A model generated the notes under the pieces. That model saw nothing but the letters and a program-made list of their open reading frames with translations, made no database searches and was not told where the DNA came from. From NCBI RefSeq assembly GCF_026242195.1, contig NZ_RKLV01000005.1:62001-126000 (forward strand): a DNA stretch of 64,000 nt. Reading direction: 5' to 3'. Below, one piece after another: positions 1 through 64,000 of the stretch. Made by a program: the position numbers and the translations under genes. This DNA is from Halorutilus salinus (GTDB lineage: Archaea > Halobacteriota > Halobacteria > Halobacteriales > Halorutilaceae). Each line of letters opens with the position of its first letter. Position 1 is the stretch's first letter.

Positions 1-417
1 GCCCACAAGCTCGTCGCTCAGAGGTACGGCTACCCCGCTGAGTTCCGCGCCGACTATGAGATGCTCGCCGTCACGATCGCGTCGGGCGCTCTCGGCTTCC
101 TGTTCGCCGCGCCGGGTGCGGTACACGTCCGCGGGCGTGTCGACGACCGCACCAACGGCGTCGTGGCTCTCGCTGGACCCGCGACCAACCTCGCGCTCTT
201 CGCGCTCTTCGTACCCGTCTCCCTCGTCGCGGGCGACGGCTTCATCGGCTACGCGGCGTCGCTCGGCGTTTTCGTAAACGCGCTCCTCGCCGCGTTCAAC
301 CTCGCCCCGTACGGACCCCTTGACGGACGTAAGGTTCTCGCGTGGAACCGCCGTGTCTACGCCGTCGTTCTCGTCGTCGCCGTCGCCGTCGCGGCGTACT
401 CGTTCCTCTCTCTCTGA
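1..417 (+). CDS. Membrane zinc metalloprotease, M50-like (5' end missing)
   Basis: The reading frame is open from the first base, so the gene starts upstream of the window; 138 residues are visible. The first residues (AHK-LVAQ-YG) look like the tail of the HExAHK zinc motif of haloarchaeal site-2-type proteases. A second motif, N-L-A-P-x-G-P-L-D-G-R-K near residues 100-111, would supply the third metal ligand (Asp). Several hydrophobic stretches fit an integral membrane protein. The likely role is cleavage of membrane-embedded substrates, but no substrate can be named. The ATG at 61 is internal and is not the start. Confidence 0.75.
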   Translation, partial: AHKLVAQRYGYPAEFRADYEMLAVTIASGALGFLFAAPGAVHVRGRVDDRTNGVVALAGPATNLALFALFVPVSLVAGDGFIGYAASLGVFVNALLAAFNLAPYGPLDGRKVLAWNRRVYAVVLVVAVAVAAYSFLSL

Positions 418-462
418 ACCGCCGACCGCAACCGACTTGTCTCTCGCACCCACACCCCGACC

Positions 463-1416
463 ATGGACTACGCAGACGCAGGCGTCGATATAGACGAGAG
501 CGACGACGCCGTCGCGGCGCTCGCCGCGAGTATCGCAGGCGGAGGCGGTGAGTACGCGGGTACGTTCGAGTACGGTGACGACACGCTCGCGCTCACGACA
601 GACGGCGTCGGCACCAAGATACTCGTCGCAGAGGCGGTCGGTGACTACTCGACGGTAGGCATCGACTGTGTGGCGATGAACACGAACGACCTCGTGGCTA
701 TGAACATCGAACCTCTCGCCTTCGTCGACTACCTCGTCGTTGAGGAACCTGACGACGATATCTCCGCCGAGATAGGCGAGGGACTCGCCGAGGGCGCAGA
801 GCGCGCGGGCGTTTCGGTCGTCGGTGGTGAGACAGCCGTCATGCCTGAGGTCGTCGACGGCGTCGACCTCGCGGGTTCGTGTGTCGGCGCGGCGGACGAC
901 GGTATAACCGACGGCTCACGCACCGAACCGGGCGACGCAGTCGTCGGTATACCGTCGAACGGCGTCCACTCGAACGGTCTGACGCTCGCACGTAAGGCGC
1001 TCACGGGCGGCGACAAGGATGCGTACGCAGAAACCGTCCCGTACGCCGACGCGACGGTGGGCGACGAACTCCTCGAACCGACGCGTATCTACACATCGCC
1101 GCTCGAAGCGGCGCGCGAACACGACGTACGCGGTATGGCGCATATCACGGGCGGCGGCTTCACCAACCTCGAACGTCTCGCAGACGCGCGTTTCGTCGTC
1201 GACGACCCCCTGCCCGCACAGCCCGTGTTCGACCTGATCGCCGAACGCGGCGACGTAGACGAGGACGAGATGTACAGAACCTTCAACATGGGCACGGGGT
1301 TCGTCCTCGTAGTCCCCGATGACGAGGCGGAGGACGTCGCCGAGACGGTCGACGGACGTGTAATCGGACGTGTTGAGGAAGGCGAGGGCGTCGTCGTCGA
1401 CGGTGTCGAACTCTGA
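463..1416 (+). CDS. purM: Phosphoribosylformylglycinamidine cyclo-ligase
   Basis: This enzyme makes aminoimidazole ribonucleotide from formylglycinamidine ribonucleotide with ATP, the fifth step of purine synthesis in the cytosol. The 317-residue protein carries DGVGTK (residues 47-52), a conserved NDL region near 75-77 and GGETAVMPE (121-129), all characteristic of PurM/AIR synthetase. The length is close to that of the usual family. The ATG at 463 directly precedes the conserved DYADAGVDI opening. The gene is 45 bases after the metalloprotease and appears to be a single-gene unit. Confidence 0.93.
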   Translation: MDYADAGVDIDESDDAVAALAASIAGGGGEYAGTFEYGDDTLALTTDGVGTKILVAEAVGDYSTVGIDCVAMNTNDLVAMNIEPLAFVDYLVVEEPDDDISAEIGEGLAEGAERAGVSVVGGETAVMPEVVDGVDLAGSCVGAADDGITDGSRTEPGDAVVGIPSNGVHSNGLTLARKALTGGDKDAYAETVPYADATVGDELLEPTRIYTSPLEAAREHDVRGMAHITGGGFTNLERLADARFVVDDPLPAQPVFDLIAERGDVDEDEMYRTFNMGTGFVLVVPDDEAEDVAETVDGRVIGRVEEGEGVVVDGVEL

Positions 1417-1503
1417 CCCCGATCGCCGGTGGATATATCTCCGTCCGGACAAAACACGGTCTATGTCACGAGAACTACCGCGGAGAACGACGGAGGCGGT
1501 TCT

Positions 1504-2865
1504 ATGATGATAGACCCCTTCGACGGCGACGGCTACCTCCCGTCGAACGACAACGCATGGCTACGTATGGACGACCGTACAAACAGGATGATCGTCACGG
1601 GCGTCCTAATCTTCGACGACCGGGTTCCGTACGACGACCTCGTCGACCGTTTCGACGACAGGCTCACGAGGTTCGACAGGTTCAGACAGCGTCTCGTAGA
1701 GCCTTGGCACGGGATGCGCCCACGGTGGGAGGAGGATCCGCTCTTCGAGGTCGAGAACCATGTCACGCACGTCGCGCTCCCCGAACCTCAGGGGGACGAG
1801 GAGTTTCAGGGGTTCGTCGGCGACGTTATGGACGACGATCTTGACCACGGTAGACCGCTCTGGCAGACGTGGCTCGTCGAGGGCGCTGGCGACGGCGACG
1901 GTAACGCGCTCGTCGTCCGTATCCACCACGCGCTCGCCGACGGCTTCGCACTCCTATACGTCCTGTTCGGTCTCGCCGACAACCCCGACGAGATAGAGCT
2001 ACCCATCGGTGAGCTACCTCCGCTTCCCGGAGAGGAGGGAGCCAACGGAACCGACGACACCGACAGCCGTCTACCCGATGCCTCCTCTCCGCTCGAAAGA
2101 CTGTCCCGCGGAGCCAAAGCCGCGGGTTCGGTTCTCTCCTCCTTCCCTCTCTCGCGCGAACCCGAAACACCGTTGCGCGGACGCCTCACCGCCTCCAAAC
2201 GCGTCTCGTGGACACGAACCTTCGGTCTTGACGACGTAAAGTCAGCGGCGCACTCACACGACGGCACACTCAACGACCTCCTTATGGCTGTGACGGCGGG
2301 TGCCTTCCGGAGGTATACGGAGGAACGGGACACCGAGGTACCCCAAGACCTCGAACTCACGACGGCGATGCCCGTCAACCTCAAGCCTCTCGCAGACCGC
2401 GACGAACAGCTTGGTAACTACTTCGGTCTCGGCTTCATCGACCTTCCCGTCGGCGTCCGCGACATACGGCGACGCGTCCGTGCGGTACAGGATCGGACGG
2501 GGGTTCTCAAGCAGGGAACCGAAGCGCGTATGACCTACTCCGCCCTCGACGCCGTCGGCGCGATGCCTGATTCCGTACAGGACGTTGCGTCGACGGCGTT
2601 TAGGGGGCGCGTAACCGCCGCCATCACCAACGTTCCGGGACCTCTCGAACCTCTTGAAATCGCCGGTACGGAGGTGGACGACATAATCTTCTGGGCACCG
2701 ACGACGGAGGATATCGGTATAGGTCTGAGCATATTCAGCTACGGCGGGCGTGTACGTATAGGCGTCGCCGTCAATGAGAACGTCGTCCCCGAACCCGACG
2801 CGCTCGCAGACGCCTTCGAGGAGGAGATGGAGGAGGTGCTCGCGTCTACCGCGGCTAACCCGTGA
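1504..2865 (+). CDS. WS/DGAT-type wax ester synthase / acyltransferase
   Basis: The 453-residue protein belongs to the bifunctional wax ester synthase/diacylglycerol acyltransferase family. It has the active-site motif HHALADG (residues 141-147) and a C-terminal DUF1298-like half with N-V-P-G-P followed by a G-L-x-I-F-S-Y-x-G region. Family members move acyl groups from acyl-CoA to long alcohols or diacylglycerol. The frame is open back to a GTG at 1429, but a GGAGG at 1492-1496 lies 7 bases before the ATG at 1504, which I take as the start. The 3' end overlaps the convergent rio1 by 11 bases. Haloarchaeal membrane lipids are isoprenoid ethers, so the acceptor is open; polyprenol or a hydroxylated lipid is possible. 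Confidence 0.82.
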   Translation: MMIDPFDGDGYLPSNDNAWLRMDDRTNRMIVTGVLIFDDRVPYDDLVDRFDDRLTRFDRFRQRLVEPWHGMRPRWEEDPLFEVENHVTHVALPEPQGDEEFQGFVGDVMDDDLDHGRPLWQTWLVEGAGDGDGNALVVRIHHALADGFALLYVLFGLADNPDEIELPIGELPPLPGEEGANGTDDTDSRLPDASSPLERLSRGAKAAGSVLSSFPLSREPETPLRGRLTASKRVSWTRTFGLDDVKSAAHSHDGTLNDLLMAVTAGAFRRYTEERDTEVPQDLELTTAMPVNLKPLADRDEQLGNYFGLGFIDLPVGVRDIRRRVRAVQDRTGVLKQGTEARMTYSALDAVGAMPDSVQDVASTAFRGRVTAAITNVPGPLEPLEIAGTEVDDIIFWAPTTEDIGIGLSIFSYGGRVRIGVAVNENVVPEPDALADAFEEEMEEVLASTAANP

Positions 2866-3685
2866 CGCGTTTCAGAACCTCATCGCGCGACGTACCGACG
2901 CCGAGCGACGAGAAGAAACGCGCCACGTTTTTGCAGTCGTTCTCCAGAAGGTCGTCGGCGCGCGGATGTTTGACATCGACCGACTGTCCCATGTCGATGA
3001 CGACCACCTCGCCGTCGTGTACCAGAAGGTTGTACTCGCTCAGGTCGCCGTGCACAATCCCCGCGTCGTGGAGGCGCGAGGCGTACCCGACGACGACCTC
3101 GTAGCACGTTTCGGGGTTCTCGATTTCGACCTCACGTATCTGTGGCGCGCGGACGCCGTCTTCGCCGACGAACTCCGAGACGAGGATGTTGCGCTCGTGT
3201 GCGACGGGTTCGGGTACGTTCACACCCGCCTCGGACGCGCGGTGTAGGTTGGAGTACTCGCGCCGGACCCATTCGACGACGAGTTCCTTCTTGCTCCGCG
3301 CCCCCTCGAAACGCGGGTCGCCTTCGAGATACTTACGCATATCGTCGAACGACGACGCCGCGACGCGGTAGATCTTTAAAGCCACCTCACCGTCCGCACC
3401 GTCCGCCTCAACGACGTTCGCCTCCTTACCCGACGAGACGACACCGCCGACGGCGCGTACGTGACCGTCGCTAACGAGCTTGTACAGGGCGCGTAACGTC
3501 GGTTCGTCGAAGACTTCCGCCTCAACGTCGTACGCATCCGAGTCCTTGATACGCTCCTCGAACTCCCTTAGCTCGGCGTCGTCGACGGCGCGCTCACGTT
3601 CAACCGTCTCGTCCTCGTCTATCTCACCCGCAAGCTCCTCGTCGTGTGTGCGCTCGGCGTCGGTCGGTTCGTGTTCGTCTTCCAC
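2855..3685 (-). CDS. rio1: RIO1-type atypical serine kinase
   Basis: RIO1 is an atypical protein kinase/ATPase needed for small ribosomal subunit maturation. The 276-residue protein has a very acidic N-terminal tail (1-60), an ATP-binding GGVVSSGKEAN (80-90), the lysine in ALKIY (104), the catalytic HGDLSEYN (212-219, Asp 214) and metal-binding IDMGQ (230-234). All catalytic residues are present. The family's usual neighbours in haloarchaea (eIF1A and a KH protein) are not here. It is convergent with the WS/DGAT gene. Confidence 0.92.
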   Translation of the reverse strand: MEDEHEPTDAERTHDEELAGEIDEDETVERERAVDDAELREFEERIKDSDAYDVEAEVFDEPTLRALYKLVSDGHVRAVGGVVSSGKEANVVEADGADGEVALKIYRVAASSFDDMRKYLEGDPRFEGARSKKELVVEWVRREYSNLHRASEAGVNVPEPVAHERNILVSEFVGEDGVRAPQIREVEIENPETCYEVVVGYASRLHDAGIVHGDLSEYNLLVHDGEVVVIDMGQSVDVKHPRADDLLENDCKNVARFFSSLGVGTSRDEVLKRVTG

Positions 3686-3766
3686 GTTCCGTCTCCGGGA
3701 TGAGCGCGGAAAAGCGTGGGGTTCGCCGGGCAGAAAGCATTTGTCGCGTGCTTCGTTATCGCCGAC

Positions 3767-4576
3767 ATGCCGACGCGCCGTTCGTTTCTCGCCGGCTCCG
3801 CTGGTGTTCTCACGGGCTGTCTCGGCGACGACGGCGACAACGAGACGAACGAGAGCGACGACGAAGGCGAAGCCGACTTCGCCGTAACCACCTCCAAGAA
3901 CACGGTCGAACCCCCGCGTGACACCGTTGAGGTCACTCTGACGAACGAAGGCGACGGTTACGGCGGCTACAACCCCTACTGGAGTATCTACAGACGTATC
4001 GGCGACGGGTGGCGTTTTGTAGCACCCGTCAAACGAACCCTCAGAGCACCCTTCCTATCCGCCGGTTCTGAGGAGACACGGACGTTCACGGTCGACAACA
4101 CCGACCACGAAGCCCGCGGACAGAACGAAGAAGGCGGCTGGACGTTCTGGGGACTCAACCCCGGACGTTACGCCGTCGAACCCGCCAACGGGATGTACGC
4201 CGAGTTCGATGTCGAGGGCGAACCGCCTGATTTCTCAGATACCACCGTCTCGTACGGCATCAGGAACGAGGACGCCCAAACCGTAATCTACGCCGAGGAG
4301 GAGCTACGCGATCCGGAACCGTCGATCCGCGTTACGCGAACAGACGCCGACGGCGTGAACCTCGTAGAGGAACAGCTAAACCAGCTTGGTGCCGTCCGCG
4401 ACGCCGTGCTACACGCCAACGGCGAGGCGGTCGTCTACACCGACGACGCGGCGACGGTATACGCCTACCTGCAACGGTACGCGTCCGAGCGCTCGTACGA
4501 GACCGAGGACGAAGAACCCGTCGTCTTCAGGTACGAAGGTGAAAGCTACCGTGTCGAGTGGCTTGACACGGATTAA
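3767..4576 (+). CDS. Tat-exported lipoprotein, paralogue of the 8.8-13.8 kb family
   Basis: The 269-residue protein begins with a twin-arginine signal (TRRSFL) and lipobox LTGC, followed by an acidic Asn/Asp/Glu-rich linker, so it should be anchored outside the membrane. An Ig-like beta domain (about residues 35-155) includes TFTVDNTD and WGLNPG-Y. A C-terminal module (about 200-269) has EEQLNQLG-VRDAV and ends in YEGESYRVEW. The same two-part design occurs in the proteins at 11191 and 13058. The ATG at 3767 is chosen because it begins directly at the signal peptide; the upstream extension has no meaningful sequence. Function unknown. Confidence 0.85.
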   Translation: MPTRRSFLAGSAGVLTGCLGDDGDNETNESDDEGEADFAVTTSKNTVEPPRDTVEVTLTNEGDGYGGYNPYWSIYRRIGDGWRFVAPVKRTLRAPFLSAGSEETRTFTVDNTDHEARGQNEEGGWTFWGLNPGRYAVEPANGMYAEFDVEGEPPDFSDTTVSYGIRNEDAQTVIYAEEELRDPEPSIRVTRTDADGVNLVEEQLNQLGAVRDAVLHANGEAVVYTDDAATVYAYLQRYASERSYETEDEEPVVFRYEGESYRVEWLDTD

Positions 4577-4642
4577 CCTACTTTCGGCGTCGCGGGTGAC
4601 GGTTCGACCGTCTCTTCTCCGAAATCAAGCACACCCGCAGGG

Positions 4643-4648
4643 CTTATA
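4643..4648 (+). promoter_or_regulatory. TATA element for the small ORF at 4675
   Basis: CTTATA is centred about 27 bases before the ATG at 4675, the spacing expected of a leaderless haloarchaeal transcript. Confidence 0.4.
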
Positions 4649-4674
4649 CACTATCATCGCGTACCTTTGATAAG

Positions 4675-4819
4675 ATGAGCACCAGAAAAAAAAGAGCAAG
4701 ACGAAACCTTCGTCGAAAAGATGCGGAGGGATCGTGAGGAGAACGCCGAGCTGTATCGGGCGCTCGCTACGGAGCCGGGAGACATGGAAGATGTCCCGGA
4801 CTACGATCTCGGAAAGTAG
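4675..4819 (+). pseudogene. Small charged protein, frameshifted in an A8 run; possible antitoxin
   Basis: From the ATG at 4675 the frame stops after 20 codons. An A8 run at 4686-4693 follows the fourth codon's start. Removing one A gives a continuous 47-residue acidic/basic protein ending at TAG 4817-4819, with ETFVEKMRRDREENAELYRAL in its middle. The coherent second part and the promoter-like TATA argue that this was one gene. It may be a true frameshift, a phase-variable tract or a sequencing error. It converges with the Fic-type gene 18 bases away, so it could be the matching antitoxin, although convergent order is unusual for such pairs. Confidence 0.5.
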
Positions 4820-4837
4820 TTACAGAACGAGTTTGAA

Positions 4838-5254
4838 CTAGTCTCGCCAGACTGCGTACAGGCTGTCTTTCTCGTAGTAGTTTCCCATGTCTACGCTGAC
4901 GTTTCTCGGTTCTTCTTTCGATCTCCTCAAACCGTCCATGGTTATGTCCTGAACCTCTCCGAACGGTTCGAACGGTTCAATCCTGTTATCGTCCATCATA
5001 GCCCTCAGCGTCTTCATGCCGGTTCGGTGATTCACGTCCGGGAAGAAATGTACGCCGACTATCGCATGCATCCACAGCGCGGACTGTTCAACGAGAGGTT
5101 CGTCGGTCGGGAAACCGTCGATTATACGCTGGAGGTCGTGTCTGTCGCCCCTGTCGAGCTTCATCTTGCTACGGGTTTCGAGGTGGGTGTATGAGTGCAC
5201 GTCCTCGTACTCAGTATCGCTGTCTTCATTCCTTGACCTCTTGAACTCGTCCAT
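4838..5254 (-). CDS. Fic/Doc-family protein (putative toxin)
   Basis: The 138-residue protein contains HFFPDVNHRTG (residues 69-79), a good match to the Fic motif HxFx(D/E)GNxR that holds the catalytic His and the phosphate-binding loop. Fic enzymes transfer AMP or other phosphate-linked groups to proteins; Doc phosphorylates EF-Tu. The glycine of the motif is replaced by Val, so substrate and activity may differ. The N-terminal 30 residues are polar and lack Fic character. Its neighbour on the other strand is a small frameshifted ORF. A toxin role is inferred from the family only. Confidence 0.7.
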   Translation of the reverse strand: MDEFKRSRNEDSDTEYEDVHSYTHLETRSKMKLDRGDRHDLQRIIDGFPTDEPLVEQSALWMHAIVGVHFFPDVNHRTGMKTLRAMMDDNRIEPFEPFGEVQDITMDGLRRSKEEPRNVSVDMGNYYEKDSLYAVWRD

Positions 5255-5508
5255 GTTCGCGGTAATGACACTACCGACGTTAACCGTAACTTTCGTTATA
5301 CGTGGCTCGCCGCCGTCCGTCTCAGACCCGTCGGGACTGTCGTGGATATACGTTCTTGGCGCTCACCTCTCTTCTTCGTTTCGGCGTGCTCGAACGACAG
5401 CGCGCCGCCAACAGAAGACCGCCGACCGTCATCGCGCGCCGTTCCCTGCGTCTACCCGAAACCGAATCCGTCACCTACTTTGCCGGGGCTGACGCGTATA
5501 CCCTACCC

Positions 5509-6504
5509 ATGACCGACGACACCTCTACACGCGGCTCCTTCCCCGGAATCCGCGACTTCCTCCGTACCTTCGTCATCGGTATCTGCATGGGGAGCGCCGA
5601 CGCAGTGCCGGGCGTTTCGGGCGGTACCATAGCACTAATCGCCGGAATCTACGGACGCCTCATACGTATGGTCACGGCTATTACGCCCGGACGCCTCTTG
5701 GGTCTACTCGGCGCTCTCGTACCGTACAACGGACGCGTCTCTGTACAGGACGCCGTCGGAGTCTGGGACGAACTCGACGGCTGGTTCGGTCTCGCCCTCG
5801 CAACCGGCGTCGTGACCGCCGTCGTGGTCGTTACACGTGTTGTCCACGTCGCAAGCCGGAACAGCCCGACGCTCCTGTTCGGCTTCTTCTTCGGTCTCAT
5901 AGCCGCCTCCGCGGTCATACTCGTGCGTGAACTCACCGTAGCCACGGCGTTTCAGGCGTCGATGGCTGTCACGGGGTTCGCCGTCGCCTTCCTCCTGTCC
6001 GGCTCCTCAACGTTCCTCTCCGCGGGCGGTCTCCTCGTCGTCTTCGCCTCCGGCGCTATCGCTGTCAGCGCTATGATACTCCCCGGCGTCTCAGGCTCAC
6101 TTCTTCTCGTCGTACTCGGTCAGTATACACGGATGTCCACGACCCTAACGCGTTTCGTCGACGCCCTCGCAGGTGTTGTCACGGGGGGAACCGCCGACCG
6201 TCTCACCCAACACGCCGCTGTCGTTGGAACGTTCGTCGTCGGCGGTCTCGTCGGTCTTTTTACCGTCTCGCGCGTCGTCCGTTACGCCCTCGACCGTAAC
6301 CGCCGCGCCACGATGGCGTTCCTCGTCGCACTCGTCGTCGGCGCTCTACGCGCACCCGTCGAACGCGTCGGTACGGAGGTGGGGTTCACGACCGACGTGG
6401 CGCTCGCCTTCGCCTCCGCCGCCGTCGTCGGTGCGGTCGCTTTGCTCCTACTCGACTGGTACGCTATCGATCTCGATCTCGAAACAGTGGATACGGAGAG
6501 GTGA
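5509..6504 (+). CDS. DUF368 membrane protein, polyprenyl-phosphate transporter family
   Basis: The 331-residue protein has about eight to ten hydrophobic segments and the DUF368 signature MGSADAVPGVSGGT (27-40), with a second PGVSGS copy in its second half, so the fold is an internal duplication. Bacterial DUF368 (PopT) proteins are reported to recycle undecaprenyl phosphate across the membrane. In an archaeon the equivalent cargo would be dolichyl phosphate for N-glycosylation; this is inference. The frame extends back to 5302, but the ATG at 5509 starts right before the conserved region and lies 28 bases after a GTATAC-like element. Confidence 0.85.
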   Translation: MTDDTSTRGSFPGIRDFLRTFVIGICMGSADAVPGVSGGTIALIAGIYGRLIRMVTAITPGRLLGLLGALVPYNGRVSVQDAVGVWDELDGWFGLALATGVVTAVVVVTRVVHVASRNSPTLLFGFFFGLIAASAVILVRELTVATAFQASMAVTGFAVAFLLSGSSTFLSAGGLLVVFASGAIAVSAMILPGVSGSLLLVVLGQYTRMSTTLTRFVDALAGVVTGGTADRLTQHAAVVGTFVVGGLVGLFTVSRVVRYALDRNRRATMAFLVALVVGALRAPVERVGTEVGFTTDVALAFASAAVVGAVALLLLDWYAIDLDLETVDTER

Positions 6505-6566
6505 TCGGCTCGTCGGACAGGTCTGACGAACGCAGGAGAGGGCGCGAACGGGTAGGTCGGTGTAGT

Positions 6567-7316
6567 TCACACAGCCTTGCGCCGAACCTTCGTTGCGCCC
6601 CGGCGGTACTTACTGAAGACCTCGTCTCCCTTATCACGTACCGGAACGCGGTCGGATACGACACCGCCCAGTACCCCTCCTTCGCCATCGTAGGATATCA
6701 CACAGACACCCGTGTCGGAGACGAGAAGACCGTACGGCACCGTACGTTCGGTGACGTAGACGGAAACGCCGTTCTCCAACTGATCCTCAAGCATCTTAGG
6801 GTACCGTCTCCGAACGTGCTCAAAGACATCCTTCTCCAAGACGAACTCCGCATCCATACCTTCGACAGCCTTCCGCCGAGCGAAACGGACGTACCTCTCG
6901 GTGACGACGGGCGCGAGTCCCCGAACCGTTTCCGACGCGTTAACCATATCCTCCATACGCGACACGGGCTTCTGGGGTGCGTGCGGTTCGGGTAGGACGG
7001 TATCGGCGTCCGAAACCATGTCGAGGTCGAAGTCGTCACCGAGTCCTTCGAGAACCGGACGCGCCTTGCACACACGTGACATCTCCTCGTGCTTTTGATA
7101 CACTTCCTTTCCGTACGCCGTCAGGTCGTAGCCTCCGCCCCCGTTAGTTATCAGACCCACGTCCTCCAGTTCACGTAGTGACTTGTACACCGTCGAGTCA
7201 GCCATCTCGGTCTCACGCCGCAGGTCGGACGCGTCGTATTCTCGCTCGTGTATACGTTTGAGAACGTCGGCGCGTTTGGACAGGACATCGTGCAGTTCGG
7301 CGGTACCGTGGGACAT
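6567..7316 (-). CDS. HTH transcription regulator with FilR1-type domain
   Basis: The 249-residue protein has an N-terminal winged helix-turn-helix (about 8-75; DASDLRRETEMADSTVYKSL gives the recognition helix). A C-terminal domain of the FilR1/DUF1724 type follows (about 95-240), with ENGVSVYVTE and P-Y-G-L-L-V-S-D. This architecture is common in archaeal regulators, and its ligand is generally unknown. A TATA element (ACTTAAGA on the minus strand, 7339-7346) lies 27 bases upstream of the ATG, indicating a leaderless message. It is divergent from the protease-lipoprotein operon and from a repeat array, so it is the first candidate to control them. Confidence 0.8.
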   Translation of the reverse strand: MSHGTAELHDVLSKRADVLKRIHEREYDASDLRRETEMADSTVYKSLRELEDVGLITNGGGGYDLTAYGKEVYQKHEEMSRVCKARPVLEGLGDDFDLDMVSDADTVLPEPHAPQKPVSRMEDMVNASETVRGLAPVVTERYVRFARRKAVEGMDAEFVLEKDVFEHVRRRYPKMLEDQLENGVSVYVTERTVPYGLLVSDTGVCVISYDGEGGVLGGVVSDRVPVRDKGDEVFSKYRRGATKVRRKAV

Positions 7317-7389
7317 ACGCGCGTATACCGTTCCGTATCTTAAGTCCTTTTTGCCGGGTACCGGACGGCTGACCTGACGTTACATGCTC

Positions 7390-7490
7390 CGTGTAACTTT
7401 CACGGTTCGTGTAATTTCTACGGTTCGTATAAATTTCACAGTCCGTACAAATTCCATGTTTCATGCAAATTTTGCGCCGTGTAATATAAG
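7390..7490. repeat. Array of about six 18-bp repeats (operator-like)
   Basis: The core CGTGTAA or a close variant recurs at 7390, 7408, 7426, 7444, 7462 and 7478. The period is exactly 18 bases for five copies and 16 for the last. Better copies are imperfect palindromes of the form CGTGTAA-N-TTTCACG with 3-base spacers. Copies decay towards the downstream side, and the last one merges into the TATA-like TAATATAA at 7482-7489. Because 18 is a multiple of three, the array reads as a spurious repetitive peptide in one frame. This is best read as multiple binding sites for a regulator. Confidence 0.7.
7482..7489 (+). promoter_or_regulatory. TATA element of the protease-lipoprotein operon
   Basis: TAATATAA is centred about 30 bases before the ATG at 7516, which suggests a leaderless transcript. 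It overlaps the sixth copy of the upstream repeat, so a protein bound there would compete with TBP. Confidence 0.55.
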
Positions 7491-7515
7491 TTGGCAGAGT
7501 GTTGTAGTAGCTGAT

Positions 7516-8820
7516 ATGGCACGAGACAAGACGCGCGACCTGCGTAAGATGGGGCGTAGAAACTTCTTGAAGACCCTTGCTGGAATCGGAGTCTCGGCTG
7601 GTTCGCTGAGATATCTTTCAAAAGAGGCACTTGCAGAAGTAACTGACAAACCGGAGGACGTGGTGCCAGTCCTACAGTTTATGAAGAAACCGGATAATGA
7701 GGAAGAACGAAGGAAAAACAAGGGCATTGAGGATTTCGCTGGTAGAATACCTGTATATGAAGCCGTTCCCCGCGACAGATGGATGAAAATAGAAGCTATA
7801 CATAACGCCGCTCGTAAATTGAATAACAGACTTTCGTCAATCAGCGAACCATCTCCCGAAGTTGGTGTGACAATGAGGACGAACGGGCATAACAAAGAGA
7901 GGATTCTGGAAGTTAAACATGTAACCTACACATGTGACTGCGGCGAGGGGGTTATACAAACTCCTGGGGTTAGCTATGATAGCCTGACCGATAAAATACC
8001 GGCGAGCGTCTCAGGTACACACGGGAAAGGGAATTATGAACGAGTAGTAGAGGACATACCTGTAGTGGTGAAGGAAGTTACTGCTGAGTTGCAGAACTAT
8101 TATACGAATAAATACAGACCTGTTCCCGGCGGTTGCAAAATGATAGGTTCTAAGATGGAAAGCAGTTACTGTGATGCCACCATCGGGTTCCCCGCGGAAC
8201 AAGGTTATAACCAGCCAGTCTGGGTTACTGCCGCTCATAACGTCTCCGTTGATATGCCAGAGTATACAACCTGTAAAGACGAGCAATTTTATGGTGATGA
8301 TGTATATCAACCAGATGAATCTAACAGTGGCATTATTGGAGGTGCTCAAGAGGATGATCTATGGTGGTTTGCAACAAACCACGGGCCAGATAAATGGGGA
8401 GACGTGGCAGTACTAAGAAATATCATGGGAAATGATGCGGAATTTGATATGGCGAGTGACTCTACCGGACAGGATTACATGGGATGGGAATTAAAAGGTA
8501 CTTCATCTGTGGATCGTCTCAAAGATAAGATGAGTTCTCTTGATATAACGGTACAAGGAATTACAACCGGTAGACAGACCGGCTCCATTTACGGCCTTGA
8601 CAATAACGATTATCAAATACAACTATCTGATGTAGATACGGAGGGTGGGGACTCTGGAGGACCGTACTTTGAACTGGAACCAGATGAGCTTGGCAACAAC
8701 GAAGTACTTGCCGTAGGTATACACTCCGGTAGTAATAGATACTCTCCGGCTGACACTTTCGGCAGTATATTTAAGCGGGTTGAAAATAACTTTGGTATAG
8801 CAGTCGGTGCCTCATGGTAG
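7516..8820 (+). CDS. Tat-exported trypsin-like serine protease
   Basis: The 434-residue protein has a Tat signal (GRRNFLKTLAGIGVSAG, residues 13-29). A long N-terminal part (40-215) contains Cys pairs such as CDC at 140-142. The C-terminal half is chymotrypsin-like: AAHN with His 241, GDVAV with Asp 296 and GGDSGGPY with Ser 380, a complete catalytic triad. It has no lipobox and should be released or held by partners. Codon use differs sharply from the flanks (many ATA, AGA, GAT, AAT; visibly lower GC), which points to recent transfer. The ATG at 7516 is chosen as the one directly before the signal; the upstream part is the repeat array. Its stop overlaps the next start. Confidence 0.85.
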   Translation: MARDKTRDLRKMGRRNFLKTLAGIGVSAGSLRYLSKEALAEVTDKPEDVVPVLQFMKKPDNEEERRKNKGIEDFAGRIPVYEAVPRDRWMKIEAIHNAARKLNNRLSSISEPSPEVGVTMRTNGHNKERILEVKHVTYTCDCGEGVIQTPGVSYDSLTDKIPASVSGTHGKGNYERVVEDIPVVVKEVTAELQNYYTNKYRPVPGGCKMIGSKMESSYCDATIGFPAEQGYNQPVWVTAAHNVSVDMPEYTTCKDEQFYGDDVYQPDESNSGIIGGAQEDDLWWFATNHGPDKWGDVAVLRNIMGNDAEFDMASDSTGQDYMGWELKGTSSVDRLKDKMSSLDITVQGITTGRQTGSIYGLDNNDYQIQLSDVDTEGGDSGGPYFELEPDELGNNEVLAVGIHSGSNRYSPADTFGSIFKRVENNFGIAVGASW

Positions 8821-10343
8821 AAAGGTGTAACAGACGGAAGTTTTCGGCACTGGTTCTTTTAGGCTTAACCGGATGTCTCGAAAATACAGGCGAGCACAAT
8901 GACGGAGAGGGTTTTAACCAAACAGGTACTGATGGAGAAATCAGAGTGAGTTCGTCCGTCGACAGTCTAACCCTTCCACAGGCGGAGTTTGAGCTACGGA
9001 TATCAAACCGGACGGACAACGAAATCTCGCTTGGCTTCCCGACAGCTTGGAAGGTGATTGACGGCGAATACTTCTATTTACAGCCCATAAGACCGGCACA
9101 CCTGTTTCCTCATCTCGGTGTCCGCCTCGGACCGAACGGCACGGAGTCATTCAACCTCACCGTTGGTAATGAGTCGGAGACCATGGAACCGTATCTTCCG
9201 GGAGCGGGACCGGGAAAATACCTGTTTAGTGTCACCGAGGGTGTTTACGAACCCGATGAGGTAATCGATGAAATGAAGACGACTGAACTCAGGTTCGTGG
9301 GTGACGCGCCGGATCACACCCCCGTCTCCGTCGAAGAGACGAGTAACGAGGACGGCATACTACGTCTCAGGATGCAGACTAACCGCGGGTCGGAAGATGA
9401 CACGGGTCGTGTTTCCATCTCTACCGGTGAAGACGTACGCCGTGAAGCACCCAACGACACACCGGAACTGATACGCGAGCAGGTCTTCCAGTTTGGTGTC
9501 GTCCGTAACGCTGTCTACTACCTTGGTGTTCAGGAAGAAACGCATGAACTGATAGCTGAAGGTAGCTTGGTTTCTCAAGAACGCCGCGTTCTCGACGAGG
9601 TACGCCGTGAAGACAGGTACCCGTACTTCTCGTCGAACGACGACAGTCTATACTTTGGCTACGACGGTGACATCTATCGTATTGAACTGTATTCGGAGGT
9701 TAACGCTACGGAAACCACAGTTTCACGGGGCGAGGTAAACGTCATAAACGAGGAGTTCCACGTTAGTTCGCCCCACGGACAAGGCTCCCCTGACCCCATC
9801 AGTATCGTGAACGACGGCGACGAAACGGTACGTTGCACGGTTGAGGTATTGGAGGACGGCGAACCGGTCTACACTCTCCGTATCGAACTGGGACCTTACG
9901 GTACCTACACAGACGGTCTGAGGATAGCGCGTGAAGGGGTATACGATGTCCGTGTAGAAACTGAGGGCGGCACGGTTGACGGTAGATGGCATGTAGGGGA
10001 TGGATATACGGGGTTCGTGGTAGAGCCGGACGAGCCGAGGGTTTCGCAGGTGAAGAGGCGGGGAACCGTAGAGGTACGGACGCCCGACACGGTTCCCAAA
10101 GGTGATCCGGTTCCCGCAGAGGATATCTCGGAGTACGGAGCCGTCTACGAGGCTATCGAACAGCACCACGGTTGTGAGACGGGTGACTCGGACGATGGGT
10201 GCGAAACCGTCCGTACGGTAGCCGGTGAGGACTGGGTGGTTGCGACACGTGCCTCTGAGGAGTATACGAGCGAAGATGGGTCAGGGGTATACGTCGAATA
10301 CCGTGGGAATGTTTACGTCTTCACAGTCGAAACAGAGGTGTGA
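8814..10343 (+). CDS. Two-module Tat lipoprotein in protease operon
   Basis: The 509-residue protein starts with NRRKF and lipobox LTGC (Cys 21), so it is exported and lipid-anchored. The N-terminal half resembles the family at 3767/11191/13058: an Ig-like part with WKV, FNLTVGN and GPGKY, then IREQVFQFGVVRNAV and YDGDIYRIEL. The C-terminal half (from about residue 305) resembles the whole mature protein at 10351 (VINEEFHV, EDISEYGAVYEAIE, VEYRGNVYVF). It is therefore a fusion of two related units. Its ATG lies inside the protease stop region (7-base overlap), which implies translational coupling. GC content is intermediate between the protease and later genes. Function unknown. Confidence 0.8.
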   Translation: MVERCNRRKFSALVLLGLTGCLENTGEHNDGEGFNQTGTDGEIRVSSSVDSLTLPQAEFELRISNRTDNEISLGFPTAWKVIDGEYFYLQPIRPAHLFPHLGVRLGPNGTESFNLTVGNESETMEPYLPGAGPGKYLFSVTEGVYEPDEVIDEMKTTELRFVGDAPDHTPVSVEETSNEDGILRLRMQTNRGSEDDTGRVSISTGEDVRREAPNDTPELIREQVFQFGVVRNAVYYLGVQEETHELIAEGSLVSQERRVLDEVRREDRYPYFSSNDDSLYFGYDGDIYRIELYSEVNATETTVSRGEVNVINEEFHVSSPHGQGSPDPISIVNDGDETVRCTVEVLEDGEPVYTLRIELGPYGTYTDGLRIAREGVYDVRVETEGGTVDGRWHVGDGYTGFVVEPDEPRVSQVKRRGTVEVRTPDTVPKGDPVPAEDISEYGAVYEAIEQHHGCETGDSDDGCETVRTVAGEDWVVATRASEEYTSEDGSGVYVEYRGNVYVFTVETEV

Positions 10344-10350
10344 ATTTATC

Positions 10351-11187
10351 ATGAACCGCCGAGGTTTTGTTGCTACGGTTGCGGTGGTTATGTCAGGATG
10401 TGTTAGTAACGGAAGCAACACCACGCCCGGTGACGACGAAACCGACATCAACCAAACCGATACAGGAAACCGAACCGACACCCCTCTCAACAAGTCGGAG
10501 TACGGTGGCGAGGTAGCGGAAGGAACACGTGTTCTTAATGAGGAAATAAACGTCGACACTCCTTACGGAAATGACTACCCCCCAGAGGCAGTTCGAATTA
10601 TTAGCACGGCAGAAGAGGAGGTGACGGCGACGGTCAGGCTACTGGAGGGAGAAGACGTCATATACTCCGCAACCCTTGTTCAAGAACCCTCTACAGGAGG
10701 GTACAGGTATCCGGAGCTTATCGGCAAAACAGGAGGGTTAGTAGCCGAAGTAGAGAGGAACGGCGAGGTACAAGAACTCGAATGTAAGACGGGACCCGGA
10801 TTTACCATCATCGCTATTGATGTCGACGATGTGGACGGATGCACGGCACCCAGACATGCGAACATAGCCATCTATCACGTCACGGAGAAACCCGACGATG
10901 TCGAACTCGTCTCCTCCGAGGAGCTGTCTGAGTATGACACCGTCGATTCATTCGTTGAGTCGTACAGGTACTGCGACGACAACCCCGATGAGAAGGAGGC
11001 ATGCGTGACCGAGGACGGCGAAGTTGACTTCTTCCGCGGCGGCGTTTCGGGAAGACGGTACGCCGAGTTTGACCGTATAATCGAAAAGTTTCCTAGCTAC
11101 AGGTCGGATGACGACGAGTACCCAACGGGGGCGTACATTGAACACGAAGGTGAGATTTACGTCTTCCACATGACCATGGAGTTTTGA
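10351..11187 (+). CDS. Lipoprotein related to C-terminal half of the preceding gene
   Basis: The 278-residue protein has a signal with NRRGF and lipobox MSGC, then a Thr/Asn/Asp-rich linker. A beta domain follows (RVLNEEINVDTP, TVRLLEGEDVIYSATL) and then a C-terminal module with ELSEYDTVDSFVES and IEHEGEIYVF. The last two segments match the second half of the 8814 protein closely enough to call them paralogues. Four Cys residues in the mature part (near CKTGPGF, GCTAPR, YRYCDDN and EACVTED) may form disulfides. The ATG at 10351 begins directly at the signal and is 7 bases after the previous stop. Function unknown. Confidence 0.78.
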   Translation: MNRRGFVATVAVVMSGCVSNGSNTTPGDDETDINQTDTGNRTDTPLNKSEYGGEVAEGTRVLNEEINVDTPYGNDYPPEAVRIISTAEEEVTATVRLLEGEDVIYSATLVQEPSTGGYRYPELIGKTGGLVAEVERNGEVQELECKTGPGFTIIAIDVDDVDGCTAPRHANIAIYHVTEKPDDVELVSSEELSEYDTVDSFVESYRYCDDNPDEKEACVTEDGEVDFFRGGVSGRRYAEFDRIIEKFPSYRSDDDEYPTGAYIEHEGEIYVFHMTMEF

Positions 11188-11190
11188 GAT

Positions 11191-11988
11191 ATGCGGACGC
11201 GCCGTTCGTTCCTCGCCGTCTCCGCCGCCTCTCTCACGGGCTGTCTCGGCGGCGACGGCGGTAAGGAGACGAACGAGAGCGACGAAGACGAACCCGAGTA
11301 CGCGGTGACCACATCCAAGAACACGCTTGAACCCCCGCGCGACAGCCTTGAAGTCGTGGTCGAAAACAGGGAGGAGTCGGAAATCACGATCCCTCCATCT
11401 ATTGAGGTCTACAAAGACACAGACGAGGGGAAGTACCTGGTCACGCCTTACATAGGACGGATCGAAAAGTTCCAAGAAAGACTGGGCGGTCCCGTATTGG
11501 AGCCGAACGGCGAACATAGCTGGACATTCGTGGTCGACAACACCGACCCCGACTCGCGGGGTCGAGAGCGGTACAAGCACACCCTTTGGGGTCTAAACCC
11601 CGGAACGTACACGGCGAAGGTGGGGTACGGCGTCTCGGAGTTCAAAATCGAAGGCGACCCGGTTGACCGGGACAAGATATCCTACGAGATTAAGCAGGAA
11701 GATGGGGTTACGGAGGTCTACTACGAGGAACACAGCCTCGAAGACGAGGTACCGGCTGTACGTCTCACACCGACGGACGAAGAGGGTCGTACGGTGATAG
11801 AAGAACAGCTAAACCAGCTTGGTGGGCTACGCGACGCGGTTCTGTACGCCGACGGGGGTGAGGCTGTCGTATACACCGACGAAGAGTCCTTGGTCGGACA
11901 GCTCAGGGTTCTTACCGACATATACCCTACCGAGGGGGCTGTGATAGAGTACGAAAACGAAACGTACCGTGCCCGGTATGTCGAATAG
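11191..11988 (+). CDS. Tat lipoprotein, Ig-like plus C-terminal module
   Basis: The 265-residue protein opens with RTRRSFL and lipobox LTGC. The mature part has an acidic linker, YAVTTSKNTLEPPRDSLEVVVEN, then TFVVDNTD and LWGLNPGTY of the Ig-like domain. The C-terminal module has EEQLNQLGGLRDAV and ends in YENETYRARY. It is a clear paralogue of the proteins at 3767 and 13058. It starts 3 bases after the previous stop and ends directly before the next start, so it sits in the middle of the operon. Function unknown. Confidence 0.82.
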   Translation: MRTRRSFLAVSAASLTGCLGGDGGKETNESDEDEPEYAVTTSKNTLEPPRDSLEVVVENREESEITIPPSIEVYKDTDEGKYLVTPYIGRIEKFQERLGGPVLEPNGEHSWTFVVDNTDPDSRGRERYKHTLWGLNPGTYTAKVGYGVSEFKIEGDPVDRDKISYEIKQEDGVTEVYYEEHSLEDEVPAVRLTPTDEEGRTVIEEQLNQLGGLRDAVLYADGGEAVVYTDEESLVGQLRVLTDIYPTEGAVIEYENETYRARYVE

Positions 11989-13068
11989 ATGGATACAAGC
12001 TATCCGTTCCTCGCGTCCGTCTCGCGTCTGACCGTAGCCGTTGTCTTCGTCTACCTCGCTACCTTAGGAGTCGTCGCACAGCCCGTGAACGTCTCCGACA
12101 CGGGCGATCTGCGTAACGTCTCCGACGATCTTGACGGTAGCTACGTTCTCGTGGAAGACATCGACCTCTCAGACGTATCCTTCGAACCTATCGGGGACGC
12201 AGACAGGAGCTTCATAGGACGGTTCGACGGAAACGGACACGTCGTGACCAACCTTTCCGTCTCAGAGGAGGGATACGCGGGTCTGTTCGGTGCCGTCGGA
12301 GAGAACGGAACCGTCGAGAACGTGGGTGTTGAGAACGCGAACGTCTCCGGCACGGGGGCGGGCGGTCTCGTGGGATTCAACGCCGGGACGGTCGTTCGGT
12401 CGTACGTCACGGGGAACGTCACGGGTGACGAACCCGTCGGTGGGCTGGTCGGCGTCCACCGGGGCGTCGTCGCGCGGTCGTACTCGACCGCCGACGTGAC
12501 CGGAAACCGCACCGTCGGCGGCTTGGTTGGTATGGCGCACGCCGAACCGACGGGTATAGTACCGGGGACGCGTCCCGATATCGAGTACGCCGTCGTTGAG
12601 TCGTACGCCGCCGGCTATGTGGATGGCGACAAACGCGTCGGAGGCGTCTTCGGACTCGTGAGCCTCGCGCCCACGGATCCGCGCTCCGTCAACGACTCGG
12701 TGTACTGGGATGTCGAAGCCACGGGACACGAAGACGCCGTCGGTGCCTTCGGTACTCGGTCGAACGCGACGCCTGCGACGGGTCTTACCACGTCGGAGAT
12801 GACGGGCGTTGCCGCACGCGAGAGTATGTCAGGATTCGGTTTCGGCGATACGTGGGTGGTAAACGACGGATACCCCGAACTCGCCCGACGCGACCAACCG
12901 TCGTCCGTCACGATAGACCGACCCGAACGCGTACCCCAAGACGCCGAAGAAGACGGTAACGTCTCCGACGACGGAGACGACGAAGCCGAGGAGACGCCCG
13001 GCTTTACGTTCGTCGTGACTCTTGTAGCCTTCGCCGCGGTCGCGTGGGGGTGGTCGTATGAGACGTAG
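11989..13068 (+). CDS. GLUG-repeat surface protein with PGF-CTERM-like tail
   Basis: The 359-residue protein has a Sec-type signal peptide (1-31) and about four repeats of the GLUG type (GGLVG with following V-x-x-S-Y-x-x-x-x-V-T-G). These fold as right-handed beta-solenoid turns and occur in surface and adhesin-like proteins. Near the end an Asp/Glu-rich stretch is followed by TPGF and a hydrophobic segment, like a PGF-CTERM signal for archaeosortase. The usual terminal Arg cluster is missing. It overlaps the next gene by 11 bases. It should be displayed at the cell surface with the operon's lipoproteins. Confidence 0.78.
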   Translation: MDTSYPFLASVSRLTVAVVFVYLATLGVVAQPVNVSDTGDLRNVSDDLDGSYVLVEDIDLSDVSFEPIGDADRSFIGRFDGNGHVVTNLSVSEEGYAGLFGAVGENGTVENVGVENANVSGTGAGGLVGFNAGTVVRSYVTGNVTGDEPVGGLVGVHRGVVARSYSTADVTGNRTVGGLVGMAHAEPTGIVPGTRPDIEYAVVESYAAGYVDGDKRVGGVFGLVSLAPTDPRSVNDSVYWDVEATGHEDAVGAFGTRSNATPATGLTTSEMTGVAARESMSGFGFGDTWVVNDGYPELARRDQPSSVTIDRPERVPQDAEEDGNVSDDGDDEAEETPGFTFVVTLVAFAAVAWGWSYET

Positions 13069-13846
13069 GGTATTCCTCGTCTCGTCCGCCGGCGCGCTCA
13101 CGGGATGTCTCGGCGGTTCAGGCGAAAACGAGACGAACGGGACGAACACGACCGACGAAGACGAACCCCGGTACGCTGTAACCATATCCAAGGAGAGGCT
13201 CGAACTGCCGCGTGACAGCCTCGAGGTCACGACGGAGAACACGGGCGACGGTGGCGGCGGCTTCGGACCCCATCTACGTACGTACAAGATAGTCGACGGG
13301 GAGAGGTATATCATAGCACCTCGTACCAGTACCCTTGACGCCGTCCTTCTGGAACCCGGCGACGAGTTCTCGCTGAGCTTCACCGTCGACAACACAGACC
13401 GCGAACACGGCTACGCGGGACGCGGCGACCAGACCCTCTGGGGACTCAACCCCGGAACGTACGTCACTGAACTCGGTGATACCGCCGAGTTCGAAATCAT
13501 CGGCGAACCGTTCGACGCAGGTACGGTATCGCACGAAGTGAGGAGAGAAGACGGTGTCCTCAACGTCTACGCGGATATGGAGAGCCTTGACGACAACCAA
13601 CCCGCCGTCCGTCTAACGCCGACCGACGCCGACGGTCACAGACTCATCGAGGAACAAATAAACCAGTTCGACGCTCTGAGGGATGCTGTTATACACGCAG
13701 AAGGGAACGCGGCTAATATCTACACCGACCACCCACCGAGTAGCCGTCTGCGGTTCTACACGGGGAAGGATCTCGACGACGGTCCCGTCATTATCGAGTA
13801 CGACGACGAAAGCTACCGCGTCGAGATAGCCGACGACACCCCGTAA
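13058..13846 (+). CDS. Tat lipoprotein, last gene of the protease operon
   Basis: The 262-residue protein has RRRVFL and lipobox LTGC, then YAVTISKERLELPRDSLEVTTEN, SFTVDNTD and LWGLNPGTY of the Ig-like domain. The C-terminal module has EEQINQFDALRDAV and ends in YDDESYRVEI. It is a paralogue of the 3767 and 11191 proteins. It overlaps the GLUG gene by 11 bases, so it is almost certainly cotranslated with it. Base composition matches the rest of the chromosome, unlike the protease at the head of the operon. Function unknown. Confidence 0.82.
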   Translation: MRRRVFLVSSAGALTGCLGGSGENETNGTNTTDEDEPRYAVTISKERLELPRDSLEVTTENTGDGGGGFGPHLRTYKIVDGERYIIAPRTSTLDAVLLEPGDEFSLSFTVDNTDREHGYAGRGDQTLWGLNPGTYVTELGDTAEFEIIGEPFDAGTVSHEVRREDGVLNVYADMESLDDNQPAVRLTPTDADGHRLIEEQINQFDALRDAVIHAEGNAANIYTDHPPSSRLRFYTGKDLDDGPVIIEYDDESYRVEIADDTP

Positions 13847-13879
13847 CCGACATACAAACCTCTCCCGTACCGGCGGAGT

Positions 13880-14062
13880 ATGCTCGCCCCCGTTGCCACC
13901 CTCGTTTCGTTCGTTCTCTACACCATCGGTGTCGCCTCCCTTGGCTACTACGTCCACCGGGACGCGCGTAGCCGGGGTGCTGTCACACCCGCCGTCTAAT
14001 CCGTTGCGGTCGCCACATTCCTGTTCCCCGGTTTCGTCTACGCACCCGTCCGGCGCATCTAA
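13880..14062 (+). pseudogene. Small two-helix membrane protein with in-frame stop
   Basis: From ATG 13880 the frame gives a hydrophobic helix followed by YYVHRDARSRGAVTPAV, then TAA at 13997-13999. Translation then resumes in the same frame with SVAVATFLFPGFVYAPVRRI and ends at TAA 14060-14062. The whole has the shape of small haloarchaeal proteins with helix, Y-V-x-R-D-A-x-x-R-G loop and second helix ending in x-Y-x-x-x-R-R. A single in-frame stop therefore seems to have cut the gene. It fills most of the 265-base gap before the SAM synthetase. Confidence 0.55.
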
Positions 14063-14111
14063 CGTTGCCGTAACCGCAACCTATTAGAAATCTCCCCCCG
14101 CACGCCTACGC

Positions 14112-15314
14112 ATGAACCGTAACATACGTGTCGAGGGATCGAAGGCGACACCCGTCGCCGAACGCCGTATCGAACTCGTCGAGCGCAAGGGGATCGGACA
14201 TCCCGACACGCTCTGCGACGGTATCGCCGAGTCGGTGATGCGCGAACTATCTCAGGAGTACCTCGACCGTTTCGGCGGTATACTCCACCACAACACCGAC
14301 GAGTCGCAGTTGGTCGCGGGACGTTCGGATCCTCAGTTCGGCGGCGGAAACGTCGTACAGCCTATCTATATACTCATCGTCGGGCGCGCCACGAAGGAGT
14401 TCGACGGCGAGTCGATCCCCGCCGACACGATCGCCGTCGAAACCGCACGCGAGTACGTACGCGAGGCGCTCGAAAACATCGACACCGAGTCGGAAGTCAT
14501 CGTAGACTGCCGGATGGGCGAAGGCTCCACCGACCTGAAGGACGTATTCGAACCCGAATCGGGTAGCGCACCGAGCGCCAACGACACCTCGTTCGGCATC
14601 GGCTACGCGCCCTTCTCGCCCACCGAACGCGTCGTACACGACACCGAGCACGCCATCTACGCCAAACTCCGCGAGGATATACCTGCGGTCGGAGAGGACG
14701 TCAAGATCATGGGCAAACGCGACGGCGATACGCTCGACCTGACCGTCGCTGTCGCAACCGTCGCAAAACACGTCGACGACCTCGACGCCTACATCAGCGT
14801 AATGGACGACGTAGAGGAGTTCGTCCACGGTGTCGCCTCCGACCGTTTCGACGGCGAGGTCAACGTCGCAGTCAACACGGCGGACGACCGTGACGAAGGC
14901 TCCGTCTACCTCACAGAGACGGGAACGAGCGCCGAGATGGGTGACGACGGAAGCGTCGGACGAGGAAACCGCGCGAACGGTCTCATCACCCCGGCGCGCG
15001 AGATGAGCCTCGAAGCCGCGAGCGGAAAGAACCCGTTCAACCACATAGGCAAGCTATACAACCTACTCGCGAGCGAGCTATCGAACGACGTCTACGAGGA
15101 GGTCGACGGCGTCGAGGAGGCGAGCGTCAAGCTACTTTCGCAGATAGGATCACCCATCGACGAGCCACAGGTTGCGGCGGTCAACGTACACACCGAGGAA
15201 GGCGTCACCGCCGACGAAGTCGAGTACGAGGTCGGGTCGGTGATCGACGACGGTCTCGAAGACGTCACCTCCATAACGCAAAGGATTATTAACGGCGAAC
15301 TCGGCACGTTTTAA
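14112..15314 (+). CDS. mat: Archaeal S-adenosylmethionine synthetase
   Basis: The enzyme makes S-adenosylmethionine from methionine and ATP. The 400-residue protein is of the archaeal class, which is not alignable to bacterial MetK over its full length. It shows [18 protein letters not shown] (24-41), a [11 protein letters not shown] strand and a glycine-rich [12 protein letters not shown] segment. Length equals that of the family. The ATG at 14112 is the first in-frame codon before the conserved region. The gene stands alone and a separate promoter precedes the next gene. Confidence 0.93.
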
Positions 15315-15356
15315 GCCTTCGGGCGTTAGAATCGCAAGACGGAAACGGCAAAAGGA

Positions 15357-15363
15357 CTTTATA
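15357..15363 (+). promoter_or_regulatory. TATA element before the 91-residue zinc protein
   Basis: CTTTATA predicts a start of transcription near 15387, giving a leader of about 33 bases, unlike most genes here. The leader would begin almost exactly at the hairpin at 15389. Confidence 0.45.
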
Positions 15364-15388
15364 CTTAGGCGTGTTAGAGAGTAACAAG

Positions 15389-15407
15389 GTGCGTAGGAGA
15401 AACGCAC
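15389..15407 (+). promoter_or_regulatory. 5' leader hairpin with AGGAGAA loop
   Basis: GTGCGT (15389-15394) pairs perfectly with ACGCAC (15402-15407), leaving a 7-base loop AGGAGAA that resembles a Shine-Dalgarno sequence. It would sit at the very 5' end of the transcript, 12 bases before the ATG. It may protect the RNA or present the ribosome site. Confidence 0.4.
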
Positions 15408-15419
15408 ATCTACACCAAC

Positions 15420-15695
15420 ATGAACCGACTTGAGGTCTGGAAACTAAAGGAACACGTCTGCACAGCCTGCGGCGAAGAACTCGAAGAGGACGCCTTCCGG
15501 CTGTACCACAGGAACGGCGACGAGGAGGATGACGACCCGGAGAACGTCGACCTCGTATGCCCCGACTGCTACGACGGTATCGACAAGACGGCGCGCGGAG
15601 AGACGGAGGACGTACTCGTGGAGATTGAGGAGGAGATGCCCGACGCGCCACGCGAGAGGAAGACGTTGGAGTACCTCCGCAGGTCGAGCGAATGA
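15420..15695 (+). CDS. Small zinc-binding protein, HNH-like
   Basis: The 91-residue protein has two Cys pairs, CTAC (residues 15-18) and CPDC (near 49-52). Between them are a Tyr-His (LYHRNG) and the segment DPENVDLVCPDCYD. This spacing resembles HNH endonucleases (CxxC, His-His, N-x-x-x-L-C-x-x-C-H), but the catalytic first His and the last His are replaced by Tyr. It may be a structural zinc protein derived from that fold. The C-terminus is charged and probably helical. It has its own promoter and leader. Confidence 0.65.
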   Translation: MNRLEVWKLKEHVCTACGEELEEDAFRLYHRNGDEEDDDPENVDLVCPDCYDGIDKTARGETEDVLVEIEEEMPDAPRERKTLEYLRRSSE

Positions 15696-15698
15696 GGC

Positions 15699-16673
15699 TT
15701 AGTCCGCGGGCTTAACCTCTACCTCGTACGGCGTCTCTGTCGCGGGTTCGTCGCCGTCCTCCGTGACGCGTTCGATACCCTCGCGGTAGTCGAGTACCGA
15801 TTCTACACCTTCGAGTGCGCTCTCGTCGGTCGCACCGAAGAAGGCGTCGAACGTATGCTCGCCGTCACGGTTTCCGTGGTCGGAAGCGACGATGACCGTA
15901 TCCTCGTCGTCCGTCGCGGCGCGTATCTCCTGTGTGACTTCCACAGCGTGCTCGTAGGCGTCCCTCTGCCAGTCGGTGTCGTCGACCGCGGGCGTGGTAT
16001 GTCCAACGGTGTCGATGTACGCGAACCAGACGAAGGCGATACCGTGGTCGGCGTCGGTGCGGGCGCGTACGATAGCCGTCTTCCTACCGACCTCGGAGAC
16101 GAGCCAGTCCTCGACAGCTTCGAGGCTCTTCTTGGGGCGGTAGACGACACGTCCCGTGTCCTCGTCGGCGTGTATGTCGAGGTACCGCGACATCTTTCGT
16201 CCCCATCCCGCGAGAAGGTCGAGACCCTCGTCCGCCTCCGTACGGTAGTTCGGTAAGCTGATTACGCGTGAGTCGCGTCCGTCGAAGACCGTGCGGACAC
16301 CCTTGCGGCGGTACCAGTCGGGCGACTTCTGGTTGAGGCTCAGACCCCGGTTGCGTAGAGCGATACCGATACGGAGACGTGTCCGTGTCGGGAGGTAACG
16401 GTGCATCGCGCCCGCGGCGACGTTGACCACGGGGTTCTCAGCGCCCGCGCCACCCTCGTCCTCGTCTATGAGACGCACACCGTGCTCGTCGGGCTTCTTC
16501 CCCGTGATTATCGAGGGCCAGAGTTCGTACGTACCCGGCTTTCCGAGAACACCGTTGGCGAACGTGTCAGCGCGGGTGTGGTAAGGGACGAACTCATCGG
16601 CGAGACCGTACTCGTTGCAAAGCTCGTAATCGAGACCGTCCCATCCGAGTACGTAGGTGGTGCCTTCTGTCAT
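15699..16673 (-). CDS. Type I phosphodiesterase / AlkP-superfamily hydrolase
   Basis: The 324-residue protein belongs to the alkaline phosphatase superfamily, nucleotide pyrophosphatase/phosphodiesterase branch. Near the N-terminus is LGWDGLDYEL (first metal Asp). Then come W-P-S-I-I-T-G-K-K-P-D-E-H-G with a likely nucleophile Ser/Thr, YIDTVGHT-PAVD (about 210-221) and ASDHGNRDGEHTFD (second metal site and His). It has no signal peptide and should be cytosolic. Substrate unknown. It is tail to tail with the zinc protein, with only 3 bases between the stops. Confidence 0.83.
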   Translation of the reverse strand: MTEGTTYVLGWDGLDYELCNEYGLADEFVPYHTRADTFANGVLGKPGTYELWPSIITGKKPDEHGVRLIDEDEGGAGAENPVVNVAAGAMHRYLPTRTRLRIGIALRNRGLSLNQKSPDWYRRKGVRTVFDGRDSRVISLPNYRTEADEGLDLLAGWGRKMSRYLDIHADEDTGRVVYRPKKSLEAVEDWLVSEVGRKTAIVRARTDADHGIAFVWFAYIDTVGHTTPAVDDTDWQRDAYEHAVEVTQEIRAATDDEDTVIVASDHGNRDGEHTFDAFFGATDESALEGVESVLDYREGIERVTEDGDEPATETPYEVEVKPAD

Positions 16674-16712
16674 TACGTCGGTGTAGACGGCGCGCGGTTA
16701 ACCTCTTTGTGC

Positions 16713-17711
16713 CTACACCCAGTCGACGGCGTCGGTGAGACGTAGACGCGTCTCGCCCTTCAGGAAAGCCTCGACGGTGTCGGGGCGCGTCCTGTAGAAG
16801 ACGGCGGGTTCGTGTCCCGCGCCCGGCTTCTCGTCGACGATGCGCCGCCACGCTCCGTCGTCGAAGCTCGAACAGTCGACGAAAAGGACGGCGTCGTTCC
16901 CGCGTAACTGCGCACCCGCCTCCGTCTTCTTCCCAGCCGTCTCGCGGACGGCGCGTTCGGGCGTATCCGCGTTACGCCGTCCCGTCGGCGTCGGACGCGT
17001 TACCTCGACTATGAACGACCCGTCCTCGTCCGACGCGCGGAAGTCGAGGCTATGCCCCGTCTCGACCTCTATCTCAGGCTCGACAGAGTATCCGGCGTCG
17101 TGGAGCACCGCCGCGGCGTTGAACTCCGCCATCGTCGCCTCCATACGTACGCGGTCACCCCCCTCGCTCGTACCTAACTTCGACGCCATCGTGTATCTGT
17201 AGCCCTCGAAGACGCCTGACGCAACGATACGGTCGTAGAACGAGAGCGCCATGTCGGCGTCGACGCCCGGAAGACCCGCGCCCGTACGTAGAAACTCGCG
17301 CGCCGTCTCGCTCCCGTCCTTCGACATCAGAACGGGCAGGAAGAAACGCGCGAGGCTCTCGTACCTACCGAGCCAAGACGCCTCGCTCAGAAGAAGCTCC
17401 ATGAGACGGCTCTGCGCCCAGTCGGCGAGTTCGCCACCGACCTCCTCGAATGCGCGTTTCTCCGTGCGCCACAAAGCCTTGGGCGTCTCTGTATTACCTG
17501 TCCAGTAGGCGTTGCTACCGTTGGGACGCCACGCGAAAAGCGCGACGTCGCCGTTCCGCATACGCAGGACGCGCCCCTCGTAGCCGTCAGGATCGTCTGT
17601 ACTCTCCGCCGACGCCCCGAACTTGTCGTCAAGCGGACGCAGTATCTCGCGTTCGAAACGCCCCTGTCCCCAGCCCTCGTGCGACACACGGAAACGTAAC
17701 GGACTCGCCAT
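16713..17711 (-). CDS. DUF5784 family protein, nuclease-like core
   Basis: The 332-residue protein matches my memory of the haloarchaeal DUF5784 family (MASPLRFR start, WTGNTETPKALWRTEK, FFLPVLMSKDG). No function is established. Residues about 215-250 (MAEFNAAAVLHDAGY, then HSLDFRA, FIVEVTRP) have the order of a PD-(D/E)XK nuclease core: helix, Asp on a strand, then E-x-T on the next strand. A DNA- or RNA-cleaving role is inference from that pattern. It is divergent from aroC with 92 bases between the starts. Confidence 0.7.
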   Translation of the reverse strand: MASPLRFRVSHEGWGQGRFEREILRPLDDKFGASAESTDDPDGYEGRVLRMRNGDVALFAWRPNGSNAYWTGNTETPKALWRTEKRAFEEVGGELADWAQSRLMELLLSEASWLGRYESLARFFLPVLMSKDGSETAREFLRTGAGLPGVDADMALSFYDRIVASGVFEGYRYTMASKLGTSEGGDRVRMEATMAEFNAAAVLHDAGYSVEPEIEVETGHSLDFRASDEDGSFIVEVTRPTPTGRRNADTPERAVRETAGKKTEAGAQLRGNDAVLFVDCSSFDDGAWRRIVDEKPGAGHEPAVFYRTRPDTVEAFLKGETRLRLTDAVDWV

Positions 17712-17774
17712 CCGTTCAGACCGTCGGCTTGCGCCGACCCGTTTTGCTCATGCGTCCGGTAGGGTTCGATGCCC

Positions 17775-17780
17775 TTTATA
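17775..17780 (+). promoter_or_regulatory. TATA element of aroC
   Basis: TTTATA is centred 27 bases before the ATG at 17804, so the aroC message is probably leaderless. It also supports 17804 over upstream in-frame codons. Confidence 0.55.
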
Positions 17781-17803
17781 GCCCCCGACACGTTTACGCG
17801 GTA

Positions 17804-18982
17804 ATGAACGGCAACAGTCTCGGGCGTCTGTTTCAGGTCACGACGTACGGCGAGTCGCACGGCGACGCTATGGGTGTCACAGTGTCGGGCTGTCCGGCGG
17901 GTCTCGAACTCGAAGAGGACGAGATACAGGAGGAGCTTGACAGGCGGAAGCCGGGACAGTCGATGATAACCACGTCGCGCGACGAACCCGACTCAGTGAC
18001 GATAAACAGCGGCGTGCAGGACGGCTACACGACGGGGACGCCCATCGGCATGGTGATACAGAACAAGGACGCGAGGAGCGGCAAGTACGAGCCTTTCATA
18101 ACCGCGCCGCGTCCGTCACACGGCGACTACACGTACTCGGCGAAGTTCGGTACCAGAAACTGGGGCGGAGGCGGGCGCTCGTCCGCACGTGAGACCGTGA
18201 ACTGGGTCGCCGCGGGTGCGGTAGCGAAGAAGATTCTGGCGCGCGAGAGCGTCGAAATAAAGGCGCACGTGAGGCAGATAGGCGACATACGCTCGCCCGA
18301 CGTGGATTTCGACGATATGGATCGCGCGGAGGAGAACGAGGTGCGGTGCGCGCATCCCGAGACTGCGGAGAGGATGAAGGAGCGCATCGACGAGTATCAG
18401 GACGAAGGCGACTCAATCGGCGGAACCGTCGAGTTCGAGATGCGCGGGGTTCCCCGTGGACTCGGCGCGCCGCGGTTCGACTCCTTCGCCGCCCGCCTCG
18501 GAAAGGCGATGTTCGCAATCCCCGCGACCACCTCGTTCGAGTTCGGCGCGGGGCGCGACGCGCGTACGATGACGGGTTCGGAACGCAACGAGGACTGGGA
18601 GTTCGACGACGGTTCGCGTGACGAGGTCAGGAGCGAAGAAGGTGACCCCGTGCCCGTCGGAAACGACCACGGCGGTCTACAGGGCGGTATCACGACGGGC
18701 GAACCGGTCTACGGCGAGGCGACGTGGCACGCGCCGACGAGCATCCCTAAGGAACAGACGACCGTCGACTGGGAGACGGACGAGGTGGTGGACGACGCGC
18801 AGGTAATCGGGAGGCACGATCCCGTTCTTCCGCCGCGTGCCGTACCCGTCGTCGAGGCGGTTCTGGCTCTCACGACCGTCGACTTTATGCTCTTAGGCGG
18901 ACGGATAAACCCGGACAGGCTTGACGACGCGCCGGGCGAGTATGACACCGAGTACCATCCGAGCGGTTCGAGGGAGGAGTAG
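17804..18982 (+). CDS. aroC: Chorismate synthase
   Basis: The enzyme converts 5-enolpyruvylshikimate 3-phosphate to chorismate using reduced FMN, the last step before the aromatic amino acid branches. The 392-residue protein shows GESHGDAMG (15-23), the RPSHGDYTY and GGGRSSARET signatures and a C-terminal GGRINPDR. The frame is open back to 17450, but the ATG at 17804 starts at the conserved MNGNSLGRLF and is placed correctly behind a TATA element. The gene stands alone. Confidence 0.95.
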   Translation: MNGNSLGRLFQVTTYGESHGDAMGVTVSGCPAGLELEEDEIQEELDRRKPGQSMITTSRDEPDSVTINSGVQDGYTTGTPIGMVIQNKDARSGKYEPFITAPRPSHGDYTYSAKFGTRNWGGGGRSSARETVNWVAAGAVAKKILARESVEIKAHVRQIGDIRSPDVDFDDMDRAEENEVRCAHPETAERMKERIDEYQDEGDSIGGTVEFEMRGVPRGLGAPRFDSFAARLGKAMFAIPATTSFEFGAGRDARTMTGSERNEDWEFDDGSRDEVRSEEGDPVPVGNDHGGLQGGITTGEPVYGEATWHAPTSIPKEQTTVDWETDEVVDDAQVIGRHDPVLPPRAVPVVEAVLALTTVDFMLLGGRINPDRLDDAPGEYDTEYHPSGSREE

Positions 18983-19022
18983 CAACCACAGACTCATTAA
19001 CGAGGCGACCGTACGTTTACCC

Positions 19023-19316
19023 ATGTCAGGGCAGGAAGAGAAACGGATAGTTCCCGGCGACGATTCCGAAATCCACGACGAGCCTCATATCGCCGGAACG
19101 CGCGTGACCGTCCGGAATATTCACGAACGCGTCGAGGAGGGCGGTCTGAGACCAGAGACGGTCGCAGACAGACTGGGTCTGAGCCGCGCTCAGGTCTACA
19201 ACGCTCTCGCATACTACCACGAGAACCCCGAGGAGATGCGGGAGGTAGAAGAGAGGAGAGAGAAACGAATCGAGGAGAGTAGAGAAGATTCTATGACACC
19301 GGAAGACGTGAAGTAA
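19023..19316 (+). CDS. DUF433 antitoxin
   Basis: The 97-residue protein carries the DUF433 helix-turn-helix. DEPHIAGTRVTVRNI (about 18-32) leads into a helix pair with GGLRPETVADRLGLSRAQVYNALAYYHENPEEM. The remaining C-terminus is highly charged and likely binds the toxin. DUF433 proteins regularly precede DUF5615 PIN-like toxins, as here (9 bases between the genes). The ATG at 19023 starts just before the domain; the extension to 18921 runs into aroC and is rejected. Confidence 0.85.
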   Translation: MSGQEEKRIVPGDDSEIHDEPHIAGTRVTVRNIHERVEEGGLRPETVADRLGLSRAQVYNALAYYHENPEEMREVEERREKRIEESREDSMTPEDVK

Positions 19317-19325
19317 CCGGATAGA

Positions 19326-19658
19326 ATGCGGGTACTCGCCGACGAGGAGATGGAGAGTCTGGTGGTTCACCGTCTGAAGAACTACAGTCACGACGTGGTT
19401 CACGTTGCACGCCATGACGACCTACGAGGTTCCTCCGACGCTCGTATCTACGAGATAGCGGCTGAGGGGGACAGAGTCGTTCTGACCCACGACGACGATT
19501 TTCTGAAAATGCCGGAGGCAGAACACGACGGCGTGCTCTTCGTTCCGAACAGCAACATGAGTTCGGATAGGATAGCCGACGCTGTGAACGAGATTTCGAA
19601 GCATGTCCCGCAGGAGGGGTTAAATACCGTCGTCCAAGTCACGGAAGACTGGCTGTAG
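19326..19658 (+). CDS. DUF5615 PIN-like toxin
   Basis: The 110-residue protein is of the DUF5615 (Mut7-C/PIN-like) family. An acidic residue lies in the first strand (MRVLADE, Asp 6), and VVLTHDDDFLKM around residues 51-62 gives the acidic cluster expected at a metal-dependent RNase site. It lies in one operon with the DUF433 protein. Family context suggests a growth-inhibiting ribonuclease held in check by its partner. A tail-to-tail gap of 22 bases separates it from vapC. Confidence 0.82.
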   Translation: MRVLADEEMESLVVHRLKNYSHDVVHVARHDDLRGSSDARIYEIAAEGDRVVLTHDDDFLKMPEAEHDGVLFVPNSNMSSDRIADAVNEISKHVPQEGLNTVVQVTEDWL

Positions 19659-19680
19659 TTCGTGCTACAGATAAAAGATA

Positions 19681-20073
19681 TCAGTACCCTCTCACGTCCA
19701 GAACCTCGCACAGACCGTCTGTCTTCATATCCGAGTCGCGTGTCACGAGCGTCGCGCCGAGTTCGCTCGCCGTTCCTGCGACCATCGCGTCGACGGGCTT
19801 CATCTGCGCTCCGTGTTCGGCGAGTTCCTTCTGCAACCGTCCGGCTTCGACCGCTGTCGTGCGTCCGAATGGCGCGATCTTCGCCCAGCCGAGCCGAGCG
19901 ACGAACTCGTGTATATCGGCGGAACCCGAACCCTTGACCGTGCCTTCGATACCTTCGTGTAGAACGACTGCGGGAACGTGGAACTCCTCGTCGGAGTGTT
20001 CTTCGAGATACTCAACCGTCGCTCTGTCGCCCGACAGATAGTCGATTACGAACGTCGTGTCGAAGCAGTTCAT
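19681..20073 (-). CDS. vapC: VapC-type PIN-domain ribonuclease toxin
   Basis: The 130-residue protein has the PIN acidic set: Asp 5 in NCFDTTFVIDYL, Glu 40 in VLHEGIEG, Asp 95 in KPVDAMVAG and Asp 113 in TRDSDM. VapC toxins cut tRNA or rRNA with Mg2+. Its ATG overlaps the stop of the upstream antitoxin gene by 4 bases (ATGA), the classic arrangement of such operons. A longer frame to 20163 would overlap the antitoxin and is unlikely. Confidence 0.88.
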   Translation of the reverse strand: MNCFDTTFVIDYLSGDRATVEYLEEHSDEEFHVPAVVLHEGIEGTVKGSGSADIHEFVARLGWAKIAPFGRTTAVEAGRLQKELAEHGAQMKPVDAMVAGTASELGATLVTRDSDMKTDGLCEVLDVRGY

Positions 20074-20300
20074 CGATATTTCTCGAACTTCTCGACCTCT
20101 TCCCTCATCTCTTCGTTCATCCTCTCGTGCGTCTCCTCCATCTCCTCGGCGGCGTCCTCCCACGCACCGAATCCCGCGTATATGTCGCGTTCCTGTTCGA
20201 CGAGCCTGTCAAGGGGGTCGGTGAAGCTCTCGTCGTCGCGTTTGCGCGGCTTCAGCCTGTCGTAGACTTTCTCCGAGACACGTATAGTCTTCGTCGGCAT
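20070..20300 (-). CDS. vapB: VapB-type antitoxin
   Basis: The 76-residue protein starts with PTKTIRVSEKVYDRLKPRK, a ribbon-helix-helix DNA-binding start typical of haloarchaeal VapB/DUF7557 antitoxins. An acidic, mostly helical tail follows that should bind VapC. It is translationally coupled to vapC. It probably represses its own promoter together with the toxin, as is usual for the family. Confidence 0.85.
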   Translation of the reverse strand: MPTKTIRVSEKVYDRLKPRKRDDESFTDPLDRLVEQERDIYAGFGAWEDAAEEMEETHERMNEEMREEVEKFEKYR

Positions 20301-20383
20301 GTGTGGACGTATACGTTTACGTCAGTCTTTCGTGCACCCCCGGTACCCCGTCGCTCACCGGTCGTACCTGACCCGCAGGGACT

Positions 20384-21589
20384 ATGAGCACCCGACGCAT
20401 CGATGTAGACATGAGATACGGTGACGAGGTTCTGAACAGCATCTACCGCGAGGGTACGCTCGAAGGCGAGACCCCCGACTACCCGGCGAGCTACGAGGAG
20501 CTACGCGAGGAGGCACACGAGGCGATGAGCGACGAGGCGCGCGCATACGTACACGGCGGCGCGGGAGCGGAGGTGACTTTCCGGCGCGAGCAGGACTTCT
20601 CCGAATGGCGCGTAGTACCACGTATGCTCCAAGGCGTCGAGAGCCGCGACCTTTCGGTTGGGTTTCTCGGCGACGAACTGTCGTTCCCGGTCATGCTCAC
20701 CCCTCTTGGCGTCCAGGAACTCGTACACGACCAAGCCGAACTCGCCACCGCACGCGCCGCGAACGAACTCGACGTTCCGTTCATACTTTCGTCGCTATCG
20801 TCTACACCGATGGAGGAGGTCGCCGACGCTCTCGGTGACACGCCCAAGTACTTCCAGTTCTACTGGTCGTCGGACGAGGATATCGCGCGGTCGTTCCTCA
20901 ACCGCGCGGAGGACGCGGGCTACGACGGTATCGTCCTCACCGTCGACGCGCCTATACTCGGATGGCGCGAACGTCTCGTCGACCGCGGATACTACCCGTT
21001 CCTCGAAGGGAAAGGCGTCGCCAACTACTTCTCCGACCCCGCTTTCCGCGACCGTCTCGACGCGCCGCCTGAGGACGATCCGGAGGCGGCGGTCGAGGAG
21101 TTCCTCGAAGTCTTCGGCGACCCTTCGTTGACATGGGACGACCTTTCGTTCGTCTTCGAGAACACCGACCTTCCGGTTCATTTCAAAGGCGTCCTGCACC
21201 CCGACGACGCGCGCCGCGCCGTCGAAGCGGGTGCCGACGGCGTCGGTGTCTCGACACACGGCGGTAGACAGGTCGACGGCTCCGTGACGGCGCTCGAAGC
21301 ACTCCCCGGCGTCGTCGAAGCGGTCAACGAGACGGACGCCGACACTACAGTGACCTTCGACTCAGGGATACGTCGCGGCTCCGATGTCTTCCGCGCGCTC
21401 GCGCTCGGTGCCGACGCCTGCCTCCTCGGACGCCCGTTCGTCTACGGTCTCGCGCTCGGAGGACAGGACGGCGTCGAACACGTCGTCCGGTCGGTACTCG
21501 CAGACTTCGACCTCACGATGGGTCTTGCGGGGCACGACGAGGCGACGGCGATAGACCGTGACGCGGTCGTCCATGCCGACGACCTGTAA
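20384..21589 (+). CDS. FMN-dependent 2-hydroxyacid oxidase/dehydrogenase (lactate monooxygenase-like)
   Basis: The 401-residue protein belongs to the FMN-dependent alpha-hydroxy acid dehydrogenase family (LldD, glycolate oxidase, lactate 2-monooxygenase). Visible signatures are ARAYVHGGAGAEVT near the start, YFQFYW, the active-site STHGGRQVDG (His 292, Arg 295), FDSGIRRGSDVFRALALGAD and LLGRPFVYGLA. It should oxidise L-lactate or a similar acid to the oxoacid. The lactate monooxygenase branch is favoured by overall appearance; the acceptor cannot be read from sequence. Start 20384 is used; an internal ATG at 20411 is the alternative. Confidence 0.87.
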   Translation: MSTRRIDVDMRYGDEVLNSIYREGTLEGETPDYPASYEELREEAHEAMSDEARAYVHGGAGAEVTFRREQDFSEWRVVPRMLQGVESRDLSVGFLGDELSFPVMLTPLGVQELVHDQAELATARAANELDVPFILSSLSSTPMEEVADALGDTPKYFQFYWSSDEDIARSFLNRAEDAGYDGIVLTVDAPILGWRERLVDRGYYPFLEGKGVANYFSDPAFRDRLDAPPEDDPEAAVEEFLEVFGDPSLTWDDLSFVFENTDLPVHFKGVLHPDDARRAVEAGADGVGVSTHGGRQVDGSVTALEALPGVVEAVNETDADTTVTFDSGIRRGSDVFRALALGADACLLGRPFVYGLALGGQDGVEHVVRSVLADFDLTMGLAGHDEATAIDRDAVVHADDL

Positions 21590-21847
21590 TCATACGTCTC
21601 CGAGCTTCGAGGGGAGTCCGAGAGCGTAGTAGAGGCGCGCGAACGCGACGGAGACGGTGACGACGACCGACGCGAAGACGGCGACCGAAACCGCCAAGAC
21701 GACGAAGACGGGCAGATCGAAAGGCAGTGAAGCCATACCGCTGAAGGCGAGATACGCCACGTATCCACCCAAGAAGCCGCCGACGAGAATCCCCGGTACG
21801 ACGGCGGCTATACCCATGACATAGTCCCGTCTTCTTTGGCTGTTCAT
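21590..21847 (-). CDS. Small membrane protein, unknown function
   Basis: The 85-residue protein has a short basic N-terminus (NSQRRRDY) and two to three hydrophobic helices (about 11-34, 43-73), so it sits in the membrane. No family is recognised. Its stop is directly adjacent to that of the hydroxyacid oxidase on the other strand. Confidence 0.65.
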   Translation of the reverse strand: MNSQRRRDYVMGIAAVVPGILVGGFLGGYVAYLAFSGMASLPFDLPVFVVLAVSVAVFASVVVTVSVAFARLYYALGLPSKLGDV

Positions 21848-21889
21848 GCGCGCCTTTCGTCTTCTCGGAAGAAAAACCCGGCGCTCGGT

Positions 21890-22042
21890 TCAGAACCACG
21901 GCTCCCCCATACGGCGCCTCTTCCGCTCGACGGGTTCCCTGCTTTCGAGCATATCCAGCTTCCTGCTGACGTGCGACTTCGACAGGTCGGTTTCCTCGAC
22001 GATCGTACTCCCTTCGACGGCGGGTAGGGCTTCGCCGTTCAC
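21890..22042 (-). pseudogene. Truncated winged-helix regulator remnant
   Basis: From a GTG at 22042 the minus strand reads 50 residues: GSTIVEETDLSKSHVSRKLDMLESREPVERKRRR. This is a recognisable MarR-like helix-turn-helix with recognition helix SKSHVSRKL and wing. Families with this motif are usually 100 residues or more, and the frame has no ATG before it reaches the acs start. I read it as a remnant, or possibly a very short regulator. It lies directly upstream of acs. Confidence 0.4.
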
Positions 22043-22100
22043 ACCGTCTCTTAGGGAAGGAACTATTATGGACGCGTAAGTTACTCGTTTTGGTGATAAG

Positions 22101-24065
22101 ATGGAGAGTCTCGAAGAGGTGGATGAGATAGTACACGAACCCTCTCAGGAGTTCGTCGAGTCGACGAACGTCCGGGAGTTTATGGAGGAGTACGGTATCG
22201 AGGATCACGACGAGCTTATCGAACGCACCTGCGGCGACGTAGACTGGTTCTGGGACGAGATAGTCGACTACCTCGGCTTGGAGTTCTACGAGGGGTACGA
22301 CGAGGTGCGCGACGACAGTGACGGTCCGCAGTTTACGGACTGGTACCCCGGCGGCGAGGTCAACATCGCTCACAACACCGTCGACAGGCACGCCGAGCGC
22401 GACAACGAGCGCAGAAACAAGGTCGCCCTCATCTGGGAGGGCGAACCCGGTGACGTGCGCGAGATTACGTACCATGAGCTACAGCGGGGGACCAACAAGG
22501 TGGCGAACGCCCTGGAGGAGCGCGGGATCGGCGAGGGCGACACCGTCGGTCTGTACATGCCGATGGTGCCGGAGGTCGTCTCCATACTGTACGGATGTTT
22601 CAAGGTCGGCGCTATCGCCGTACCCATCTTCTCCGGCTTCGGCGTAGAGGCGACGGCGAAACGTATCGAGGACTCCGAGTGCTCCGTCCTTTTCACGGGT
22701 GACGGATTCTACCGTCGCGGGAACGAGATTACGCTCAAGGGGACGGCGGACGAGGCGATCGAAGAGGCGGGTCACGTCGAACACACGATCGTCTACGAAC
22801 GTCTCGGTGATGACATTCCATGGGACGATGAACGCGACGAACGGTGGGACGACGCCGTTGAGGCACAGGACGACGAGTACGAGACGAAGCAACTCGGCTC
22901 GTCGGCGGGTTCGATGCTCCTCTACTCGTCGGGTACGACGGGCAAGCCCAAAGGTATCGTCCACACCCATGCGGGCGGTCTTGTACAGCCCGCGAAGGAG
23001 ATGCATTTCGGCTTCGATCAGAAGCCGTCGGATCGTTTCTTCTGGGTCTCCGACATAGGCTGGATGATGGGACCGTGGACGCTCATAGGCAACCACGCCT
23101 TCGGGGGCACCGTCTTCATGTACGAGGGCGCGCCCGACCATCCCGAACCCGACAGGTTCTGGGAGATGATAGACCGCCATTCGCTCACACAGTTCGGTAT
23201 CTCCCCTACAGCGATACGTGCGCTCCGTAAGGAGGGCGACGGCTGGGTCGAAGGGCACGACCTGTCCTCGCTCCGTATACTCGGCTCGACGGGCGAGCCT
23301 TGGGATCCCGAGTCGTGGAAATGGTTCCACGAGAACGTCGGCGGCGGAGACGCACCTATCATCAACATATCGGGCGGTACAGAGGTCTTCGGCTGTTTCC
23401 TGATGCCTATGCCGACACAGTCGCTCAAGCCGACAACCCTTGGCGGTCCCGGACTCGGCATGGATATCGATATAGTCGACGAATCGGGTGAGAGCATAAA
23501 GGAGACACACGAACGCGGCTACCTCGTCGCGCGCGACTCGTGCCCCTCGATGACCAAGTCGCTCTGGTCGGGCGACGAACGTTATCTTGAGGAGTACTGG
23601 TCGACGTGGGACGACGTCTGGGATCACGGCGACTGGGCGCTGATGGACGACGACGGCTTCTGGTTCCTACTCGGACGCGCCGACGACGCGCTCAACGTCG
23701 CGGGACGTAAGGTCGGACCCGCCGAGATAGAGAGCGTGCTTATGGATCACGACGCCGTCAACCAGTCCGCCGCGGTCGGTGTCCCAGACGAGACGACGGG
23801 AACGGCGGTCGTATGTTACGTCATACCGGAGGACGACGCCAGCACGGGCGACAAGCTACGCGGTCAGCTACGTACTCTCGTCGGCGAGGAGCACGGCAAG
23901 CCGTTCCGTCCCAAGGAGGTACTTTTCGTCGACGACCTTCCCCGAACCCAGTCGGGCAAGATAATACGCCGCGCCGTCTCGTCAGCCCATCAAGGCGAGG
24001 ATCCCGGCGACCTTTCGTCGATGGAGAACCCCGAGGTTCTCGACGAGATACGTGACGCCGAGTAG
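22101..24065 (+). CDS. acs: Acetyl-CoA synthetase, AMP-forming
   Basis: The enzyme activates acetate (or propionate) to the acyl-CoA through an acyl-adenylate. The 654-residue protein has the full domain set: ACAS N-terminal part (about 30-90), P-loop [11 protein letters not shown] (275-285), the ISGGTEVFG adenylate-binding segment, [29 protein letters not shown] at the hinge, and [11 protein letters not shown] with the catalytic Lys 620. That Lys is the site controlled by acetylation in other organisms. A GGTGAT ribosome-site-like stretch lies just before the ATG. Acetate versus propionate cannot be decided by eye. Confidence 0.9.
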   Translation: [654 protein letters not shown]

Positions 24066-24761
24066 CTACAGACTTAGCCTGCACGCGCCGCTGTCATCGA
24101 CGACGGGTTCGGAGACGACGACGCGGTAGACGAGTTCGACGTAGCCGTCCTCTTCGTCGCCGAAGTAGACGTCTACGTCCATTTCGTCGCTTATTTCGTC
24201 GTACGCTTCGACACGGCTGAAGTCCGGCGGGTCGGTGTCTCCGCCCTTCTTCTGTACAACGCCGACGCGTTCCGAAGCCACGACAAAAGCCGAACCGCCG
24301 TCATGTCTACGGAGCCAGTACCCTTCGTCGTCGCCGTCGAGGTACTCGTCTTCCCCTATGCTCCGAAGCCTGCCTTCGTCCTCCCACTCAGAAACCTTCG
24401 CGTCGCCTCCCTCGTCCCTCGGTAACAGAACCGTATCGCCTTCCTCGACGGCGTCGCGCCCTTCCTCTACGCCCTCAGCTTCGACGGTTGGAAACCCCCC
24501 GTCGTCGGCGACTGCGTCGAGACGGTCGGCGACAAACGTCTTCTCACCCTCACAGACTGCGTCGACGACGCCGTCCGAGACGTACCTGTAACGTCCTTCT
24601 TCGACGAGACCCGTCGGGACGGTAACGCGTCTACCTATCTGGAAGAAGTCGCGGTTCTCACCGTCGTAGTAGCCGTGGGAGCATAGACGTTTCAGCTCCG
24701 TCTTCGTCCCGTACGTACGGTTGAGGTCGGCTACGAAGCCGCGTGCGTCAGCCTTCTCCAT
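24066..24761 (-). CDS. Hypothetical acidic protein, end of a four-gene operon
   Basis: The 231-residue protein is soluble and acidic, with alternating short strands (GRRVTVPTGLVEEGRYRYVSDG, YWLRRHDGGSAFVVASERVGVV). No family was recognised. The frame is open to 24983, but the ATG at 24761 overlaps the upstream stop by 14 bases and gives a normal start (MEKADARGFVADLNRTYG). It follows three small membrane proteins, so it may act at the inner side of the membrane with them. Its stop directly abuts that of acs. Confidence 0.6.
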   Translation of the reverse strand: MEKADARGFVADLNRTYGTKTELKRLCSHGYYDGENRDFFQIGRRVTVPTGLVEEGRYRYVSDGVVDAVCEGEKTFVADRLDAVADDGGFPTVEAEGVEEGRDAVEEGDTVLLPRDEGGDAKVSEWEDEGRLRSIGEDEYLDGDDEGYWLRRHDGGSAFVVASERVGVVQKKGGDTDPPDFSRVEAYDEISDEMDVDVYFGDEEDGYVELVYRVVVSEPVVDDSGACRLSL

Positions 24762-25026
24762 CGAACGGCTCCCTCTTGGGAAGCTCAGCCTCCTCAGGCA
24801 CCCTGTCCGGCTCCACCGCGAGGAGTCTTTTCTCTTTCTCCGCCTTCTCCGCGGTCCTCCTTTCGGCGCGACGCGACAGGTACAGCCCCGTGAGCAACAT
24901 GACAGCACCGACCGACGCCACCGCCATGTCCGCCAGCCTCTGTGGCTCCGTGAGTACGAGCGAGACGAGGAGTAGCACCGCACCCACGATCATCAGTGTT
25001 CTGCGCACGGCTCTTTCGTTTAGCAT
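24748..25026 (-). CDS. Small two-helix membrane protein
   Basis: The 92-residue protein has two hydrophobic helices (about 10-26 and 33-50). The C-terminal tail is charged (RRAERRTAEKAEKEKR), probably helical and cytosolic. No family recognised. It starts 10 bases after the previous gene and overlaps the next by 14 bases. Confidence 0.6.
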   Translation of the reverse strand: MLNERAVRRTLMIVGAVLLLVSLVLTEPQRLADMAVASVGAVMLLTGLYLSRRAERRTAEKAEKEKRLLAVEPDRVPEEAELPKREPFDGEG

Positions 25027-25036
25027 CGACGAATCC

Positions 25037-25237
25037 TCACTCGCTCATCATGTCCTCGGCGGCTATAAGAAAGCCGGTCATAGCCGTTATAAGCGATATG
25101 CTACCGACGGCTACGACAGCGACCGGGAAGACACCGCCGTCCGTGCCGAACCTCTGTGCGGTCGTCAGGAGAAAGACCGCGCTTACGAACGCTATAAGAC
25201 CCAGCGTGCGTCCGAACCTTCCCCTGTCTAAGCTCAT
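25037..25237 (-). CDS. Small two-helix membrane protein
   Basis: The 66-residue protein (MSLDRGRFGRTLGLIAF...) has two hydrophobic helices and ends in AAEDMMSE. The start at 25237 overlaps the preceding stop by 4 bases (ATGA), which favours it over longer frames. It resembles its operon neighbours in size and layout. No known family. Confidence 0.6.
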   Translation of the reverse strand: MSLDRGRFGRTLGLIAFVSAVFLLTTAQRFGTDGGVFPVAVVAVGSISLITAMTGFLIAAEDMMSE

Positions 25238-25488
25238 ATCTTCTCCAGTAGATGCTTGAGAATCCCTTTGTAGTCGTCGTCGGTGTACGAGTTCCCAAGC
25301 GAATGTACCGACTGAGATACCCACAAGCCGGCTGTGAAGTTCAGGAACGCAACGAACGATATATCGCCCACGGTTCCGGGGATGAAAAGCGCCGAAAGCA
25401 CCCCAGCCGATCCGGTTACTACCATCATGGCGTGGGTTACGAACGATCTGGTACCGAAGTCTTCGAGTGCGCTAAAGGACAAAGCCAT
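25234..25488 (-). CDS. Small membrane protein, first gene of the operon
   Basis: The 84-residue protein has two hydrophobic segments (about 15-35 and 41-58) and a polar tail ending in KGILKHLLEKI. Its ATG lies 27 bases downstream of a strong AT-rich palindrome (25510-25519), so the transcript is probably leaderless. It leads a four-gene minus-strand operon. No family recognised. Confidence 0.6.
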   Translation of the reverse strand: MALSFSALEDFGTRSFVTHAMMVVTGSAGVLSALFIPGTVGDISFVAFLNFTAGLWVSQSVHSLGNSYTDDDYKGILKHLLEKI

Positions 25489-25509
25489 GGTAGTAAAAGA
25501 CTCCCCTTG

Positions 25510-25519
25510 GTATTAATAC
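25510..25519 (-). promoter_or_regulatory. TATA element of the four-gene membrane operon
   Basis: GTATTAATAC, a perfect 10-base palindrome, is centred about 27 bases before the ATG at 25488. It fits a TATA box. Confidence 0.5.
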
Positions 25520-25576
25520 TTTGTACGTGCAGACACCGCTCCCCTCCGCTCTTGTGCGCGCACGGAGGTGATGTAC

Positions 25577-26188
25577 TCAGTCCGACACCGCAGGAGCACC
25601 AAAAACGACAGTCGCACGCGCGACGAGCGCCGTGATGATCTCGACACCGTCGTCTTCGAGGGAACCTACACGCACCTCGTCGCCGTTCCAGAGGTTGCGC
25701 TCCTCAACCACCTCCCGCGCCTCGTCGACGGCTTCGGACGATCTTTTCCCGTCGAGGACGACCGGATCGTCGCCCCCCAGATCGCGCGGAAAGACGGGGT
25801 TCTCGCCCCATATCTCACGGTCGAACCCCGTCGCATCGGCGGGGACACCGTCGCCGTGTGCGAGTGTACGGCACGAAGCGGGTACGTCGTAGCCGTCGAG
25901 GCTCGCGGTGTCGCAGACGAGAACGTCGGCGTTCAGACCGCCGGAGCCGACGAACCGCGTCTCCGCGCCTACGAGACACGCGCCGAGGAAGCCGAAGACG
26001 TTCTCGGCGACGGGCTTGGGCGAGACACCGACGACACCGTCCGGATGCGCGCCGAGATGGTTGAGAAGGTTGGCTGTCTTGTGGCACGTTGTGTAGAAGA
26101 CCTCCTCGCTGTACTCCTTTCCGTCGGCGACGAGTGCGACGCCGTCTCCGGGCGTGCGCCGAAGCAGTTCTCCCACCGTCTCTTGCAT
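25577..26188 (-). CDS. Half-length AMP-binding acyl-CoA ligase-like protein
   Basis: The 203-residue protein resembles the N-terminal subdomain of acyl-CoA synthetases: VALVADGKEYSEEVFYTTCHKTANLLNHLGAHPDGVVGV followed by FGFLGACLVGAETRFVG. It ends before the P-loop, the adenylate motif and the C-terminal lid, so it cannot carry out the full reaction alone. Similar short proteins are known in haloarchaea next to trmI. The ATG at 26188 starts at METVGELL-like MQETVGELL; the longer frame has no coding character. It is divergent from trmI with 87 bases between the starts. Confidence 0.65.
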   Translation of the reverse strand: MQETVGELLRRTPGDGVALVADGKEYSEEVFYTTCHKTANLLNHLGAHPDGVVGVSPKPVAENVFGFLGACLVGAETRFVGSGGLNADVLVCDTASLDGYDVPASCRTLAHGDGVPADATGFDREIWGENPVFPRDLGGDDPVVLDGKRSSEAVDEAREVVEERNLWNGDEVRVGSLEDDGVEIITALVARATVVFGAPAVSD

Positions 26189-26275
26189 ACGGTTCGTATG
26201 CGGCGGCGACGGTAAAACGCGTCGAAGGCGGACGCGAACCACCAGCGGTTTGTGGTGGCGACGCGACGACAAACC

Positions 26276-26998
26276 ATGGAACACGTCCTTCTCGTCGGCG
26301 ACCAGAACACGTACCTGCGCCGCCGGGGCGACCGCGTCGAGCTACAGGAAGGCGTCCTTGACGCCGACGACCTCGAAGCCGACTACGGAGCGACGGTTGA
26401 GACGCATATAGGCGAGGAGTTCGTGGTTGCACAGCCCGACCTAAACGATATCTTCGACCGTCTGCTCGAACAGCGTACGCAGACGATCTCGCACAAGGAC
26501 GCCGGGTATATCGTCTCACGTACGGGTATCGGAGCCGACTCGGCGGTTGCGGAGGCGGGAACAGGCTCCGGATTCCTGACGCTCACCCTCGCCCGTTCGG
26601 CGCGCGAGGTTCGTAGCTACGAGGTACGTGACGATCATATCGCCTCCGCGCGCAGGAACATCGAGAAGGTCGGTGCCGGCAACGTGACGGTCACACAGCG
26701 CGACGTCAAGGAGGAGGGCTTCGAAGCCGACGACAACCATCTCGTCGTCCTCGATATGAAACATCCCGAGGACGCCGTCCCCGAAGCCGCCGCGTCTACA
26801 CGTAACGGCGGCTACGTCGTCTGCTACTGCCCCGTCTTCGAGCAGGTACGTGACTGCGCCGATGTCTTCGAGGACACGAGCCTGCGACACGCCGAAACCG
26901 TCGAGGTATCCCGGCGCGAGTGGCGCGTCTTCCCCGCGCGTCCGGAGCCACAGACTGTGCCGCATACGGCGTTTCTGACGTTCGCGCGCAAGCTTTAG
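26276..26998 (+). CDS. trmI: tRNA (adenine-N1)-methyltransferase, TrmI type
   Basis: The enzyme methylates N1 of adenine at positions 57/58 of tRNA using SAM. The 240-residue protein has an N-terminal beta domain. A Rossmann methyltransferase follows with AEAGTGSGFLTLTLAR (motif I, near 90-105), SYEVRDDHIASARRNI (motif II) and HLVVLDMKHPED (motif IV). YIVSRTGIGADS precedes motif I, as in the archaeal TrmI family. The ATG at 26276 starts with the family's METHVLLV-like opening (MEHVLLVGD). Confidence 0.87.
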   Translation: MEHVLLVGDQNTYLRRRGDRVELQEGVLDADDLEADYGATVETHIGEEFVVAQPDLNDIFDRLLEQRTQTISHKDAGYIVSRTGIGADSAVAEAGTGSGFLTLTLARSAREVRSYEVRDDHIASARRNIEKVGAGNVTVTQRDVKEEGFEADDNHLVVLDMKHPEDAVPEAAASTRNGGYVVCYCPVFEQVRDCADVFEDTSLRHAETVEVSRREWRVFPARPEPQTVPHTAFLTFARKL

Positions 26999-27050
26999 AT
27001 AAGCACCCGCCGTCCGTCTTCCGACGTATACCGTTCCTCCGATAAACAAG

Positions 27051-27096
27051 TTTAAGTCCCGTACGCCGCTATCATAACATGATTAGGTTCCTATGA
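27051..27096 (+). promoter_or_regulatory. nuo promoter and five-codon leader ORF
   Basis: TTTAAG (27051-27056) predicts transcription from about 27079. Exactly there lies ATG ATT AGG TTC CTA TGA, a five-codon ORF whose TGA overlaps the ATG of nuoA (27093). Translation of nuoA may be coupled to this mini-ORF. Confidence 0.4.
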
Positions 27097-27479
27097 GTGA
27101 CTGGACCGCATTCGCGGCTATGCTTGTCGTAGCCGGCGGGATACCCGTCTCGTTGGTCGCCCTGAGTAGACTCCTCCGTCCGTCCGTTCCGGAGACTCAG
27201 AAAAGCAAGACGTACGAGAGCGGCGAACAGCCCACGGGCGACACCGATCTGCGTTTCAATATACAGTACTACCTTCTCGCTCTGATGTTCCTCGTCTTTG
27301 ATGTTGAAACCGTTCTGATCATACCGTGGACGGTGACGCTTGCGGACAGACCTGAGACGTTCCTTCCCGCCTTCGTCTTCATACTCCTACTGCTCATCGG
27401 CGTCGGATGGGCGTGGAGAAACGGGGGTATCGAATGGATAAAGCCGCACCGCGTCACCGAAGCCAGAGCCACCGAGTGA
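27093..27479 (+). CDS. nuoA: Complex I-like subunit A
   Basis: NuoA is a small membrane subunit of the proton-pumping NADH dehydrogenase-like (Fpo/Nuo) complex. The 128-residue protein has three transmembrane helices (about 7-27, 62-82, 90-110), the typical loop YESGEQPTGD and RFNIQYYLLALMFLVFDVETV with conserved acidic residues. It is the first gene of the operon and is followed by nuoB after 7 bases. Confidence 0.93.
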   Translation: MSDWTAFAAMLVVAGGIPVSLVALSRLLRPSVPETQKSKTYESGEQPTGDTDLRFNIQYYLLALMFLVFDVETVLIIPWTVTLADRPETFLPAFVFILLLLIGVGWAWRNGGIEWIKPHRVTEARATE

Positions 27480-27486
27480 GGAAACT

Positions 27487-28221
27487 ATGTTAGACAAGAG
27501 CAAGACACCGATAAGCGAAAGACGTGAGGGCGATGTTGACCCGCGTATGAACTCGAAGCTGAGGGAGATGTTCGGCTCGATACCTATCGTCACCACGACG
27601 TTCGACAAGGTGATGAACTGGGCGCGTGCTTCGAGCATGTTCCCTTTCCAGTTCGGTATCGCGTGCTGTTCGATAGAGATGATGCACGCCGTCGCTATCA
27701 AGCACGACATGGATCGTTTCGGCGCGGGTGTCTACCGTAACTCGCCGCGTCAGGCGGATCTGATGATAGTTCCGGGTACGATAAACGCCAAGTTAGCGCC
27801 GCGCGTCAAGAGGCTGTACGATCAGATCCCGGAGCCGAAGTTCGTCGTATCCATGGGTTCGTGTACGATCTCAGGCGGTCCGTTTCAGGAGGGCTACAAC
27901 GTAGTCAAGGGTCTTGAGACGTTCGCGCCTGTCGACATACACGTACCCGGATGCCCGCCGCGCCCCGAAGCGCTTCTGTACGGCGTCATGAAGATGCAGG
28001 AGAAGGTCAAACGCGGCGAGTCGTCGCCCGTTACGGTCAAGCCGTACGAGATACGTGAGCTACAGGACTGGAGCCGCGATGAGGTTGCGGAGTTCTTCGA
28101 GGACGAACTCGAACCCGACACACTCGTTATGAACTACACGCATTCGCCTGAGCTGAGCGGATCGGCGGATGTGGAGGACGGCGTCAACGAGACGACGCCT
28201 GCGACGGAGGGAGAGGGGTGA
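27487..28221 (+). CDS. nuoB: Complex I-like subunit B (cluster N2)
   Basis: NuoB holds the last iron-sulfur cluster (N2) before quinone. The 244-residue protein has the four ligands Cys 60 and Cys 61 (ACCSIEMM), Cys 126 (GSCT) and Cys 156 (PGCPPRPE). The C-terminal tail beyond about residue 190 is a long acidic extension typical of halophiles. It overlaps nuoCD by 4 bases. Confidence 0.95.
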   Translation: MLDKSKTPISERREGDVDPRMNSKLREMFGSIPIVTTTFDKVMNWARASSMFPFQFGIACCSIEMMHAVAIKHDMDRFGAGVYRNSPRQADLMIVPGTINAKLAPRVKRLYDQIPEPKFVVSMGSCTISGGPFQEGYNVVKGLETFAPVDIHVPGCPPRPEALLYGVMKMQEKVKRGESSPVTVKPYEIRELQDWSRDEVAEFFEDELEPDTLVMNYTHSPELSGSADVEDGVNETTPATEGEG

Positions 28222-29876
28222 GCGTCGTTACGCGCCGGCACGAGGAACTCCACGAGACGATAGAGGACGAGCTTCCCGACGCTATCCTTGACTTCGACGA
28301 GCATCACAACGCCCCCGCTGTGGTGGCTAACCCGTCGCGTGTCGACGACGTCGTACGTATACTGAAGCAGAACGGCTACAACCATCTGTCGTCGGTTTCC
28401 GCCGTCGAGTACGACAACCGTTACGAGTCGGTCTACCACCTCCGGCGTATCACAGACGACCGTGAGGACTTCGACGAAATAAACGTCGTCGCGCCCGCCG
28501 ACCCCGACGAACCCGCTGTCGAAACCGTGTCGGATGTATTCAAAGGCGCGAACTGGCACGAACGAGAGGCGTACGACCTGATGGGTATACGGTACGACAA
28601 CCACCCCGACATGCGCCGTATACTCCTGCCTGAGACATGGAAGGGTCATCCGTTACGTGACGAGTACGACGTCGATCAGCCCCAGTACACGACGCTTGAG
28701 GCGCACGCCAACCCCATAGAGGAACGTTACGAGGTCGAGAACGACGCCGCGTTGGACACTATGTTCCTCAACATCGGTCCTCACCATCCCGCGACACACG
28801 GCGTCCTGCATCTCAAGACCGTTCTTGACGGCGAGGTGGTCGTCGACGTAGACCCCGACATAGGATACCTCCACAGATGCGAGGAGTACCTGTGCGAACG
28901 CCTCGACTACAAGTACCAGATAATGCCGTATCCCGACCGGTGGGACTACGTCAGCGCGGGTATGCTCAACGAGATGGCGTACGCGCGTTGTATCGAAGAC
29001 CTCGCCGAGATCGACGTGCCTGAGTACGCTCAGGTGATACGCGTTCTGGCACAAGAGCTTTCACGTATCGCGGCGCATATGCTCGCCGTCGGTACATTCG
29101 CCCTCGACATTTACGGCGAGCTGAACGTCATCTTCATGTACGCGTTCAAGGACCGCGAGATCGTACAGGAGATGCTTGAGGATCTGAGCGGTCAGCGTCT
29201 CATGTTCAACTACCTCCGTCTCGGTGGCGTCGCCTACGACCTGCCCGAACCCCGTGACGAATGGTTCGGTAAGATACGCGGTTTCCTTGACGACCTGCCG
29301 GGGAAGATGGATGAGTACAGGTCGCTCCTCGAAGGAAACGAACTCCTGCGCAAACGCGCCGAAGGCACCGGTATACTCGAACCCGAGACGGCGAAGGAGT
29401 ACGGCTGTACGGGTCCGGTTCTGCGCGGAAGCGGCGTCGGCTACGACGTACGCGAGGTCGATCCGTACGGCTACTACGACGAACTCGACTGGGACGTCGT
29501 AACGTACGACGGATGTGACAACCTGTCGCGCGTACTCGTCCGTCTCGGAGAGGTCGAGGAAAGCGCACGTCTCGTGGAGCAGTGCGTCGATATTCTGGAG
29601 AGCTGGGACGGCGATAGGGAGATACAGAGCCGTGTACCGCGTTCTATCACACCGCCCGCCGAGACCGAGAACTACACCGCCGTCGAGGGGGCTAAGGGCG
29701 AACTCGGTATACATATCGTGAGCGACGGCACGGAGAAGCCGCACCGGTTCAAGATACGTTCGCCGTGCTTCTCCAACCTCGCGGTCTTCTCCGAACTCGC
29801 CGAGGGCGAGTACCTCGCCGACATGATAGCCACGCTCGGTAGCCTCGACCTCGTCTTCGGGGAGGTGGATCGGTGA
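28218..29876 (+). CDS. nuoCD: Complex I-like subunits C and D, fused
   Basis: The 552-residue protein joins NuoC (about 1-155; WHEREAYDLMGIRYDNHPDMRRIL) to NuoD (about 180-552; NIGPHHPATHGVL, the HRCEEYLCE region and C-terminal SPCFSNLAVFSELAEG). NuoD forms part of the quinone cavity. The C-D fusion is normal in haloarchaea. Start is GTG at 28218, overlapping the nuoB stop. Its stop overlaps the nuoH ATG. Confidence 0.94.
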   Translation: MSVVTRRHEELHETIEDELPDAILDFDEHHNAPAVVANPSRVDDVVRILKQNGYNHLSSVSAVEYDNRYESVYHLRRITDDREDFDEINVVAPADPDEPAVETVSDVFKGANWHEREAYDLMGIRYDNHPDMRRILLPETWKGHPLRDEYDVDQPQYTTLEAHANPIEERYEVENDAALDTMFLNIGPHHPATHGVLHLKTVLDGEVVVDVDPDIGYLHRCEEYLCERLDYKYQIMPYPDRWDYVSAGMLNEMAYARCIEDLAEIDVPEYAQVIRVLAQELSRIAAHMLAVGTFALDIYGELNVIFMYAFKDREIVQEMLEDLSGQRLMFNYLRLGGVAYDLPEPRDEWFGKIRGFLDDLPGKMDEYRSLLEGNELLRKRAEGTGILEPETAKEYGCTGPVLRGSGVGYDVREVDPYGYYDELDWDVVTYDGCDNLSRVLVRLGEVEESARLVEQCVDILESWDGDREIQSRVPRSITPPAETENYTAVEGAKGELGIHIVSDGTEKPHRFKIRSPCFSNLAVFSELAEGEYLADMIATLGSLDLVFGEVDR

Positions 29877-30943
29877 TGGTGACGTTCAACGACGCGGTCG
29901 CCGACCTGCTCGGCGTCGACGGATTCTCACCGCTTGTCGAGTTTATCGTGGGCATCGTCGGTGCGTCTATCGTCGTCAGCGTCATGCTAACCATCATAGG
30001 TATCTCCGCCGTCTGGCTCAAACGCAAATGGAACGCGCGCCTCGGCGACCGTATAGCCGTCAACCGTATCGGTCCCGCGGGTCTGATGGTGATGCCCGCC
30101 GACGCGCTCAAGCTTTTCTCGAAGGAGGTCGTCGTCCCCGAGGACGTCGATCGTATAGGATACAAGCTCGCACCGATGCTCGCCGCCGCGACGGTTCTCG
30201 CCGCCTTCGCGTTCATACCTTTCGGGAGCGGTCTACAGATCGCAGACCCTGAGACTGGTCTTATCTTCGCTCTCGCGTTCGCCTCACTCAGCGCCGTACC
30301 CGTGGTTATGGCGGGGTATTCGAGCAAGAACAAGTACTCTTTCCTTGGATTCGAACGCGAGGTGGCGCAGGCGATAGCGTACGAGATACCGCTTGTCGTC
30401 TCCGCTCTCGCCGTCGTCCCCCTCGTCGCAGTCTTCGCCGACACGTCCGCGCCGCTCCGTATGTCGAACGTCGTCACGGCGCAACAGGGACCGCTTTTGG
30501 GCGTCACGGGTCTACCGATACCCAACTGGTTCATCTTCGCACAGCCCGTCGCGGCTGTTCTGTTCTTCGTCTCCATACTCGCCGAGTTCTCGCGCAACCC
30601 GTTCGACCTGCCCGAAGCGGGTAGCGAACTCGTCGCGGGCTACCTGACCGAGTACGGCGGGGTCAACTTCGTACTCCTGTTCCTCGCCGAGTTCGCCGCG
30701 ATCTACTTCGGCGGCGCTCTGTTCACGGCGCTGTTCCTCGGCGGGGGTTCGGGACCCGTCCTACCCGCCGTCGTCTGGTTCCTCGGTAAGACGTTTGTCT
30801 TCTACCTCGTCGTCCAGTGGTTCCGCGCCACTATACCACGTGTACGTATCGATCAGCTTCTAGAGTTCGGATGGAAGTACCTTCTCGAACTCACGTTCCT
30901 GAACCTGCTCCTAACAGCAGGTATACTCTGGGTGGTACTATGA
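29876..30943 (+). CDS. nuoH: Complex I-like subunit H
   Basis: NuoH is the membrane subunit that joins the quinone site to the proton channels. The 355-residue protein has about eight helices, NRIGPAGLMVMPADALKLFSKE in the first loop and ILAEFSRNPFDLPEAGSELVAGY, both NuoH signatures. The ATG at 29876 (TGATG overlap with nuoCD) is preferred; a GTG at 29873 is equally in frame. A GGAGGTGG site lies at about 29861-29868. Confidence 0.94.
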   Translation: MVTFNDAVADLLGVDGFSPLVEFIVGIVGASIVVSVMLTIIGISAVWLKRKWNARLGDRIAVNRIGPAGLMVMPADALKLFSKEVVVPEDVDRIGYKLAPMLAAATVLAAFAFIPFGSGLQIADPETGLIFALAFASLSAVPVVMAGYSSKNKYSFLGFEREVAQAIAYEIPLVVSALAVVPLVAVFADTSAPLRMSNVVTAQQGPLLGVTGLPIPNWFIFAQPVAAVLFFVSILAEFSRNPFDLPEAGSELVAGYLTEYGGVNFVLLFLAEFAAIYFGGALFTALFLGGGSGPVLPAVVWFLGKTFVFYLVVQWFRATIPRVRIDQLLEFGWKYLLELTFLNLLLTAGILWVVL

Positions 30944-31425
30944 TGGGTGTACTAAGATCCCTCGGCGTTACGGCAAAGCACGCGTTGAAAGGCGATACGT
31001 TCACGGTCGAGTACCCCGACGAGTCGCCGGGTATATCGCCGCGTTTCCGCGGGACACACAAGTTCAGCCTGTCGCGGTGTATCTGGTGCAGGATGTGTGA
31101 GGAGGTCTGCCCCAACGGCACCATCGATATAAAGACGAACGAGAAACGCGAGGGCGAGGAGTACAACCTCAACCTCGGTCAGTGCATCTACTGCCGTCTC
31201 TGTGAGGAGGTCTGTCCCGTCGACGCGATCATTCTGACACAGCACTTTGAGCTAAACGCGGGAACGAAGGCGGAACTCGAATACAACATGGACGACCTGA
31301 TGGACGTTCCGTGGTACAAGGGTATGGATCCGCTGGAGGCGCGCGAACCCGACCGCGGCGCGTGGATAGGTACGGACGAGGAGGACGACGTCTGGGAGAC
31401 TGCTGAGTCCACCTACGCCGACTGA
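30940..31425 (+). CDS. nuoI: Complex I-like subunit I, two 4Fe-4S clusters
   Basis: NuoI passes electrons through two 4Fe-4S clusters. The 161-residue protein has CIWCRMCEEVCP (Cys 47, 50, 53, 57) and CIYCRLCEEVCP (Cys 82, 85, 88, 92). The ATG at 30940 overlaps the nuoH stop. The nuo operon is broken after this gene: the next gene is on the opposite strand and overlaps the end by 13 bases. Confidence 0.95.
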   Translation: MMGVLRSLGVTAKHALKGDTFTVEYPDESPGISPRFRGTHKFSLSRCIWCRMCEEVCPNGTIDIKTNEKREGEEYNLNLGQCIYCRLCEEVCPVDAIILTQHFELNAGTKAELEYNMDDLMDVPWYKGMDPLEAREPDRGAWIGTDEEDDVWETAESTYAD

Positions 31426-32435
31426 GGCTCCACGACGAGCTTACCGAAGGCGTCTCTGTCGTCCATGTCGGCGAAAGCCTGACGCGTCTCTTCGAGCGTG
31501 TACGTCGCGCCGACGACGGGTTCGAGCTTCCCGTCGGCGACGAGACGGACGAGGTTTTCGAGTTCGGGCTGTGTACCCATCGTACTCCCGACTATCTCCT
31601 GCTGGTGTAGGAAGAACTTGGGTGCGAATATCTCGCTCGTCGCACCCGCGGTGCGCCCGCATATAGCCTGCGTACCGCCGCGTTTGGTGACCTCGAGACC
31701 GAGCTGTGTAAACTCACCCGCGAGATGGTTTACGGTGGCGTCGACGCGCCCGACCGACGAACGTACCTCTTTCTTTATCTCGTCCACGTCGCCCGACTCA
31801 ACAGTGTGGTCGCATCCGACGTCGCGCAGACGCGAAAGCTTCTCCTCGGAGGTTGAGGTTCCGACCGTCCGTGCGCCGACGACGTCACATAGCTGGATCG
31901 TCGCAACGCCTACGCCGCCTGTCGCGCCGGGTACGAAGACGGTATCGCCCGCGGTCACGTCCGTCTTCCGTAACATATGCCACGCGGTCAGGTAGGCGGT
32001 CGGTAGCGTCGAAGCCTCGGTGAAGCCAACGTCGTCGGGTAACGCGATGAGACGCGACGCGTCGACCGCGGCGCTCTCCGCGAACCCGCCGTGGTAAAGC
32101 ATGAACGACTGACACATGTTTTCGGGACCTTCGCGGCAGAACTCGCATTCGCCGCAGGTCTGGTTAGGGCAGAGAAGAACGCGGTCGCCCTTGTCGACCG
32201 ACGCGCCGTCGCCCGTCTCTGCTACCACCCCTGCAACGTCGAGACCCGACACGAACGGTAACGTGCTCTCGTTTACGAGCGGTGACTCGCCTTCGAGTAT
32301 CCACAGGTCGTGCCTGTTGACCGAACACGCGCGGACATCGACGATAGCCTCGTCATCGCCCGGTTCCGGTTCCTGACGTTCCACGGTTTCGACGCCGTCG
32401 GGATCGCCAAGCTCTGTGAATGCGGCTGTGCGCAT
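31413..32435 (-). CDS. Zinc-dependent alcohol dehydrogenase family (MDR)
   Basis: The 340-residue protein is a medium-chain dehydrogenase/reductase. Catalytic zinc ligands lie in ACSVNRHD (Cys), and a structural zinc loop has CPNQTCGECEFCREGPENMC. The NAD(P) site is FVPGATGGVGVATIQL with a following ARTVGTSTS strand. No substrate can be named; quinone-reductase-like members also fit. The ATG at 32435 opens with MRTAAFTELGDP. It faces away from prpD-like gene and overlaps nuoI, separating nuoA-I from nuoJ-N. Confidence 0.85.
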   Translation of the reverse strand: MRTAAFTELGDPDGVETVERQEPEPGDDEAIVDVRACSVNRHDLWILEGESPLVNESTLPFVSGLDVAGVVAETGDGASVDKGDRVLLCPNQTCGECEFCREGPENMCQSFMLYHGGFAESAAVDASRLIALPDDVGFTEASTLPTAYLTAWHMLRKTDVTAGDTVFVPGATGGVGVATIQLCDVVGARTVGTSTSEEKLSRLRDVGCDHTVESGDVDEIKKEVRSSVGRVDATVNHLAGEFTQLGLEVTKRGGTQAICGRTAGATSEIFAPKFFLHQQEIVGSTMGTQPELENLVRLVADGKLEPVVGATYTLEETRQAFADMDDRDAFGKLVVEPQSA

Positions 32436-32544
32436 GCACCGTGTTGGTATCCGGCGGAAATAAGCCTTTCCGCGTGCCCCCTCCGCTCTTGTGACGGTAC
32501 GGTCGGGGGAAGATGTTTGCCTCGTGAGTCCGAACGTATGGGTC

Positions 32545-33897
32545 ATGGCAACGACACAGGAGCTGGCGGAGTTCGTCCAAGCCGTTGAGGCAGAAAACTT
32601 TAGCAACGATACACGCGAGGAGCTCAAGAAACGTGTGCTTGACTCCGTGGGGATAGGGATCGACGCACTTGGTTACGACGCCGTCGAATCCGTCCACGGT
32701 ACGGTCAGGCACGCGAATCCGGGAGGTGACTGTACCCTATGGGGGCGCGACGAAACCGCGTCGCCCGTCGGTGCGGCGATGCACAACACGGCGCTCACGC
32801 GTTATCTGGACTTCATGGACTCGTTCCTCGCGCCCGGCGAGACGCCCCATCCCAGCGACAACATCGGTGCTATCGTCGCTGTGGGGGAGACCGCCGACGT
32901 TTCCGGCGAAGAGCTTTTAGAGGCTATCGGCGTCGCCTACGAGGTACAGGGCGAACTCGCGTGGAACGCACCGGTTCGTGACAAGGGCTTCGACCACGTT
33001 ACCCATACGGTTATCTCCGCCGCGTGTGGCGTGGCAAAGCTCCTCGACCTCGACGTCGAACAGACACGTAACGCCGTCGGCATCGCCGGAACCGCGCATA
33101 ACGCCCTCCGTGTGACCCGAACCGGCGGTATCAACGAATGGAAAGGTATCGCCTCCGCGAACGCCGCGCGTAACGCCGTGTACGCGTGTCTTCTCGCACG
33201 TGACGGCATGGAAGGATCCAAGAACCTCTTCGAGGGTCAGAAGGGCTGGAAACAGATCATCAGCGGCGACTTCGACATCGATCCCGACCCCGCCTGCAGA
33301 CGTGTTCACGACGTGATGACCAAACGGTATGTCGCGGAGACGTACGCCCAGTCAGCCGTCGAGGGTATCATCGAACTCGCCGACGAGCACGGTATCGACC
33401 ACGAGGCTGTCGGATCCATACATCTGGACACCTTCCACGGAGCCGCGCTCATCATCGGCGGCGGTGAAGGCGACCGGCACGAGGTCGAAACCAAGGCTCA
33501 GGCGGACCACTCACTCCCGTACATGCTCGCTGTCGCGCTCATCGACCGTGAGATGGGTAACGAACAGTACGAAGCCGAACGTATACGTTCCGACGACGTT
33601 CAGGCTCTTCTGCGCACCGTCGATGTCGAGGAGGACGAGACGTATACACAACGGTTCGAGGAGGGCGAGATGCCCGCACGCGTCGAGGTTACGATGGACG
33701 ACGGGACGGAGTATGTCGTTGAGAAGGACGCCTTCAAGGGACATCCGACACAGACGATGGACTGGGATCGGGTTGAGGAGAAGTTCCACGGTACCGCAGG
33801 CGGTCGGTTCGACGAAGATCGACGCGCGGAGATAATCGACGTGGTCAGAGGGTTAGAGTCGCACGACGTCGGTGACCTTGTGGAGCTACTTGCCTAA
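32545..33897 (+). CDS. MmgE/PrpD family protein
   Basis: The 450-residue protein belongs to the MmgE/PrpD family (2-methylcitrate dehydratase, cis-aconitate decarboxylase, iminodisuccinate epimerase). Signatures are ALTRYLDFMDSFLAPGETPHPSDNIGA (the D-x-x-D-x-x and HP-SD active-site region, about 85-110) and an all-helical N-terminal part. Family members act on small tricarboxylic or dicarboxylic acids. The methylcitrate cycle partners prpB and prpC are not nearby. It precedes the ComA-like gene by 72 bases. Confidence 0.82.
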   Translation: MATTQELAEFVQAVEAENFSNDTREELKKRVLDSVGIGIDALGYDAVESVHGTVRHANPGGDCTLWGRDETASPVGAAMHNTALTRYLDFMDSFLAPGETPHPSDNIGAIVAVGETADVSGEELLEAIGVAYEVQGELAWNAPVRDKGFDHVTHTVISAACGVAKLLDLDVEQTRNAVGIAGTAHNALRVTRTGGINEWKGIASANAARNAVYACLLARDGMEGSKNLFEGQKGWKQIISGDFDIDPDPACRRVHDVMTKRYVAETYAQSAVEGIIELADEHGIDHEAVGSIHLDTFHGAALIIGGGEGDRHEVETKAQADHSLPYMLAVALIDREMGNEQYEAERIRSDDVQALLRTVDVEEDETYTQRFEEGEMPARVEVTMDDGTEYVVEKDAFKGHPTQTMDWDRVEEKFHGTAGGRFDEDRRAEIIDVVRGLESHDVGDLVELLA

Positions 33898-33969
33898 CTA
33901 CCACATATAACCACTATCTGCAACATCTTCGCCGGTACTCATAAACGTTTCTCGAACGAATGGAACAGT

Positions 33970-34803
33970 ATGGCAGAGAAAGCATTTGAGTTCTTACACC
34001 ATAACGACCGTGAGGAAAAGCCCCGTGAGACAGGCATTACCGAGATACGAGGTCCGTACTACGACCCCATGGGGCCGCGTGAACTCAGGGACATACTCGA
34101 AACGATGGGGGAGTACGTCGACATCTACAAGTTCTCAGGCGGGTCGTTCGCCCTGATGTCCGAGGACTCCGTCACCGAACTCATCGGTATCTGTCACGAG
34201 CACGACGTGGAGGTATCGACCGGCGGGTATATAGAGAACGTCCTTATCCGTGACAACGACAAGGTACGTGATTACTTCGAAGAGGCGGAACGGCTGGGCT
34301 TCGATATAGTCGAAATCTCCAGCGGCTTCCTGGCGATGGGTACCGATGCCCTCGTCAGGCTCACCGAGGTCGCCGCCGAGGAGTACGGTATCGAGCCCAA
34401 GCCGGAGATAAACGTTCAGTTCGGTGCCGGTGGCGCTTCCGACCCGGAACAGCTCGAACGTCAGCGTCAGCAGGATCCCGAACAGGCGGTTCGTGAGGGC
34501 AGACGCCATCTCGAAGCCGGCGCGGATCTGCTCATGGTCGAAGCCGAGGGTATCACGGAGGAGGTTGAGGACTGGCGTACCGACGTCGCGTACACGATTG
34601 CGAACGAACTCGGAACCGAAAACCTCGTCTTCGAGGCTCCGGGTCCTGAGATGTTCGAATGGTACGTCAAGAACTTCGGTTCTGAGATCAACCTCTTCGT
34701 CGATAACAGCCAGATCGTCGAGCTAGAGGCTATGCGTTCGGGGCTGTGGGGGAAGGCGACGACGTGGGGACGTACCGTTACGTGGAAGGACGATCAGGCG
34801 TAG
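33970..34803 (+). CDS. Phosphosulfolactate synthase-like protein (ComA family)
   Basis: ComA adds sulfite to phosphoenolpyruvate to give phosphosulfolactate, the first step of coenzyme M synthesis in methanogens. The 277-residue protein matches that fold family: TEIRGPYYDPMGPRELRDILETMGEYVDIYKFSGGSF near the start, VSTGGYIE, DIVEISSGFLA and LMVEAEGI. Haloarchaea do not make methane, so the product is likely another sulfonate or a different acid. The pairing with MmgE/PrpD suggests a common pathway; this is inference. Confidence 0.83.
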   Translation: MAEKAFEFLHHNDREEKPRETGITEIRGPYYDPMGPRELRDILETMGEYVDIYKFSGGSFALMSEDSVTELIGICHEHDVEVSTGGYIENVLIRDNDKVRDYFEEAERLGFDIVEISSGFLAMGTDALVRLTEVAAEEYGIEPKPEINVQFGAGGASDPEQLERQRQQDPEQAVREGRRHLEAGADLLMVEAEGITEEVEDWRTDVAYTIANELGTENLVFEAPGPEMFEWYVKNFGSEINLFVDNSQIVELEAMRSGLWGKATTWGRTVTWKDDQA

Positions 34804-34968
34804 TAACCGGACGGCACCGGCTACGGTTCGCGGGATGGGCCGAACCCCGAGGAAGTACGTCGCGCCGACACGTTTTCCCTCACACGCCGACCCTCTTAGA
34901 CCGACGACCTTCTTCTACGCCCAAACCGAAACTAAAAACAATACGTCCGACAATTCTCTGTTGATAGA
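34804..34968. promoter_or_regulatory. Intergenic region: possible terminator and nuoJ promoter
   Basis: GGTTCG (34825-34830) can pair with CGAACC (34841-34846) across a 10-base loop, a possible end for the ComA transcript. AT-rich AAACTAAAAACAATA near 34930-34944 would be the promoter for nuoJ. No ORF of note lies here. Confidence 0.35.
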
Positions 34969-35244
34969 ATGACCGCCGAATTAGTCGCGTTTGTCCTGTT
35001 CGCGCTCGTTACGGCTGGTGCGAGCCTCGGTGTTGTCGTCGTGAAGGACGTCTTCTACGACGCGCTACTCCTAGGGCTTGCGCTCATCAGCGTCGCGGCG
35101 CACTTCGTCATGCTCAACGCCGAATTCGTCGCCGCCGTACAGATACTCGTCTACGTCGGCGGCGTGATGATACTCATCGTCTTCGCAGTCATGTTCATGC
35201 GTAGCACCGTCGAGGGAGACGACGAGAAGGAGGTGGCGGGATGA
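34969..35244 (+). CDS. nuoJ1: Complex I-like subunit J, N-terminal half
   Basis: The 91-residue protein has three transmembrane helices and the conserved A-V-Q-I-L-V-Y-V-G-G-V-M-I-L-I-V-F-A-V-M-F segment with its pi-bulge region. In haloarchaea NuoJ is encoded by two genes, and this is the first. Its stop overlaps the start of the second part by 4 bases. A separate promoter must serve this group, as the upstream genes are unrelated. Confidence 0.9.
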   Translation: MTAELVAFVLFALVTAGASLGVVVVKDVFYDALLLGLALISVAAHFVMLNAEFVAAVQILVYVGGVMILIVFAVMFMRSTVEGDDEKEVAG

Positions 35245-35564
35245 GGGCGGCGCGCGTCCGTCTCCTTCCGGCGTTACTCGTTGCGCTCCTGTTCGTCGGT
35301 ATAGGCTCCGTCGTTCTCGAAACCCCCGCGATCGCAGAGACGGCGACGGGGATCGAGGGGACGACGACAGATGCCATCGGAAACGCGATCTTCGATGACT
35401 TCCTCGGTGTGTTTGAGATAGTCGCCGTCCTTCTCGTATCAGCTCTCGTCGCGGGCGTATACCTCGCAAAACCCGACGAACCGCGCGGCGAGGCGGTGCG
35501 TGAGGCGGTGCGCGCCAAGCCGCGTGTTGAGACGGAGAAGGAGGTGGACGATGCTACCGAGTAG
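35241..35564 (+). CDS. nuoJ2: Complex I-like subunit J, C-terminal half
   Basis: The 107-residue protein has a first helix (about 5-25), a polar loop and a second helix (LGVFEIVAVLLVSALVAGVYLA, about 54-75), followed by a charged tail. It completes the NuoJ fold started by the gene before it. It overlaps nuoK by 14 bases. Confidence 0.85.
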   Translation: MRAARVRLLPALLVALLFVGIGSVVLETPAIAETATGIEGTTTDAIGNAIFDDFLGVFEIVAVLLVSALVAGVYLAKPDEPRGEAVREAVRAKPRVETEKEVDDATE

Positions 35565-35862
35565 CTACTACGTTTTCCTCAGCGCCTTCGTCTTCTCTGT
35601 AGGTCTGTACGGCGTTCTGACACGGACAAACGCCGTCGTCATACTCATGTGTGTCGAGCTGATGCTAAACGCCGGCAATCTTAACCTCATAGCCTTCGCG
35701 ACGCACCACGGAGGCGTCGCGGGTATTGCGGGACAGACGTTTACGCTGTTCGTGCTCGCAGTCGCCGCCGCGGAGGTCGCCGTCGGTCTTGGGATCTTCA
35801 TACTCGTGTACCGAAGGTACGGAACCGTAGATGTACGTAAGCCGCGTCTCATGAGGTGGTAG
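35551..35862 (+). CDS. nuoK: Complex I-like subunit K
   Basis: NuoK is a three-helix antiporter-like subunit. The 103-residue protein has the two essential membrane glutamates, in CVELMLNAGNLNL (about 36) and AAEVAVGLGI (about 72). The ATG at 35551 follows a GGAGGTGG site and overlaps nuoJ2; longer upstream frames are artefacts. nuoL follows immediately. Confidence 0.93.
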   Translation: MLPSSYYVFLSAFVFSVGLYGVLTRTNAVVILMCVELMLNAGNLNLIAFATHHGGVAGIAGQTFTLFVLAVAAAEVAVGLGIFILVYRRYGTVDVRKPRLMRW

Positions 35863-35863
35863 A

Positions 35864-37849
35864 ATGGCGGAGCAAGCACTCGCAACAGCGGCGTTGCTTA
35901 TACCCGTCGTACCGTTCGTCGCGTTCGCCGTGATACTGCTCGGCGGTCTGCTACCCAAGGAACGCGGATTCGGCGGTGCGACGAGCACCGTTCTGTCGAC
36001 GGCTTCCGCGGGCGTCTCTTTCGCGCTTTCCGTCTACGTCCTACTGCGTGTACAAGCAACCGATGCGTCGTTCGTCGCTGTACGTACGGCGTGGGTCGAA
36101 GCAACGGGAGCGCCCGATCTCCATTTCGGCGTTCTCGTAGATCCGCTGAGCGCACTCATGGCGGTTATCGTCTCACTCGTCGCCTTCCTCGTACACGTCT
36201 TCTCCAAGTACTACATGAACGACGAGGGCGAAAACGGACTGCCGCGTTACTACGGTGCCATGGCACTGTTCACGGGGAGCATGCTCGCCTTCGTGTTCTC
36301 CTCCAACCTTCTGATGTCGTTCATATTCTTCGAACTCGTCGGTCTATGCTCTTACCTGCTCATCGGCTTCTGGTACGAGACACCGAGCGCCGCGAGCGCC
36401 GCCAAGAAGGCGTTCCTCGTAACGCGTTTCGGCGACTACTTCTTCCTCGTGGGCGTCGCGGGCGTCTTCGCGGCTTTCGGCACCTTCGCGTACCACGGTG
36501 ACGGTTCGTTGTTCGATACAGCCGCCTCCGCTATCGAGGGTAACGTCTCCGTCCTCGGTGTCGGCGCTGAGATGGCGGTTACGGCGCTCGCTCTTCTCGT
36601 ACTCGGCGGCGTGATCGGAAAGAGCGCACAGTTCCCCCTGCATACGTGGCTACCCGACGCGATGGAGGGTCCGACACCCGTCTCGGCGCTGATACACGCC
36701 GCTACCATGGTCGCCGCGGGCGTCTACCTCGTCGCGCGCCTCTTCGAGTTCTACGCTCTCTCACCCACCGCGTTACTCGTCGTTGCGTACGTCGGCGGAT
36801 TCACGGCGCTGTTCGCCGCGACGATGGCTCTCGTTATGGACGACATCAAACAGGTGCTCGCCTACTCGACGATATCGCAGTACGGCTACATGATGCTCGC
36901 TCTCGGCGCGGGCGGCTACACCGCGGCGGTCTTCCATCTCACCAACCACGCCTTCTTCAAGGCTCTACTTTTCCTCGGCGCGGGTAGCGTCATAATAGCG
37001 ACACACCACAAGCAGGACATGTGGGAACTCGGCGGTCTGCGCCGACGTATGCCCGTCACGTACTGGACGTTTCTCGCGGGGGCGCTCGCACTCGCCGGTA
37101 TCGCGCCCTTCTCGGGCTTCTGGTCGAAGGACGAGGCGTTGCTCGCTGTACTCCGTAACGCTGTGAACGAACCCCTTCTGTGGGTACCGTTCGGTCTGGG
37201 TCTCGTTGCGGTCGTCGTCACGGGGTTCTACACGTTCCGTATGGTCGCGTTGACGTTCCACGGCGAACCACGGAGCGAAGAGGCGCGTGAGGCAGAGGAA
37301 GGTGGCTTCGCCGTCTACACGCCGCTCGTCGCCCTCGGCGCGCTTGCCGTCTTCGCCGGCTTCATAAACGCCGTACCGCTCGGTATCCACGCTCTCAAGA
37401 CCTTCCTCGGCGGCGAGACGTTCGCAGAGTACGCCGCGGAGACGGTCGGATACGTCGGTGAGTTCGAGCCGAGTACGGCGTTATCGGTTACGGCTCTCGC
37501 ACTTGCAGTCGCGGGTTCGGTCGCGGCGTTCCGTCTTTACGCGGGTGCCGACGAACCGCTCAGACACCGCGACGGCGCGACGGCGCGTGTCCTCGAAAAG
37601 AAGTACTACGTAGACGCGTTTCAGGTCTGGCTCGCCGAGGACGTGACGTACGGTCTGTCGAAACGTCTCAGCCTCTTCGATATCGATATACTCGACGGCG
37701 TTGTCAACGGTACGTCGCGCGTCTCGCTGGGTAGCGGGGAAGCGGTCAGACGTATACAGACGGGTGTTGTTTCCCATTATGCCGCCGTGATCGCTCTCGG
37801 CGTGGTCGGTCTCGTAGCCCTCGTGGGTCTCGTAGGGGGGTGGTTCTGA
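35864..37849 (+). CDS. nuoL: Complex I-like subunit L (antiporter-like)
   Basis: The 661-residue protein is the largest proton-pumping membrane subunit. Signatures are MSFIFFELVGLCSYLLIGFWYE (key Glu), GKSAQFPLHTWLPDAMEGPTPVSALIHAATMV (key Lys) and DDIKQVLAYSTISQYGYM (second Lys). About sixteen helices are seen, with a long amphipathic C-terminal part. Its stop overlaps the nuoM ATG (TGATG). Confidence 0.95.
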   Translation: MAEQALATAALLIPVVPFVAFAVILLGGLLPKERGFGGATSTVLSTASAGVSFALSVYVLLRVQATDASFVAVRTAWVEATGAPDLHFGVLVDPLSALMAVIVSLVAFLVHVFSKYYMNDEGENGLPRYYGAMALFTGSMLAFVFSSNLLMSFIFFELVGLCSYLLIGFWYETPSAASAAKKAFLVTRFGDYFFLVGVAGVFAAFGTFAYHGDGSLFDTAASAIEGNVSVLGVGAEMAVTALALLVLGGVIGKSAQFPLHTWLPDAMEGPTPVSALIHAATMVAAGVYLVARLFEFYALSPTALLVVAYVGGFTALFAATMALVMDDIKQVLAYSTISQYGYMMLALGAGGYTAAVFHLTNHAFFKALLFLGAGSVIIATHHKQDMWELGGLRRRMPVTYWTFLAGALALAGIAPFSGFWSKDEALLAVLRNAVNEPLLWVPFGLGLVAVVVTGFYTFRMVALTFHGEPRSEEAREAEEGGFAVYTPLVALGALAVFAGFINAVPLGIHALKTFLGGETFAEYAAETVGYVGEFEPSTALSVTALALAVAGSVAAFRLYAGADEPLRHRDGATARVLEKKYYVDAFQVWLAEDVTYGLSKRLSLFDIDILDGVVNGTSRVSLGSGEAVRRIQTGVVSHYAAVIALGVVGLVALVGLVGGWF

Positions 37850-39411
37850 TGTGGATCTCCCTCCTCATCGCTGTACCGGTCGTCGCGGCGCTCGCCGCGC
37901 TCGTCTCGTCGCGCGCCGACGACGCGTATCCGCGTTACGTCGCCCTCGGCGGTTCGGTCGCCTCACTCGCCCTCGCAGTTTACGTCTGGCTCGTTCCGTA
38001 CGACGGTTCAGGGAACGCGTTACTCAACCCCGAAGCAGCGGCGCTCGTCGAACGCGTACCGTGGTTCGAGATAGGCGGTTACGAGGTTGAGTACCTCGTC
38101 GGTCTTGACGGCGTCTCGATGCCACTCGTCCTCCTGACAACCCTCCTCGTGACCGCGGCGATAACGACCGCATCGAACGCGATACACGACCGCCAAGCCG
38201 GCTTCTATGCCCTTGTTCTCCTACTCGAATCGGCTCTCATAGGCGTCTTTACGGCGCTCGACTTCTTCGCATTCTACGTCTTCTGGGAGGCGGTTCTCAT
38301 ACCCATGTACTTCCTTATCGCCGTCTGGGGAGGACCGCGGCGTAAGTACGCCGGCATGAAGTTCTTCGTCTACACCAACCTCGCGTCTCTCGTGATGTTC
38401 ATAGGCGTCATCGCGCTGTACCTGACGGCGAACGTTGCGGACACGAGCATGATGTCGCTCACAACGGCGTTGCACGAGGGGGCGCTCACCGGGGCGTACG
38501 GTCTGAGCGCCGAGACGCTCCGCCTTACAGCCTTCATCGCCCTGTTCATCGGCTTCGCCGTCAAGGTACCCGTCGTACCTTTCCATACATGGCTACCCGA
38601 CGCACACGTTGAGGCTCCGACTCCCGTCTCCGTCATACTCGCGGGCGTCCTACTAAAGATGGGTACGTATGCCCTCTTCCGTTTCAACTTTACGATGCTA
38701 CCCGAAACCGCGGCGTCGCTTGCGCTCCCTCTCGCGGTCATCGGCGTCGTAAGCGTGATCTACGGCGCTCTTCTCGCCATGGCGCAGACCGATCTCAAAC
38801 GTATCGTCGCGTACTCGTCGATATCGAGCATGGGGTACGTCGTCATCGGTCTCGCGGCGTACACGACGTACTCGGTCGGCGGCGCTGTCTTCCAGATGGT
38901 GTCGCACGGTCTTATCAGCGCGCTCATGTTCACCGTCGTCGGCGTCGTCTACCACGAGACGGGTACACGTGACGTCGGTAAGCTTTCGGGACTCGCGGGT
39001 CGCGCACCCCTCGTCGCGGGTGTCTTCGTCGCCTCAGCCTTCGCGTACATGGGTCTACCCGGTATGTCGGGCTTCCCCGCCGAACTGTTCGTCTTCCTCG
39101 GCGGCGTTTCGTCGACGACTATACCTTACGCGCCCGTCGTCGTCGGCGTCGGTATGTTCGGAATCGTACTCGTCGCGGGATACCTGCTGTTCGCCATGCA
39201 ACGCGTCCTTTTCGGCGAGTTTCGTGTCGGAGAGGAAGCCGCGGTTACTGACGGCGGCGTATCCGTGACGGATGCCTCACCATCGGAAGCCGTACCGATG
39301 CTCGTCCTTCTCGCCGTCATCGTGGCTTTAGGTATACAGCCCGGTATCGTCTACGAGGCTGTTCAGACATCGACGGACGCCGTCGCTGACCTCATGGGAG
39401 GTGGTCTGTGA
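37849..39411 (+). CDS. nuoM: Complex I-like subunit M (antiporter-like)
   Basis: The 520-residue protein has the NuoM signatures YVFWEAVLIPMYFLIAVWGG, KVPVVPFHTWLPDAHVEAPTPVSVILAGVLLKMG and TDLKRIVAYSSISSMGY. The ATG at 37849 overlaps the nuoL stop; a GTG at 37840 is the alternative start. A run of Gs before the start may serve as ribosome site. Confidence 0.95.
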   Translation: MWISLLIAVPVVAALAALVSSRADDAYPRYVALGGSVASLALAVYVWLVPYDGSGNALLNPEAAALVERVPWFEIGGYEVEYLVGLDGVSMPLVLLTTLLVTAAITTASNAIHDRQAGFYALVLLLESALIGVFTALDFFAFYVFWEAVLIPMYFLIAVWGGPRRKYAGMKFFVYTNLASLVMFIGVIALYLTANVADTSMMSLTTALHEGALTGAYGLSAETLRLTAFIALFIGFAVKVPVVPFHTWLPDAHVEAPTPVSVILAGVLLKMGTYALFRFNFTMLPETAASLALPLAVIGVVSVIYGALLAMAQTDLKRIVAYSSISSMGYVVIGLAAYTTYSVGGAVFQMVSHGLISALMFTVVGVVYHETGTRDVGKLSGLAGRAPLVAGVFVASAFAYMGLPGMSGFPAELFVFLGGVSSTTIPYAPVVVGVGMFGIVLVAGYLLFAMQRVLFGEFRVGEEAAVTDGGVSVTDASPSEAVPMLVLLAVIVALGIQPGIVYEAVQTSTDAVADLMGGGL

Positions 39412-40889
39412 TGGTTACGACAGCCGAACTCGTCGCTTTCGCACCTGAGCTATCCGTCGCGGGGACGGCGTTCCTCGTACTTCTGTTGGACACGTTCTCG
39501 CGCGAGAAACGCGGTGGCGTTTCGCTCGCCGTCGCCTTCGCGGGCGTCGCTGTCGCCTTCGTGGCGACGGTGTTTCATATGAGCATCGGAACCGACACGA
39601 CGGCTTTCGCGGGTACTCTCGCTGTCGATCCGTTCGCACTCTTCTTCGGTCTCGCGGTTCTCATAACGACTGCGCTCGTACTCCTGTCGTCGACAGAGTA
39701 CATGGGGCGCGTCTACCCCGAACGCAGTGAAAGCCTGACGGAGTACGTCGCCCTCATCTTGTTTGCGGCGACGGGTATGCTCCTCATGGCGTCGGCGCGG
39801 TCGCTCGTGACGGCGTTTATAGCACTCGAACTCGCCGCTCTGCCGTCGTACGCACTCGTCGCCTTCGCAAAGGACGACAGGGCTGGCGTCGAAGGGGGTA
39901 TGAAGTACTTCATGCTCGGAGCGGTTTCGAGCGCCTTCCTCCTGTACGGTATCTCGCTCGTCTACGGAGCGACGGGAACCTTCGACTTCGCGGGTATAGC
40001 CGCGTCTGTCTCCGCCGGCGACGCGACCGGCTTGGCGGGTCTGGGCGCACTGTTCGTCCTCGTCGGACTCGGCTTCAAGATCGCGGCGTTTCCGTTCCAC
40101 GTCTGGGCACCCGACGCGTACACGGGAGCGCCCACACCCGTCTCGGCGTTCCTTTCGAGCGCGTCGAAGATAGCGGGTTTCGTTCTCCTTTTCCGCGTCT
40201 TCACGGTCGCCTTACCGACTTCCCTGAACTGGCTCCTCGCCGTGCAGGTTCTCGCCGTTCTGACGATGACTTACGGCAACTTCGCCGCCGCCGTGCAGTC
40301 GAGCGTAAAGAGGATGCTCGCCTACTCGTCGATAGGACACGCGGGCTACGTACTTATCGCTCTCGCCGTCTTCTCGTCGGGTGGTGACGATGCCGCCCTC
40401 GCCCTCGGTGCGGGGATGTCACACCTGTTCGTCTACGCGTTCATGAACACGGGTGCGTTCCTCGTCGTCGCCCTGATCGACGACTACTGGGGCGTCGGCT
40501 ACGAGTTTGAGGACTACGCGGGTATAGCCAGAAAGGTTCCCTTAATCGGCGTCGCTATGGCTGTCTTCATGTTCTCGCTCGCGGGTCTGCCGACCGGCGG
40601 CGGTTTCCTGTCAAAACTCGCCGTCTTCGCCGGTGCGGTTCGTAGCGGCTTCTGGTGGCTCGCACTCATCGGTGTCGTCAACTCCGCGCTGTCGCTCTAC
40701 TACTACTCGCGCGTCCTCAGATGGATGTGGATCGAGGAACCGGGGGACGGAGCACCCGCGCTCGACGGCAGACCCGTCGGCATCTACACGGCGATACTCG
40801 TCGCCGCCGTCGTGACGTTCGGGCTTCTGTTCGCATTCGAACCCGTCCTGTCGACCGCCGAAGAAGCCGCGTCGGCACTACTGTCATGA
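39411..40889 (+). CDS. nuoN: Complex I-like subunit N (antiporter-like)
   Basis: The 492-residue protein has FIALELAALPSYALVAF, GFKIAAFPFHVWAPDAYTGAPTPVSAFLSSASKIAG and SSVKRMLAYSSIGHAGYVLIAL, the Glu- and Lys-bearing motifs of NuoN. It ends the Nuo set. NuoE, F and G (the NADH module) are absent, so the electron donor is probably a ferredoxin or other reduced carrier. Its stop overlaps the next gene's ATG. Confidence 0.94.
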   Translation: MVTTAELVAFAPELSVAGTAFLVLLLDTFSREKRGGVSLAVAFAGVAVAFVATVFHMSIGTDTTAFAGTLAVDPFALFFGLAVLITTALVLLSSTEYMGRVYPERSESLTEYVALILFAATGMLLMASARSLVTAFIALELAALPSYALVAFAKDDRAGVEGGMKYFMLGAVSSAFLLYGISLVYGATGTFDFAGIAASVSAGDATGLAGLGALFVLVGLGFKIAAFPFHVWAPDAYTGAPTPVSAFLSSASKIAGFVLLFRVFTVALPTSLNWLLAVQVLAVLTMTYGNFAAAVQSSVKRMLAYSSIGHAGYVLIALAVFSSGGDDAALALGAGMSHLFVYAFMNTGAFLVVALIDDYWGVGYEFEDYAGIARKVPLIGVAMAVFMFSLAGLPTGGGFLSKLAVFAGAVRSGFWWLALIGVVNSALSLYYYSRVLRWMWIEEPGDGAPALDGRPVGIYTAILVAAVVTFGLLFAFEPVLSTAEEAASALLS

Positions 40890-41425
40890 ACGTCGAGACG
40901 ATCCGCGACGACGGCTTCGCGTCCAACGTCTACCGTGTCGGTGACTCTCTCGTCGACGCGGGCAACGACGCGTCGCGTCTTCCGCCGGCGGAGTATACCG
41001 ACGCGGTGTATCTGACGCATGCGCACGCCGACCACGCGGACGCTCTACGCGACTACGACGTTCCCGTCTACGTCCATCCGTGCGAGGCGGACGCCGAACC
41101 GCTCTCCGGGAGCGACATCCATGAGGTGAACGAGGGCGACGAGGTCGTTCTCGGTGGGACGGGGTTCCATGTTCTGCATACACCGGGTCACTCGCCCGGT
41201 AGCGTCTGCTACTGGTCGCCCGACGAACGCATACTCTTCTCAGGCGACCTCGTCTTCGACAACGGCGCGCCGGGACGCGCCGACACACCCGACGGTGACG
41301 CGGAAGCGTTGCGCGTGTCACTCGAACGTCTCGGGTCGCTCAGAGCCGAACGCGCGTATCCGGGGCACCGTGAACCGTTCGGCGAGGTCAGAGAGAAGGT
41401 ACGCGTGGCGGTGAACCTCGCGTGA
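40886..41425 (+). CDS. MBL-fold metallo-hydrolase
   Basis: The 179-residue protein is of the glyoxalase II-like branch of the metallo-beta-lactamase fold. It has THAHADHAD (His/Asp zinc site, 44-52), HTPGHSPGSV (third His), FSGDLVFDNGAPGR (bridging Asp) and YPGHREPFG (last His). The start overlaps the nuoN stop by 4 bases, so it is cotranscribed with nuo. Substrate unknown; a thioester or lactoylglutathione-like substrate is typical of the branch. The next gene overlaps by 4 bases. Confidence 0.85.
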   Translation: MNVETIRDDGFASNVYRVGDSLVDAGNDASRLPPAEYTDAVYLTHAHADHADALRDYDVPVYVHPCEADAEPLSGSDIHEVNEGDEVVLGGTGFHVLHTPGHSPGSVCYWSPDERILFSGDLVFDNGAPGRADTPDGDAEALRVSLERLGSLRAERAYPGHREPFGEVREKVRVAVNLA

Positions 41426-41853
41426 GCGACGGGGGCTTTCCTGACAAGGGTACGTACACTCTCGTGATACGTGTCGAGGAACCGACGACGGTCACCGTCG
41501 GTGCTCTCGGCGACATCGGTTTCGACGACGGGGTATACGCTTACACGGGAAGCGCCTTCGGTACGGGCGGTCTGTCACGTGTCGACAGACACAAACGCGT
41601 CGCGTCGGGCGAGAACGATGCGCGTCACTGGCATATCGACTACCTTCTCGGAGACGACGCCACGGCGCTCGTATCAGCCATCGTGACCGACGAGAACGCC
41701 GAGTGCGAGATAGCGCGCAGTATCGACGGCGAACCCGTCCTTGACTTCGGCTGTTCGGACTGCTCATGTCGGTCTCACCTCAAGCTGACGACCCAAGACT
41801 CGGCTGAGACCGTCTACGGGGGACGCGACACGTGGACGCGTCGGTTCAGGTAA
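41422..41853 (+). CDS. DUF123 family protein, GIY-YIG nuclease-like
   Basis: The 143-residue protein fits DUF123 (Uri-type endonuclease, GIY-YIG fold). It has G-T-Y-T-L-V-I-R near the start, GVYAYTGSAFG (the second strand of the GIY-YIG pair), RVDRHKR, RHWHIDYLL and a Cys cluster FGCSDCSCRSHL (about 111-122). Family members include reported uracil-DNA endonucleases. Starts with GTG at 41422, overlapping the MBL gene stop. Confidence 0.8.
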   Translation: MSDGGFPDKGTYTLVIRVEEPTTVTVGALGDIGFDDGVYAYTGSAFGTGGLSRVDRHKRVASGENDARHWHIDYLLGDDATALVSAIVTDENAECEIARSIDGEPVLDFGCSDCSCRSHLKLTTQDSAETVYGGRDTWTRRFR

Positions 41854-41885
41854 AGTTATTGTGTCGGGGGCGCTTCTCCGAAACG

Positions 41886-42719
41886 ATGGAGTCGTCGTCG
41901 AAGCCCAAGGTTGAGGAGTACATGACCGAGGACGTCGTCACCGTGTCACCGCCCGACACCGTCGGTGATGTCATAGACGAGATGCTTAACGACGAGGGGC
42001 ACTCCGGCTTTCCCGTCGTCGACGACACCGACAGGGGTAACGGTAAGCTACAGGGGTTTGTTACCGCCAGACGTCTCCTCGGACGTGACGAACTCGAACG
42101 TATCGACGATATGATGGCGACCAACCTCGTCGTCGCGGAGCCTGAGATGAAGGTCGACGACGCGGCGCGCGTCATACTACGGTCAGGGATACAGAAGCTT
42201 CCCGTCGTCGACGACGACGGTGTTCTCGTCGGTATAATATCCAACTCCGACGTCATACGGTCACAGATAGAGCGCGCGACGCCGAGCAAGGTCTGGAAGC
42301 TGATGCGGACGCTCGAATCGATACACGAAACCGAACTGCGCGAGGAGCGCCGCGAGGTTCCCATAGACGTACTCGTACCGACTCAGGAGAGGATATACGC
42401 CGACGAACTCGACGGACGGTCGTACGAACTCAAACACGGACTCGCCGAACCTATCATCGTCGTCGAGCGCGGCGATGAACTCGTGCTCGTCGACGGTCAC
42501 CACCGCGCGATCGCCGCAAACAGGCTCGGTATAGACGAGATGGACGCCTACGTGATCGTCGTAGGCGACGATGTCGAAGAACTCGGTCTCGAAAAGACTG
42601 CGCGGAAGTCGGGTCTCCGGACGCTCGAAGATGTCGAGGTCGTCGACTACGCCCGTCATCCTCTCATAGAGGCGACACGTTACGACACCGACGCGGATAC
42701 GGACTCCGAAGACGTTTAG
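41886..42719 (+). CDS. CBS-pair protein with ParB-like domain
   Basis: The 277-residue protein has two CBS domains (about 8-68: YMTEDVVTVSPPDTVGDV; and 72-130: MMATNLVVAEPEMKVDDAARVIL with KLPVVDDDGVLVGIIS). A ParB/sulfiredoxin-like domain follows (about 155-235) with SYELKHGLAEPIIVVERGDELVLVDGHHRAIAA, which includes the GHHR motif. CBS pairs sense adenine nucleotides, and some ParB-like domains hydrolyse CTP or ATP. The likely job is a nucleotide-gated enzyme or switch; the family is known in archaea. The ATG at 41886 precedes the first CBS domain. Confidence 0.8.
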   Translation: MESSSKPKVEEYMTEDVVTVSPPDTVGDVIDEMLNDEGHSGFPVVDDTDRGNGKLQGFVTARRLLGRDELERIDDMMATNLVVAEPEMKVDDAARVILRSGIQKLPVVDDDGVLVGIISNSDVIRSQIERATPSKVWKLMRTLESIHETELREERREVPIDVLVPTQERIYADELDGRSYELKHGLAEPIIVVERGDELVLVDGHHRAIAANRLGIDEMDAYVIVVGDDVEELGLEKTARKSGLRTLEDVEVVDYARHPLIEATRYDTDADTDSEDV

Positions 42720-42742
42720 ACGCCGTGCGACGACGGTCGGAC

Positions 42743-43537
42743 ATGGAACTCGGAATAGACGGTAACGTCGGTCTCGTCACCGCGTCTTCGAGCGGTCTCG
42801 GCAAGGCATCGGCGAAGGCGCTTGCACGGAACGGCGTTAACGTCGTCGTAAACGGACGCGACGAGGAACGTCTCGCGGAGGGTGTCGAAGATGTCCGCGA
42901 CGCCGCGACGGAGGGCGCGCGCGTCGTCGGTGTAAGCGCCGATATATCCGAGGAAGGCGAACCCGCGCGTCTCGTCGAAGCCGCAGTCGACGAGTTCGGA
43001 CGGCTTGACCATCTCGTAACGAGCGCCGGAGGACCGCCGAGCGGAGCCTTCCTCGAAACCGACGATGAGGACTGGTACGACGCGTACGACCTACTCGTTA
43101 TGAGCGTCGTACGTACCGTACGTGAAGCCGAACCCCATCTACGCGACGGCGGAGGGACGATCGTCAACATCACGTCACGTAGCGTCAAGGAAGCACTCGA
43201 CTCTCTCGTACTGTCGAACTCCGTCCGTATGTCGGTCGTCGGTCTCGAAAAGACGCTGTCGGAGGAGTTCGCGCCTGAGGTACGCGTAAACGCCGTCCTT
43301 CCCGGACCCCACGAGACATCGCGCATACGCGAACTCGTCGAACAGGGCGTCGAGCGCGGCGAGTACGACAGCTACGACGACGGTATGGAGGACTGGAGCA
43401 GTGGTATACCCCTCGAATGCGTCGGCGACCCGCGCGAACTCGGCGATACGGTCGCCTTCCTCTCATCGAACCGCGCGAGCTACATCAACGGCGTTGCGGT
43501 TCCCGTCGACGGTGGGGCGGGCGCTTCGAACCTCTAA
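42743..43537 (+). CDS. SDR-family oxidoreductase, atypical active site
   Basis: The 264-residue protein is a short-chain dehydrogenase-like protein. The NAD(P) site TASSSGLGKASAKAL (13-27) replaces the usual TGxxxGIG, and the NAG motif appears as SAGG. The usual catalytic Tyr-x-x-x-Lys is replaced by Ser-x-x-x-Arg (LVLSNSVRMSV). A PG-hinge (VNAVLPGPHETSRI) and the C-terminal YINGVAVPVDGG are normal. This Ser/Arg subgroup is widespread under 3-oxoacyl reductase names. Reaction unknown. Confidence 0.82.
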   Translation: MELGIDGNVGLVTASSSGLGKASAKALARNGVNVVVNGRDEERLAEGVEDVRDAATEGARVVGVSADISEEGEPARLVEAAVDEFGRLDHLVTSAGGPPSGAFLETDDEDWYDAYDLLVMSVVRTVREAEPHLRDGGGTIVNITSRSVKEALDSLVLSNSVRMSVVGLEKTLSEEFAPEVRVNAVLPGPHETSRIRELVEQGVERGEYDSYDDGMEDWSSGIPLECVGDPRELGDTVAFLSSNRASYINGVAVPVDGGAGASNL

Positions 43538-43705
43538 CTTCGTCTTAGACCGTTCTCTGTTGTCCTTCGCCCAATCATAGTTTCGGATACGAAAACCAAT
43601 ATATCCTGTACCGGTGCACAGCTTGTTGGTTCGGTAAACGCTAAGGGGTAAGGCAAAAGTTAAGGAGCCTCGAACCGTCTCTACGTATGCATCTCAGGTG
43701 AAATT
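43538..43705 (+). promoter_or_regulatory. suf operon promoter region
   Basis: The 168-base gap holds AAAAGTTAAGG near 43655-43665 as a likely TATA element for suf. Its distance predicts a leader of about 20-25 bases. AGGTGA at 43695-43700 acts as ribosome site before the ATG at 43706. No further ORF is visible. Confidence 0.45.
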
Positions 43706-45118
43706 ATGAGTACAGAAACAAAGGAGTGGAAAGAGGCACAGAAGGAACGTTTCGACCACCGCAACCCGGAGCGTTCCGTCCACAAGAGTCCCGAAGGACT
43801 CTCCGAGGAAGTCATACGTGAAATCTCAGAAGAGAAGGACGAACCGGACTGGATGCTCGAACGACGGCTTAAGTCGTTCCGTCATTTCAAAGACAAGCCG
43901 ATGCCCGACTGGGGACCGAGCCTCCACGAACTCGATATAGGCTCCATCGTCCCTTATCTCAAGGCGGACGAGACGACGGGCGAGGACGACTGGGATGACG
44001 TTCCCGACGACATAAAGGACACCTTCGACAAGCTCGGCATACCCGAGGCTGAGCAGGAGGCGCTCGGCGGTGTCGGGGCGCAGTACGAGTCGGAGGTCGT
44101 CTACCAGAACATGAAGGATCAGTGGGAGGAGAAAGGTGTCGTCTTCTCCGACATCGACACCGCGATCGAGGAGCACGAGGAACTCGTCAAGGAGCACTTC
44201 ATGACGAACTGCGTGCCGCCGTCGGACAACAAGTTCGCGGCTCTACACGGCGCGATACACTCCGGGGGTTCGTTCGTATACATCCCCGAAGGCGTCACGG
44301 TAGAGATGCCCATACAGGCGTACTTCCGTATGAACTCCGAGGGCATGGGGCAGTTCGAGCATACGCTTATCATCGCCGAGGACGGCGCTGACGTACATTA
44401 CATCGAGGGGTGTTCCGCGCCGATGTACTCGCGCCACAACGTCCACGCGGGATGCGTCGAGGTCTTCGTCGGCGAGGACGCGAGCGTCCAGTACTCGACC
44501 GTCCAGAACTGGTCGAAGAACACGTTCAATCTCAACACGAAGCGAGCAAAGGTCAAGAGCGGCGGTACGATGGACTGGATTTCGGGGAGCATGGGTTCCA
44601 AGACGACGATGCTCTACCCCTCCACCCATCTTGAGGGTGAGGGTGCGTCCGACCGTCATATCACAATCGGCTTCGCGGGCGAGGGTCAGAACATAGACAC
44701 GGGCGCGAAGGTCTCGCACCTCGCACCCAACACGTCCTCCACCATAGAGTCGAAGTCGATCTCGATGGACGGCGGACGTACAAACTACCGCGGTCTGGTG
44801 CGTGTCTCGCCGGGAGCGAAAGGCGTCAAGTCGTCGGTCGACTGCGACGCGCTGATGCTCGATGAGGACTCGATAAGCGACACGATGCCGTACGAGGAGA
44901 TAAAGGAGAGCGACGTCGACATGGCGCACGAGGCGACGGTCGGTTCCATAGGTGACGAGGACATCTTCTACCTCCAGTCGCGTGGTATAGAGGAGGACGA
45001 AGCGATGCAGATGGTCGTTAGCGGGTTCATAGAGCCGCTGACGGAGGAGCTACCTCTTGAGTACGCCGTTGAACTCAACCGTCTCGTCGAGCTTGAGATG
45101 GAAGGCTCCCTCGGATAG
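43706..45118 (+). CDS. sufB: SUF scaffold subunit SufB
   Basis: SufB builds Fe-S clusters together with SufC and SufD. The 470-residue protein has SEEKDEPDWMLERRLKSF, GVGAQYESEVVYQNM, and the beta-helix region with EGCSAPMYSRHNVHAGCVEVF (ligand Cys) and HEATVGSIGDEDIFYLQSRGI-EDEA. It is first of a five-gene operon, with sufD following after 37 bases. Length is normal. Confidence 0.94.
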   Translation: MSTETKEWKEAQKERFDHRNPERSVHKSPEGLSEEVIREISEEKDEPDWMLERRLKSFRHFKDKPMPDWGPSLHELDIGSIVPYLKADETTGEDDWDDVPDDIKDTFDKLGIPEAEQEALGGVGAQYESEVVYQNMKDQWEEKGVVFSDIDTAIEEHEELVKEHFMTNCVPPSDNKFAALHGAIHSGGSFVYIPEGVTVEMPIQAYFRMNSEGMGQFEHTLIIAEDGADVHYIEGCSAPMYSRHNVHAGCVEVFVGEDASVQYSTVQNWSKNTFNLNTKRAKVKSGGTMDWISGSMGSKTTMLYPSTHLEGEGASDRHITIGFAGEGQNIDTGAKVSHLAPNTSSTIESKSISMDGGRTNYRGLVRVSPGAKGVKSSVDCDALMLDEDSISDTMPYEEIKESDVDMAHEATVGSIGDEDIFYLQSRGIEEDEAMQMVVSGFIEPLTEELPLEYAVELNRLVELEMEGSLG

Positions 45119-45155
45119 CGGCACGCATATAACTTTCGGGAACTTATCATAACCA

Positions 45156-46361
45156 ATGAGTGTACAAGAGATAGACGCTGACTTCATACAGGATCTTTCG
45201 GACGAACGCGACGAGCCGGACTGGCTACGTCAGAGGCGTCTGAAGGCGTGGGGGTCGTACGAAGACCTGCCTGCGCCCAACGTGATACAGACACCGGGAA
45301 AACGCTGGACAGACCTTGAAGAACTCGACGTACGTTCACGAGGACGCCGTACGGATCAACGTAAGACGCGTACGGGGATAGAGGCTGACGTACCCGACGG
45401 CGTGATCGTCGCGGATCTTGAAGACGCGGTACGTGACCACGAGGAACTCGTCCGTGAGAGCCTCGACTCCGTCGTACGTTGGGACGAGAACAGCCTACTC
45501 GCCGTACACGCGGCGGCTTGGCGTAGCGGTCTGTTCGTATACGTACCCGAAGGCGTCGAGGTAGACGAACCGATACGGACGACGACAGAGGTCGAAGAGG
45601 AGGCGCGGTTCTCGACAACCCTTGTCGTAGCAGAGGAAAACGCAACCGTCACCGTCGCCGAGAGCGTCGAGGGCGGAGACGAGACTTACTTCTCGAACGT
45701 CGTCGAGGTCGTCGCGGGAGACGGTGCGGAGATCAACTACGGCGCGCTCCAGAACCTCAGCGACGACTCGTACCAGTTCACGTCGAAACGCGGGTCGACG
45801 GGGCGCGACGCCTCCGTAAACTGGATAGACGGCTGTTTCGGCACGGCGCTTACGAAGTCGACAGTCTCGACGGTTATCGAGGGCGAAGGCTCCGACACAC
45901 GTAACTACGGTCTGTTCTTCGGAACGGGAAGCCAGCACTTCGACCTCGAAACGTGGACGCGCCACGATGCGCCCAATACGACGTGTGACATGTTCACGCG
46001 CGGTGTGCTCGACGACCGCGCCGTGAGCGCGTACGAGGGCACCATCAACGTGACAAAGCCCGCGTACGAGGTCGACGCCTACCAGACGGAGAACGTCCTT
46101 CTGGTTAGCGAGAAGGCGGAGGCGGACGCCTCGCCGCGGCTTGAGATCGATAACCACAACGTCAAATGTTCCCACGCCGCAACGATGGGACGTATAGATG
46201 ACGAGGAGATGTTCTACATGGGTAGCAGGGGCGTCGACGAAGAGGAGGCGCGTAGCCTCATCATAGAGGGCTACTTCGAACCTGTGTTCGGCGAGCTACC
46301 TTTCCCCGAACTCGAAGAAGAGTTCAGAGAGCTGATACACGAGAAGATGGAAACAAGATGA
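45156..46361 (+). CDS. sufD: SUF scaffold subunit SufD
   Basis: The 401-residue protein is the second scaffold half. It has DEPDWLRQRRLKAWGSYEDLPAP and the SufB/D-like core with VYVPEGVEVDEPI, then CSHAATMGRIDDEEMFYMGSRGVDEEEA near the end (conserved His/Cys). Identification as SufD rather than a second SufB rests on its weaker core and missing cluster Cys motif. It overlaps sufS by 4 bases (ATGA). Confidence 0.92.
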   Translation: MSVQEIDADFIQDLSDERDEPDWLRQRRLKAWGSYEDLPAPNVIQTPGKRWTDLEELDVRSRGRRTDQRKTRTGIEADVPDGVIVADLEDAVRDHEELVRESLDSVVRWDENSLLAVHAAAWRSGLFVYVPEGVEVDEPIRTTTEVEEEARFSTTLVVAEENATVTVAESVEGGDETYFSNVVEVVAGDGAEINYGALQNLSDDSYQFTSKRGSTGRDASVNWIDGCFGTALTKSTVSTVIEGEGSDTRNYGLFFGTGSQHFDLETWTRHDAPNTTCDMFTRGVLDDRAVSAYEGTINVTKPAYEVDAYQTENVLLVSEKAEADASPRLEIDNHNVKCSHAATMGRIDDEEMFYMGSRGVDEEEARSLIIEGYFEPVFGELPFPELEEEFRELIHEKMETR

Positions 46362-47605
46362 GCATAGAGAAGGCTTCTCCCTACAACGTCGAGGCTGTAC
46401 GCGACGACTTCCCTGTCCTCGGAAGAACCGTCGACGGGGAGAAGCTCGTATACCTCGACAACGCCGCAACTTCACAGAAGCCTCAGGCGGTCATAGATGC
46501 GGTAAGCGAGTTCTACGAGGGGTACAACGCCAACGTACACCGGGGTCTGCATAAGTTAAGTCAGGAGGCGAGCGAGGCGTACGAGGGCGCGCACGACAAG
46601 GTCGCCGAGTTCATAGGAGCCGACGGTCGGGAGAACATCATCTTCACCTCGAACACGACCGAAGGCGTCAACACCGTAGCCTTCGGCTGGGGTATGCACC
46701 ACGTTGAGGAGGGTGACAACATCGTCCTGACACAGATGGAGCACCACTCGTCTCTCGTGCCTTGGCAACAGGTCGCTAAACGCAACGACGCCGAGCTACG
46801 TTTCCTTGAGGTGGAGGAAGGACTCGTCAAGGACGGCGAGGTTGAGGAGAAGATAGACGAGGATACGACAGCGGTCAGCGTCATCCACATGTCAAACGTC
46901 TTCGGCACCTTCGCGCCCGTCGACGAGATCATCGACCGCGCACACGAACACGGGGCGCGTGTACTCGTCGACGGCGCGCAGAGCGTTCCTCACGCCTCGG
47001 TTAATGTGAACGAGATGGACGCTGACTTTCTCGTCACGAGCGGTCACAAGATGTGCGGACCGACGGGCACGGGCGTTCTGTACGGCAAGACGGACGCCCT
47101 ACACGAAACCGAGCCGTACAGGTACGGCGGTGAGATGATAAAGATCGTCGAGTACGACGACGCGACCTGGGCTGACCTGCCTTGGAAGTTTGAGGGCGGT
47201 ACGCCCAACATCGCAGGTGCTGTCGGTCTTTCGGCGGCTGTCGACTACCTCGAAGAACTCGGTGTGGAGAACGTCCATGAGCACGAGAGTGCCGTGACAC
47301 GGTACGCACTCGAACTACTCGAAGACGACGACGAGGTCACCGTCTACGGACCGCACGCCGACTACGACAAAGAGCGCGCCGGTGTCATCTCTTTCAACGT
47401 CTCTGACGCACACCCGCACGACTCGTCACAGCTTCTGAGCGACCAAGGGATAGCGACGCGCTCGGGACACCACTGCGCACAGCCGCTGATGCGCGAGATG
47501 GGCGTCCCTGCGACGACACGCGCCTCGTTCTACCTCTACAACACGTACGAGGAGGTCGACGCGCTCGTGGAAGGCATCGAAACCGTCAAGGAGGTCTTCG
47601 CGTGA
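46358..47605 (+). CDS. sufS: Cysteine desulfurase SufS
   Basis: SufS removes sulfur from cysteine with pyridoxal phosphate and passes it to SufU. The 415-residue protein has VYLDNAATSQKP at the start, the PLP lysine in TSGHKMCGPTG (Lys 231) and the active Cys in SGHHCAQP (Cys 373). Length and motifs are normal for group II desulfurases. The gene is directly coupled to sufD. Confidence 0.95.
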   Translation: MSIEKASPYNVEAVRDDFPVLGRTVDGEKLVYLDNAATSQKPQAVIDAVSEFYEGYNANVHRGLHKLSQEASEAYEGAHDKVAEFIGADGRENIIFTSNTTEGVNTVAFGWGMHHVEEGDNIVLTQMEHHSSLVPWQQVAKRNDAELRFLEVEEGLVKDGEVEEKIDEDTTAVSVIHMSNVFGTFAPVDEIIDRAHEHGARVLVDGAQSVPHASVNVNEMDADFLVTSGHKMCGPTGTGVLYGKTDALHETEPYRYGGEMIKIVEYDDATWADLPWKFEGGTPNIAGAVGLSAAVDYLEELGVENVHEHESAVTRYALELLEDDDEVTVYGPHADYDKERAGVISFNVSDAHPHDSSQLLSDQGIATRSGHHCAQPLMREMGVPATTRASFYLYNTYEEVDALVEGIETVKEVFA

Positions 47606-47663
47606 TGGTAGGTATGAGAATGACAGAGAGTCGTGTCCCGGACGGGGTAGGAGGTGTCGCCAT

Positions 47664-48053
47664 ATGAGCCGCGACATGTATCGACAGCGTATACTCGACC
47701 ACTACCGCGACCCTCAGAACTACGGCACTATCAAGGATCCCGACGTAACCTACGAGGACGTTAACCCGTCGTGCGGAGACGAGATACAGATGTACGCCGT
47801 CGTCGACGACGAGGACGAGATAGTCGATGTCAAGTTCGACGGTCAGGGATGCGCGATCAGTCAAGCGAGCGCGTCGCTCCTGACGGAGAAGGTGAAAGGT
47901 ATGACCGTCGAAGAGGTGCGCGATCTCGAAACCGACGATATAAGGGAGATGCTAGGTATCGAGCTCTCACCTGTACGCGTCAAGTGCGCCGTTCTGGGTC
48001 TGAAGGTTCTTGAAGGCGGTATCGTCGAGTACGAGAAAGGAAAGGGGACTTAA
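47664..48053 (+). CDS. sufU: Sulfur-transfer protein SufU
   Basis: The 129-residue protein is of the IscU/SufU type with Cys 37, Asp 39, Cys 63 and Cys 108 (PSCGDE, GQGCAIS, RVKCAVL). The 18- to 21-residue insertion between the second and third Cys typical of SufU over IscU is present. SufU accepts sulfur from SufS, usually in a zinc-dependent way. A TAGGAGGTG site at about 47647-47655 fixes the ATG at 47664. Confidence 0.92.
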   Translation: MSRDMYRQRILDHYRDPQNYGTIKDPDVTYEDVNPSCGDEIQMYAVVDDEDEIVDVKFDGQGCAISQASASLLTEKVKGMTVEEVRDLETDDIREMLGIELSPVRVKCAVLGLKVLEGGIVEYEKGKGT

Positions 48054-48077
48054 CCTTACAGGAGATAATACACACAG

Positions 48078-48836
48078 ATGTCAGAAAACACAGTCGAAAT
48101 AGAGAATCTACACGTGGAGGTAGAGGACGAGAAGATACTCAACGGCGTTGATCTTGAGATATCAAGGGGCGAGATAGTCGCCCTCATGGGTCCGAACGGT
48201 AGCGGGAAGTCGACGCTCGCGAAGGTACTGATGGGACACCCTGCGTACGAGGTCACCGAGGGCGAGGCGTACTACAACGGCGAGAACGTCTTCGAACTCG
48301 AACCCGACGAGCGCGCGGAACTCGGCTTCTTCCTCGCCTTCCAGTACCCCAAGGAGATTACGGGCGTGACAGTCTCCAACTTCCTACGTACGGCGATAAA
48401 CGCAGGACTTGACGAGGACGACGAGATCGACCCCGTCGAGTTTCAGGAGGTGCTTGAGGAGAAGATGGAGCTTCTCGACATCGAAGCCGACTTCGCCAAT
48501 CGGTACGTCAACGAAGGGTTCTCAGGCGGCGAAAAGAAACGTATGGAGGTTCTCCAGATGGCTGTCCTCCAGCCCGAAATCGCGCTCATCGACGAGGTCG
48601 ACTCCGGACTCGATATAGACGCTCTCAAGGTCGTCGCGCGCGGGATAAACGAACTCACCGACGACGACATGGGGACGCTCCTCATCACCCACTACCAGCG
48701 TATACTCGACTACGTCGAACCCGACCGTGTCGTGGTCATGCTCGACGGCGAGATAGCAGAGAAGGGCGGACCCGAACTCGCCGAGAGGCTTGAGGACGAG
48801 GGCTACGACTGGGTACGCGAGGAAGCCGCGGCGTAG
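48078..48836 (+). CDS. sufC: SUF ATPase SufC
   Basis: SufC is the ABC-type ATPase that drives the SufBD scaffold. The 252-residue protein has Walker A GPNGSGKST (38-46), Q-loop FQYPKEITGV, signature FSGGEKKRMEV and Walker B ALIDEVDSGLDIDAL. It is last in the operon; in most haloarchaea it is first. Confidence 0.95.
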   Translation: MSENTVEIENLHVEVEDEKILNGVDLEISRGEIVALMGPNGSGKSTLAKVLMGHPAYEVTEGEAYYNGENVFELEPDERAELGFFLAFQYPKEITGVTVSNFLRTAINAGLDEDDEIDPVEFQEVLEEKMELLDIEADFANRYVNEGFSGGEKKRMEVLQMAVLQPEIALIDEVDSGLDIDALKVVARGINELTDDDMGTLLITHYQRILDYVEPDRVVVMLDGEIAEKGGPELAERLEDEGYDWVREEAAA

Positions 48837-48851
48837 AGACGAGGTACGAGA

Positions 48852-49913
48852 TTGCCGGGACGAGAAGCGTTTGACGAGCGCGGTACAGTAGGCGTAGAGG
48901 AGGAGTACTTCGTCGTAGACGCGGAGGCGCTTGAACCCGTCCCGGCGGTGGACGTTCTTTTTGAGGACGTGCCCAACGAACTCGAAGGTCACGTAGGCAC
49001 CGAGCTTTTCAAGTTTGTATTCGAGACGACGACGGAGAAGACGGAGACGCTCGAAGGCGCGCGCGAGGAGATACGACGCAAACGCGCGGCGCTCGTCGAA
49101 CACGCCCGCGACCACGGCTACGAGGTTCTCGTAGCGGGTCTGCACCCGACGGCGCTGTGGGACGAGCACCAACACGCCGAGGGCGAGAGATACGAGCAAC
49201 AGCTCGCGCGTATCGGCTATCCGCAGCACCGAAACATAACCGCGGGTCTGCACGTCCATATAGGACTCGACGACGCAGACGAGGCGGTGCGCGTCGCAGA
49301 CGAGGCGCGGCGTTACCTGCCCCTCCTACTCGCTCTGAGCGCCAACTCGCCGTTCTGGTACGGACGCGATACGGGCTTGGCGAGCGCGCGCGCCCTCGTA
49401 TTCGAGAACCTACCTAACACCGGGGTACCGTCGCGGTTCGGCGACTGGGAGACGTTCCGCCGTTTCGAACGCCGCATGGTCGAGGACGGAAGCGTCGCCG
49501 ACCGCGGCGAAATCTGGTGGGACGTACGTCCGCATACCGAGTACGGTACTGTCGAGATACGTTCCCCCGACGCGCAGACATCGCTCGGACGGTCGTTCGC
49601 GTTCGTCTCCCTCTGCCGCGCACTCGTCCTCGAACTCGCACGCCGCGACGACCGCACGGATCCGCGCCGTGAACTCCTCAACGAGAACAAGTGGCGCGCC
49701 CTACGGTACGGTCAAGACGCGTCGTTTATGAGCCTCGACGGCGGTACGATGGCACTTGACGAACGTTTTGCAGAGGTTCTCGACGCGGTTGAGACGCCGT
49801 ACAAGGACGAGATACGCGCTCTCGGCGGTGTTTCGGGAGCTGAGCGCCAACGCGAAGCGTACCGGTCGGGCGGAGCGGAAGCGGTGAAGGAAGCTGTACG
49901 TATAGACTCGTAG
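48852..49913 (+). CDS. gshA: Glutamate-cysteine ligase, haloarchaeal type
   Basis: Haloarchaea use gamma-glutamylcysteine instead of glutathione, and this enzyme makes it. The 353-residue protein is of the GCS2/YbdK type: TVGVEEEYFVVDAEAL (11-26), GLHPTA, HRNITAGLHVHIGLDD, LLLALSANSPFWYGRDTG and HTEYGTVEIRSPDAQTS. The start is TTG at 48852, just ahead of the conserved GVEEEY; no ATG fits. It lies 15 bases after sufC and may be cotranscribed. Confidence 0.9.
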   Translation: MPGREAFDERGTVGVEEEYFVVDAEALEPVPAVDVLFEDVPNELEGHVGTELFKFVFETTTEKTETLEGAREEIRRKRAALVEHARDHGYEVLVAGLHPTALWDEHQHAEGERYEQQLARIGYPQHRNITAGLHVHIGLDDADEAVRVADEARRYLPLLLALSANSPFWYGRDTGLASARALVFENLPNTGVPSRFGDWETFRRFERRMVEDGSVADRGEIWWDVRPHTEYGTVEIRSPDAQTSLGRSFAFVSLCRALVLELARRDDRTDPRRELLNENKWRALRYGQDASFMSLDGGTMALDERFAEVLDAVETPYKDEIRALGGVSGAERQREAYRSGGAEAVKEAVRIDS

Positions 49914-49935
49914 AGCCATAAAAAGAAATATAAGC

Positions 49936-49948
49936 CTAACCCGGTTAG
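49936..49948. promoter_or_regulatory. Perfect palindrome operator before the 49958 regulator
   Basis: CTAACC-C-GGTTAG is a perfect 6-1-6 inverted repeat lying between a TATA-like AAATATAA (about 49926-49933) and the leaderless ATG at 49958. A dimeric protein bound here would block RNA polymerase. Confidence 0.5.
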
Positions 49949-49957
49949 TCTAAGCAG

Positions 49958-50614
49958 ATGACCGAAGACGAAAGGGGAGACGGTGGGGAGCCGGACGACG
50001 AGGACGAGAACAACCGGCGTGTACGTATAGTCAAGAATGAGGACGCCGTCGACAAGAAGGAAGAAACAGTCGGGGAAGCGACGGATCAGGCGACGCGTGC
50101 CGTCGACAAGCTACGTAAGGGAAGCCGTGACCGCGTCGAGGATACGGCGGAGGATGCGAGGGAGACGGTCGAGGACACGTTACAGAAGAGCGTCGACTCT
50201 GTCGATTCGAGCCTCGTCGATCTTCTCTCATCGTTCCTCGATACGGAGACGCGCGCCAAGGTGTACCTCTACCTCCGGAAACGTGGAGAGGCGACGAGCG
50301 AGGAGATCGCGGAGGACACGGGTCTGTACCCGAGTACGGTGCGCGAGTGCCTCTCCGACATGTATCAGGAAGGTATCGTCGAGCGCCGTAAGAAGCAGAC
50401 GCAGGGCGCGGGAAACAACCCGTACGTCTACCAAGCCGTACAGCCGAGCGAACTCGCGCGTAGGTTCTCCGAACGCGTCGAGGACAGACTCAACCGTCTT
50501 TTCAACCTTGACGACTACCTCGGCGAGTCGCGTAGGCGCGAACTCAAGGCGGACTGGTCGCCGTACAAGATAGTCATAGACTCGGAGGACGACGAGGACT
50601 CCGAGACGAGATGA
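49958..50614 (+). CDS. HTH transcription regulator with charged N-terminal region
   Basis: The 218-residue protein has a highly charged, probably coiled N-terminal part (1-85). A TrmB/ArsR-like winged helix follows (about 88-160): TRAKVYLYLRKRGEATSEEIAEDTGLYPSTVRECLSDMYQEGIVERRK. A basic/acidic C-terminus ends it. The family is recognised from haloarchaea, where it lies next to coaD as here (4-base overlap). The palindrome in its own promoter suggests self-regulation. Confidence 0.8.
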   Translation: MTEDERGDGGEPDDEDENNRRVRIVKNEDAVDKKEETVGEATDQATRAVDKLRKGSRDRVEDTAEDARETVEDTLQKSVDSVDSSLVDLLSSFLDTETRAKVYLYLRKRGEATSEEIAEDTGLYPSTVRECLSDMYQEGIVERRKKQTQGAGNNPYVYQAVQPSELARRFSERVEDRLNRLFNLDDYLGESRRRELKADWSPYKIVIDSEDDEDSETR

Positions 50615-51096
50615 AGGTCGCTATCGGGGGTACCTTCGACCCGATACACGACGGACACCGCGCGCTTCTGCGTAAGGCTCTCGAACTCGGCGACGACGGT
50701 GTTGTCGTCGGTCTTACGAGCGACGAACTCGCGCCCAAGACACGTCCAAAGCCGCGTGAGATACGTCCTTTTGAGGAGCGTCGTAACGCCCTTCTCGAAG
50801 AACTCGGCTCTCTCGACGAGGACGGACGCGACTTTACCGTCGAACGCCTCGACGACCCGTACGGCGTCGCGAGCGAAGACCCTGAGTTCGACGCCCTTGT
50901 GGTTTCGCCGGAGACCCAAGAGGGCGGCGAGAGGATCAACCAGCTCCGGCGCGAACGCGGCTACGAACCGCTTGAGGTCGTCGTCGTCCCGCATGTCATG
51001 GCGGACGACGGTGAACCCATCTCTTCGACACGTGTCGTCGAGGGCGTAATCGACACCGAAGGCAACGTGTTACAGGACGCCGGCGCTGATACCTGA
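50611..51096 (+). CDS. coaD: Phosphopantetheine adenylyltransferase, archaeal type
   Basis: The enzyme transfers AMP from ATP to 4'-phosphopantetheine in coenzyme A synthesis. The 161-residue protein has the nucleotidyltransferase motif GGTFDPIHDGH (6-16) and ISSTRVVEG near 136-144. It belongs to the archaeal/eukaryotic class rather than bacterial CoaD. It overlaps the regulator gene by 4 bases. Confidence 0.92.
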   Translation: MKVAIGGTFDPIHDGHRALLRKALELGDDGVVVGLTSDELAPKTRPKPREIRPFEERRNALLEELGSLDEDGRDFTVERLDDPYGVASEDPEFDALVVSPETQEGGERINQLRRERGYEPLEVVVVPHVMADDGEPISSTRVVEGVIDTEGNVLQDAGADT

Positions 51097-51128
51097 ACGT
51101 TTTTTACCGTCGTAGCCGACGTATCCGT

Positions 51129-51623
51129 ATGAACGAGGAAAAGAGACGCGAACTCGTAGAGGTGCTCGCCGACGACGCCCGACGTTCGACCGACGACCTT
51201 GCGCGTATGCTTGACGCCTCCGCCGACGATGTGGAGAAGGAGATAGAGGCGCTTGAGGACGAAGGTGTGTTACGCGGCTATACCGCTGTCGTCGACTGGG
51301 AGGAGTTCGACGACGACCGTGCAGAGGCTTACGTCGAGGTCAACGTCTCACTCGACCGCGAGACAGACTACGTCGACATCGCCGACCGTATCGCGCGGTT
51401 TCCGGAGGTTACGTCGCTTACGCTCGTCAGCGGAAACTACGACTTCGGTCTCACCGTAGAGGCGGACTCCATGAACGACGTATCGGCGTTCGTTAGCGAG
51501 AAGGTCGCGCCTGTCCCTGAGATTACACAGACGGTTACGCATTTCGTGATGGACAAGTACAAGGAACGAGGCTTCGGTATGGGCGACGGCGACGACGATG
51601 AACGTCTCTCCGTATCGCCATGA
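51129..51623 (+). CDS. Lrp/AsnC-family transcription regulator
   Basis: The 164-residue protein has an N-terminal HTH (LVEVLADDARRSTDDLARMLDASADDVEKEIEALEDEGVLRGYTAVVDW, about 6-57). A C-terminal RAM domain (about 65-145) carries EAYVEVNVSL and VTSLTLVSGNYDFGLTVEA, which bind small amino-acid-like ligands. It overlaps the aminotransferase gene by 4 bases, so it probably controls that operon in response to an amino acid. Confidence 0.9.
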   Translation: MNEEKRRELVEVLADDARRSTDDLARMLDASADDVEKEIEALEDEGVLRGYTAVVDWEEFDDDRAEAYVEVNVSLDRETDYVDIADRIARFPEVTSLTLVSGNYDFGLTVEADSMNDVSAFVSEKVAPVPEITQTVTHFVMDKYKERGFGMGDGDDDERLSVSP

Positions 51624-52786
51624 AAGACGGCAACTGGAGCGGTGAGATAGCCGAGCGCGTACGGACGGTGCCACCGTCGGGTATACGACGTTTCTTCGAA
51701 CTCGCCGAGGAGCAGGAGGACGTGATCTCCCTCGGTGTCGGCGAACCCGACTTCTCCGCGCCGTGGGGCGCGCGCGAGGCGGGTATATCGTCGCTCGAAA
51801 CGGGGCGTACGTCGTACACGGCGAACCGTGGTAAACGCGAGCTACGCGAGGAGATAGCCCGCGACGTCCGCCGGTACGGTCTCGACTACTCGCCAGAGGA
51901 CGAGATAATCGTCACCACGGGTGTGAGCGAAGGCGTCGACCTCGCATTCCGTGCGCTGTTCGACCCCGGCGATACGGTCGCCGTCGCACAGCCCGCCTAC
52001 GTCTCGTACGAACCCGGTGTTACGTTCGCGGGCGCGGAGCCGCTTCCCGTACCGACGCGCGCCGAGGACGAGTTTAAGCTGACGTACGACGCTCTGAGGG
52101 ACGCGGGCGCGGGAGACGCCGACGGTCTGATCTACTGCTACCCCAACAACCCCACGGGTGCGGTCATGACGCGTGACGAACTCGGTGAGGTCGCTGAGTT
52201 CTGCCGTCAAAACGACCTCGTCGTTCTCGCCGACGAAGTCTACGCCGACCTGACGTACGAGAGTAAACACGCCTCGATAGCGACCCTCGACGGTATGCGT
52301 GAACGTACGGTGGTATTCAACGGCTTTTCGAAGGCGTACGCTATGACCGGAACGCGTCTCGGATACGCCCTCGGTCCGTCCGACGCCGTAGGCGCGATGA
52401 ACCGGATACATCAGTACACGATGCTCTCCGCGCCCACGACGGCGCAGTACATGGCTATCGAGGCTCTCCGGCGTTGCGCCGACGAAGTTGAGGAGATGCG
52501 ACAGGAGTACAACCGCCGGCGTAACCTCGTGCTTTCGCGCCTCGGCGAGATGGGTATCGACCCCTTCGAGGCGAAGGGCGCTTTCTACGTCTTCCCGCGC
52601 GTACCCGACGGCGACGACGAGACGTTCGCGGAGGAGCTTCTGAAACAGGAGGAGGTCGCCGTCGTTCCCGGACGCGTCTTCGGCGAAGGCGGCGAGGGAC
52701 ATCTGCGTATGTCGTACGCGACGGGTATGGACGAACTCAAGAAGGCGATGGATCGTATCGAGGGCTTCGTCGAGCGGAACTACTGA
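51620..52786 (+). CDS. PLP-dependent aminotransferase, class I
   Basis: The 388-residue protein is an aspartate aminotransferase-type enzyme of fold type I. It has SLGVGEPDF near the start, YCYPNNPTGAVM, LADEVYADLTYE, the PLP lysine in NGFSKAYAMTGTRLGY and HLRMSYATGMDEL at the end. Its amino donor cannot be read out; aromatic or aspartate-like is most common for this branch. It is coupled to the Lrp regulator. Confidence 0.9.
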   Translation: MKDGNWSGEIAERVRTVPPSGIRRFFELAEEQEDVISLGVGEPDFSAPWGAREAGISSLETGRTSYTANRGKRELREEIARDVRRYGLDYSPEDEIIVTTGVSEGVDLAFRALFDPGDTVAVAQPAYVSYEPGVTFAGAEPLPVPTRAEDEFKLTYDALRDAGAGDADGLIYCYPNNPTGAVMTRDELGEVAEFCRQNDLVVLADEVYADLTYESKHASIATLDGMRERTVVFNGFSKAYAMTGTRLGYALGPSDAVGAMNRIHQYTMLSAPTTAQYMAIEALRRCADEVEEMRQEYNRRRNLVLSRLGEMGIDPFEAKGAFYVFPRVPDGDDETFAEELLKQEEVAVVPGRVFGEGGEGHLRMSYATGMDELKKAMDRIEGFVERNY

Positions 52787-52794
52787 TTGAGCTA

Positions 52795-52814
52795 CACACG
52801 GCTAAAGCCGTGTG
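52795..52814. terminator. Strong hairpin between convergent genes
   Basis: CACACGGCT (52795-52803) and AGCCGTGTG (52806-52814) form a perfect 9-bp stem with a two-base spacer, shortly after the aminotransferase stop and before the end of the ABC operon. The likely role is transcription end for one or both genes. The form also resembles the end hairpins of IS200/IS605 elements. Confidence 0.5.
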
Positions 52815-52832
52815 GTCTCTCCTGTGTTTTCT

Positions 52833-53630
52833 CTAACGCCAGCTCCACCGCCCCCGTAGCTTACGGACGGTGAGATCGAGCGTAAAGCCGATTAAACCGA
52901 TGACTATCATGACAGCCGGAATCTCGGCGTAGCTAAACTGCTGGCGTGCGTTGAGTATGAAGTACCCCATGCCCGAGTTGACACCGAGGTACTCGGCGGG
53001 TACGAGGAGTATCCATAGCCATCCTATGGAGAGACGTAGACCCGTGATCATGTCGGGGATAACGCCGGGTATGACCACCTTACGTATCTTCGTCCGCGTC
53101 GTACCGCCGAGCGAGTCGGCGACCTTGAGCCAGTCGTCGTCCAACGTCTTGATGCCGTGCGCCGTGTTGAAGACGAGGGGCCAGACGCCGCCCATGAACA
53201 TGATGAAGATCGGTGCGGCGTGTCCCCCGCTCTCGAATGTTAGGAGCGCGACGGGGAACCACGCGACGGGCGATATCATACGTAGGAACTGGAACGAAAC
53301 CGACGACAGACGTTCGGCAACGTCGAAGTAGCCTACGAGGATACCGAGAGGAAGACCGACGACGAGCGAGAGGGCGAGCGCACCGGCGAAACGCGTCATG
53401 CTCGCACGGACGTGCTGTGTGTAGAACTCACCGTTCGTCAGAAGGTCGACGAGGGCGACGAACGCCTCCTGGGGCGCGAAGTTGGCGAGAACCCCCGTCG
53501 AGAAGTAGGTGAGTACGTACCAGACGCCGAGCGTCAGCGCTATCCCTACGAACGGTAGGAGACCGCGCGCCTCGGGTTCGGCGTCTATCCAGCCGTCAGA
53601 ACTCGACTGTTTCTTCCCTTTCGTAGCCAT
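52833..53630 (-). CDS. ABC importer permease (nitrate/sulfonate/taurine type)
   Basis: The 265-residue protein is a membrane permease of the NrtB/SsuC/TauC class with six helices and the coupling loop ADSLGGTTRTKIRKVVIPGVIPDMITGLRL (EAA motif, about 170-200). On the coding strand a GGAGGG lies about 7 bases before the ATG at 53630. This start is preferred over the ATG at 53636. The gene overlaps the binding protein gene by 35 bases. Confidence 0.88.
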   Translation of the reverse strand: MATKGKKQSSSDGWIDAEPEARGLLPFVGIALTLGVWYVLTYFSTGVLANFAPQEAFVALVDLLTNGEFYTQHVRASMTRFAGALALSLVVGLPLGILVGYFDVAERLSSVSFQFLRMISPVAWFPVALLTFESGGHAAPIFIMFMGGVWPLVFNTAHGIKTLDDDWLKVADSLGGTTRTKIRKVVIPGVIPDMITGLRLSIGWLWILLVPAEYLGVNSGMGYFILNARQQFSYAEIPAVMIVIGLIGFTLDLTVRKLRGRWSWR

Positions 53631-54885
53631 TCTCATCCCTCCCGAACTCAGACGGTCCGCCCGCGGCTTCGAGCGAGGAACGGACGGGCTCGTAGCTTAC
53701 GAGGTCGTCAGCCGCGAAGCCGGGTTCGACATCGTCGAGGAACGCCGCTTCGCCTTCGACCTCCGTCTCCTTGATACGTCGCACGAGTTCCTCCGTGTAC
53801 GACCTGTACGGGTACGGGTAGAAGCCTATACGTTCGCTGTCCCATTCGGGGTGTTGTATAGCCCCGTTTCCCTGTTCGGCTCCGTACTCTTCAAGCTCGT
53901 AATGGTTCATCGCGCGGTTTATCTGGTTCCGCGGGTAGTCGAGAAGACCCGACCCCTCGGCGGAGAGAAGCGTCGCCGCCTCCTCGCGGTTCGACCGTAT
54001 CCACGACTGCGCGCCGACGATCGAGTCCATCACCGAACGCGACCACTCCGGGTTGTTTTCGAGCGTCTCCTCACGCATCACGACGACACAGCACGCGTGC
54101 TGTCTCCAGACATCGCCCGTGAAACGGAGTATGTTCCCTCCGGATTCGAGTTCGCCTATGGCGTTGAAAGGCTCCGCGACTATGTAGCCGTCGGTGTTTC
54201 CGTTTGCGAGCGAAGCGGGCATGTCCGGCGGCGGCTGTACGACGAGAGAAACCTCGTCTTCCGCGGGTTCGGTACTGTCGAGGACGGGTGTAAGACCCTC
54301 GCGTCTTAGACCCATCTGGAGGACGACGTTGTGTATAGAGTACCAGAAAGGTACAGCGACCGTACCGCCGCCAAGGTCACCCCAGTCGTCGATGCCTTCA
54401 CGTACGGTGAGCGCGGAGCCGTCGGTGTGATCCCATGCGACGACCTGTACGTCTTCCTGTAGGTTGTAACGCATCCAGACCGTCATCGGCATAAGGAAAT
54501 GGGCGATGTTGACGCTACCGCCGAAGAACGCCTCGGCGAGTTCGCTCCATCCCCGGAAAAGGTCAGGCTCCTCGGCTTCGACGCCGTTGTCGGCGAAGTG
54601 GTCGTTGGCGTACGCCGTCAGGAGGGGCGACGCATCGGTTATAGGTATGTAGCCGACCTGCGCCGTCGGTGCGTCGCCGCCGCTACCCCCGTCTGCGGTG
54701 TCGTTTCCGCCGCCTCCAAGACAGCCTGAGACCGCACCCGCGCCACCGGTTGCGGCGAGCGAAGCCAGTCCGCTTTCCTTCATAAACTCCCGTCTCGATA
54801 CGCCTTCGCTACGTGCCTTCTCCGACGGATCCGTCCAGCCTCCGCCCGCAACAAGCCTTCTTGCGTCGTCTATGTCGTCAGTCAC
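53596..54885 (-). CDS. ABC importer substrate-binding lipoprotein (NrtA/SsuA type)
   Basis: The 429-residue protein has a Tat signal placed unusually far in (RRE at 31-33), a lipobox VSGC (Cys 55) and a Gly/Asp linker. The periplasmic binding fold starts with GYIPITDASPLLTAYANDHFADNGV. Other family marks are NIAHFLMPMTVWMRY, TVAVPFWYSIHNVVL and DGYIVAEPFNAIGE, as in nitrate/bicarbonate/alkanesulfonate binders. The substrate is not certain. It overlaps the ATPase gene by 8 bases. Confidence 0.88.
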   Translation of the reverse strand: MTDDIDDARRLVAGGGWTDPSEKARSEGVSRREFMKESGLASLAATGGAGAVSGCLGGGGNDTADGGSGGDAPTAQVGYIPITDASPLLTAYANDHFADNGVEAEEPDLFRGWSELAEAFFGGSVNIAHFLMPMTVWMRYNLQEDVQVVAWDHTDGSALTVREGIDDWGDLGGGTVAVPFWYSIHNVVLQMGLRREGLTPVLDSTEPAEDEVSLVVQPPPDMPASLANGNTDGYIVAEPFNAIGELESGGNILRFTGDVWRQHACCVVVMREETLENNPEWSRSVMDSIVGAQSWIRSNREEAATLLSAEGSGLLDYPRNQINRAMNHYELEEYGAEQGNGAIQHPEWDSERIGFYPYPYRSYTEELVRRIKETEVEGEAAFLDDVEPGFAADDLVSYEPVRSSLEAAGGPSEFGRDENGYEREETVEF

Positions 54886-55654
54886 CGTTCTCCTCCTCGA
54901 ACATCGTTAGTATCTCGCCTTTCTTCCGTGCGAAGCCGTCGCTGTCGCGGTTCTCGTTCCCGGCTGTCTGTATGAACCGACGTATACCCGCACCCTCTTC
55001 TCCCATGACAGCGACTCGGTCGCCGAGGTAGACAGCCTCCTCTATGTCGTGGGTTACGAAGACAGCCGTCATGCCTAACTTACCCATGAGACCGATAAGC
55101 TCGTCCTGTAGCTCCATCTTCGTCAGCGCGTCGAGGGCGCTGAAAGGCTCGTCCATGAGCAGAATCTCGGGGTCGTTGGCGAGCGTCCGTGCGAGCGATA
55201 CGCGTTGCGCCATACCGCCCGAAAGCTCAGCCGGCTTTGCGTCCGAGAACCCCTCCAAACCCACCATACGTAGAAGGTTGTCGACGCGGTCGCTATCGGC
55301 GGCTTCCCCACGTACCTCCGGACCGAAGCCAACGTTCCCTCTGACGGTACGCCACGGGTAGAGATGGGGGTCTTGGAAGACGACACCCCTTCTGTAGTCG
55401 GGTTCCTCGACGCGTTCACCGTCGAAGTAGACGCCGCCCTCCGTAGGCTCCTCCAAGCCGGCGAGTAGATGGAGGAGCGTCGTCTTCCCACAGCCGGAGG
55501 GACCGAGAAGACAGAGGAGTTCGCCGTCACGGACGTCTACGTCGAGATCCTCGAAGACGACCCTATCGCCGTACCTCTTGGTGAGGTCACGCGCCTCGAC
55601 TGCTGTTTCTCCACCGTTGTCCTCGGAAACCGTCTTCTCTCTCGCCCTCGACAT
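54878..55654 (-). CDS. ABC importer ATPase (SsuB/TauB/NrtD type)
   Basis: The 258-residue protein has Walker A GPSGCGKTT (51-59), Q-loop VVFQDPHLYPWRTV, signature LSGGMAQRVSLAR, Walker B ILLMDEPFSALD and H-loop VFVTHDIEEAV. These match the nitrate/sulfonate/taurine family. It is second in the operon, between two binding-protein genes. Confidence 0.92.
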   Translation of the reverse strand: MSRAREKTVSEDNGGETAVEARDLTKRYGDRVVFEDLDVDVRDGELLCLLGPSGCGKTTLLHLLAGLEEPTEGGVYFDGERVEEPDYRRGVVFQDPHLYPWRTVRGNVGFGPEVRGEAADSDRVDNLLRMVGLEGFSDAKPAELSGGMAQRVSLARTLANDPEILLMDEPFSALDALTKMELQDELIGLMGKLGMTAVFVTHDIEEAVYLGDRVAVMGEEGAGIRRFIQTAGNENRDSDGFARKKGEILTMFEEENGD

Positions 55655-55662
55655 ACTGTAAC

Positions 55663-56577
55663 TCAGTCGTCCGAAGGCTCCACCTTCTCGCCCTCGCCTT
55701 CAAGCGTGGGCACCTCGTCCTCTTCGCCGACGAAGCCCTTCTCTTCCATCCATTCGGTGGTGCTTTCGATACGTTCCTCGTCGGGCGAACGCACCGGTAG
55801 GAAGTTACGGAGTTCGAAGTCGTCACGTAGCTCGTCGAAGTTAACGTCCCCGAACGCGTCGGGGTCGCTCTCCGCCTCCTCTTCGAGAAGGTCGACGTAC
55901 CTACCGCGGTACTTGTCAAGGTTACCGTTTATCTCCTCAACGGCGCGGTTGAAGGCGCTCCTGAACGCCTCGACGCGTTCGGGATCGGGATCCTCGCGCG
56001 TGACGAGAGCCGCCCTGCACGGTCCTTCGTAGACCTCGTTGAGTTCCTCGTCGTACCTCCCAAGTGTTACGTAAGGTTCGAGTACGCCTATGGAGTCAAC
56101 ATCGCCCTGCTTGACGGCGTCGAAACGCTCCTCTGCGCTTCCTATATGCTCCAGAACTATCTCTTCCTCCTCGAAGCCCTCGTTTTCGAGCATCTCAGGG
56201 ATCGAGTAGAACGAGGTCGCGTACTTGTTGATACCTATCGAACGACCCTTGAGGTCGTCGAGCGTCTCTATCTCAGAGCCTTCGTGTGAGAAAAGGACGC
56301 GATCCCATTCGCTGTAAGAGCCGATTATCTCGCGTCCCGTCTCCGACGCTTCCTGTATCGCGTTCCATTCACAGACACCGTGTGTCTCTCCGTCGTCGTC
56401 GAGATCCTCCCACCAGTCCGTCTCGTACGCGTTCTCGCCGTCGAAGTCCTGCGTACCCGGCGCGAAGTAGTCGATGTCGGCGTCGTCGACGCCTTCTTCC
56501 TCAAAGTATCCGTTCTCCTCTGCTACTTCTTGTACGAGCTTCCATGTGAAGTACTCGTGCGCTATGTCAAGCGACAT
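55663..56577 (-). CDS. Substrate-binding-protein-like gene without signal peptide
   Basis: The 304-residue protein has the SsuA/NMT1-like fold (IAHEYFTWKLVQEVAEENGYFEEEGV, GRSIGINKYATSFYSIPEMLE, DSIGVLEPYVTLG). It starts directly at the fold, with no Tat or Sec signal and no lipobox, so it should stay in the cytosol. It lies 8 bases ahead of the ATPase gene and so is first in the importer operon. It could be an intracellular sensor or enzyme for the imported compound, or a binding protein that lost its signal. Confidence 0.8.
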   Translation of the reverse strand: MSLDIAHEYFTWKLVQEVAEENGYFEEEGVDDADIDYFAPGTQDFDGENAYETDWWEDLDDDGETHGVCEWNAIQEASETGREIIGSYSEWDRVLFSHEGSEIETLDDLKGRSIGINKYATSFYSIPEMLENEGFEEEEIVLEHIGSAEERFDAVKQGDVDSIGVLEPYVTLGRYDEELNEVYEGPCRAALVTREDPDPERVEAFRSAFNRAVEEINGNLDKYRGRYVDLLEEEAESDPDAFGDVNFDELRDDFELRNFLPVRSPDEERIESTTEWMEEKGFVGEEDEVPTLEGEGEKVEPSDD

Positions 56578-56663
56578 CTCGGCTTACCGTTGCACGGATA
56601 GGTGGTTAAGTACGGCGTTAGGGGCAATAATCGGGTTAGCGGCAAGTGTTGTGCGTACCCGCG

Positions 56664-57416
56664 TCACGTTCGCGCGCCCGAACGGCGCAGGAAGCCGTCG
56701 ATCCCCACACGTAGCACATGCGCCTGCTTGACACCGCCGAGGTATGCGTTCCTGTCGTCGCGTCCCGACGGTTCGGGATCGAGCGCGTCCTGAAGCCCGT
56801 CGCGCAGGTAGTACTGTCCCGACGCCGTGCGTTCGCTCAGACGGTAAGCGCGGTTGAACAGTCCGCCGTCGTATCCGTCGACTATCACGAGGTTTCCGTC
56901 GACGGTCCCCGTCGACTCGAAACGTTTTGCGTGTGCGTTCTCCGTATGGTCGCGTATACGTCGCCTCGCCTCATCACCGTCGAGAGGCTTGAAGTAGACT
57001 GTATCCTCGACGACGATGTAGCCGATAGCGTACCTGTGCAGACCGTCGGCGCCGTCCGAACGTAGCCCCGTGTAGAAGACGACCGCGTCGCCCTCTTCGA
57101 GTCTCGTGAGACGGTTTACGTACGCAGGACGGCGCTCGCCGTAAGTCAAGGCGTCGAAGTTGGGGTCGTGGTGTAGAGGAAAAGAGCCGATACCGTCGCC
57201 CGTCACGGCTTCGTCACCGCCGCCGGGGTGGACGGCGTCGAGGTACCCGGCGGCGGTGCCTTCGCGCGTCGGTATGTCGGCGTACGTCCGTGTCTCCGTC
57301 GTCGCGTCGCGCGCCTCCTCAGGTATAGGAACGTAGTCAAAGCCACCGTCGTCGTAGATACGTGGAACCGGTGAAACGTTCGTCGTATCCGCCGCGACCC
57401 CTGACAGGACTATCAT
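56664..57416 (-). CDS. Nmad3-family putative nucleotide-modification protein
   Basis: The 250-residue protein matches my memory of the Nmad3 family (nucleotide modification-associated domain 3): DDGGFDYVPIPEE early on, then FPLHHDPNFDALTYGE and GDAVVFYTGL, a strand-rich central part and a C-terminal YLGGVKQAHVL. The family was predicted in studies of modified DNA/RNA and conflict systems; no activity is known to me. Here it stands next to a small HTH gene, not with known modification genes. Confidence 0.65.
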   Translation of the reverse strand: MIVLSGVAADTTNVSPVPRIYDDGGFDYVPIPEEARDATTETRTYADIPTREGTAAGYLDAVHPGGGDEAVTGDGIGSFPLHHDPNFDALTYGERRPAYVNRLTRLEEGDAVVFYTGLRSDGADGLHRYAIGYIVVEDTVYFKPLDGDEARRRIRDHTENAHAKRFESTGTVDGNLVIVDGYDGGLFNRAYRLSERTASGQYYLRDGLQDALDPEPSGRDDRNAYLGGVKQAHVLRVGIDGFLRRSGART

Positions 57417-57440
57417 GCTTCATCTACCCCGTCACGTATA

Positions 57441-57680
57441 TCAAGGGTTACGGCTTCCGTTCATGCTATAGACGAAGCTTCCGCCTTCATCCGCCATCCG
57501 TACGTCGACAACGTCCACCTCAGCGAGACGTTTGAGCGCGTCCCTCGTCGTGCTCGGATGGAGACGCGCCGCCTCGCTCACCTCCTTCGCGCTCATCGCG
57601 CCCTCGTGCTCTATAACCTTGGCGACGAGCTTGGCGCTCGGCGGTAGATCGGCGAGTCCGTCGTCGGTGTCGTCCGGCAT
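57441..57680 (-). CDS. Small winged-helix protein
   Basis: The 79-residue protein is a single HTH: SAKLVAKVIEHEGAMSAKEVSEAARLHPSTTRDALKRLAEVDVVDVR, then a short wing (EGGSFVYSM). It resembles the MarR/TrmB-like DNA-binding domains of haloarchaea. It precedes the Nmad3 gene by 24 bases on the same strand and is divergent from the nitrite/sulfite reductase operon, which it could control. Confidence 0.75.
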   Translation of the reverse strand: MPDDTDDGLADLPPSAKLVAKVIEHEGAMSAKEVSEAARLHPSTTRDALKRLAEVDVVDVRMADEGGSFVYSMNGSRNP

Positions 57681-57831
57681 CCATCCCTACTTGTGTCGCT
57701 CAGGTAGTAAGCCTGTTTCAAGCGGCAAATATCGTGGCATGGGCAAGCATCTCCGGTAAAGCGTGCCTTGCCGGTTGGGCGAGCGTTGCCGGTCTCGTCC
57801 GTATTAAGATTCCCGCCTCCGTCTAAGACGT

Positions 57832-59478
57832 ATGGCTAGCACCGTCGAGGAATGGAAGAACGAGGAAGATCCGGTTGAGATCAAGGACAGAATACTCAAC
57901 GAGTACTCCGAGGAGGGTTTCGATGCCATCGAAGGTACCGAGGAGGATGACTCCGACGAGTTCGAACGTCTCAAATGGTACGGTCTTTACCAGCATAACG
58001 ACAACTCGCCCGAGTACTTCATGCACCGTGTCAAGATACCCAACGGTATACTGACCGCGGAGCAAGCGAAACGCGTCGGGAACGTCATCAAGGAGTACGC
58101 CGTCGCCGAGGAGGAAAACCCGCATTTCGGGCGCACCTTCTGCGACTTCACGACACGCCAGTGCATACAGATACACTGGGTCGATATACGCGACATAGAG
58201 GACATATGGGAAGAGTGGGACGACGTCGGACTTCCGACCGGAGCGACCGGCGCGTGCGGCGATGTCTTCCGTAACATAGTCGGATGTCCCGTCGCGGGCG
58301 TCGACGGCGATGAGGTCGTGGACGCGTCGGGACTCGTGGATGAGGTCGCCGAGTACTTCATGGAGTCCGATGACTTCACAAACCTTCCGCGTAAGTTCAA
58401 GGTCTCCATCGCAGGATGTAAGGAGGGATGCGGACAGGGCGAGATAAACGACCTCGGATTCCATCCCGCGACGAGGCAGATCGACGGCGAGACCGTCGAA
58501 GGGTTCAACCTCAAGGCTGGAGGCGGTCTCGGACGCGGCGGCATCATGGCTAAGGACGTCGACGTATTCGTGACTCCCGACGAACTCCCCGAGTTTACGC
58601 GCGCCGCCGCCGCCGTCTTCCGGGACGAGGGGAACCGCGAACAGCGTGCTCGCGCTCGTCTCCGGTACCTCATCGAGGAGAAAGGTATTGACTGGTTCGT
58701 CGGGGAGGTGAACGAAGAGACTGAGATCGAAGTACGTGGGGCGGGCGACGGCTTCCGCGACGAGGCGGAGTACAACACGGGCGCACATTACTGCGACCAC
58801 GTCGGTATTCACGAACAGAACGACGGACGTTACTACGCGGGCCTGCAGGTTATAACGGGACGGCTAAAGGCGGACTGGCTCGTCGAACTCGGGCGTCTCG
58901 CGGAGGAGTACGGCGACGGTACGCTCAGACTGACGCAGAGACAGAACGTCGTACTTACAGGAATCTACGAGGAAGACCTCGAGAGTTTCAAGAACGAACC
59001 CCTTCTTGACGATATACCCGCTGACCCGTCGCCGTTCCGGCGCGGCGCTATCTCGTGCACGGGAACCGAGTTCTGTAACCTTGCCCTCATAGAGACGAAG
59101 AACCGTATGGTCGACTGGGTAAACAGGCTCGAAGACTCCGTCGAACTCGACTCGCCTCTACGCGTCCATCTATCCGGATGTAACGCCTCATGCGCTCAGC
59201 CACAGATAGCCGACATAGGGTTTCAGGGGAGTAAGACGCGTAAGGACGGCGAGATAGTCGAGGCTGTCGATGTCGGTATAGGCGGTGGACTCGGCTCCGA
59301 CCCTGAGTTCATAGACTGGGTGGTTGAGGGTGTCGCGTGCGAGGACGCCGTTGAACTTGTCAGCAACATGATCGACGAGTACAGACGGGGAAGCGACGCC
59401 GACGAGACGTTCCGCGACTACGTCCGGCGCGTCGGAACCGACGAGGTGGCGGAGCGCGCACAGGAGGGCGTACCGTGA
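57832..59478 (+). CDS. Ferredoxin-dependent nitrite/sulfite reductase
   Basis: The enzyme reduces nitrite to ammonia or sulfite to sulfide by six electrons at a siroheme-4Fe-4S centre. The 548-residue protein has the cluster ligands CTGTEFC (Cys 409, 415) and CNASC (Cys 450, 454). A degenerate first-half repeat contains FTTRQCIQIHW and AGCKEGCGQGE. Nitrite versus sulfite cannot be decided from the motifs I can see. Downstream genes make siroheme. GTG of the CbiX gene overlaps its stop by 4 bases. Confidence 0.88.
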   Translation: MASTVEEWKNEEDPVEIKDRILNEYSEEGFDAIEGTEEDDSDEFERLKWYGLYQHNDNSPEYFMHRVKIPNGILTAEQAKRVGNVIKEYAVAEEENPHFGRTFCDFTTRQCIQIHWVDIRDIEDIWEEWDDVGLPTGATGACGDVFRNIVGCPVAGVDGDEVVDASGLVDEVAEYFMESDDFTNLPRKFKVSIAGCKEGCGQGEINDLGFHPATRQIDGETVEGFNLKAGGGLGRGGIMAKDVDVFVTPDELPEFTRAAAAVFRDEGNREQRARARLRYLIEEKGIDWFVGEVNEETEIEVRGAGDGFRDEAEYNTGAHYCDHVGIHEQNDGRYYAGLQVITGRLKADWLVELGRLAEEYGDGTLRLTQRQNVVLTGIYEEDLESFKNEPLLDDIPADPSPFRRGAISCTGTEFCNLALIETKNRMVDWVNRLEDSVELDSPLRVHLSGCNASCAQPQIADIGFQGSKTRKDGEIVEAVDVGIGGGLGSDPEFIDWVVEGVACEDAVELVSNMIDEYRRGSDADETFRDYVRRVGTDEVAERAQEGVP

Positions 59479-60251
59479 CCGCCGAATGCGAGGACTCCGT
59501 CATCATACTCGGTCACGGCTCCCACCTCAGTCCGCGTTCGAGTCAGCCCGTCCGTCGACACGCCGAGCGGTTGCGTGACCGCGCGGGTTTCGACGAGGTC
59601 AGGACGGCGTTCTGGAAGGAAGAACCGTCGTTCCGCGATGTCCTCCGCACCGTCGACGGCGACAAGGTCTACGCAGTACCCTTTTTTATGGCTGAAGGGT
59701 ACTTCGTCGACGAGGTGATACCGCGGGAGCTGTGCCTTCCGCAAGACCGTGTCGTCTACACAGAACCCGTCGGGACGCACCCTTCGATGACCGAAGTCAT
59801 CAAGGACAGGGCACACTCGGTCTATGAAGGCGGGAGTGACGAGGACGTTGCGCTCGCTGTCGTCGGACACGGAACCGACCGCAATCCTAAAAGCGCCGAG
59901 TCGGCGCTCAAACACGTCGAAAGGATACACGAGAACGGCGGGTTCGCCGAGGCGAAGGCGCTTTTCATGGATGAAGCGCCCTACATCGACGACGTAGCCG
60001 AACAGTTTGGGTCGGAAGAGGTCGTCGTCGTGCCTTTCTTCTCATCGGACGGATACCACACACAGGAAGACATACCTGACGACATGGGCATCGTCGACCG
60101 GGACGAGGACGACGGCTACGACGTCCCTGCCACGACGGAAGGAAAACGTGTCTGGTACACCGGCGCTGTCGGGACGGAGCCGGGTGTCGCAGACGTGATA
60201 GCCGAACGCGCCGAGGACGCGCGGGGACAGGTAGAAGGGGTGGTGGTGTGA
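59475..60251 (+). CDS. cbiX: Sirohydrochlorin chelatase, CbiX family
   Basis: CbiX/SirB enzymes insert iron or cobalt into sirohydrochlorin. The 258-residue protein has two related halves: GHGSHLSPRSSQPVRRHAE (13-31) and GHGTDRNPKSAESALKHVE (134-152), each with a metal-facing His. It is therefore the long two-domain form. In this operon iron insertion for siroheme is most likely. It starts with GTG, overlapping the reductase stop, and overlaps the next gene by 4 bases. Confidence 0.85.
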   Translation: MTAECEDSVIILGHGSHLSPRSSQPVRRHAERLRDRAGFDEVRTAFWKEEPSFRDVLRTVDGDKVYAVPFFMAEGYFVDEVIPRELCLPQDRVVYTEPVGTHPSMTEVIKDRAHSVYEGGSDEDVALAVVGHGTDRNPKSAESALKHVERIHENGGFAEAKALFMDEAPYIDDVAEQFGSEEVVVVPFFSSDGYHTQEDIPDDMGIVDRDEDDGYDVPATTEGKRVWYTGAVGTEPGVADVIAERAEDARGQVEGVVV

Positions 60252-61042
60252 CCGATACCGCAACCGTCTGCCCTGACGCCGGCATAAGATCTGACGCCAC
60301 AGGCTGGTTCGTCGACTGGCTTGAAGACGGCGAGTGCACCGAAGAAACGCCCGCAGGAAAGAGACGGTCGTGGGGCGAACTCTCCCTGACGGCTCACAAC
60401 TCGGGCTACGACGTGAGACACACCGAAGACACCGGGGTACCGGCGGAGGAGCTCGAAGACAACGAAGACCCGATGGAGGCACGCGAGATAGCCAAGTTCG
60501 ATGACGAGGGCGGATACCGACCGATGAACGGCGAGACAACTCTTCCCACAGGGTGGGTCTTTCCTTCGCTTGACCCCGACGCCCTCACCGAGGTGGTCGG
60601 TCAGGTCTACCCCGCGAGCCTCGAAAACAGGTACCTCGAACTAAACGACGCGCTTGATGTGATACACTGGGACGAGACGTCGGAAAGACAGACGGGTATA
60701 TACGCCGATGTCGACGAACTGACCGGCGAACCTCTCAGGTGTGCGACAGAGGCGTTCTGTGCGAGTCGGTGCGTAAAGAGGCGCGAGTGGGAGGCATCGG
60801 AAGACGAAAGGATCGACTCGGAAAGCGAGGGAGAGTTCCCGTGCCGGGAGGCGTGTTCGCTCTTCGTCGTCGGTGCCCGCGAGTTCGTGAACCAGGAAAG
60901 GGGAGAGACTGAAGGACAAGAAGCCGCACTCGGGACTCCCCCGGAGGAAGAACCGCGCCGCGGCGAGCTCGGCGACCCGGCTAACGAGTACAGAAAGCGG
61001 TACACGGCTTCGAGACAGAAGGAAGGCGAAGATGTACGCTGA
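60248..61042 (+). CDS. DR2241-family Fe-S protein
   Basis: The 264-residue protein resembles the C-terminal part of Deinococcus DR2241, which joins CbiX domains to a 4Fe-4S domain. It has a beta-rich part with GWVFPSLDPDALTEVVGQVYPASLENRYL and a Cys cluster: CATEAFCASRCVKRREW and FPCREACSLFVVGAREF (about 160-210). The other Cys residues lie near the start. The protein probably works with CbiX in siroheme formation. It overlaps both neighbours, which indicates tight coupling. Confidence 0.78.
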   Translation: MTDTATVCPDAGIRSDATGWFVDWLEDGECTEETPAGKRRSWGELSLTAHNSGYDVRHTEDTGVPAEELEDNEDPMEAREIAKFDDEGGYRPMNGETTLPTGWVFPSLDPDALTEVVGQVYPASLENRYLELNDALDVIHWDETSERQTGIYADVDELTGEPLRCATEAFCASRCVKRREWEASEDERIDSESEGEFPCREACSLFVVGAREFVNQERGETEGQEAALGTPPEEEPRRGELGDPANEYRKRYTASRQKEGEDVR

Positions 61043-61871
61043 CGAGGGGAGAGTCTACATCGTGGGTGCGGGACCCGGGGATCCCGAACTCATGACGCTC
61101 AAGGCGCGTCGAGTCATCGACTCCGCAGACGTCGTAATGCACGACTCACTCGTCGGTTCAGGAATACTGGAGACGCTCCCGGAAGACTCGGAAGTCGTGG
61201 GAATCGGAAAGAACCCCAGGGGTGAAAGGACGACACAGGAAGAGATAAACGAGATGATGGCAGAAGAAGCGCAGGAGGGCAACGACGTAGCGCGCCTCAA
61301 ATGCGGCGACCCCAACGTATTCGGACGCGGAGGCGAGGAGACACAGCACCTCGCATCCGAAGGTGTCGAGTTCGAGGTTGTTCCTGGGGTCACGAGTGCG
61401 ATAGGCGTACCGTGTGTCGAGGGAGTACCGACGACACACCGCGAACACTCTTCTAGCCTGACCGTCGTCACGGGACATGAGGATCCGACGAAGGAGGAAA
61501 GCGCACTCGACTGGGGCGCGCTCGCGGCGAACGTCGAGGCGGGCGGCACACTCGTCGTCCTGATGGGGGTGGGGCGTCTGCCCGACAACGTCACAGCCTT
61601 ACGCCAAAACGGCGTCTCCGAGGACACACCCGTCGCGATGGTCGAACGAGGAACACTCGACGACTCACGCACCGTCGTATCTACTCTCGACGGTATCGTC
61701 GAGGCGGCACGCACAGCAGAGATAGAACCGCCCGCGGTGACGGTCGTCGGCGAGGTGGTTTCGGTGCGCGAAGATGTCTCCGAGTATCTCGTCGAGTCGG
61801 GCGCTTCCTCGATAGTACGCGACGAGGATACCCGGTCTGAACCAAAGGTCGAGGTGATCCGAGGTGGCTGA
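61032..61871 (+). CDS. cobA: Uroporphyrinogen-III C-methyltransferase
   Basis: The enzyme methylates uroporphyrinogen III twice with SAM to give precorrin-2, the first step to siroheme. The 279-residue protein has VYIVGAGPGDPELMTLKA (8-25), RLKCGDPNVFGRGGEE, VPGVTSAIGVP and TLVVLMGVGRLPDNV. These are SUMT signatures. The start overlaps the DR2241 gene by 11 bases. No precorrin-2 dehydrogenase was seen in the window. Confidence 0.93.
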   Translation: MYADEGRVYIVGAGPGDPELMTLKARRVIDSADVVMHDSLVGSGILETLPEDSEVVGIGKNPRGERTTQEEINEMMAEEAQEGNDVARLKCGDPNVFGRGGEETQHLASEGVEFEVVPGVTSAIGVPCVEGVPTTHREHSSSLTVVTGHEDPTKEESALDWGALAANVEAGGTLVVLMGVGRLPDNVTALRQNGVSEDTPVAMVERGTLDDSRTVVSTLDGIVEAARTAEIEPPAVTVVGEVVSVREDVSEYLVESGASSIVRDEDTRSEPKVEVIRGG

Positions 61872-62919
61872 AAAAGACACGGACGTGCTACACGACCTGA
61901 TGGGAAACGTAGGCACGGGACCCAAGTCGGCGGGCGACATGACCTACGACGAGGCAGAAGGAGCGGCGCGCGCTATACTCGACGGCGAACCCGACGAGAC
62001 GACACTCGGTGCTTTCCTGCTCGCGAACCGCTGGAAGACGAACACGCCGGAAGAACTCGCAGGCTTCACAGACGAGATAGCCGCGCGCTCCAAGGAAGGC
62101 GTTCCGAATGCTGACCCCGTCGACTGCGGAGCCAACTACGACGGAAAGACAGAAACCGCCCTCCTGAGCGTCGCCGCAGGCGTCACGGCAGCGGCGGCAG
62201 GAACTCCCGTGGCGACACACTCGGGCGACCGCGTTCCGATGAGTATGGGGTGTGCGTACAGACACGTCCTCGGCGAACTCGGGGTGCGTACGGATCTCTC
62301 GCCGGAGGAAAGCGCAGAACTCCTCGACGAGACGGGCTTCGGCTTCTACTACCAGCCGCGCTTTTCACCGGAAGTCGCCGCTCTGAACGACAGACGGTAC
62401 GAGATGGGTGTACGCACCTTCGTCAACACCGTCGAGACTCTGGTCAACCCCGCCGATGCCGACGTACACATGGGTTCGTTCTACCACCTCGCATTTGCGA
62501 AACGCGTCTGTGATACGCTCGATAGGTCGGAACACCACGACGTGAACCGTGCCGTCATGTTTCAGGGACTCGAAGGCTACGACGAGATACGCCCTGGGTA
62601 CACGAAGGTCGCTGAGTGGAACGACGGTGAGTTCGACGACTACGAGATAGAGACGGCGGAGTACGGAATGGGCTTCGAACGCGAAGACCTACGCGTCGAC
62701 GACGTACCGGGTGACTCGGCGCGCATCACAGAAGAGGTTCTCAACGGTGAGCGCGACGACCACTTCGCCGATGCAGTCGCGCTCAACGCCGCCATCCGCG
62801 TCTACGCCCGCCGTGACGCGGAAACACTCGACGAGGCGCTCTCGGAGGTGCGCGAAGTCCTGCTCGACGGCAAACCGCGTGAGGTTCTCGAATCCGTCCG
62901 TGAGGTGACTACGCGGTGA
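61864..62919 (+). CDS. Anthranilate phosphoribosyltransferase-like protein
   Basis: The 351-residue protein has the TrpD fold: an N-terminal helical part (LTYDEAEGAARAILDGEPDETTLGAFLLANRWK-like, 26-60) and a catalytic part with GKTETALLSVAAGVTAAAAGTPVATHSGDRVPMSMG. The phosphoribosyl diphosphate motif of true TrpD is changed, as in the TrpD2/YbiB branch. No trp genes are nearby. Its place between cobA and a ferredoxin gene suggests a job in siroheme or nitrogen/sulfur metabolism. GTG start at 61864, overlapping cobA by 8 bases. Confidence 0.78.
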   Translation: MAEKDTDVLHDLMGNVGTGPKSAGDMTYDEAEGAARAILDGEPDETTLGAFLLANRWKTNTPEELAGFTDEIAARSKEGVPNADPVDCGANYDGKTETALLSVAAGVTAAAAGTPVATHSGDRVPMSMGCAYRHVLGELGVRTDLSPEESAELLDETGFGFYYQPRFSPEVAALNDRRYEMGVRTFVNTVETLVNPADADVHMGSFYHLAFAKRVCDTLDRSEHHDVNRAVMFQGLEGYDEIRPGYTKVAEWNDGEFDDYEIETAEYGMGFEREDLRVDDVPGDSARITEEVLNGERDDHFADAVALNAAIRVYARRDAETLDEALSEVREVLLDGKPREVLESVREVTTR

Positions 62920-63182
62920 CAGCACCCGACATCGAAGAGAAGCCGTACAAGATCATCTTCGAGGGCAAAGGCTGTATAGGTTCGGGCAAATGCGCCGAAG
63001 TCTCTCAAAACTGGGGGATGAATCTTGAAACCGGGTTAGCGCAGGCGGGTTCGCACTACATAGACGAAAGCGAACTGGAGCACAACATAGAGGCGGCACG
63101 CGTCTGTCCTGCGAGGAACGGCGACGGCGTTATAACAGTCGTCGACAGGAGGACGGGCGAGGAACTCGACACCGAACCATGA
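62916..63182 (+). CDS. 3Fe-4S-type ferredoxin
   Basis: The 88-residue protein has only three cluster Cys: GCIGSGKC (Cys-x5-Cys, about 20-26) and VCPAR (about 66). The remaining position is Gly/Ser, as in 3Fe-4S ferredoxins or 4Fe-4S with a non-Cys ligand. It could bring electrons to the reductase at the head of the operon. GTG start at 62916, overlapping the preceding stop by 4 bases. Confidence 0.8.
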   Translation: MTAPDIEEKPYKIIFEGKGCIGSGKCAEVSQNWGMNLETGLAQAGSHYIDESELEHNIEAARVCPARNGDGVITVVDRRTGEELDTEP

Positions 63183-63238
63183 GGCTTTGAAAAGTCCATC
63201 CTCGAACATATCTCGCTGTAACGACGCCGAACCGGACT

Positions 63239-63901
63239 CTATACACCGGTACGCGGGTCGTTCTCCTCAGGTATCTCCGCGCCCGCAAGGCTTTCGGCGC
63301 TTGCTAAGTTCTCCTTCTCCGTCTCGACGCCCGAAAGATCCGCGCCGTCCAAGGTAGCACCCCTGAGGTTTGCTACGAGGACGGCGTCGGTCAGGTCGAC
63401 GTCGGAGAGATCCGCGCCGGACAGGTCTGCGGCGTACAGGTTCGCTCCCGAAACGTCGGCGCGCCGTAGATCCGCCTCCGAGAGGTTCGCGCCGTACAGA
63501 ACGGCGTCGTTGAGCGACGCGTTCCTGAGGTCAGCCCCCGAAACGTCGGCGTATCTTAACGTTGCCTCCGACAGATCGGCGTCTGTGAGACACGCACCGG
63601 ACATGTCTGCGACATACCCTTCGTCCTCGGCTGTCATATCCGCGCCCGAAAGGTTCGCGCCGGTCAGGTCTGCGTCGGCGAACCTCGCAGACGCCTCCGA
63701 ACCGGACAGGTCGGCGTTGTAAAGCTCCGCCTCTGTGAACTCAGCGCCTCTAAGATCTGCGTGGCTAAGATCGGCGCGCCGGAGGTTAGCCCTCTTCAGG
63801 TTAGCCTCGGACAGGTCAGCGCCGCTCAGGCTCTCGCCCGCGAGGTCGGCGTCGACCATCACCTCACCGTTCAGATTCCTGTCGTTTTTTTCTTCATCCA
63901 T
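63239..63901 (-). CDS. Pentapeptide-repeat protein
   Basis: The 220-residue protein is almost entirely A-(D/N)-L-x-x repeats from about residue 15 to 207 (SGADLSEANLKRANLRRADLSHADL and so on), roughly 38 units. This folds as a four-sided right-handed beta-helix. A short insert (TAEDEGYVADMSGACL, about 94-109) breaks the regular pattern. There is no signal peptide. Some family members mimic DNA and protect gyrase (Qnr); for most the role is unknown. The protein is acidic. Confidence 0.9.
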   Translation of the reverse strand: MDEEKNDRNLNGEVMVDADLAGESLSGADLSEANLKRANLRRADLSHADLRGAEFTEAELYNADLSGSEASARFADADLTGANLSGADMTAEDEGYVADMSGACLTDADLSEATLRYADVSGADLRNASLNDAVLYGANLSEADLRRADVSGANLYAADLSGADLSDVDLTDAVLVANLRGATLDGADLSGVETEKENLASAESLAGAEIPEENDPRTGV

Positions 63902-64000
63902 GCCTAAGCTACGTCACCGACGGTCTTATTCGCGACGGTACCGCTCCTGTTTCTGAGTCCGACGTACGTCATACGAACGCTTTTGCTACGAGGGGAACTC

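Follow-up and report, generated by a model that had tools for sequence, protein, structure and literature searches.

The 64,000-nucleotide stretch of Halorutilus salinus DNA analyzed here (the window) contains an array of 18-bp repeats between a divergently oriented regulator gene and a protease-lipoprotein operon starting at ATG 7516. This raises the question of whether the array is an operator and, if so, which protein reads it and to what effect. On the basis of the analyses described below, we consider that the array is probably an operator of several sites, read by the regulator encoded divergently at 6567-7316 and used to switch the protease-lipoprotein operon.

Genetic organization of the locus

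The features of the locus are collected in Table 1. TATA-like elements lie approximately 21-32 bp ahead of both start codons, which suggests that the transcripts of the regulator and of the protease operon are leaderless. The Tat signal of the protease was called from its twin-arginine N-terminus, with the Pfam TAT_signal match falling below cut-off; this N-terminus is conserved among the paralogues. The H. salinus genome has a size of 2.1 Mb and a G+C content of 59.8% (PMC10134839), and the window has one of 60.3%. The protease genes are A+T-rich, with 46-50% G+C at 7000-8999 versus 60% in the whole window, a dip that resembles a recently acquired or fast-evolving island.

Table 1. Features of the regulator-protease locus in window coordinates.
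Feature	Position	Strand	Basis
Divergent regulator, 249 aa, HVO_A0261_N winged helix and FilR1_middle	6567-7316	-	Pfam above cut-off; AlphaFold model
TATA-like element of regulator gene (TTAAGATA, minus strand), ~21-28 bp before ATG	7337-7344	-	Sequence; inferred
Distal inverted half-site TTACATG	7380-7386	.	Sequence and start of lag-18 signal
Array unit 1, CGTGTAACTTTCACGGTT	7390-7407	+	18-bp register, lag analysis
Array unit 2, CGTGTAATTTCTACGGTT	7408-7425	+	18-bp register, lag analysis
Array unit 3, CGTATAAATTTCACAGTC	7426-7443	+	18-bp register, lag analysis
Array unit 4, CGTACAAATTCCATGTTT	7444-7461	+	18-bp register, lag analysis
Array unit 5, CATGCAAATTTTGCGCCG, weak palindrome	7462-7479	+	18-bp register, lag analysis
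Sixth core CGTGTAA, 2 bp out of phase, BRE overlapped	7478-7484	+	Sequence
TATA box ATATAAG of protease operon, cf. GGATATAAG in paralogous promoters	7484-7490	+	Sequence, paralogue comparison
Tat-signal trypsin-like (S1) protease, 434 aa	7516-8820	+	Pfam Trypsin 8e-5, above cut-off
Lipoprotein-like gene, GCL lipobox, downstream in protease operon	8814-10343	+	ORF and sequence comparison
Second lipoprotein-like gene, akin to C-terminal part of 8814-10343 product	10342-11187	+	ORF and sequence comparison

Several other genes of the window were noted. Three related lipoprotein-like genes with weak Big_14 matches are 45-48% identical to each other; one is located upstream of the regulator (3716-4576) and two downstream, in the neighborhood of the protease operon (11191-11988, 13058-13846). 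The same neighborhood includes a gene for a repeat-rich secreted-like protein of 359 aa (11989-13068), which matches many repeats near the end of contig C10 of the same genome (L118 6776-10108) as well as a stretch beside a protease remnant on contig C15 (L092 4373-4861). A short ORF at 4838-5254 has a sub-threshold match to Fic/DOC, and a 15-bp periodic repeat at 63377-63465 looks coding for a pentapeptide-repeat protein.

Architecture of the array

The periodicity of the array is strong. Identity at a lag of 18 across 7390-7479 is 0.67, and is 0.65 at a lag of 36, whereas 2000 dinucleotide-preserving shuffles, scored at all lags between 9 and 30, gave no value higher than 0.52. This bears out the view of the initial annotation that the array is not random AT-rich DNA. 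The lag-18 signal begins at 7380, and the array is both the strongest 72-bp tandem signal within the window and the highest-scoring repeat reported by Tandem Repeats Finder. In approximately 570 kb of haloarchaeal DNA scanned, it was the sole AT-rich (38% G+C) tandem repeat at such a level, the others being G+C-rich repeats or masked N.

The initial annotation counted six cores with an 18-base period, the better copies being imperfect palindromes. Five units are exactly in register; the sixth core lies 16 bp from the fifth, overlaps the BRE and touches the TATA box, and may for these reasons be a coincidence. Half-sites within the array alternate in direction, giving a dyad axis every 9 bp. 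By eye, the number of matched palindrome pairs is six of seven in unit 1, five in unit 2, four in both unit 3 and unit 4, and three in unit 5, such that good palindromes are limited to units 1 and 2 and quality drops toward the TATA box. Unit-averaged reverse-complement symmetry nevertheless exceeds that of column-permuted units (p = 0.008). The dyad symmetry is thus genuine but modest. Although the units have diverged from one another, their C, T, AA and TT positions are invariant.

The adjacent regulator

The divergent gene does encode a FilR1-type regulator, as initially annotated, with both HVO_A0261_N (50.5 bits; gathering score 35) and FilR1_middle (90.3 bits; gathering score 27) above threshold. 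Its match to Pfam TrmB (19.1 bits) is below the gathering score of 25.6, and we therefore describe the protein as having a TrmB fold rather than as a TrmB. An AlphaFold model, built on only three sequences (pLDDT 75.6), predicts a winged helix, a long helix (residues 67-95) and an alpha/beta domain. With this model, Foldseek ranks TrmBL2 first (E 1.9e-9) and VIA-align ranks the TrmB effector domain first (2f5t; Z 15.0, rmsd 2.4 over 131 residues), followed by phospholipase-D-like domains. The 2f5t match covers residues 103-247. TrmBL2 matches the model over its full length with a large rmsd, so that this likeness is one of domain order only. The regulator is therefore TrmB-like in its predicted fold. 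A sequence search found no solved structures, and the literature searched contained no mention of HVO_A0261.

Distribution of the array and of the regulator-protease pair

The exact array is confined to its own genome, which gave the single match among 391 genomes of the class. The same repeat, which the initial annotation had proposed to look for in front of orthologues, is absent there, and the genomes searched yielded no true orthologue of the window module that carries this array. The half-site pair of the array has approximately 100 matches in the genome at up to three mismatches, the close ones being in the array only; reversed-pattern controls gave 8 and 6 matches, though their composition is perhaps not comparable. 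Neither a relative of the protease nor a copy of the array was found in viral contigs, and a degenerate-pattern search of the genome contigs retrieved zero relatives of the regulator. Alignment searches with the protease retrieved matches in Ods02 and Ods04, as well as distant proteases from haloarchaea. Protease homologues elsewhere in the class have no linked regulator within the flanks examined and, with one weak exception, no upstream inverted repeats. Likewise, HVO_A0261/FilR1 regulators outside this archaeal family showed neither consistent inverted repeats nor a linked protease.

Within the family, for which four genomes were compared (G000 to G003, the window belonging to G000), paralogous HVO_A0261/FilR1 regulators adjoin secreted-protease operons at five further loci. 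These are operons for Tat-secreted proteases of S1-like, M12-like or subtilase type. The regulator is followed by an S1 protease at G001:C118, and by two S1 proteases and lipoproteins at G003:C33. At G000:C10, it precedes a Tat protein, an M12-like metalloprotease, which carries HELVHLYGAQH and scores below the Pfam cut-off, and a lipoprotein. At G003:C21, a divergently oriented operon next to the regulator encodes a Tat-secreted subtilase (Pfam S8, 5e-11) together with two lipoproteins. The fifth locus, G000:C15, has a frameshifted regulator and an S1 protease remnant. No protease relative is present in G002.

The C15 pair seems to be decaying (L092 4999-5857): the frameshift is near the winged helix and the protease is reduced to approximately 63 aa, while the operator is well kept. 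Adjoining this locus are CCCACGACTTTAGTCGTGGG-type hairpins (L007 1-300) that are similar to insertion-sequence ends and have no Rfam match.

Half-sites in paralogous promoters

All of the paralogous promoters contain alternating inverted half-sites (F-R-F) directly upstream of the TATA box. Relative to the ATG, the F, R and F half-sites are positioned at about -75 to -80, -62 to -66 and -46 to -50, with the TATA box at -28 to -32. One dyad axis falls at approximately -52 to -54.5 and another at approximately -66.5 to -69.5; the second C21 axis and the C33a axis are weak and were placed from half-site positions. There is an extra axis at -98 in the G000/G001 loci and another at -84 in C10. Same-strand half-sites are 29-31 bp apart. 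These positions are near constant between promoters and the sequences differ, forming three classes: CG[GC]CAAA (C10, C15, G001), TATTATG (C33) and TTCTCA (C21). With half-sites of unspecified 6-nt sequence, F-R-F triplets of this spacing occur in five of six such promoters versus eight times in 460 kb of background, a contrast that should not be read as a formal probability given that the spacing window was picked after viewing the promoters and that C10, C15 and G001 share ancestry.

Two comparisons suggest that these sites are maintained. When G001 is compared with G000:C15, the operator has 87% identity, compared with 75% for the regulator gene and 50% for the spacer from TATA to ATG. In C10, relative to C15/G001, one and the same position is altered in all three half-sites (CGGCAAA to CGCCAAA), and we regard this concerted change as the strongest evidence that they are recognized as equivalent half-sites. 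The operator type shared by C15 and C10 occurs at those two loci only in its genome. In addition, the residue following STV in the recognition helix varies in parallel with operator class, being Tyr in the window and C33 regulators, Arg in C10 and G001, and His in C21. It corresponds to the region of Tyr50 in TrmB, where Tyr50 and Asp51 are DNA-binding residues (PMC4158304).

The window array falls outside this F-R-F class: its same-strand spacing is 18 bp, it contains no such triplet and its half-site sequence differs from those of all paralogous operators. As neither spacing nor sequence is shared, it is from neighborhood and analogy that we infer the array to belong to the neighboring regulator. 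The initial proposal of a FilR1-type operator is partly supported, by the recurrence of regulator-protease pairs with half-sites at five loci and not by a common sequence. What is conserved across the family is the arrangement, with the operator sequence differing.

Proposed function and alternative explanations

In the proposed mechanism, the regulator would bind several sites along 7380-7484, a region of approximately 100 bp ending at the BRE/TATA, and would act on the protease-lipoprotein promoter from directly upstream of these elements. Occupancy may be cooperative or filament-like, as the array and the resemblance to TrmBL2 suggest. An effector would presumably act through the C-terminal domain of the regulator. 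More generally, each regulator of this kind in the family would have a private operator at the neighboring secreted-protease operon, the half-site sequences having been rewired between paralogues.

The sign of the control is less certain. In TrmB-like regulators, sites upstream of the BRE/TATA are associated with activation and downstream sites with repression (PMC4158304). Since the paralogous sites also end before the TATA box, activation, possibly by contact with TFB/TBP from upstream, appears somewhat likelier by analogy than repression. There is still a real possibility that the same operator works with the opposite sign, the regulator repressing the protease operon, and perhaps its own gene, until released by an effector. 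The last core (7478-7484) would be well placed for this at the BRE and TATA box, and a long array beside the promoter of the regulator itself fits cooperative silencing. There are also precedents in TrmBL2, a relative in fold that coats DNA and represses promoters (PMC4158304), and in the sptA halolysin promoter, where a BRE-covering semi-palindrome is a negative element (PMC6085418). The activation-linked position of the paralogous half-sites, upstream of BRE/TATA, weighs against repression.

Other explanations dispense with the neighboring regulator or with function altogether. It is unlikely that the array is an operator serving a different regulator, or a nucleoid protein, whose gene lies elsewhere, with the neighbor as a bystander. 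The half-site and spacing unlike those of the paralogous operators would fit this, as would the use of several sites in growth-phase control of a haloarchaeal protease (PMC6085418), but the regulator-protease pairing recurs at five more loci with operator-like sites in between, and the confinement of close copies of the half-site pair to this one place in the genome argues against a global regulator. Less plausible again is a neutral origin by tandem duplication within AT-rich promoter DNA, the repeats having no function. The two most similar units are adjacent (1 and 2), 14 of the 19 differences from the array consensus are transitions, and the array is absent from every other genome searched. 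Such an origin does not sit well, however, with the dyad symmetry and the invariant positions across diverged units, with placement directly upstream of the TATA box, or with the analogous conserved sites in paralogous promoters. We regard a coding role for the repeats, as a repetitive peptide at the N-terminus, as very improbable: the 18-bp period is divisible by three and one reading frame is open through the array from ATG 7384 into the protease (ORF 7384-8820), but the protease start at 7516 and its Tat signal align with the paralogue starts, the upstream frames of the paralogues contain stops, and the TATA box would fall inside the supposed coding part. Given the conservation of ATG 7516 in the paralogues, the array is taken as non-coding.

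If the array is indeed the operator of the neighboring regulator, a broader and rather speculative scenario can be drawn. TrmB-fold regulators of this haloarchaeal lineage might have been copied together with various secreted-protease operons, half-sites being rewired and geometry kept, with the window copy polymerizing on its 18-bp array. Polymerization of this kind, like that of TrmBL2 on bulk DNA, would give a sharp switch.

Comparison with known systems

The system resembles the TrmB family (TrmB, TrmBL1/Tgr, TrmBL2), with which it shares an N-terminal winged helix, a similar C-terminal fold, a local target operon and inverted-repeat sites at the BRE/TATA (PMC4158304). It differs in that the TrmB sites described in that review are single palindromes rather than an array, and that the targets are secreted proteases rather than sugar genes. 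FilR1 of Methanosaeta harundinacea has the FilR1_middle domain in common with the window protein but is part of a two-component system regulating methanogenesis genes (PMC3991700); that report contains none of the words palindrome, inverted repeat or motif. CsmR of Haloferax volcanii, inferred to be a positive regulator, has a semi-palindrome (TATCA-N4-TGATA) upstream of BRE/TATA (PMC13286277), although there is just one, of other sequence, and its targets are motility genes.

Among haloarchaeal secreted-protease promoters, we found one that has been studied in detail, that of the sptA halolysin of Natrinema sp. J7-2. It also drives a Tat-secreted protease and has semi-palindromes upstream of the TATA box, which overlap and exert positive or negative control; a distal enhancer made of direct repeats is also present (PMC6085418). 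It has three semi-palindromes compared with the five-unit array here, and its regulatory proteins are yet to be determined according to its authors (PMC6085418), whereas the window has a candidate next door. In the family studied here, protease regulators are probably encoded adjacent to their targets together with candidate operators. With a recognition-helix residue that varies with half-site sequence, these paralogous regulator-operator pairs provide a natural experiment on how the DNA specificity of an archaeal regulator changes.

Follow-up and report, generated by a model that had tools for sequence, protein, structure and literature searches.

An exported serine protease and its lipoprotein neighbours in Halorutilus salinus: an enlarged version of a recurrent haloarchaeal gene pair

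Introduction

Why would a haloarchaeon encode an exported protease amid a series of lipoproteins, and does such a gene set form a system? The question is raised by a 64-kb stretch of DNA from Halorutilus salinus, referred to here as the window, in which inspection of open reading frames (ORFs) revealed six in a row on the + strand between positions 7516 and 13846. Together they code for one Tat-exported serine protease, four Tat lipoproteins assembled from two common modules, and one GLUG-repeat protein. A first-pass annotation had singled out these genes as a possible undescribed archaeal system and listed surface proteolysis, restraint of the protease by the lipoproteins and cell-cell conflict as conceivable roles. 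Most archaeal lipoproteins are without known function (PMC8416519), and several unannotated lipoprotein families gain here a specific, testable partner in the form of an exported protease. As detailed below, the locus is an enlarged version of a recurrent, portable protease-lipoprotein pair of haloarchaea.

Gene Content of the Locus

The six genes lie, as first annotated, side by side on the same strand, with successive junctions of -7, +7, +3, 0 and -11 bases; the first four agree with the gaps or overlaps of 0-7 bases originally reported, and the last, an overlap of 11 bases, goes slightly beyond them.

Gene 1 (7516..8820, + strand) codes for a Tat-exported S1/PA-clan serine protease of 434 aa. 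The protein starts with the Tat motif MGRRNFL and comprises a signal peptide (residues about 1-45), an N-terminal domain (NTD; residues about 48-196, bases about 7657-8103) and a protease domain (residues about 205-434, bases about 8128-8817). Its earlier designation as a Tat protease was well founded, as the match to Pfam Trypsin is over the cut-off (E 8e-5) and the triad H241/D296/S380 is recognizable; H241 and the GDS(380)G motif are invariant in an alignment of 33 full-length relatives, and D296 is kept in at least 90% of them. When the profile of the protease family was compared with the PDB, the best match was streptogrisin B (E 2e-8), aligned from profile position 205 on, and the NTD had no sequence match there. 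The NTD is confidently predicted in the AF2 model (pLDDT mostly 80-95) and the protease domain more weakly. A Foldseek search with this model, in which parts of the protease domain are of low confidence, returned rice NARROW LEAF 1 (NAL1) first, then streptogrisins, and also found trypsins, which makes a chymotrypsin-like double beta-barrel the candidate fold. The Pfam scan of the protease detected the trypsin-type domain only, with neither a PDZ domain of the HtrA/Deg type nor the subtilisin-type S8 domain of halolysins. Full-length relatives keep the same protease domain up to the C-terminus and bear no exchangeable C-terminal toxin cassettes.

The four lipoproteins share domains, in keeping with the original description. 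All of them open with the Tat-type lipobox RRxF..[LM][ST]GC, after which acidic linkers are found. Lipoproteins 3 and 4, encoded by gene 4 (11191..11988, + strand) and gene 6 (13058..13846, + strand), are of the LipA type, i.e., an Ig/FnIII-like domain followed by a C-terminal alpha/beta domain, and are 47% identical over their full length; an AF2 model of the gene 6 product displays both domains (pLDDT 78). Lipoprotein 2, encoded by gene 3 (10351..11187, + strand), is of the LipB type, which combines an Ig-like domain with a small alpha/beta domain. Gene 2 (8814..10343, + strand) codes for lipoprotein 1 (509 aa), a fusion of both modules: its N half matches genes 4 and 6 (E 4e-11), and its C half, a LipB module at bases about 9711-10340, matches gene 3 (E 1e-12). 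Types were assigned by BLASTP, complemented by hhalign for genes 3 and 4. None of the four has a named Pfam family over the cut-off, LipA and LipB match no known inhibitor family, and PDB profile searches of the partner modules returned nothing usable. Three candidate assignments were rejected. LipA and LipB as remote homologues of the NTD received an hhalign probability below 1%; a match of 27 residues on gene 4 to the PADLOC defence entry PprPDDEXK was taken as chance; and identity with the BsuPI inhibitor arose for one partner from another genome only, at 17.9 bits vs a cut-off of 22.9, and for none of the window lipoproteins.

Gene 5 (11989..13068, + strand) codes for a Sec-exported surface protein. 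The GLUG repeats and PGF-CTERM-like tail formerly ascribed to it are evident by eye, but both Pfam/NCBIfam scores fall just below the curated cut-offs, at 18.3 vs 20.5 bits for Glug, in two stretches, and 19.6 vs 24.5 bits for PGF-CTERM. The matching archaeosortase, ArtA, is encoded in the genome (E 7e-85).

Regulatory Region

Divergent from the protease gene, a FilR1-type winged-helix regulator is encoded at 6567..7316 (- strand; Pfam FilR1_middle, 1.3e-25; HVO_A0261_N, 2e-13). The region between the two genes contains an operator-like array with an 18-bp period (7377..7484; lag-18 identity 0.62; TRF core 7388-7453, 3.7 copies); TRF detects no other tandem array across the 64 kb. Sequence inspection also pointed to a TATA-like element, TAATATAA (7482..7489, + strand), 34 bases before the protease ATG, and a promoter with a short leader or none is thus predicted before the protease.

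The regulator, which the first-pass annotation had omitted, belongs to the set in the window's protease family. In this family, four loci with a protease start were compared, namely the window, contig C15 of the same genome, the related metagenome-assembled genome G009, and G037, and each has a relative of the regulator immediately before the protease, against a background frequency of 6/742 genes. Regulator relatives also adjoin two other S1 proteases, and the whole genome holds only seven FilR1-type regulator genes over the cut-off. The G037 and C15 loci have a closely similar, palindrome-rich promoter region.

These same genomes illustrate how the locus varies at short range. The host genome carries two further, degraded copies: on contig C15, the regulator is followed by a protease that breaks off at about residue 65 and by a GLUG gene, and on contig C10 a C-terminal protease remnant precedes two LipB genes, which gives both GLUG and LipB a second instance of linkage to the protease. 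The order in G009 is regulator, protease, LipA, lipoprotein, protease, LipA and further lipoprotein ORFs, amounting to two proteases and about nine lipoprotein ORFs; G037 has the regulator, the protease and two small lipoproteins. The regulator-protease-lipoprotein order is therefore repeated among relatives in the window's own family; no lineage other than the window's showed the six-gene version or the GLUG gene.

Distribution and Linkage of Protease and Lipoprotein Genes

The protease family is patchy across Halobacteria. A single-protein query retrieved a relative in 29 of 295 Halobacteriales genomes, and a profile built from 33 sequences matched in 165 of 394 genomes, many of these matches being to the protease domain alone or to the NTD alone. 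The full NTD-protease architecture was seen in Halobacteria only; other members of the phylum show the protease domain only. In Halocatena salina, a gene annotated as 'S1 family peptidase' is followed by a 'hypothetical protein' that is recognized here as a small lipoprotein; this intact pair (WP_247995197/WP_247995198) is on a plasmid, and Natrialba hulunbeirensis is another culturable host that has an intact pair. An apparent split NTD/protease pair in Haloferax larsenii was set aside: the protease ORF has no signal peptide, no NTD was seen upstream in the three same-strand frames, and the locus looks decayed.

Under a strict rule applied to the output of a simple ORF caller, the next downstream gene codes for a lipoprotein in 25 of 43 full-length loci, compared with 24 of 446 background genes located further away from the protease (5.4%), an excess with a P of about 4e-21 (Fisher 3e-17). 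Manual reading of the loci, in which weaker lipoboxes were also accepted and a partner could be convergent or lie upstream at a distance of up to about 0.9 kb, gave a lipoprotein neighbour in 37 of 42 non-duplicate loci and none in the remaining 5. Most of the 37 partners lie downstream on the same strand (24); the others are convergent (7), divergent (4) or upstream on the same strand (2), and the 11 that are on the opposite strand are not co-transcribed with the protease in those genomes. For S1 proteases of the same group that lack the NTD, the next downstream gene codes for a lipoprotein in only 3 of 16 cases (Fisher P 0.009 vs full-length).

Judged by gene order, the conserved unit is thus the protease plus at least one lipoprotein, the class of which is swapped between lineages. 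The idea of an exported set, which was to be abandoned if its families occurred together nowhere else, survives this comparison as a protease plus lipoprotein unit: that much recurs, and the six families are not conserved as one set. The absence of a described system of such make-up, asserted at the outset, also holds within the open-access PMC papers searched, in which no description of a comparable protease-lipoprotein pair was found.

Diversity and Portability of the Partners

About six unrelated domain classes are represented among the partners, assigned by hand from the sequences and from comparisons including hhalign: small alpha/beta proteins, two Ig-like classes related to LipA and LipB, a third beta class (c7), beta-propellers, and the protease's own NTD. 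Mapped on a quick protease tree with several long branches, partner class changes 19 times vs a mean of 25.7 after shuffling, and none of 200 shuffles was as low; on this phylogeny, partner class follows the protease tree, with repeated swaps.

The modules found in the window recur among partners elsewhere. According to hhalign, the Ig domain of LipA is related to c9 lipoproteins that accompany proteases of other families (E 1e-9), the C domain of LipB to small lipoproteins linked to proteases of other families (E 5e-8), and the N domain of LipB to the small Ig class of partners (E 6e-6). LipA and the small alpha/beta modules are also common in haloarchaeal lipoproteins that have no protease nearby; this wide occurrence rules them out as protease-specific, and they may be general binding modules. 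The NTD was itself retrieved in free form: a profile built from proteases only finds it in Tat lipoproteins, four of which adjoin proteases (E 4e-16 to 2e-10), the others being solitary, and hhalign relates the NTD of the proteases to these free lipoproteins with an E of 2e-26.

Base composition sets the pair apart. In each of 41 loci the protease gene is richer in AT than what surrounds it (49.0 vs 62.3% GC), and the same applies to the partner gene in 34 of 36; other lipoprotein genes of these loci show no such shift. A pattern of this kind is what a portable accessory pair should leave.

Proposed Role and Alternative Explanations

Resemblance to secreted bacterial enzymes offers a lead on function. 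The protease is like the streptogrisin/alpha-lytic proteases (MEROPS S1E) in its mature-domain sequence, its GDSGGP motif, its export and an N-terminal domain located where they have the pro-region; unlike them, the window's family uses Tat rather than Sec, is linked to lipoprotein genes, and has an NTD that also exists as free lipoproteins and finds no match in the PDB. Since mature streptogrisin B aligns from position 205, the NTD occupies the place of the pro-region, and the pro-region of streptogrisin-type proteases folds and inhibits its enzyme. That such a pro-region-like domain is also found next to the protease in lipid-anchored form suggests restraint by a tethered protein, which might extend to the remaining partner classes. 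Of the roles first put forward, restraint by the lipoproteins fits best, and we tentatively propose, at a probability of roughly 45%, that the lipoproteins act as a membrane-tethered restraint on the protease that the cell itself exports, or protect the cell from it. In favour of this proposal also count the linkage in excess of the background and of NTD-less proteases, the clustering of partner classes on the protease tree, the AT-rich composition of both genes, the kinship of the window's modules with partners elsewhere, and the recurrence of the regulator-protease-lipoprotein order in its own family. Against it speak the absence of NTD homology and of any known inhibitor family in LipA and LipB, the frequency of the LipA and small alpha/beta modules away from proteases, the 5 of 42 loci with no lipoprotein neighbour, the 11 of 37 partners on the opposite strand, and the beta-propeller class, which is not an obvious inhibitor.

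According to this scheme, the protease would leave the cell through the Tat route, already folded and as a zymogen, with the NTD positioned as the inhibitory pro-region is in streptogrisin-type proteases. The lipoproteins would also be exported, become anchored on the outer face of the producer's own membrane and bind the protease there, keeping it inactive or away from the producer's surface proteins, and protease activity would thereby be directed outward, onto neighbours, debris or protein used as food. Switching of the set could be the task of the FilR1-type regulator together with the 18-bp array. Family, triad, export signals, gene linkage, modular partners, partner co-inheritance and AT-rich cassette are read from sequence; binding, restraint, self-protection, target and regulation are what we infer. 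If partners do restrain the protease, the pair would represent a system of the archaeal cell surface devoted to protease control or self-protection, borne by a cassette that is portable across Halobacteria, and partner swapping would make protease-partner specificity directly testable.

A more aggressive interpretation, which we regard as doubtful, is that of an undescribed haloarchaeal conflict system in which a horizontally moving exported protease attacks the surface proteins of neighbours and an exchangeable lipid-anchored immunity protein shields the producer; G009 would then carry an immunity array, and solitary NTD lipoproteins would be orphan immunity genes. The dedicated lipoprotein neighbour recalls the immunity genes of polymorphic toxin systems, its own immunity role being putative. 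In one such system, the peptidase toxin Tox-JAB-1 is paired with the lipoprotein immunity protein Imm65 (PMC3482391), and the likeness covers an exported peptidase-type effector, a dedicated lipobox-anchored neighbour and arrays of partner genes. Unlike polymorphic toxins, the haloarchaeal proteins have no variable C-terminal toxin cassettes, and the protease is of the serine type, conserved to its end and without known toxicity. If borne out, such a conflict system would add a new type of weapon to the few known in archaea.

It is also rather unlikely that the lipoproteins are docking or substrate-capture adaptors that hold the protease at the surface, where it would scavenge protein or process surface proteins of the producer itself, without any inhibition. 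Unlike its partners, the protease lacks a membrane anchor, the partner folds (Ig-like, beta-propeller, LTD-like) are typical of binding modules, and the GLUG protein could serve as another surface ligand; however, repeated replacement by unrelated folds and several lipoproteins per protease exceed the needs of an anchor, and an NTD-type partner that copies the pro-region points to control instead.

Improbable, in our opinion, is a third relationship, in which the protease cuts the neighbouring lipoproteins and frees their outer domains as signals or antimicrobial fragments. Antagonism through a protease and a precursor has been described in haloarchaea, the halolysin HlyR4 cutting the secreted precursor HFX_0892 of Haloferax mediterranei (PMC12893001), and the acidic linkers of the window lipoproteins could be cut. 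Both cases would have an exported serine protease of haloarchaea act on a second exported protein; unlike in the window, HlyR4 is a halolysin (subtilase), its partner is a released precursor from another strain, and the two genes reside in separate genomes (PMC12893001), in a paper whose main text does not contain the word 'lipoprotein'. Moreover, no cleavage motif shared by the partner classes stood out, and folded Ig-like domains make poor peptide precursors.

Least probable of all is coincidence, whereby exported AT-rich genes gather in variable haloarchaeal surface-protein islands with no joint action: LipA and the small modules are widely present without a protease, and Tat lipoproteins are ordinary in haloarchaea, 78-87% of whose lipoproteins use Tat (PMC2945643), yet the association far exceeds both the background and that of NTD-less S1 proteases, is specific to the adjacent gene and tracks the protease tree in partner class, with the NTD common to protease and partner.

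Two further likenesses complete the comparison. Rice NAL1 resembles the protease in overall length and in having an N-terminal region before a trypsin-like domain (Foldseek E about 1e-8); the TM-score is only about 0.44, however, and NAL1 is a plant protein without a lipoprotein partner. The VARTIG modules of Thermococcales are likewise accessory archaeal islands with exported Ig-domain proteins and variable gene sets, but they are led by the large hypervariable Ig protein arCOG07710 rather than by a protease, and differ in protein families and host group (PMC8416519).

Origin of the Locus

A viral or phage origin was considered and rejected, as no relatives are found in IMG/VR or phage records; protease relatives are carried by four plasmid records only. 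The protease gene has a GC content of 46% (GC3 42%) vs 60% for the window, and GC climbs along the operon to become host-like by genes 4-6. From this gradient, a foreign protease seems to have recruited local lipoprotein duplicates. A whole-genome search located a solitary LipA paralogue, 52% identical to gene 6, 3 kb upstream of the locus (3767..4576, + strand).

Protease and Lipoprotein Loci

Locus L040 (6056-15851), on contig C33 of the related genome G009, is an array that comprises two proteases and approximately nine lipoprotein ORFs, some of them apparently broken, a composition that suggests fast duplication and decay. Decayed protease remnants also occur in the Halorutilus salinus genome itself, at 58986-59186 of contig C15 (L074) and 33403-33654 of contig C10 (L075), and the partners they retain differ, namely a GLUG gene on C15 and two LipB genes on C10. 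In each of L126, L128 and L129, all lipoproteins with a length of at least about 500 aa, a c7-like domain seems to be joined to a LipA domain, which would unite two partner classes of the protease in a single protein.

The N-terminal domain of the protease is borne, with no protease nearby, by solitary Tat lipoproteins of several haloarchaeal genera (L089, L090, L091, L094, L095, L097, L099, L100, and L101), which frequently end in a QQ-like C-terminal tail. In other haloarchaeal genera, FilR1-type regulators lie divergent from S1 proteases devoid of this domain (L116 and L117).

Periodic Repeats

The gap that separates the FilR1-type regulator from the protease (7377-7484) holds the sole tandem array that TRF detects in the window, a repeat with an 18-bp period. 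The equivalent place in the related genome G037 and on C15 is occupied by different arrays, which are palindromic. A second, weak periodic stretch (lag identity of ~0.6) is found close to the window end, at 63379-63900.
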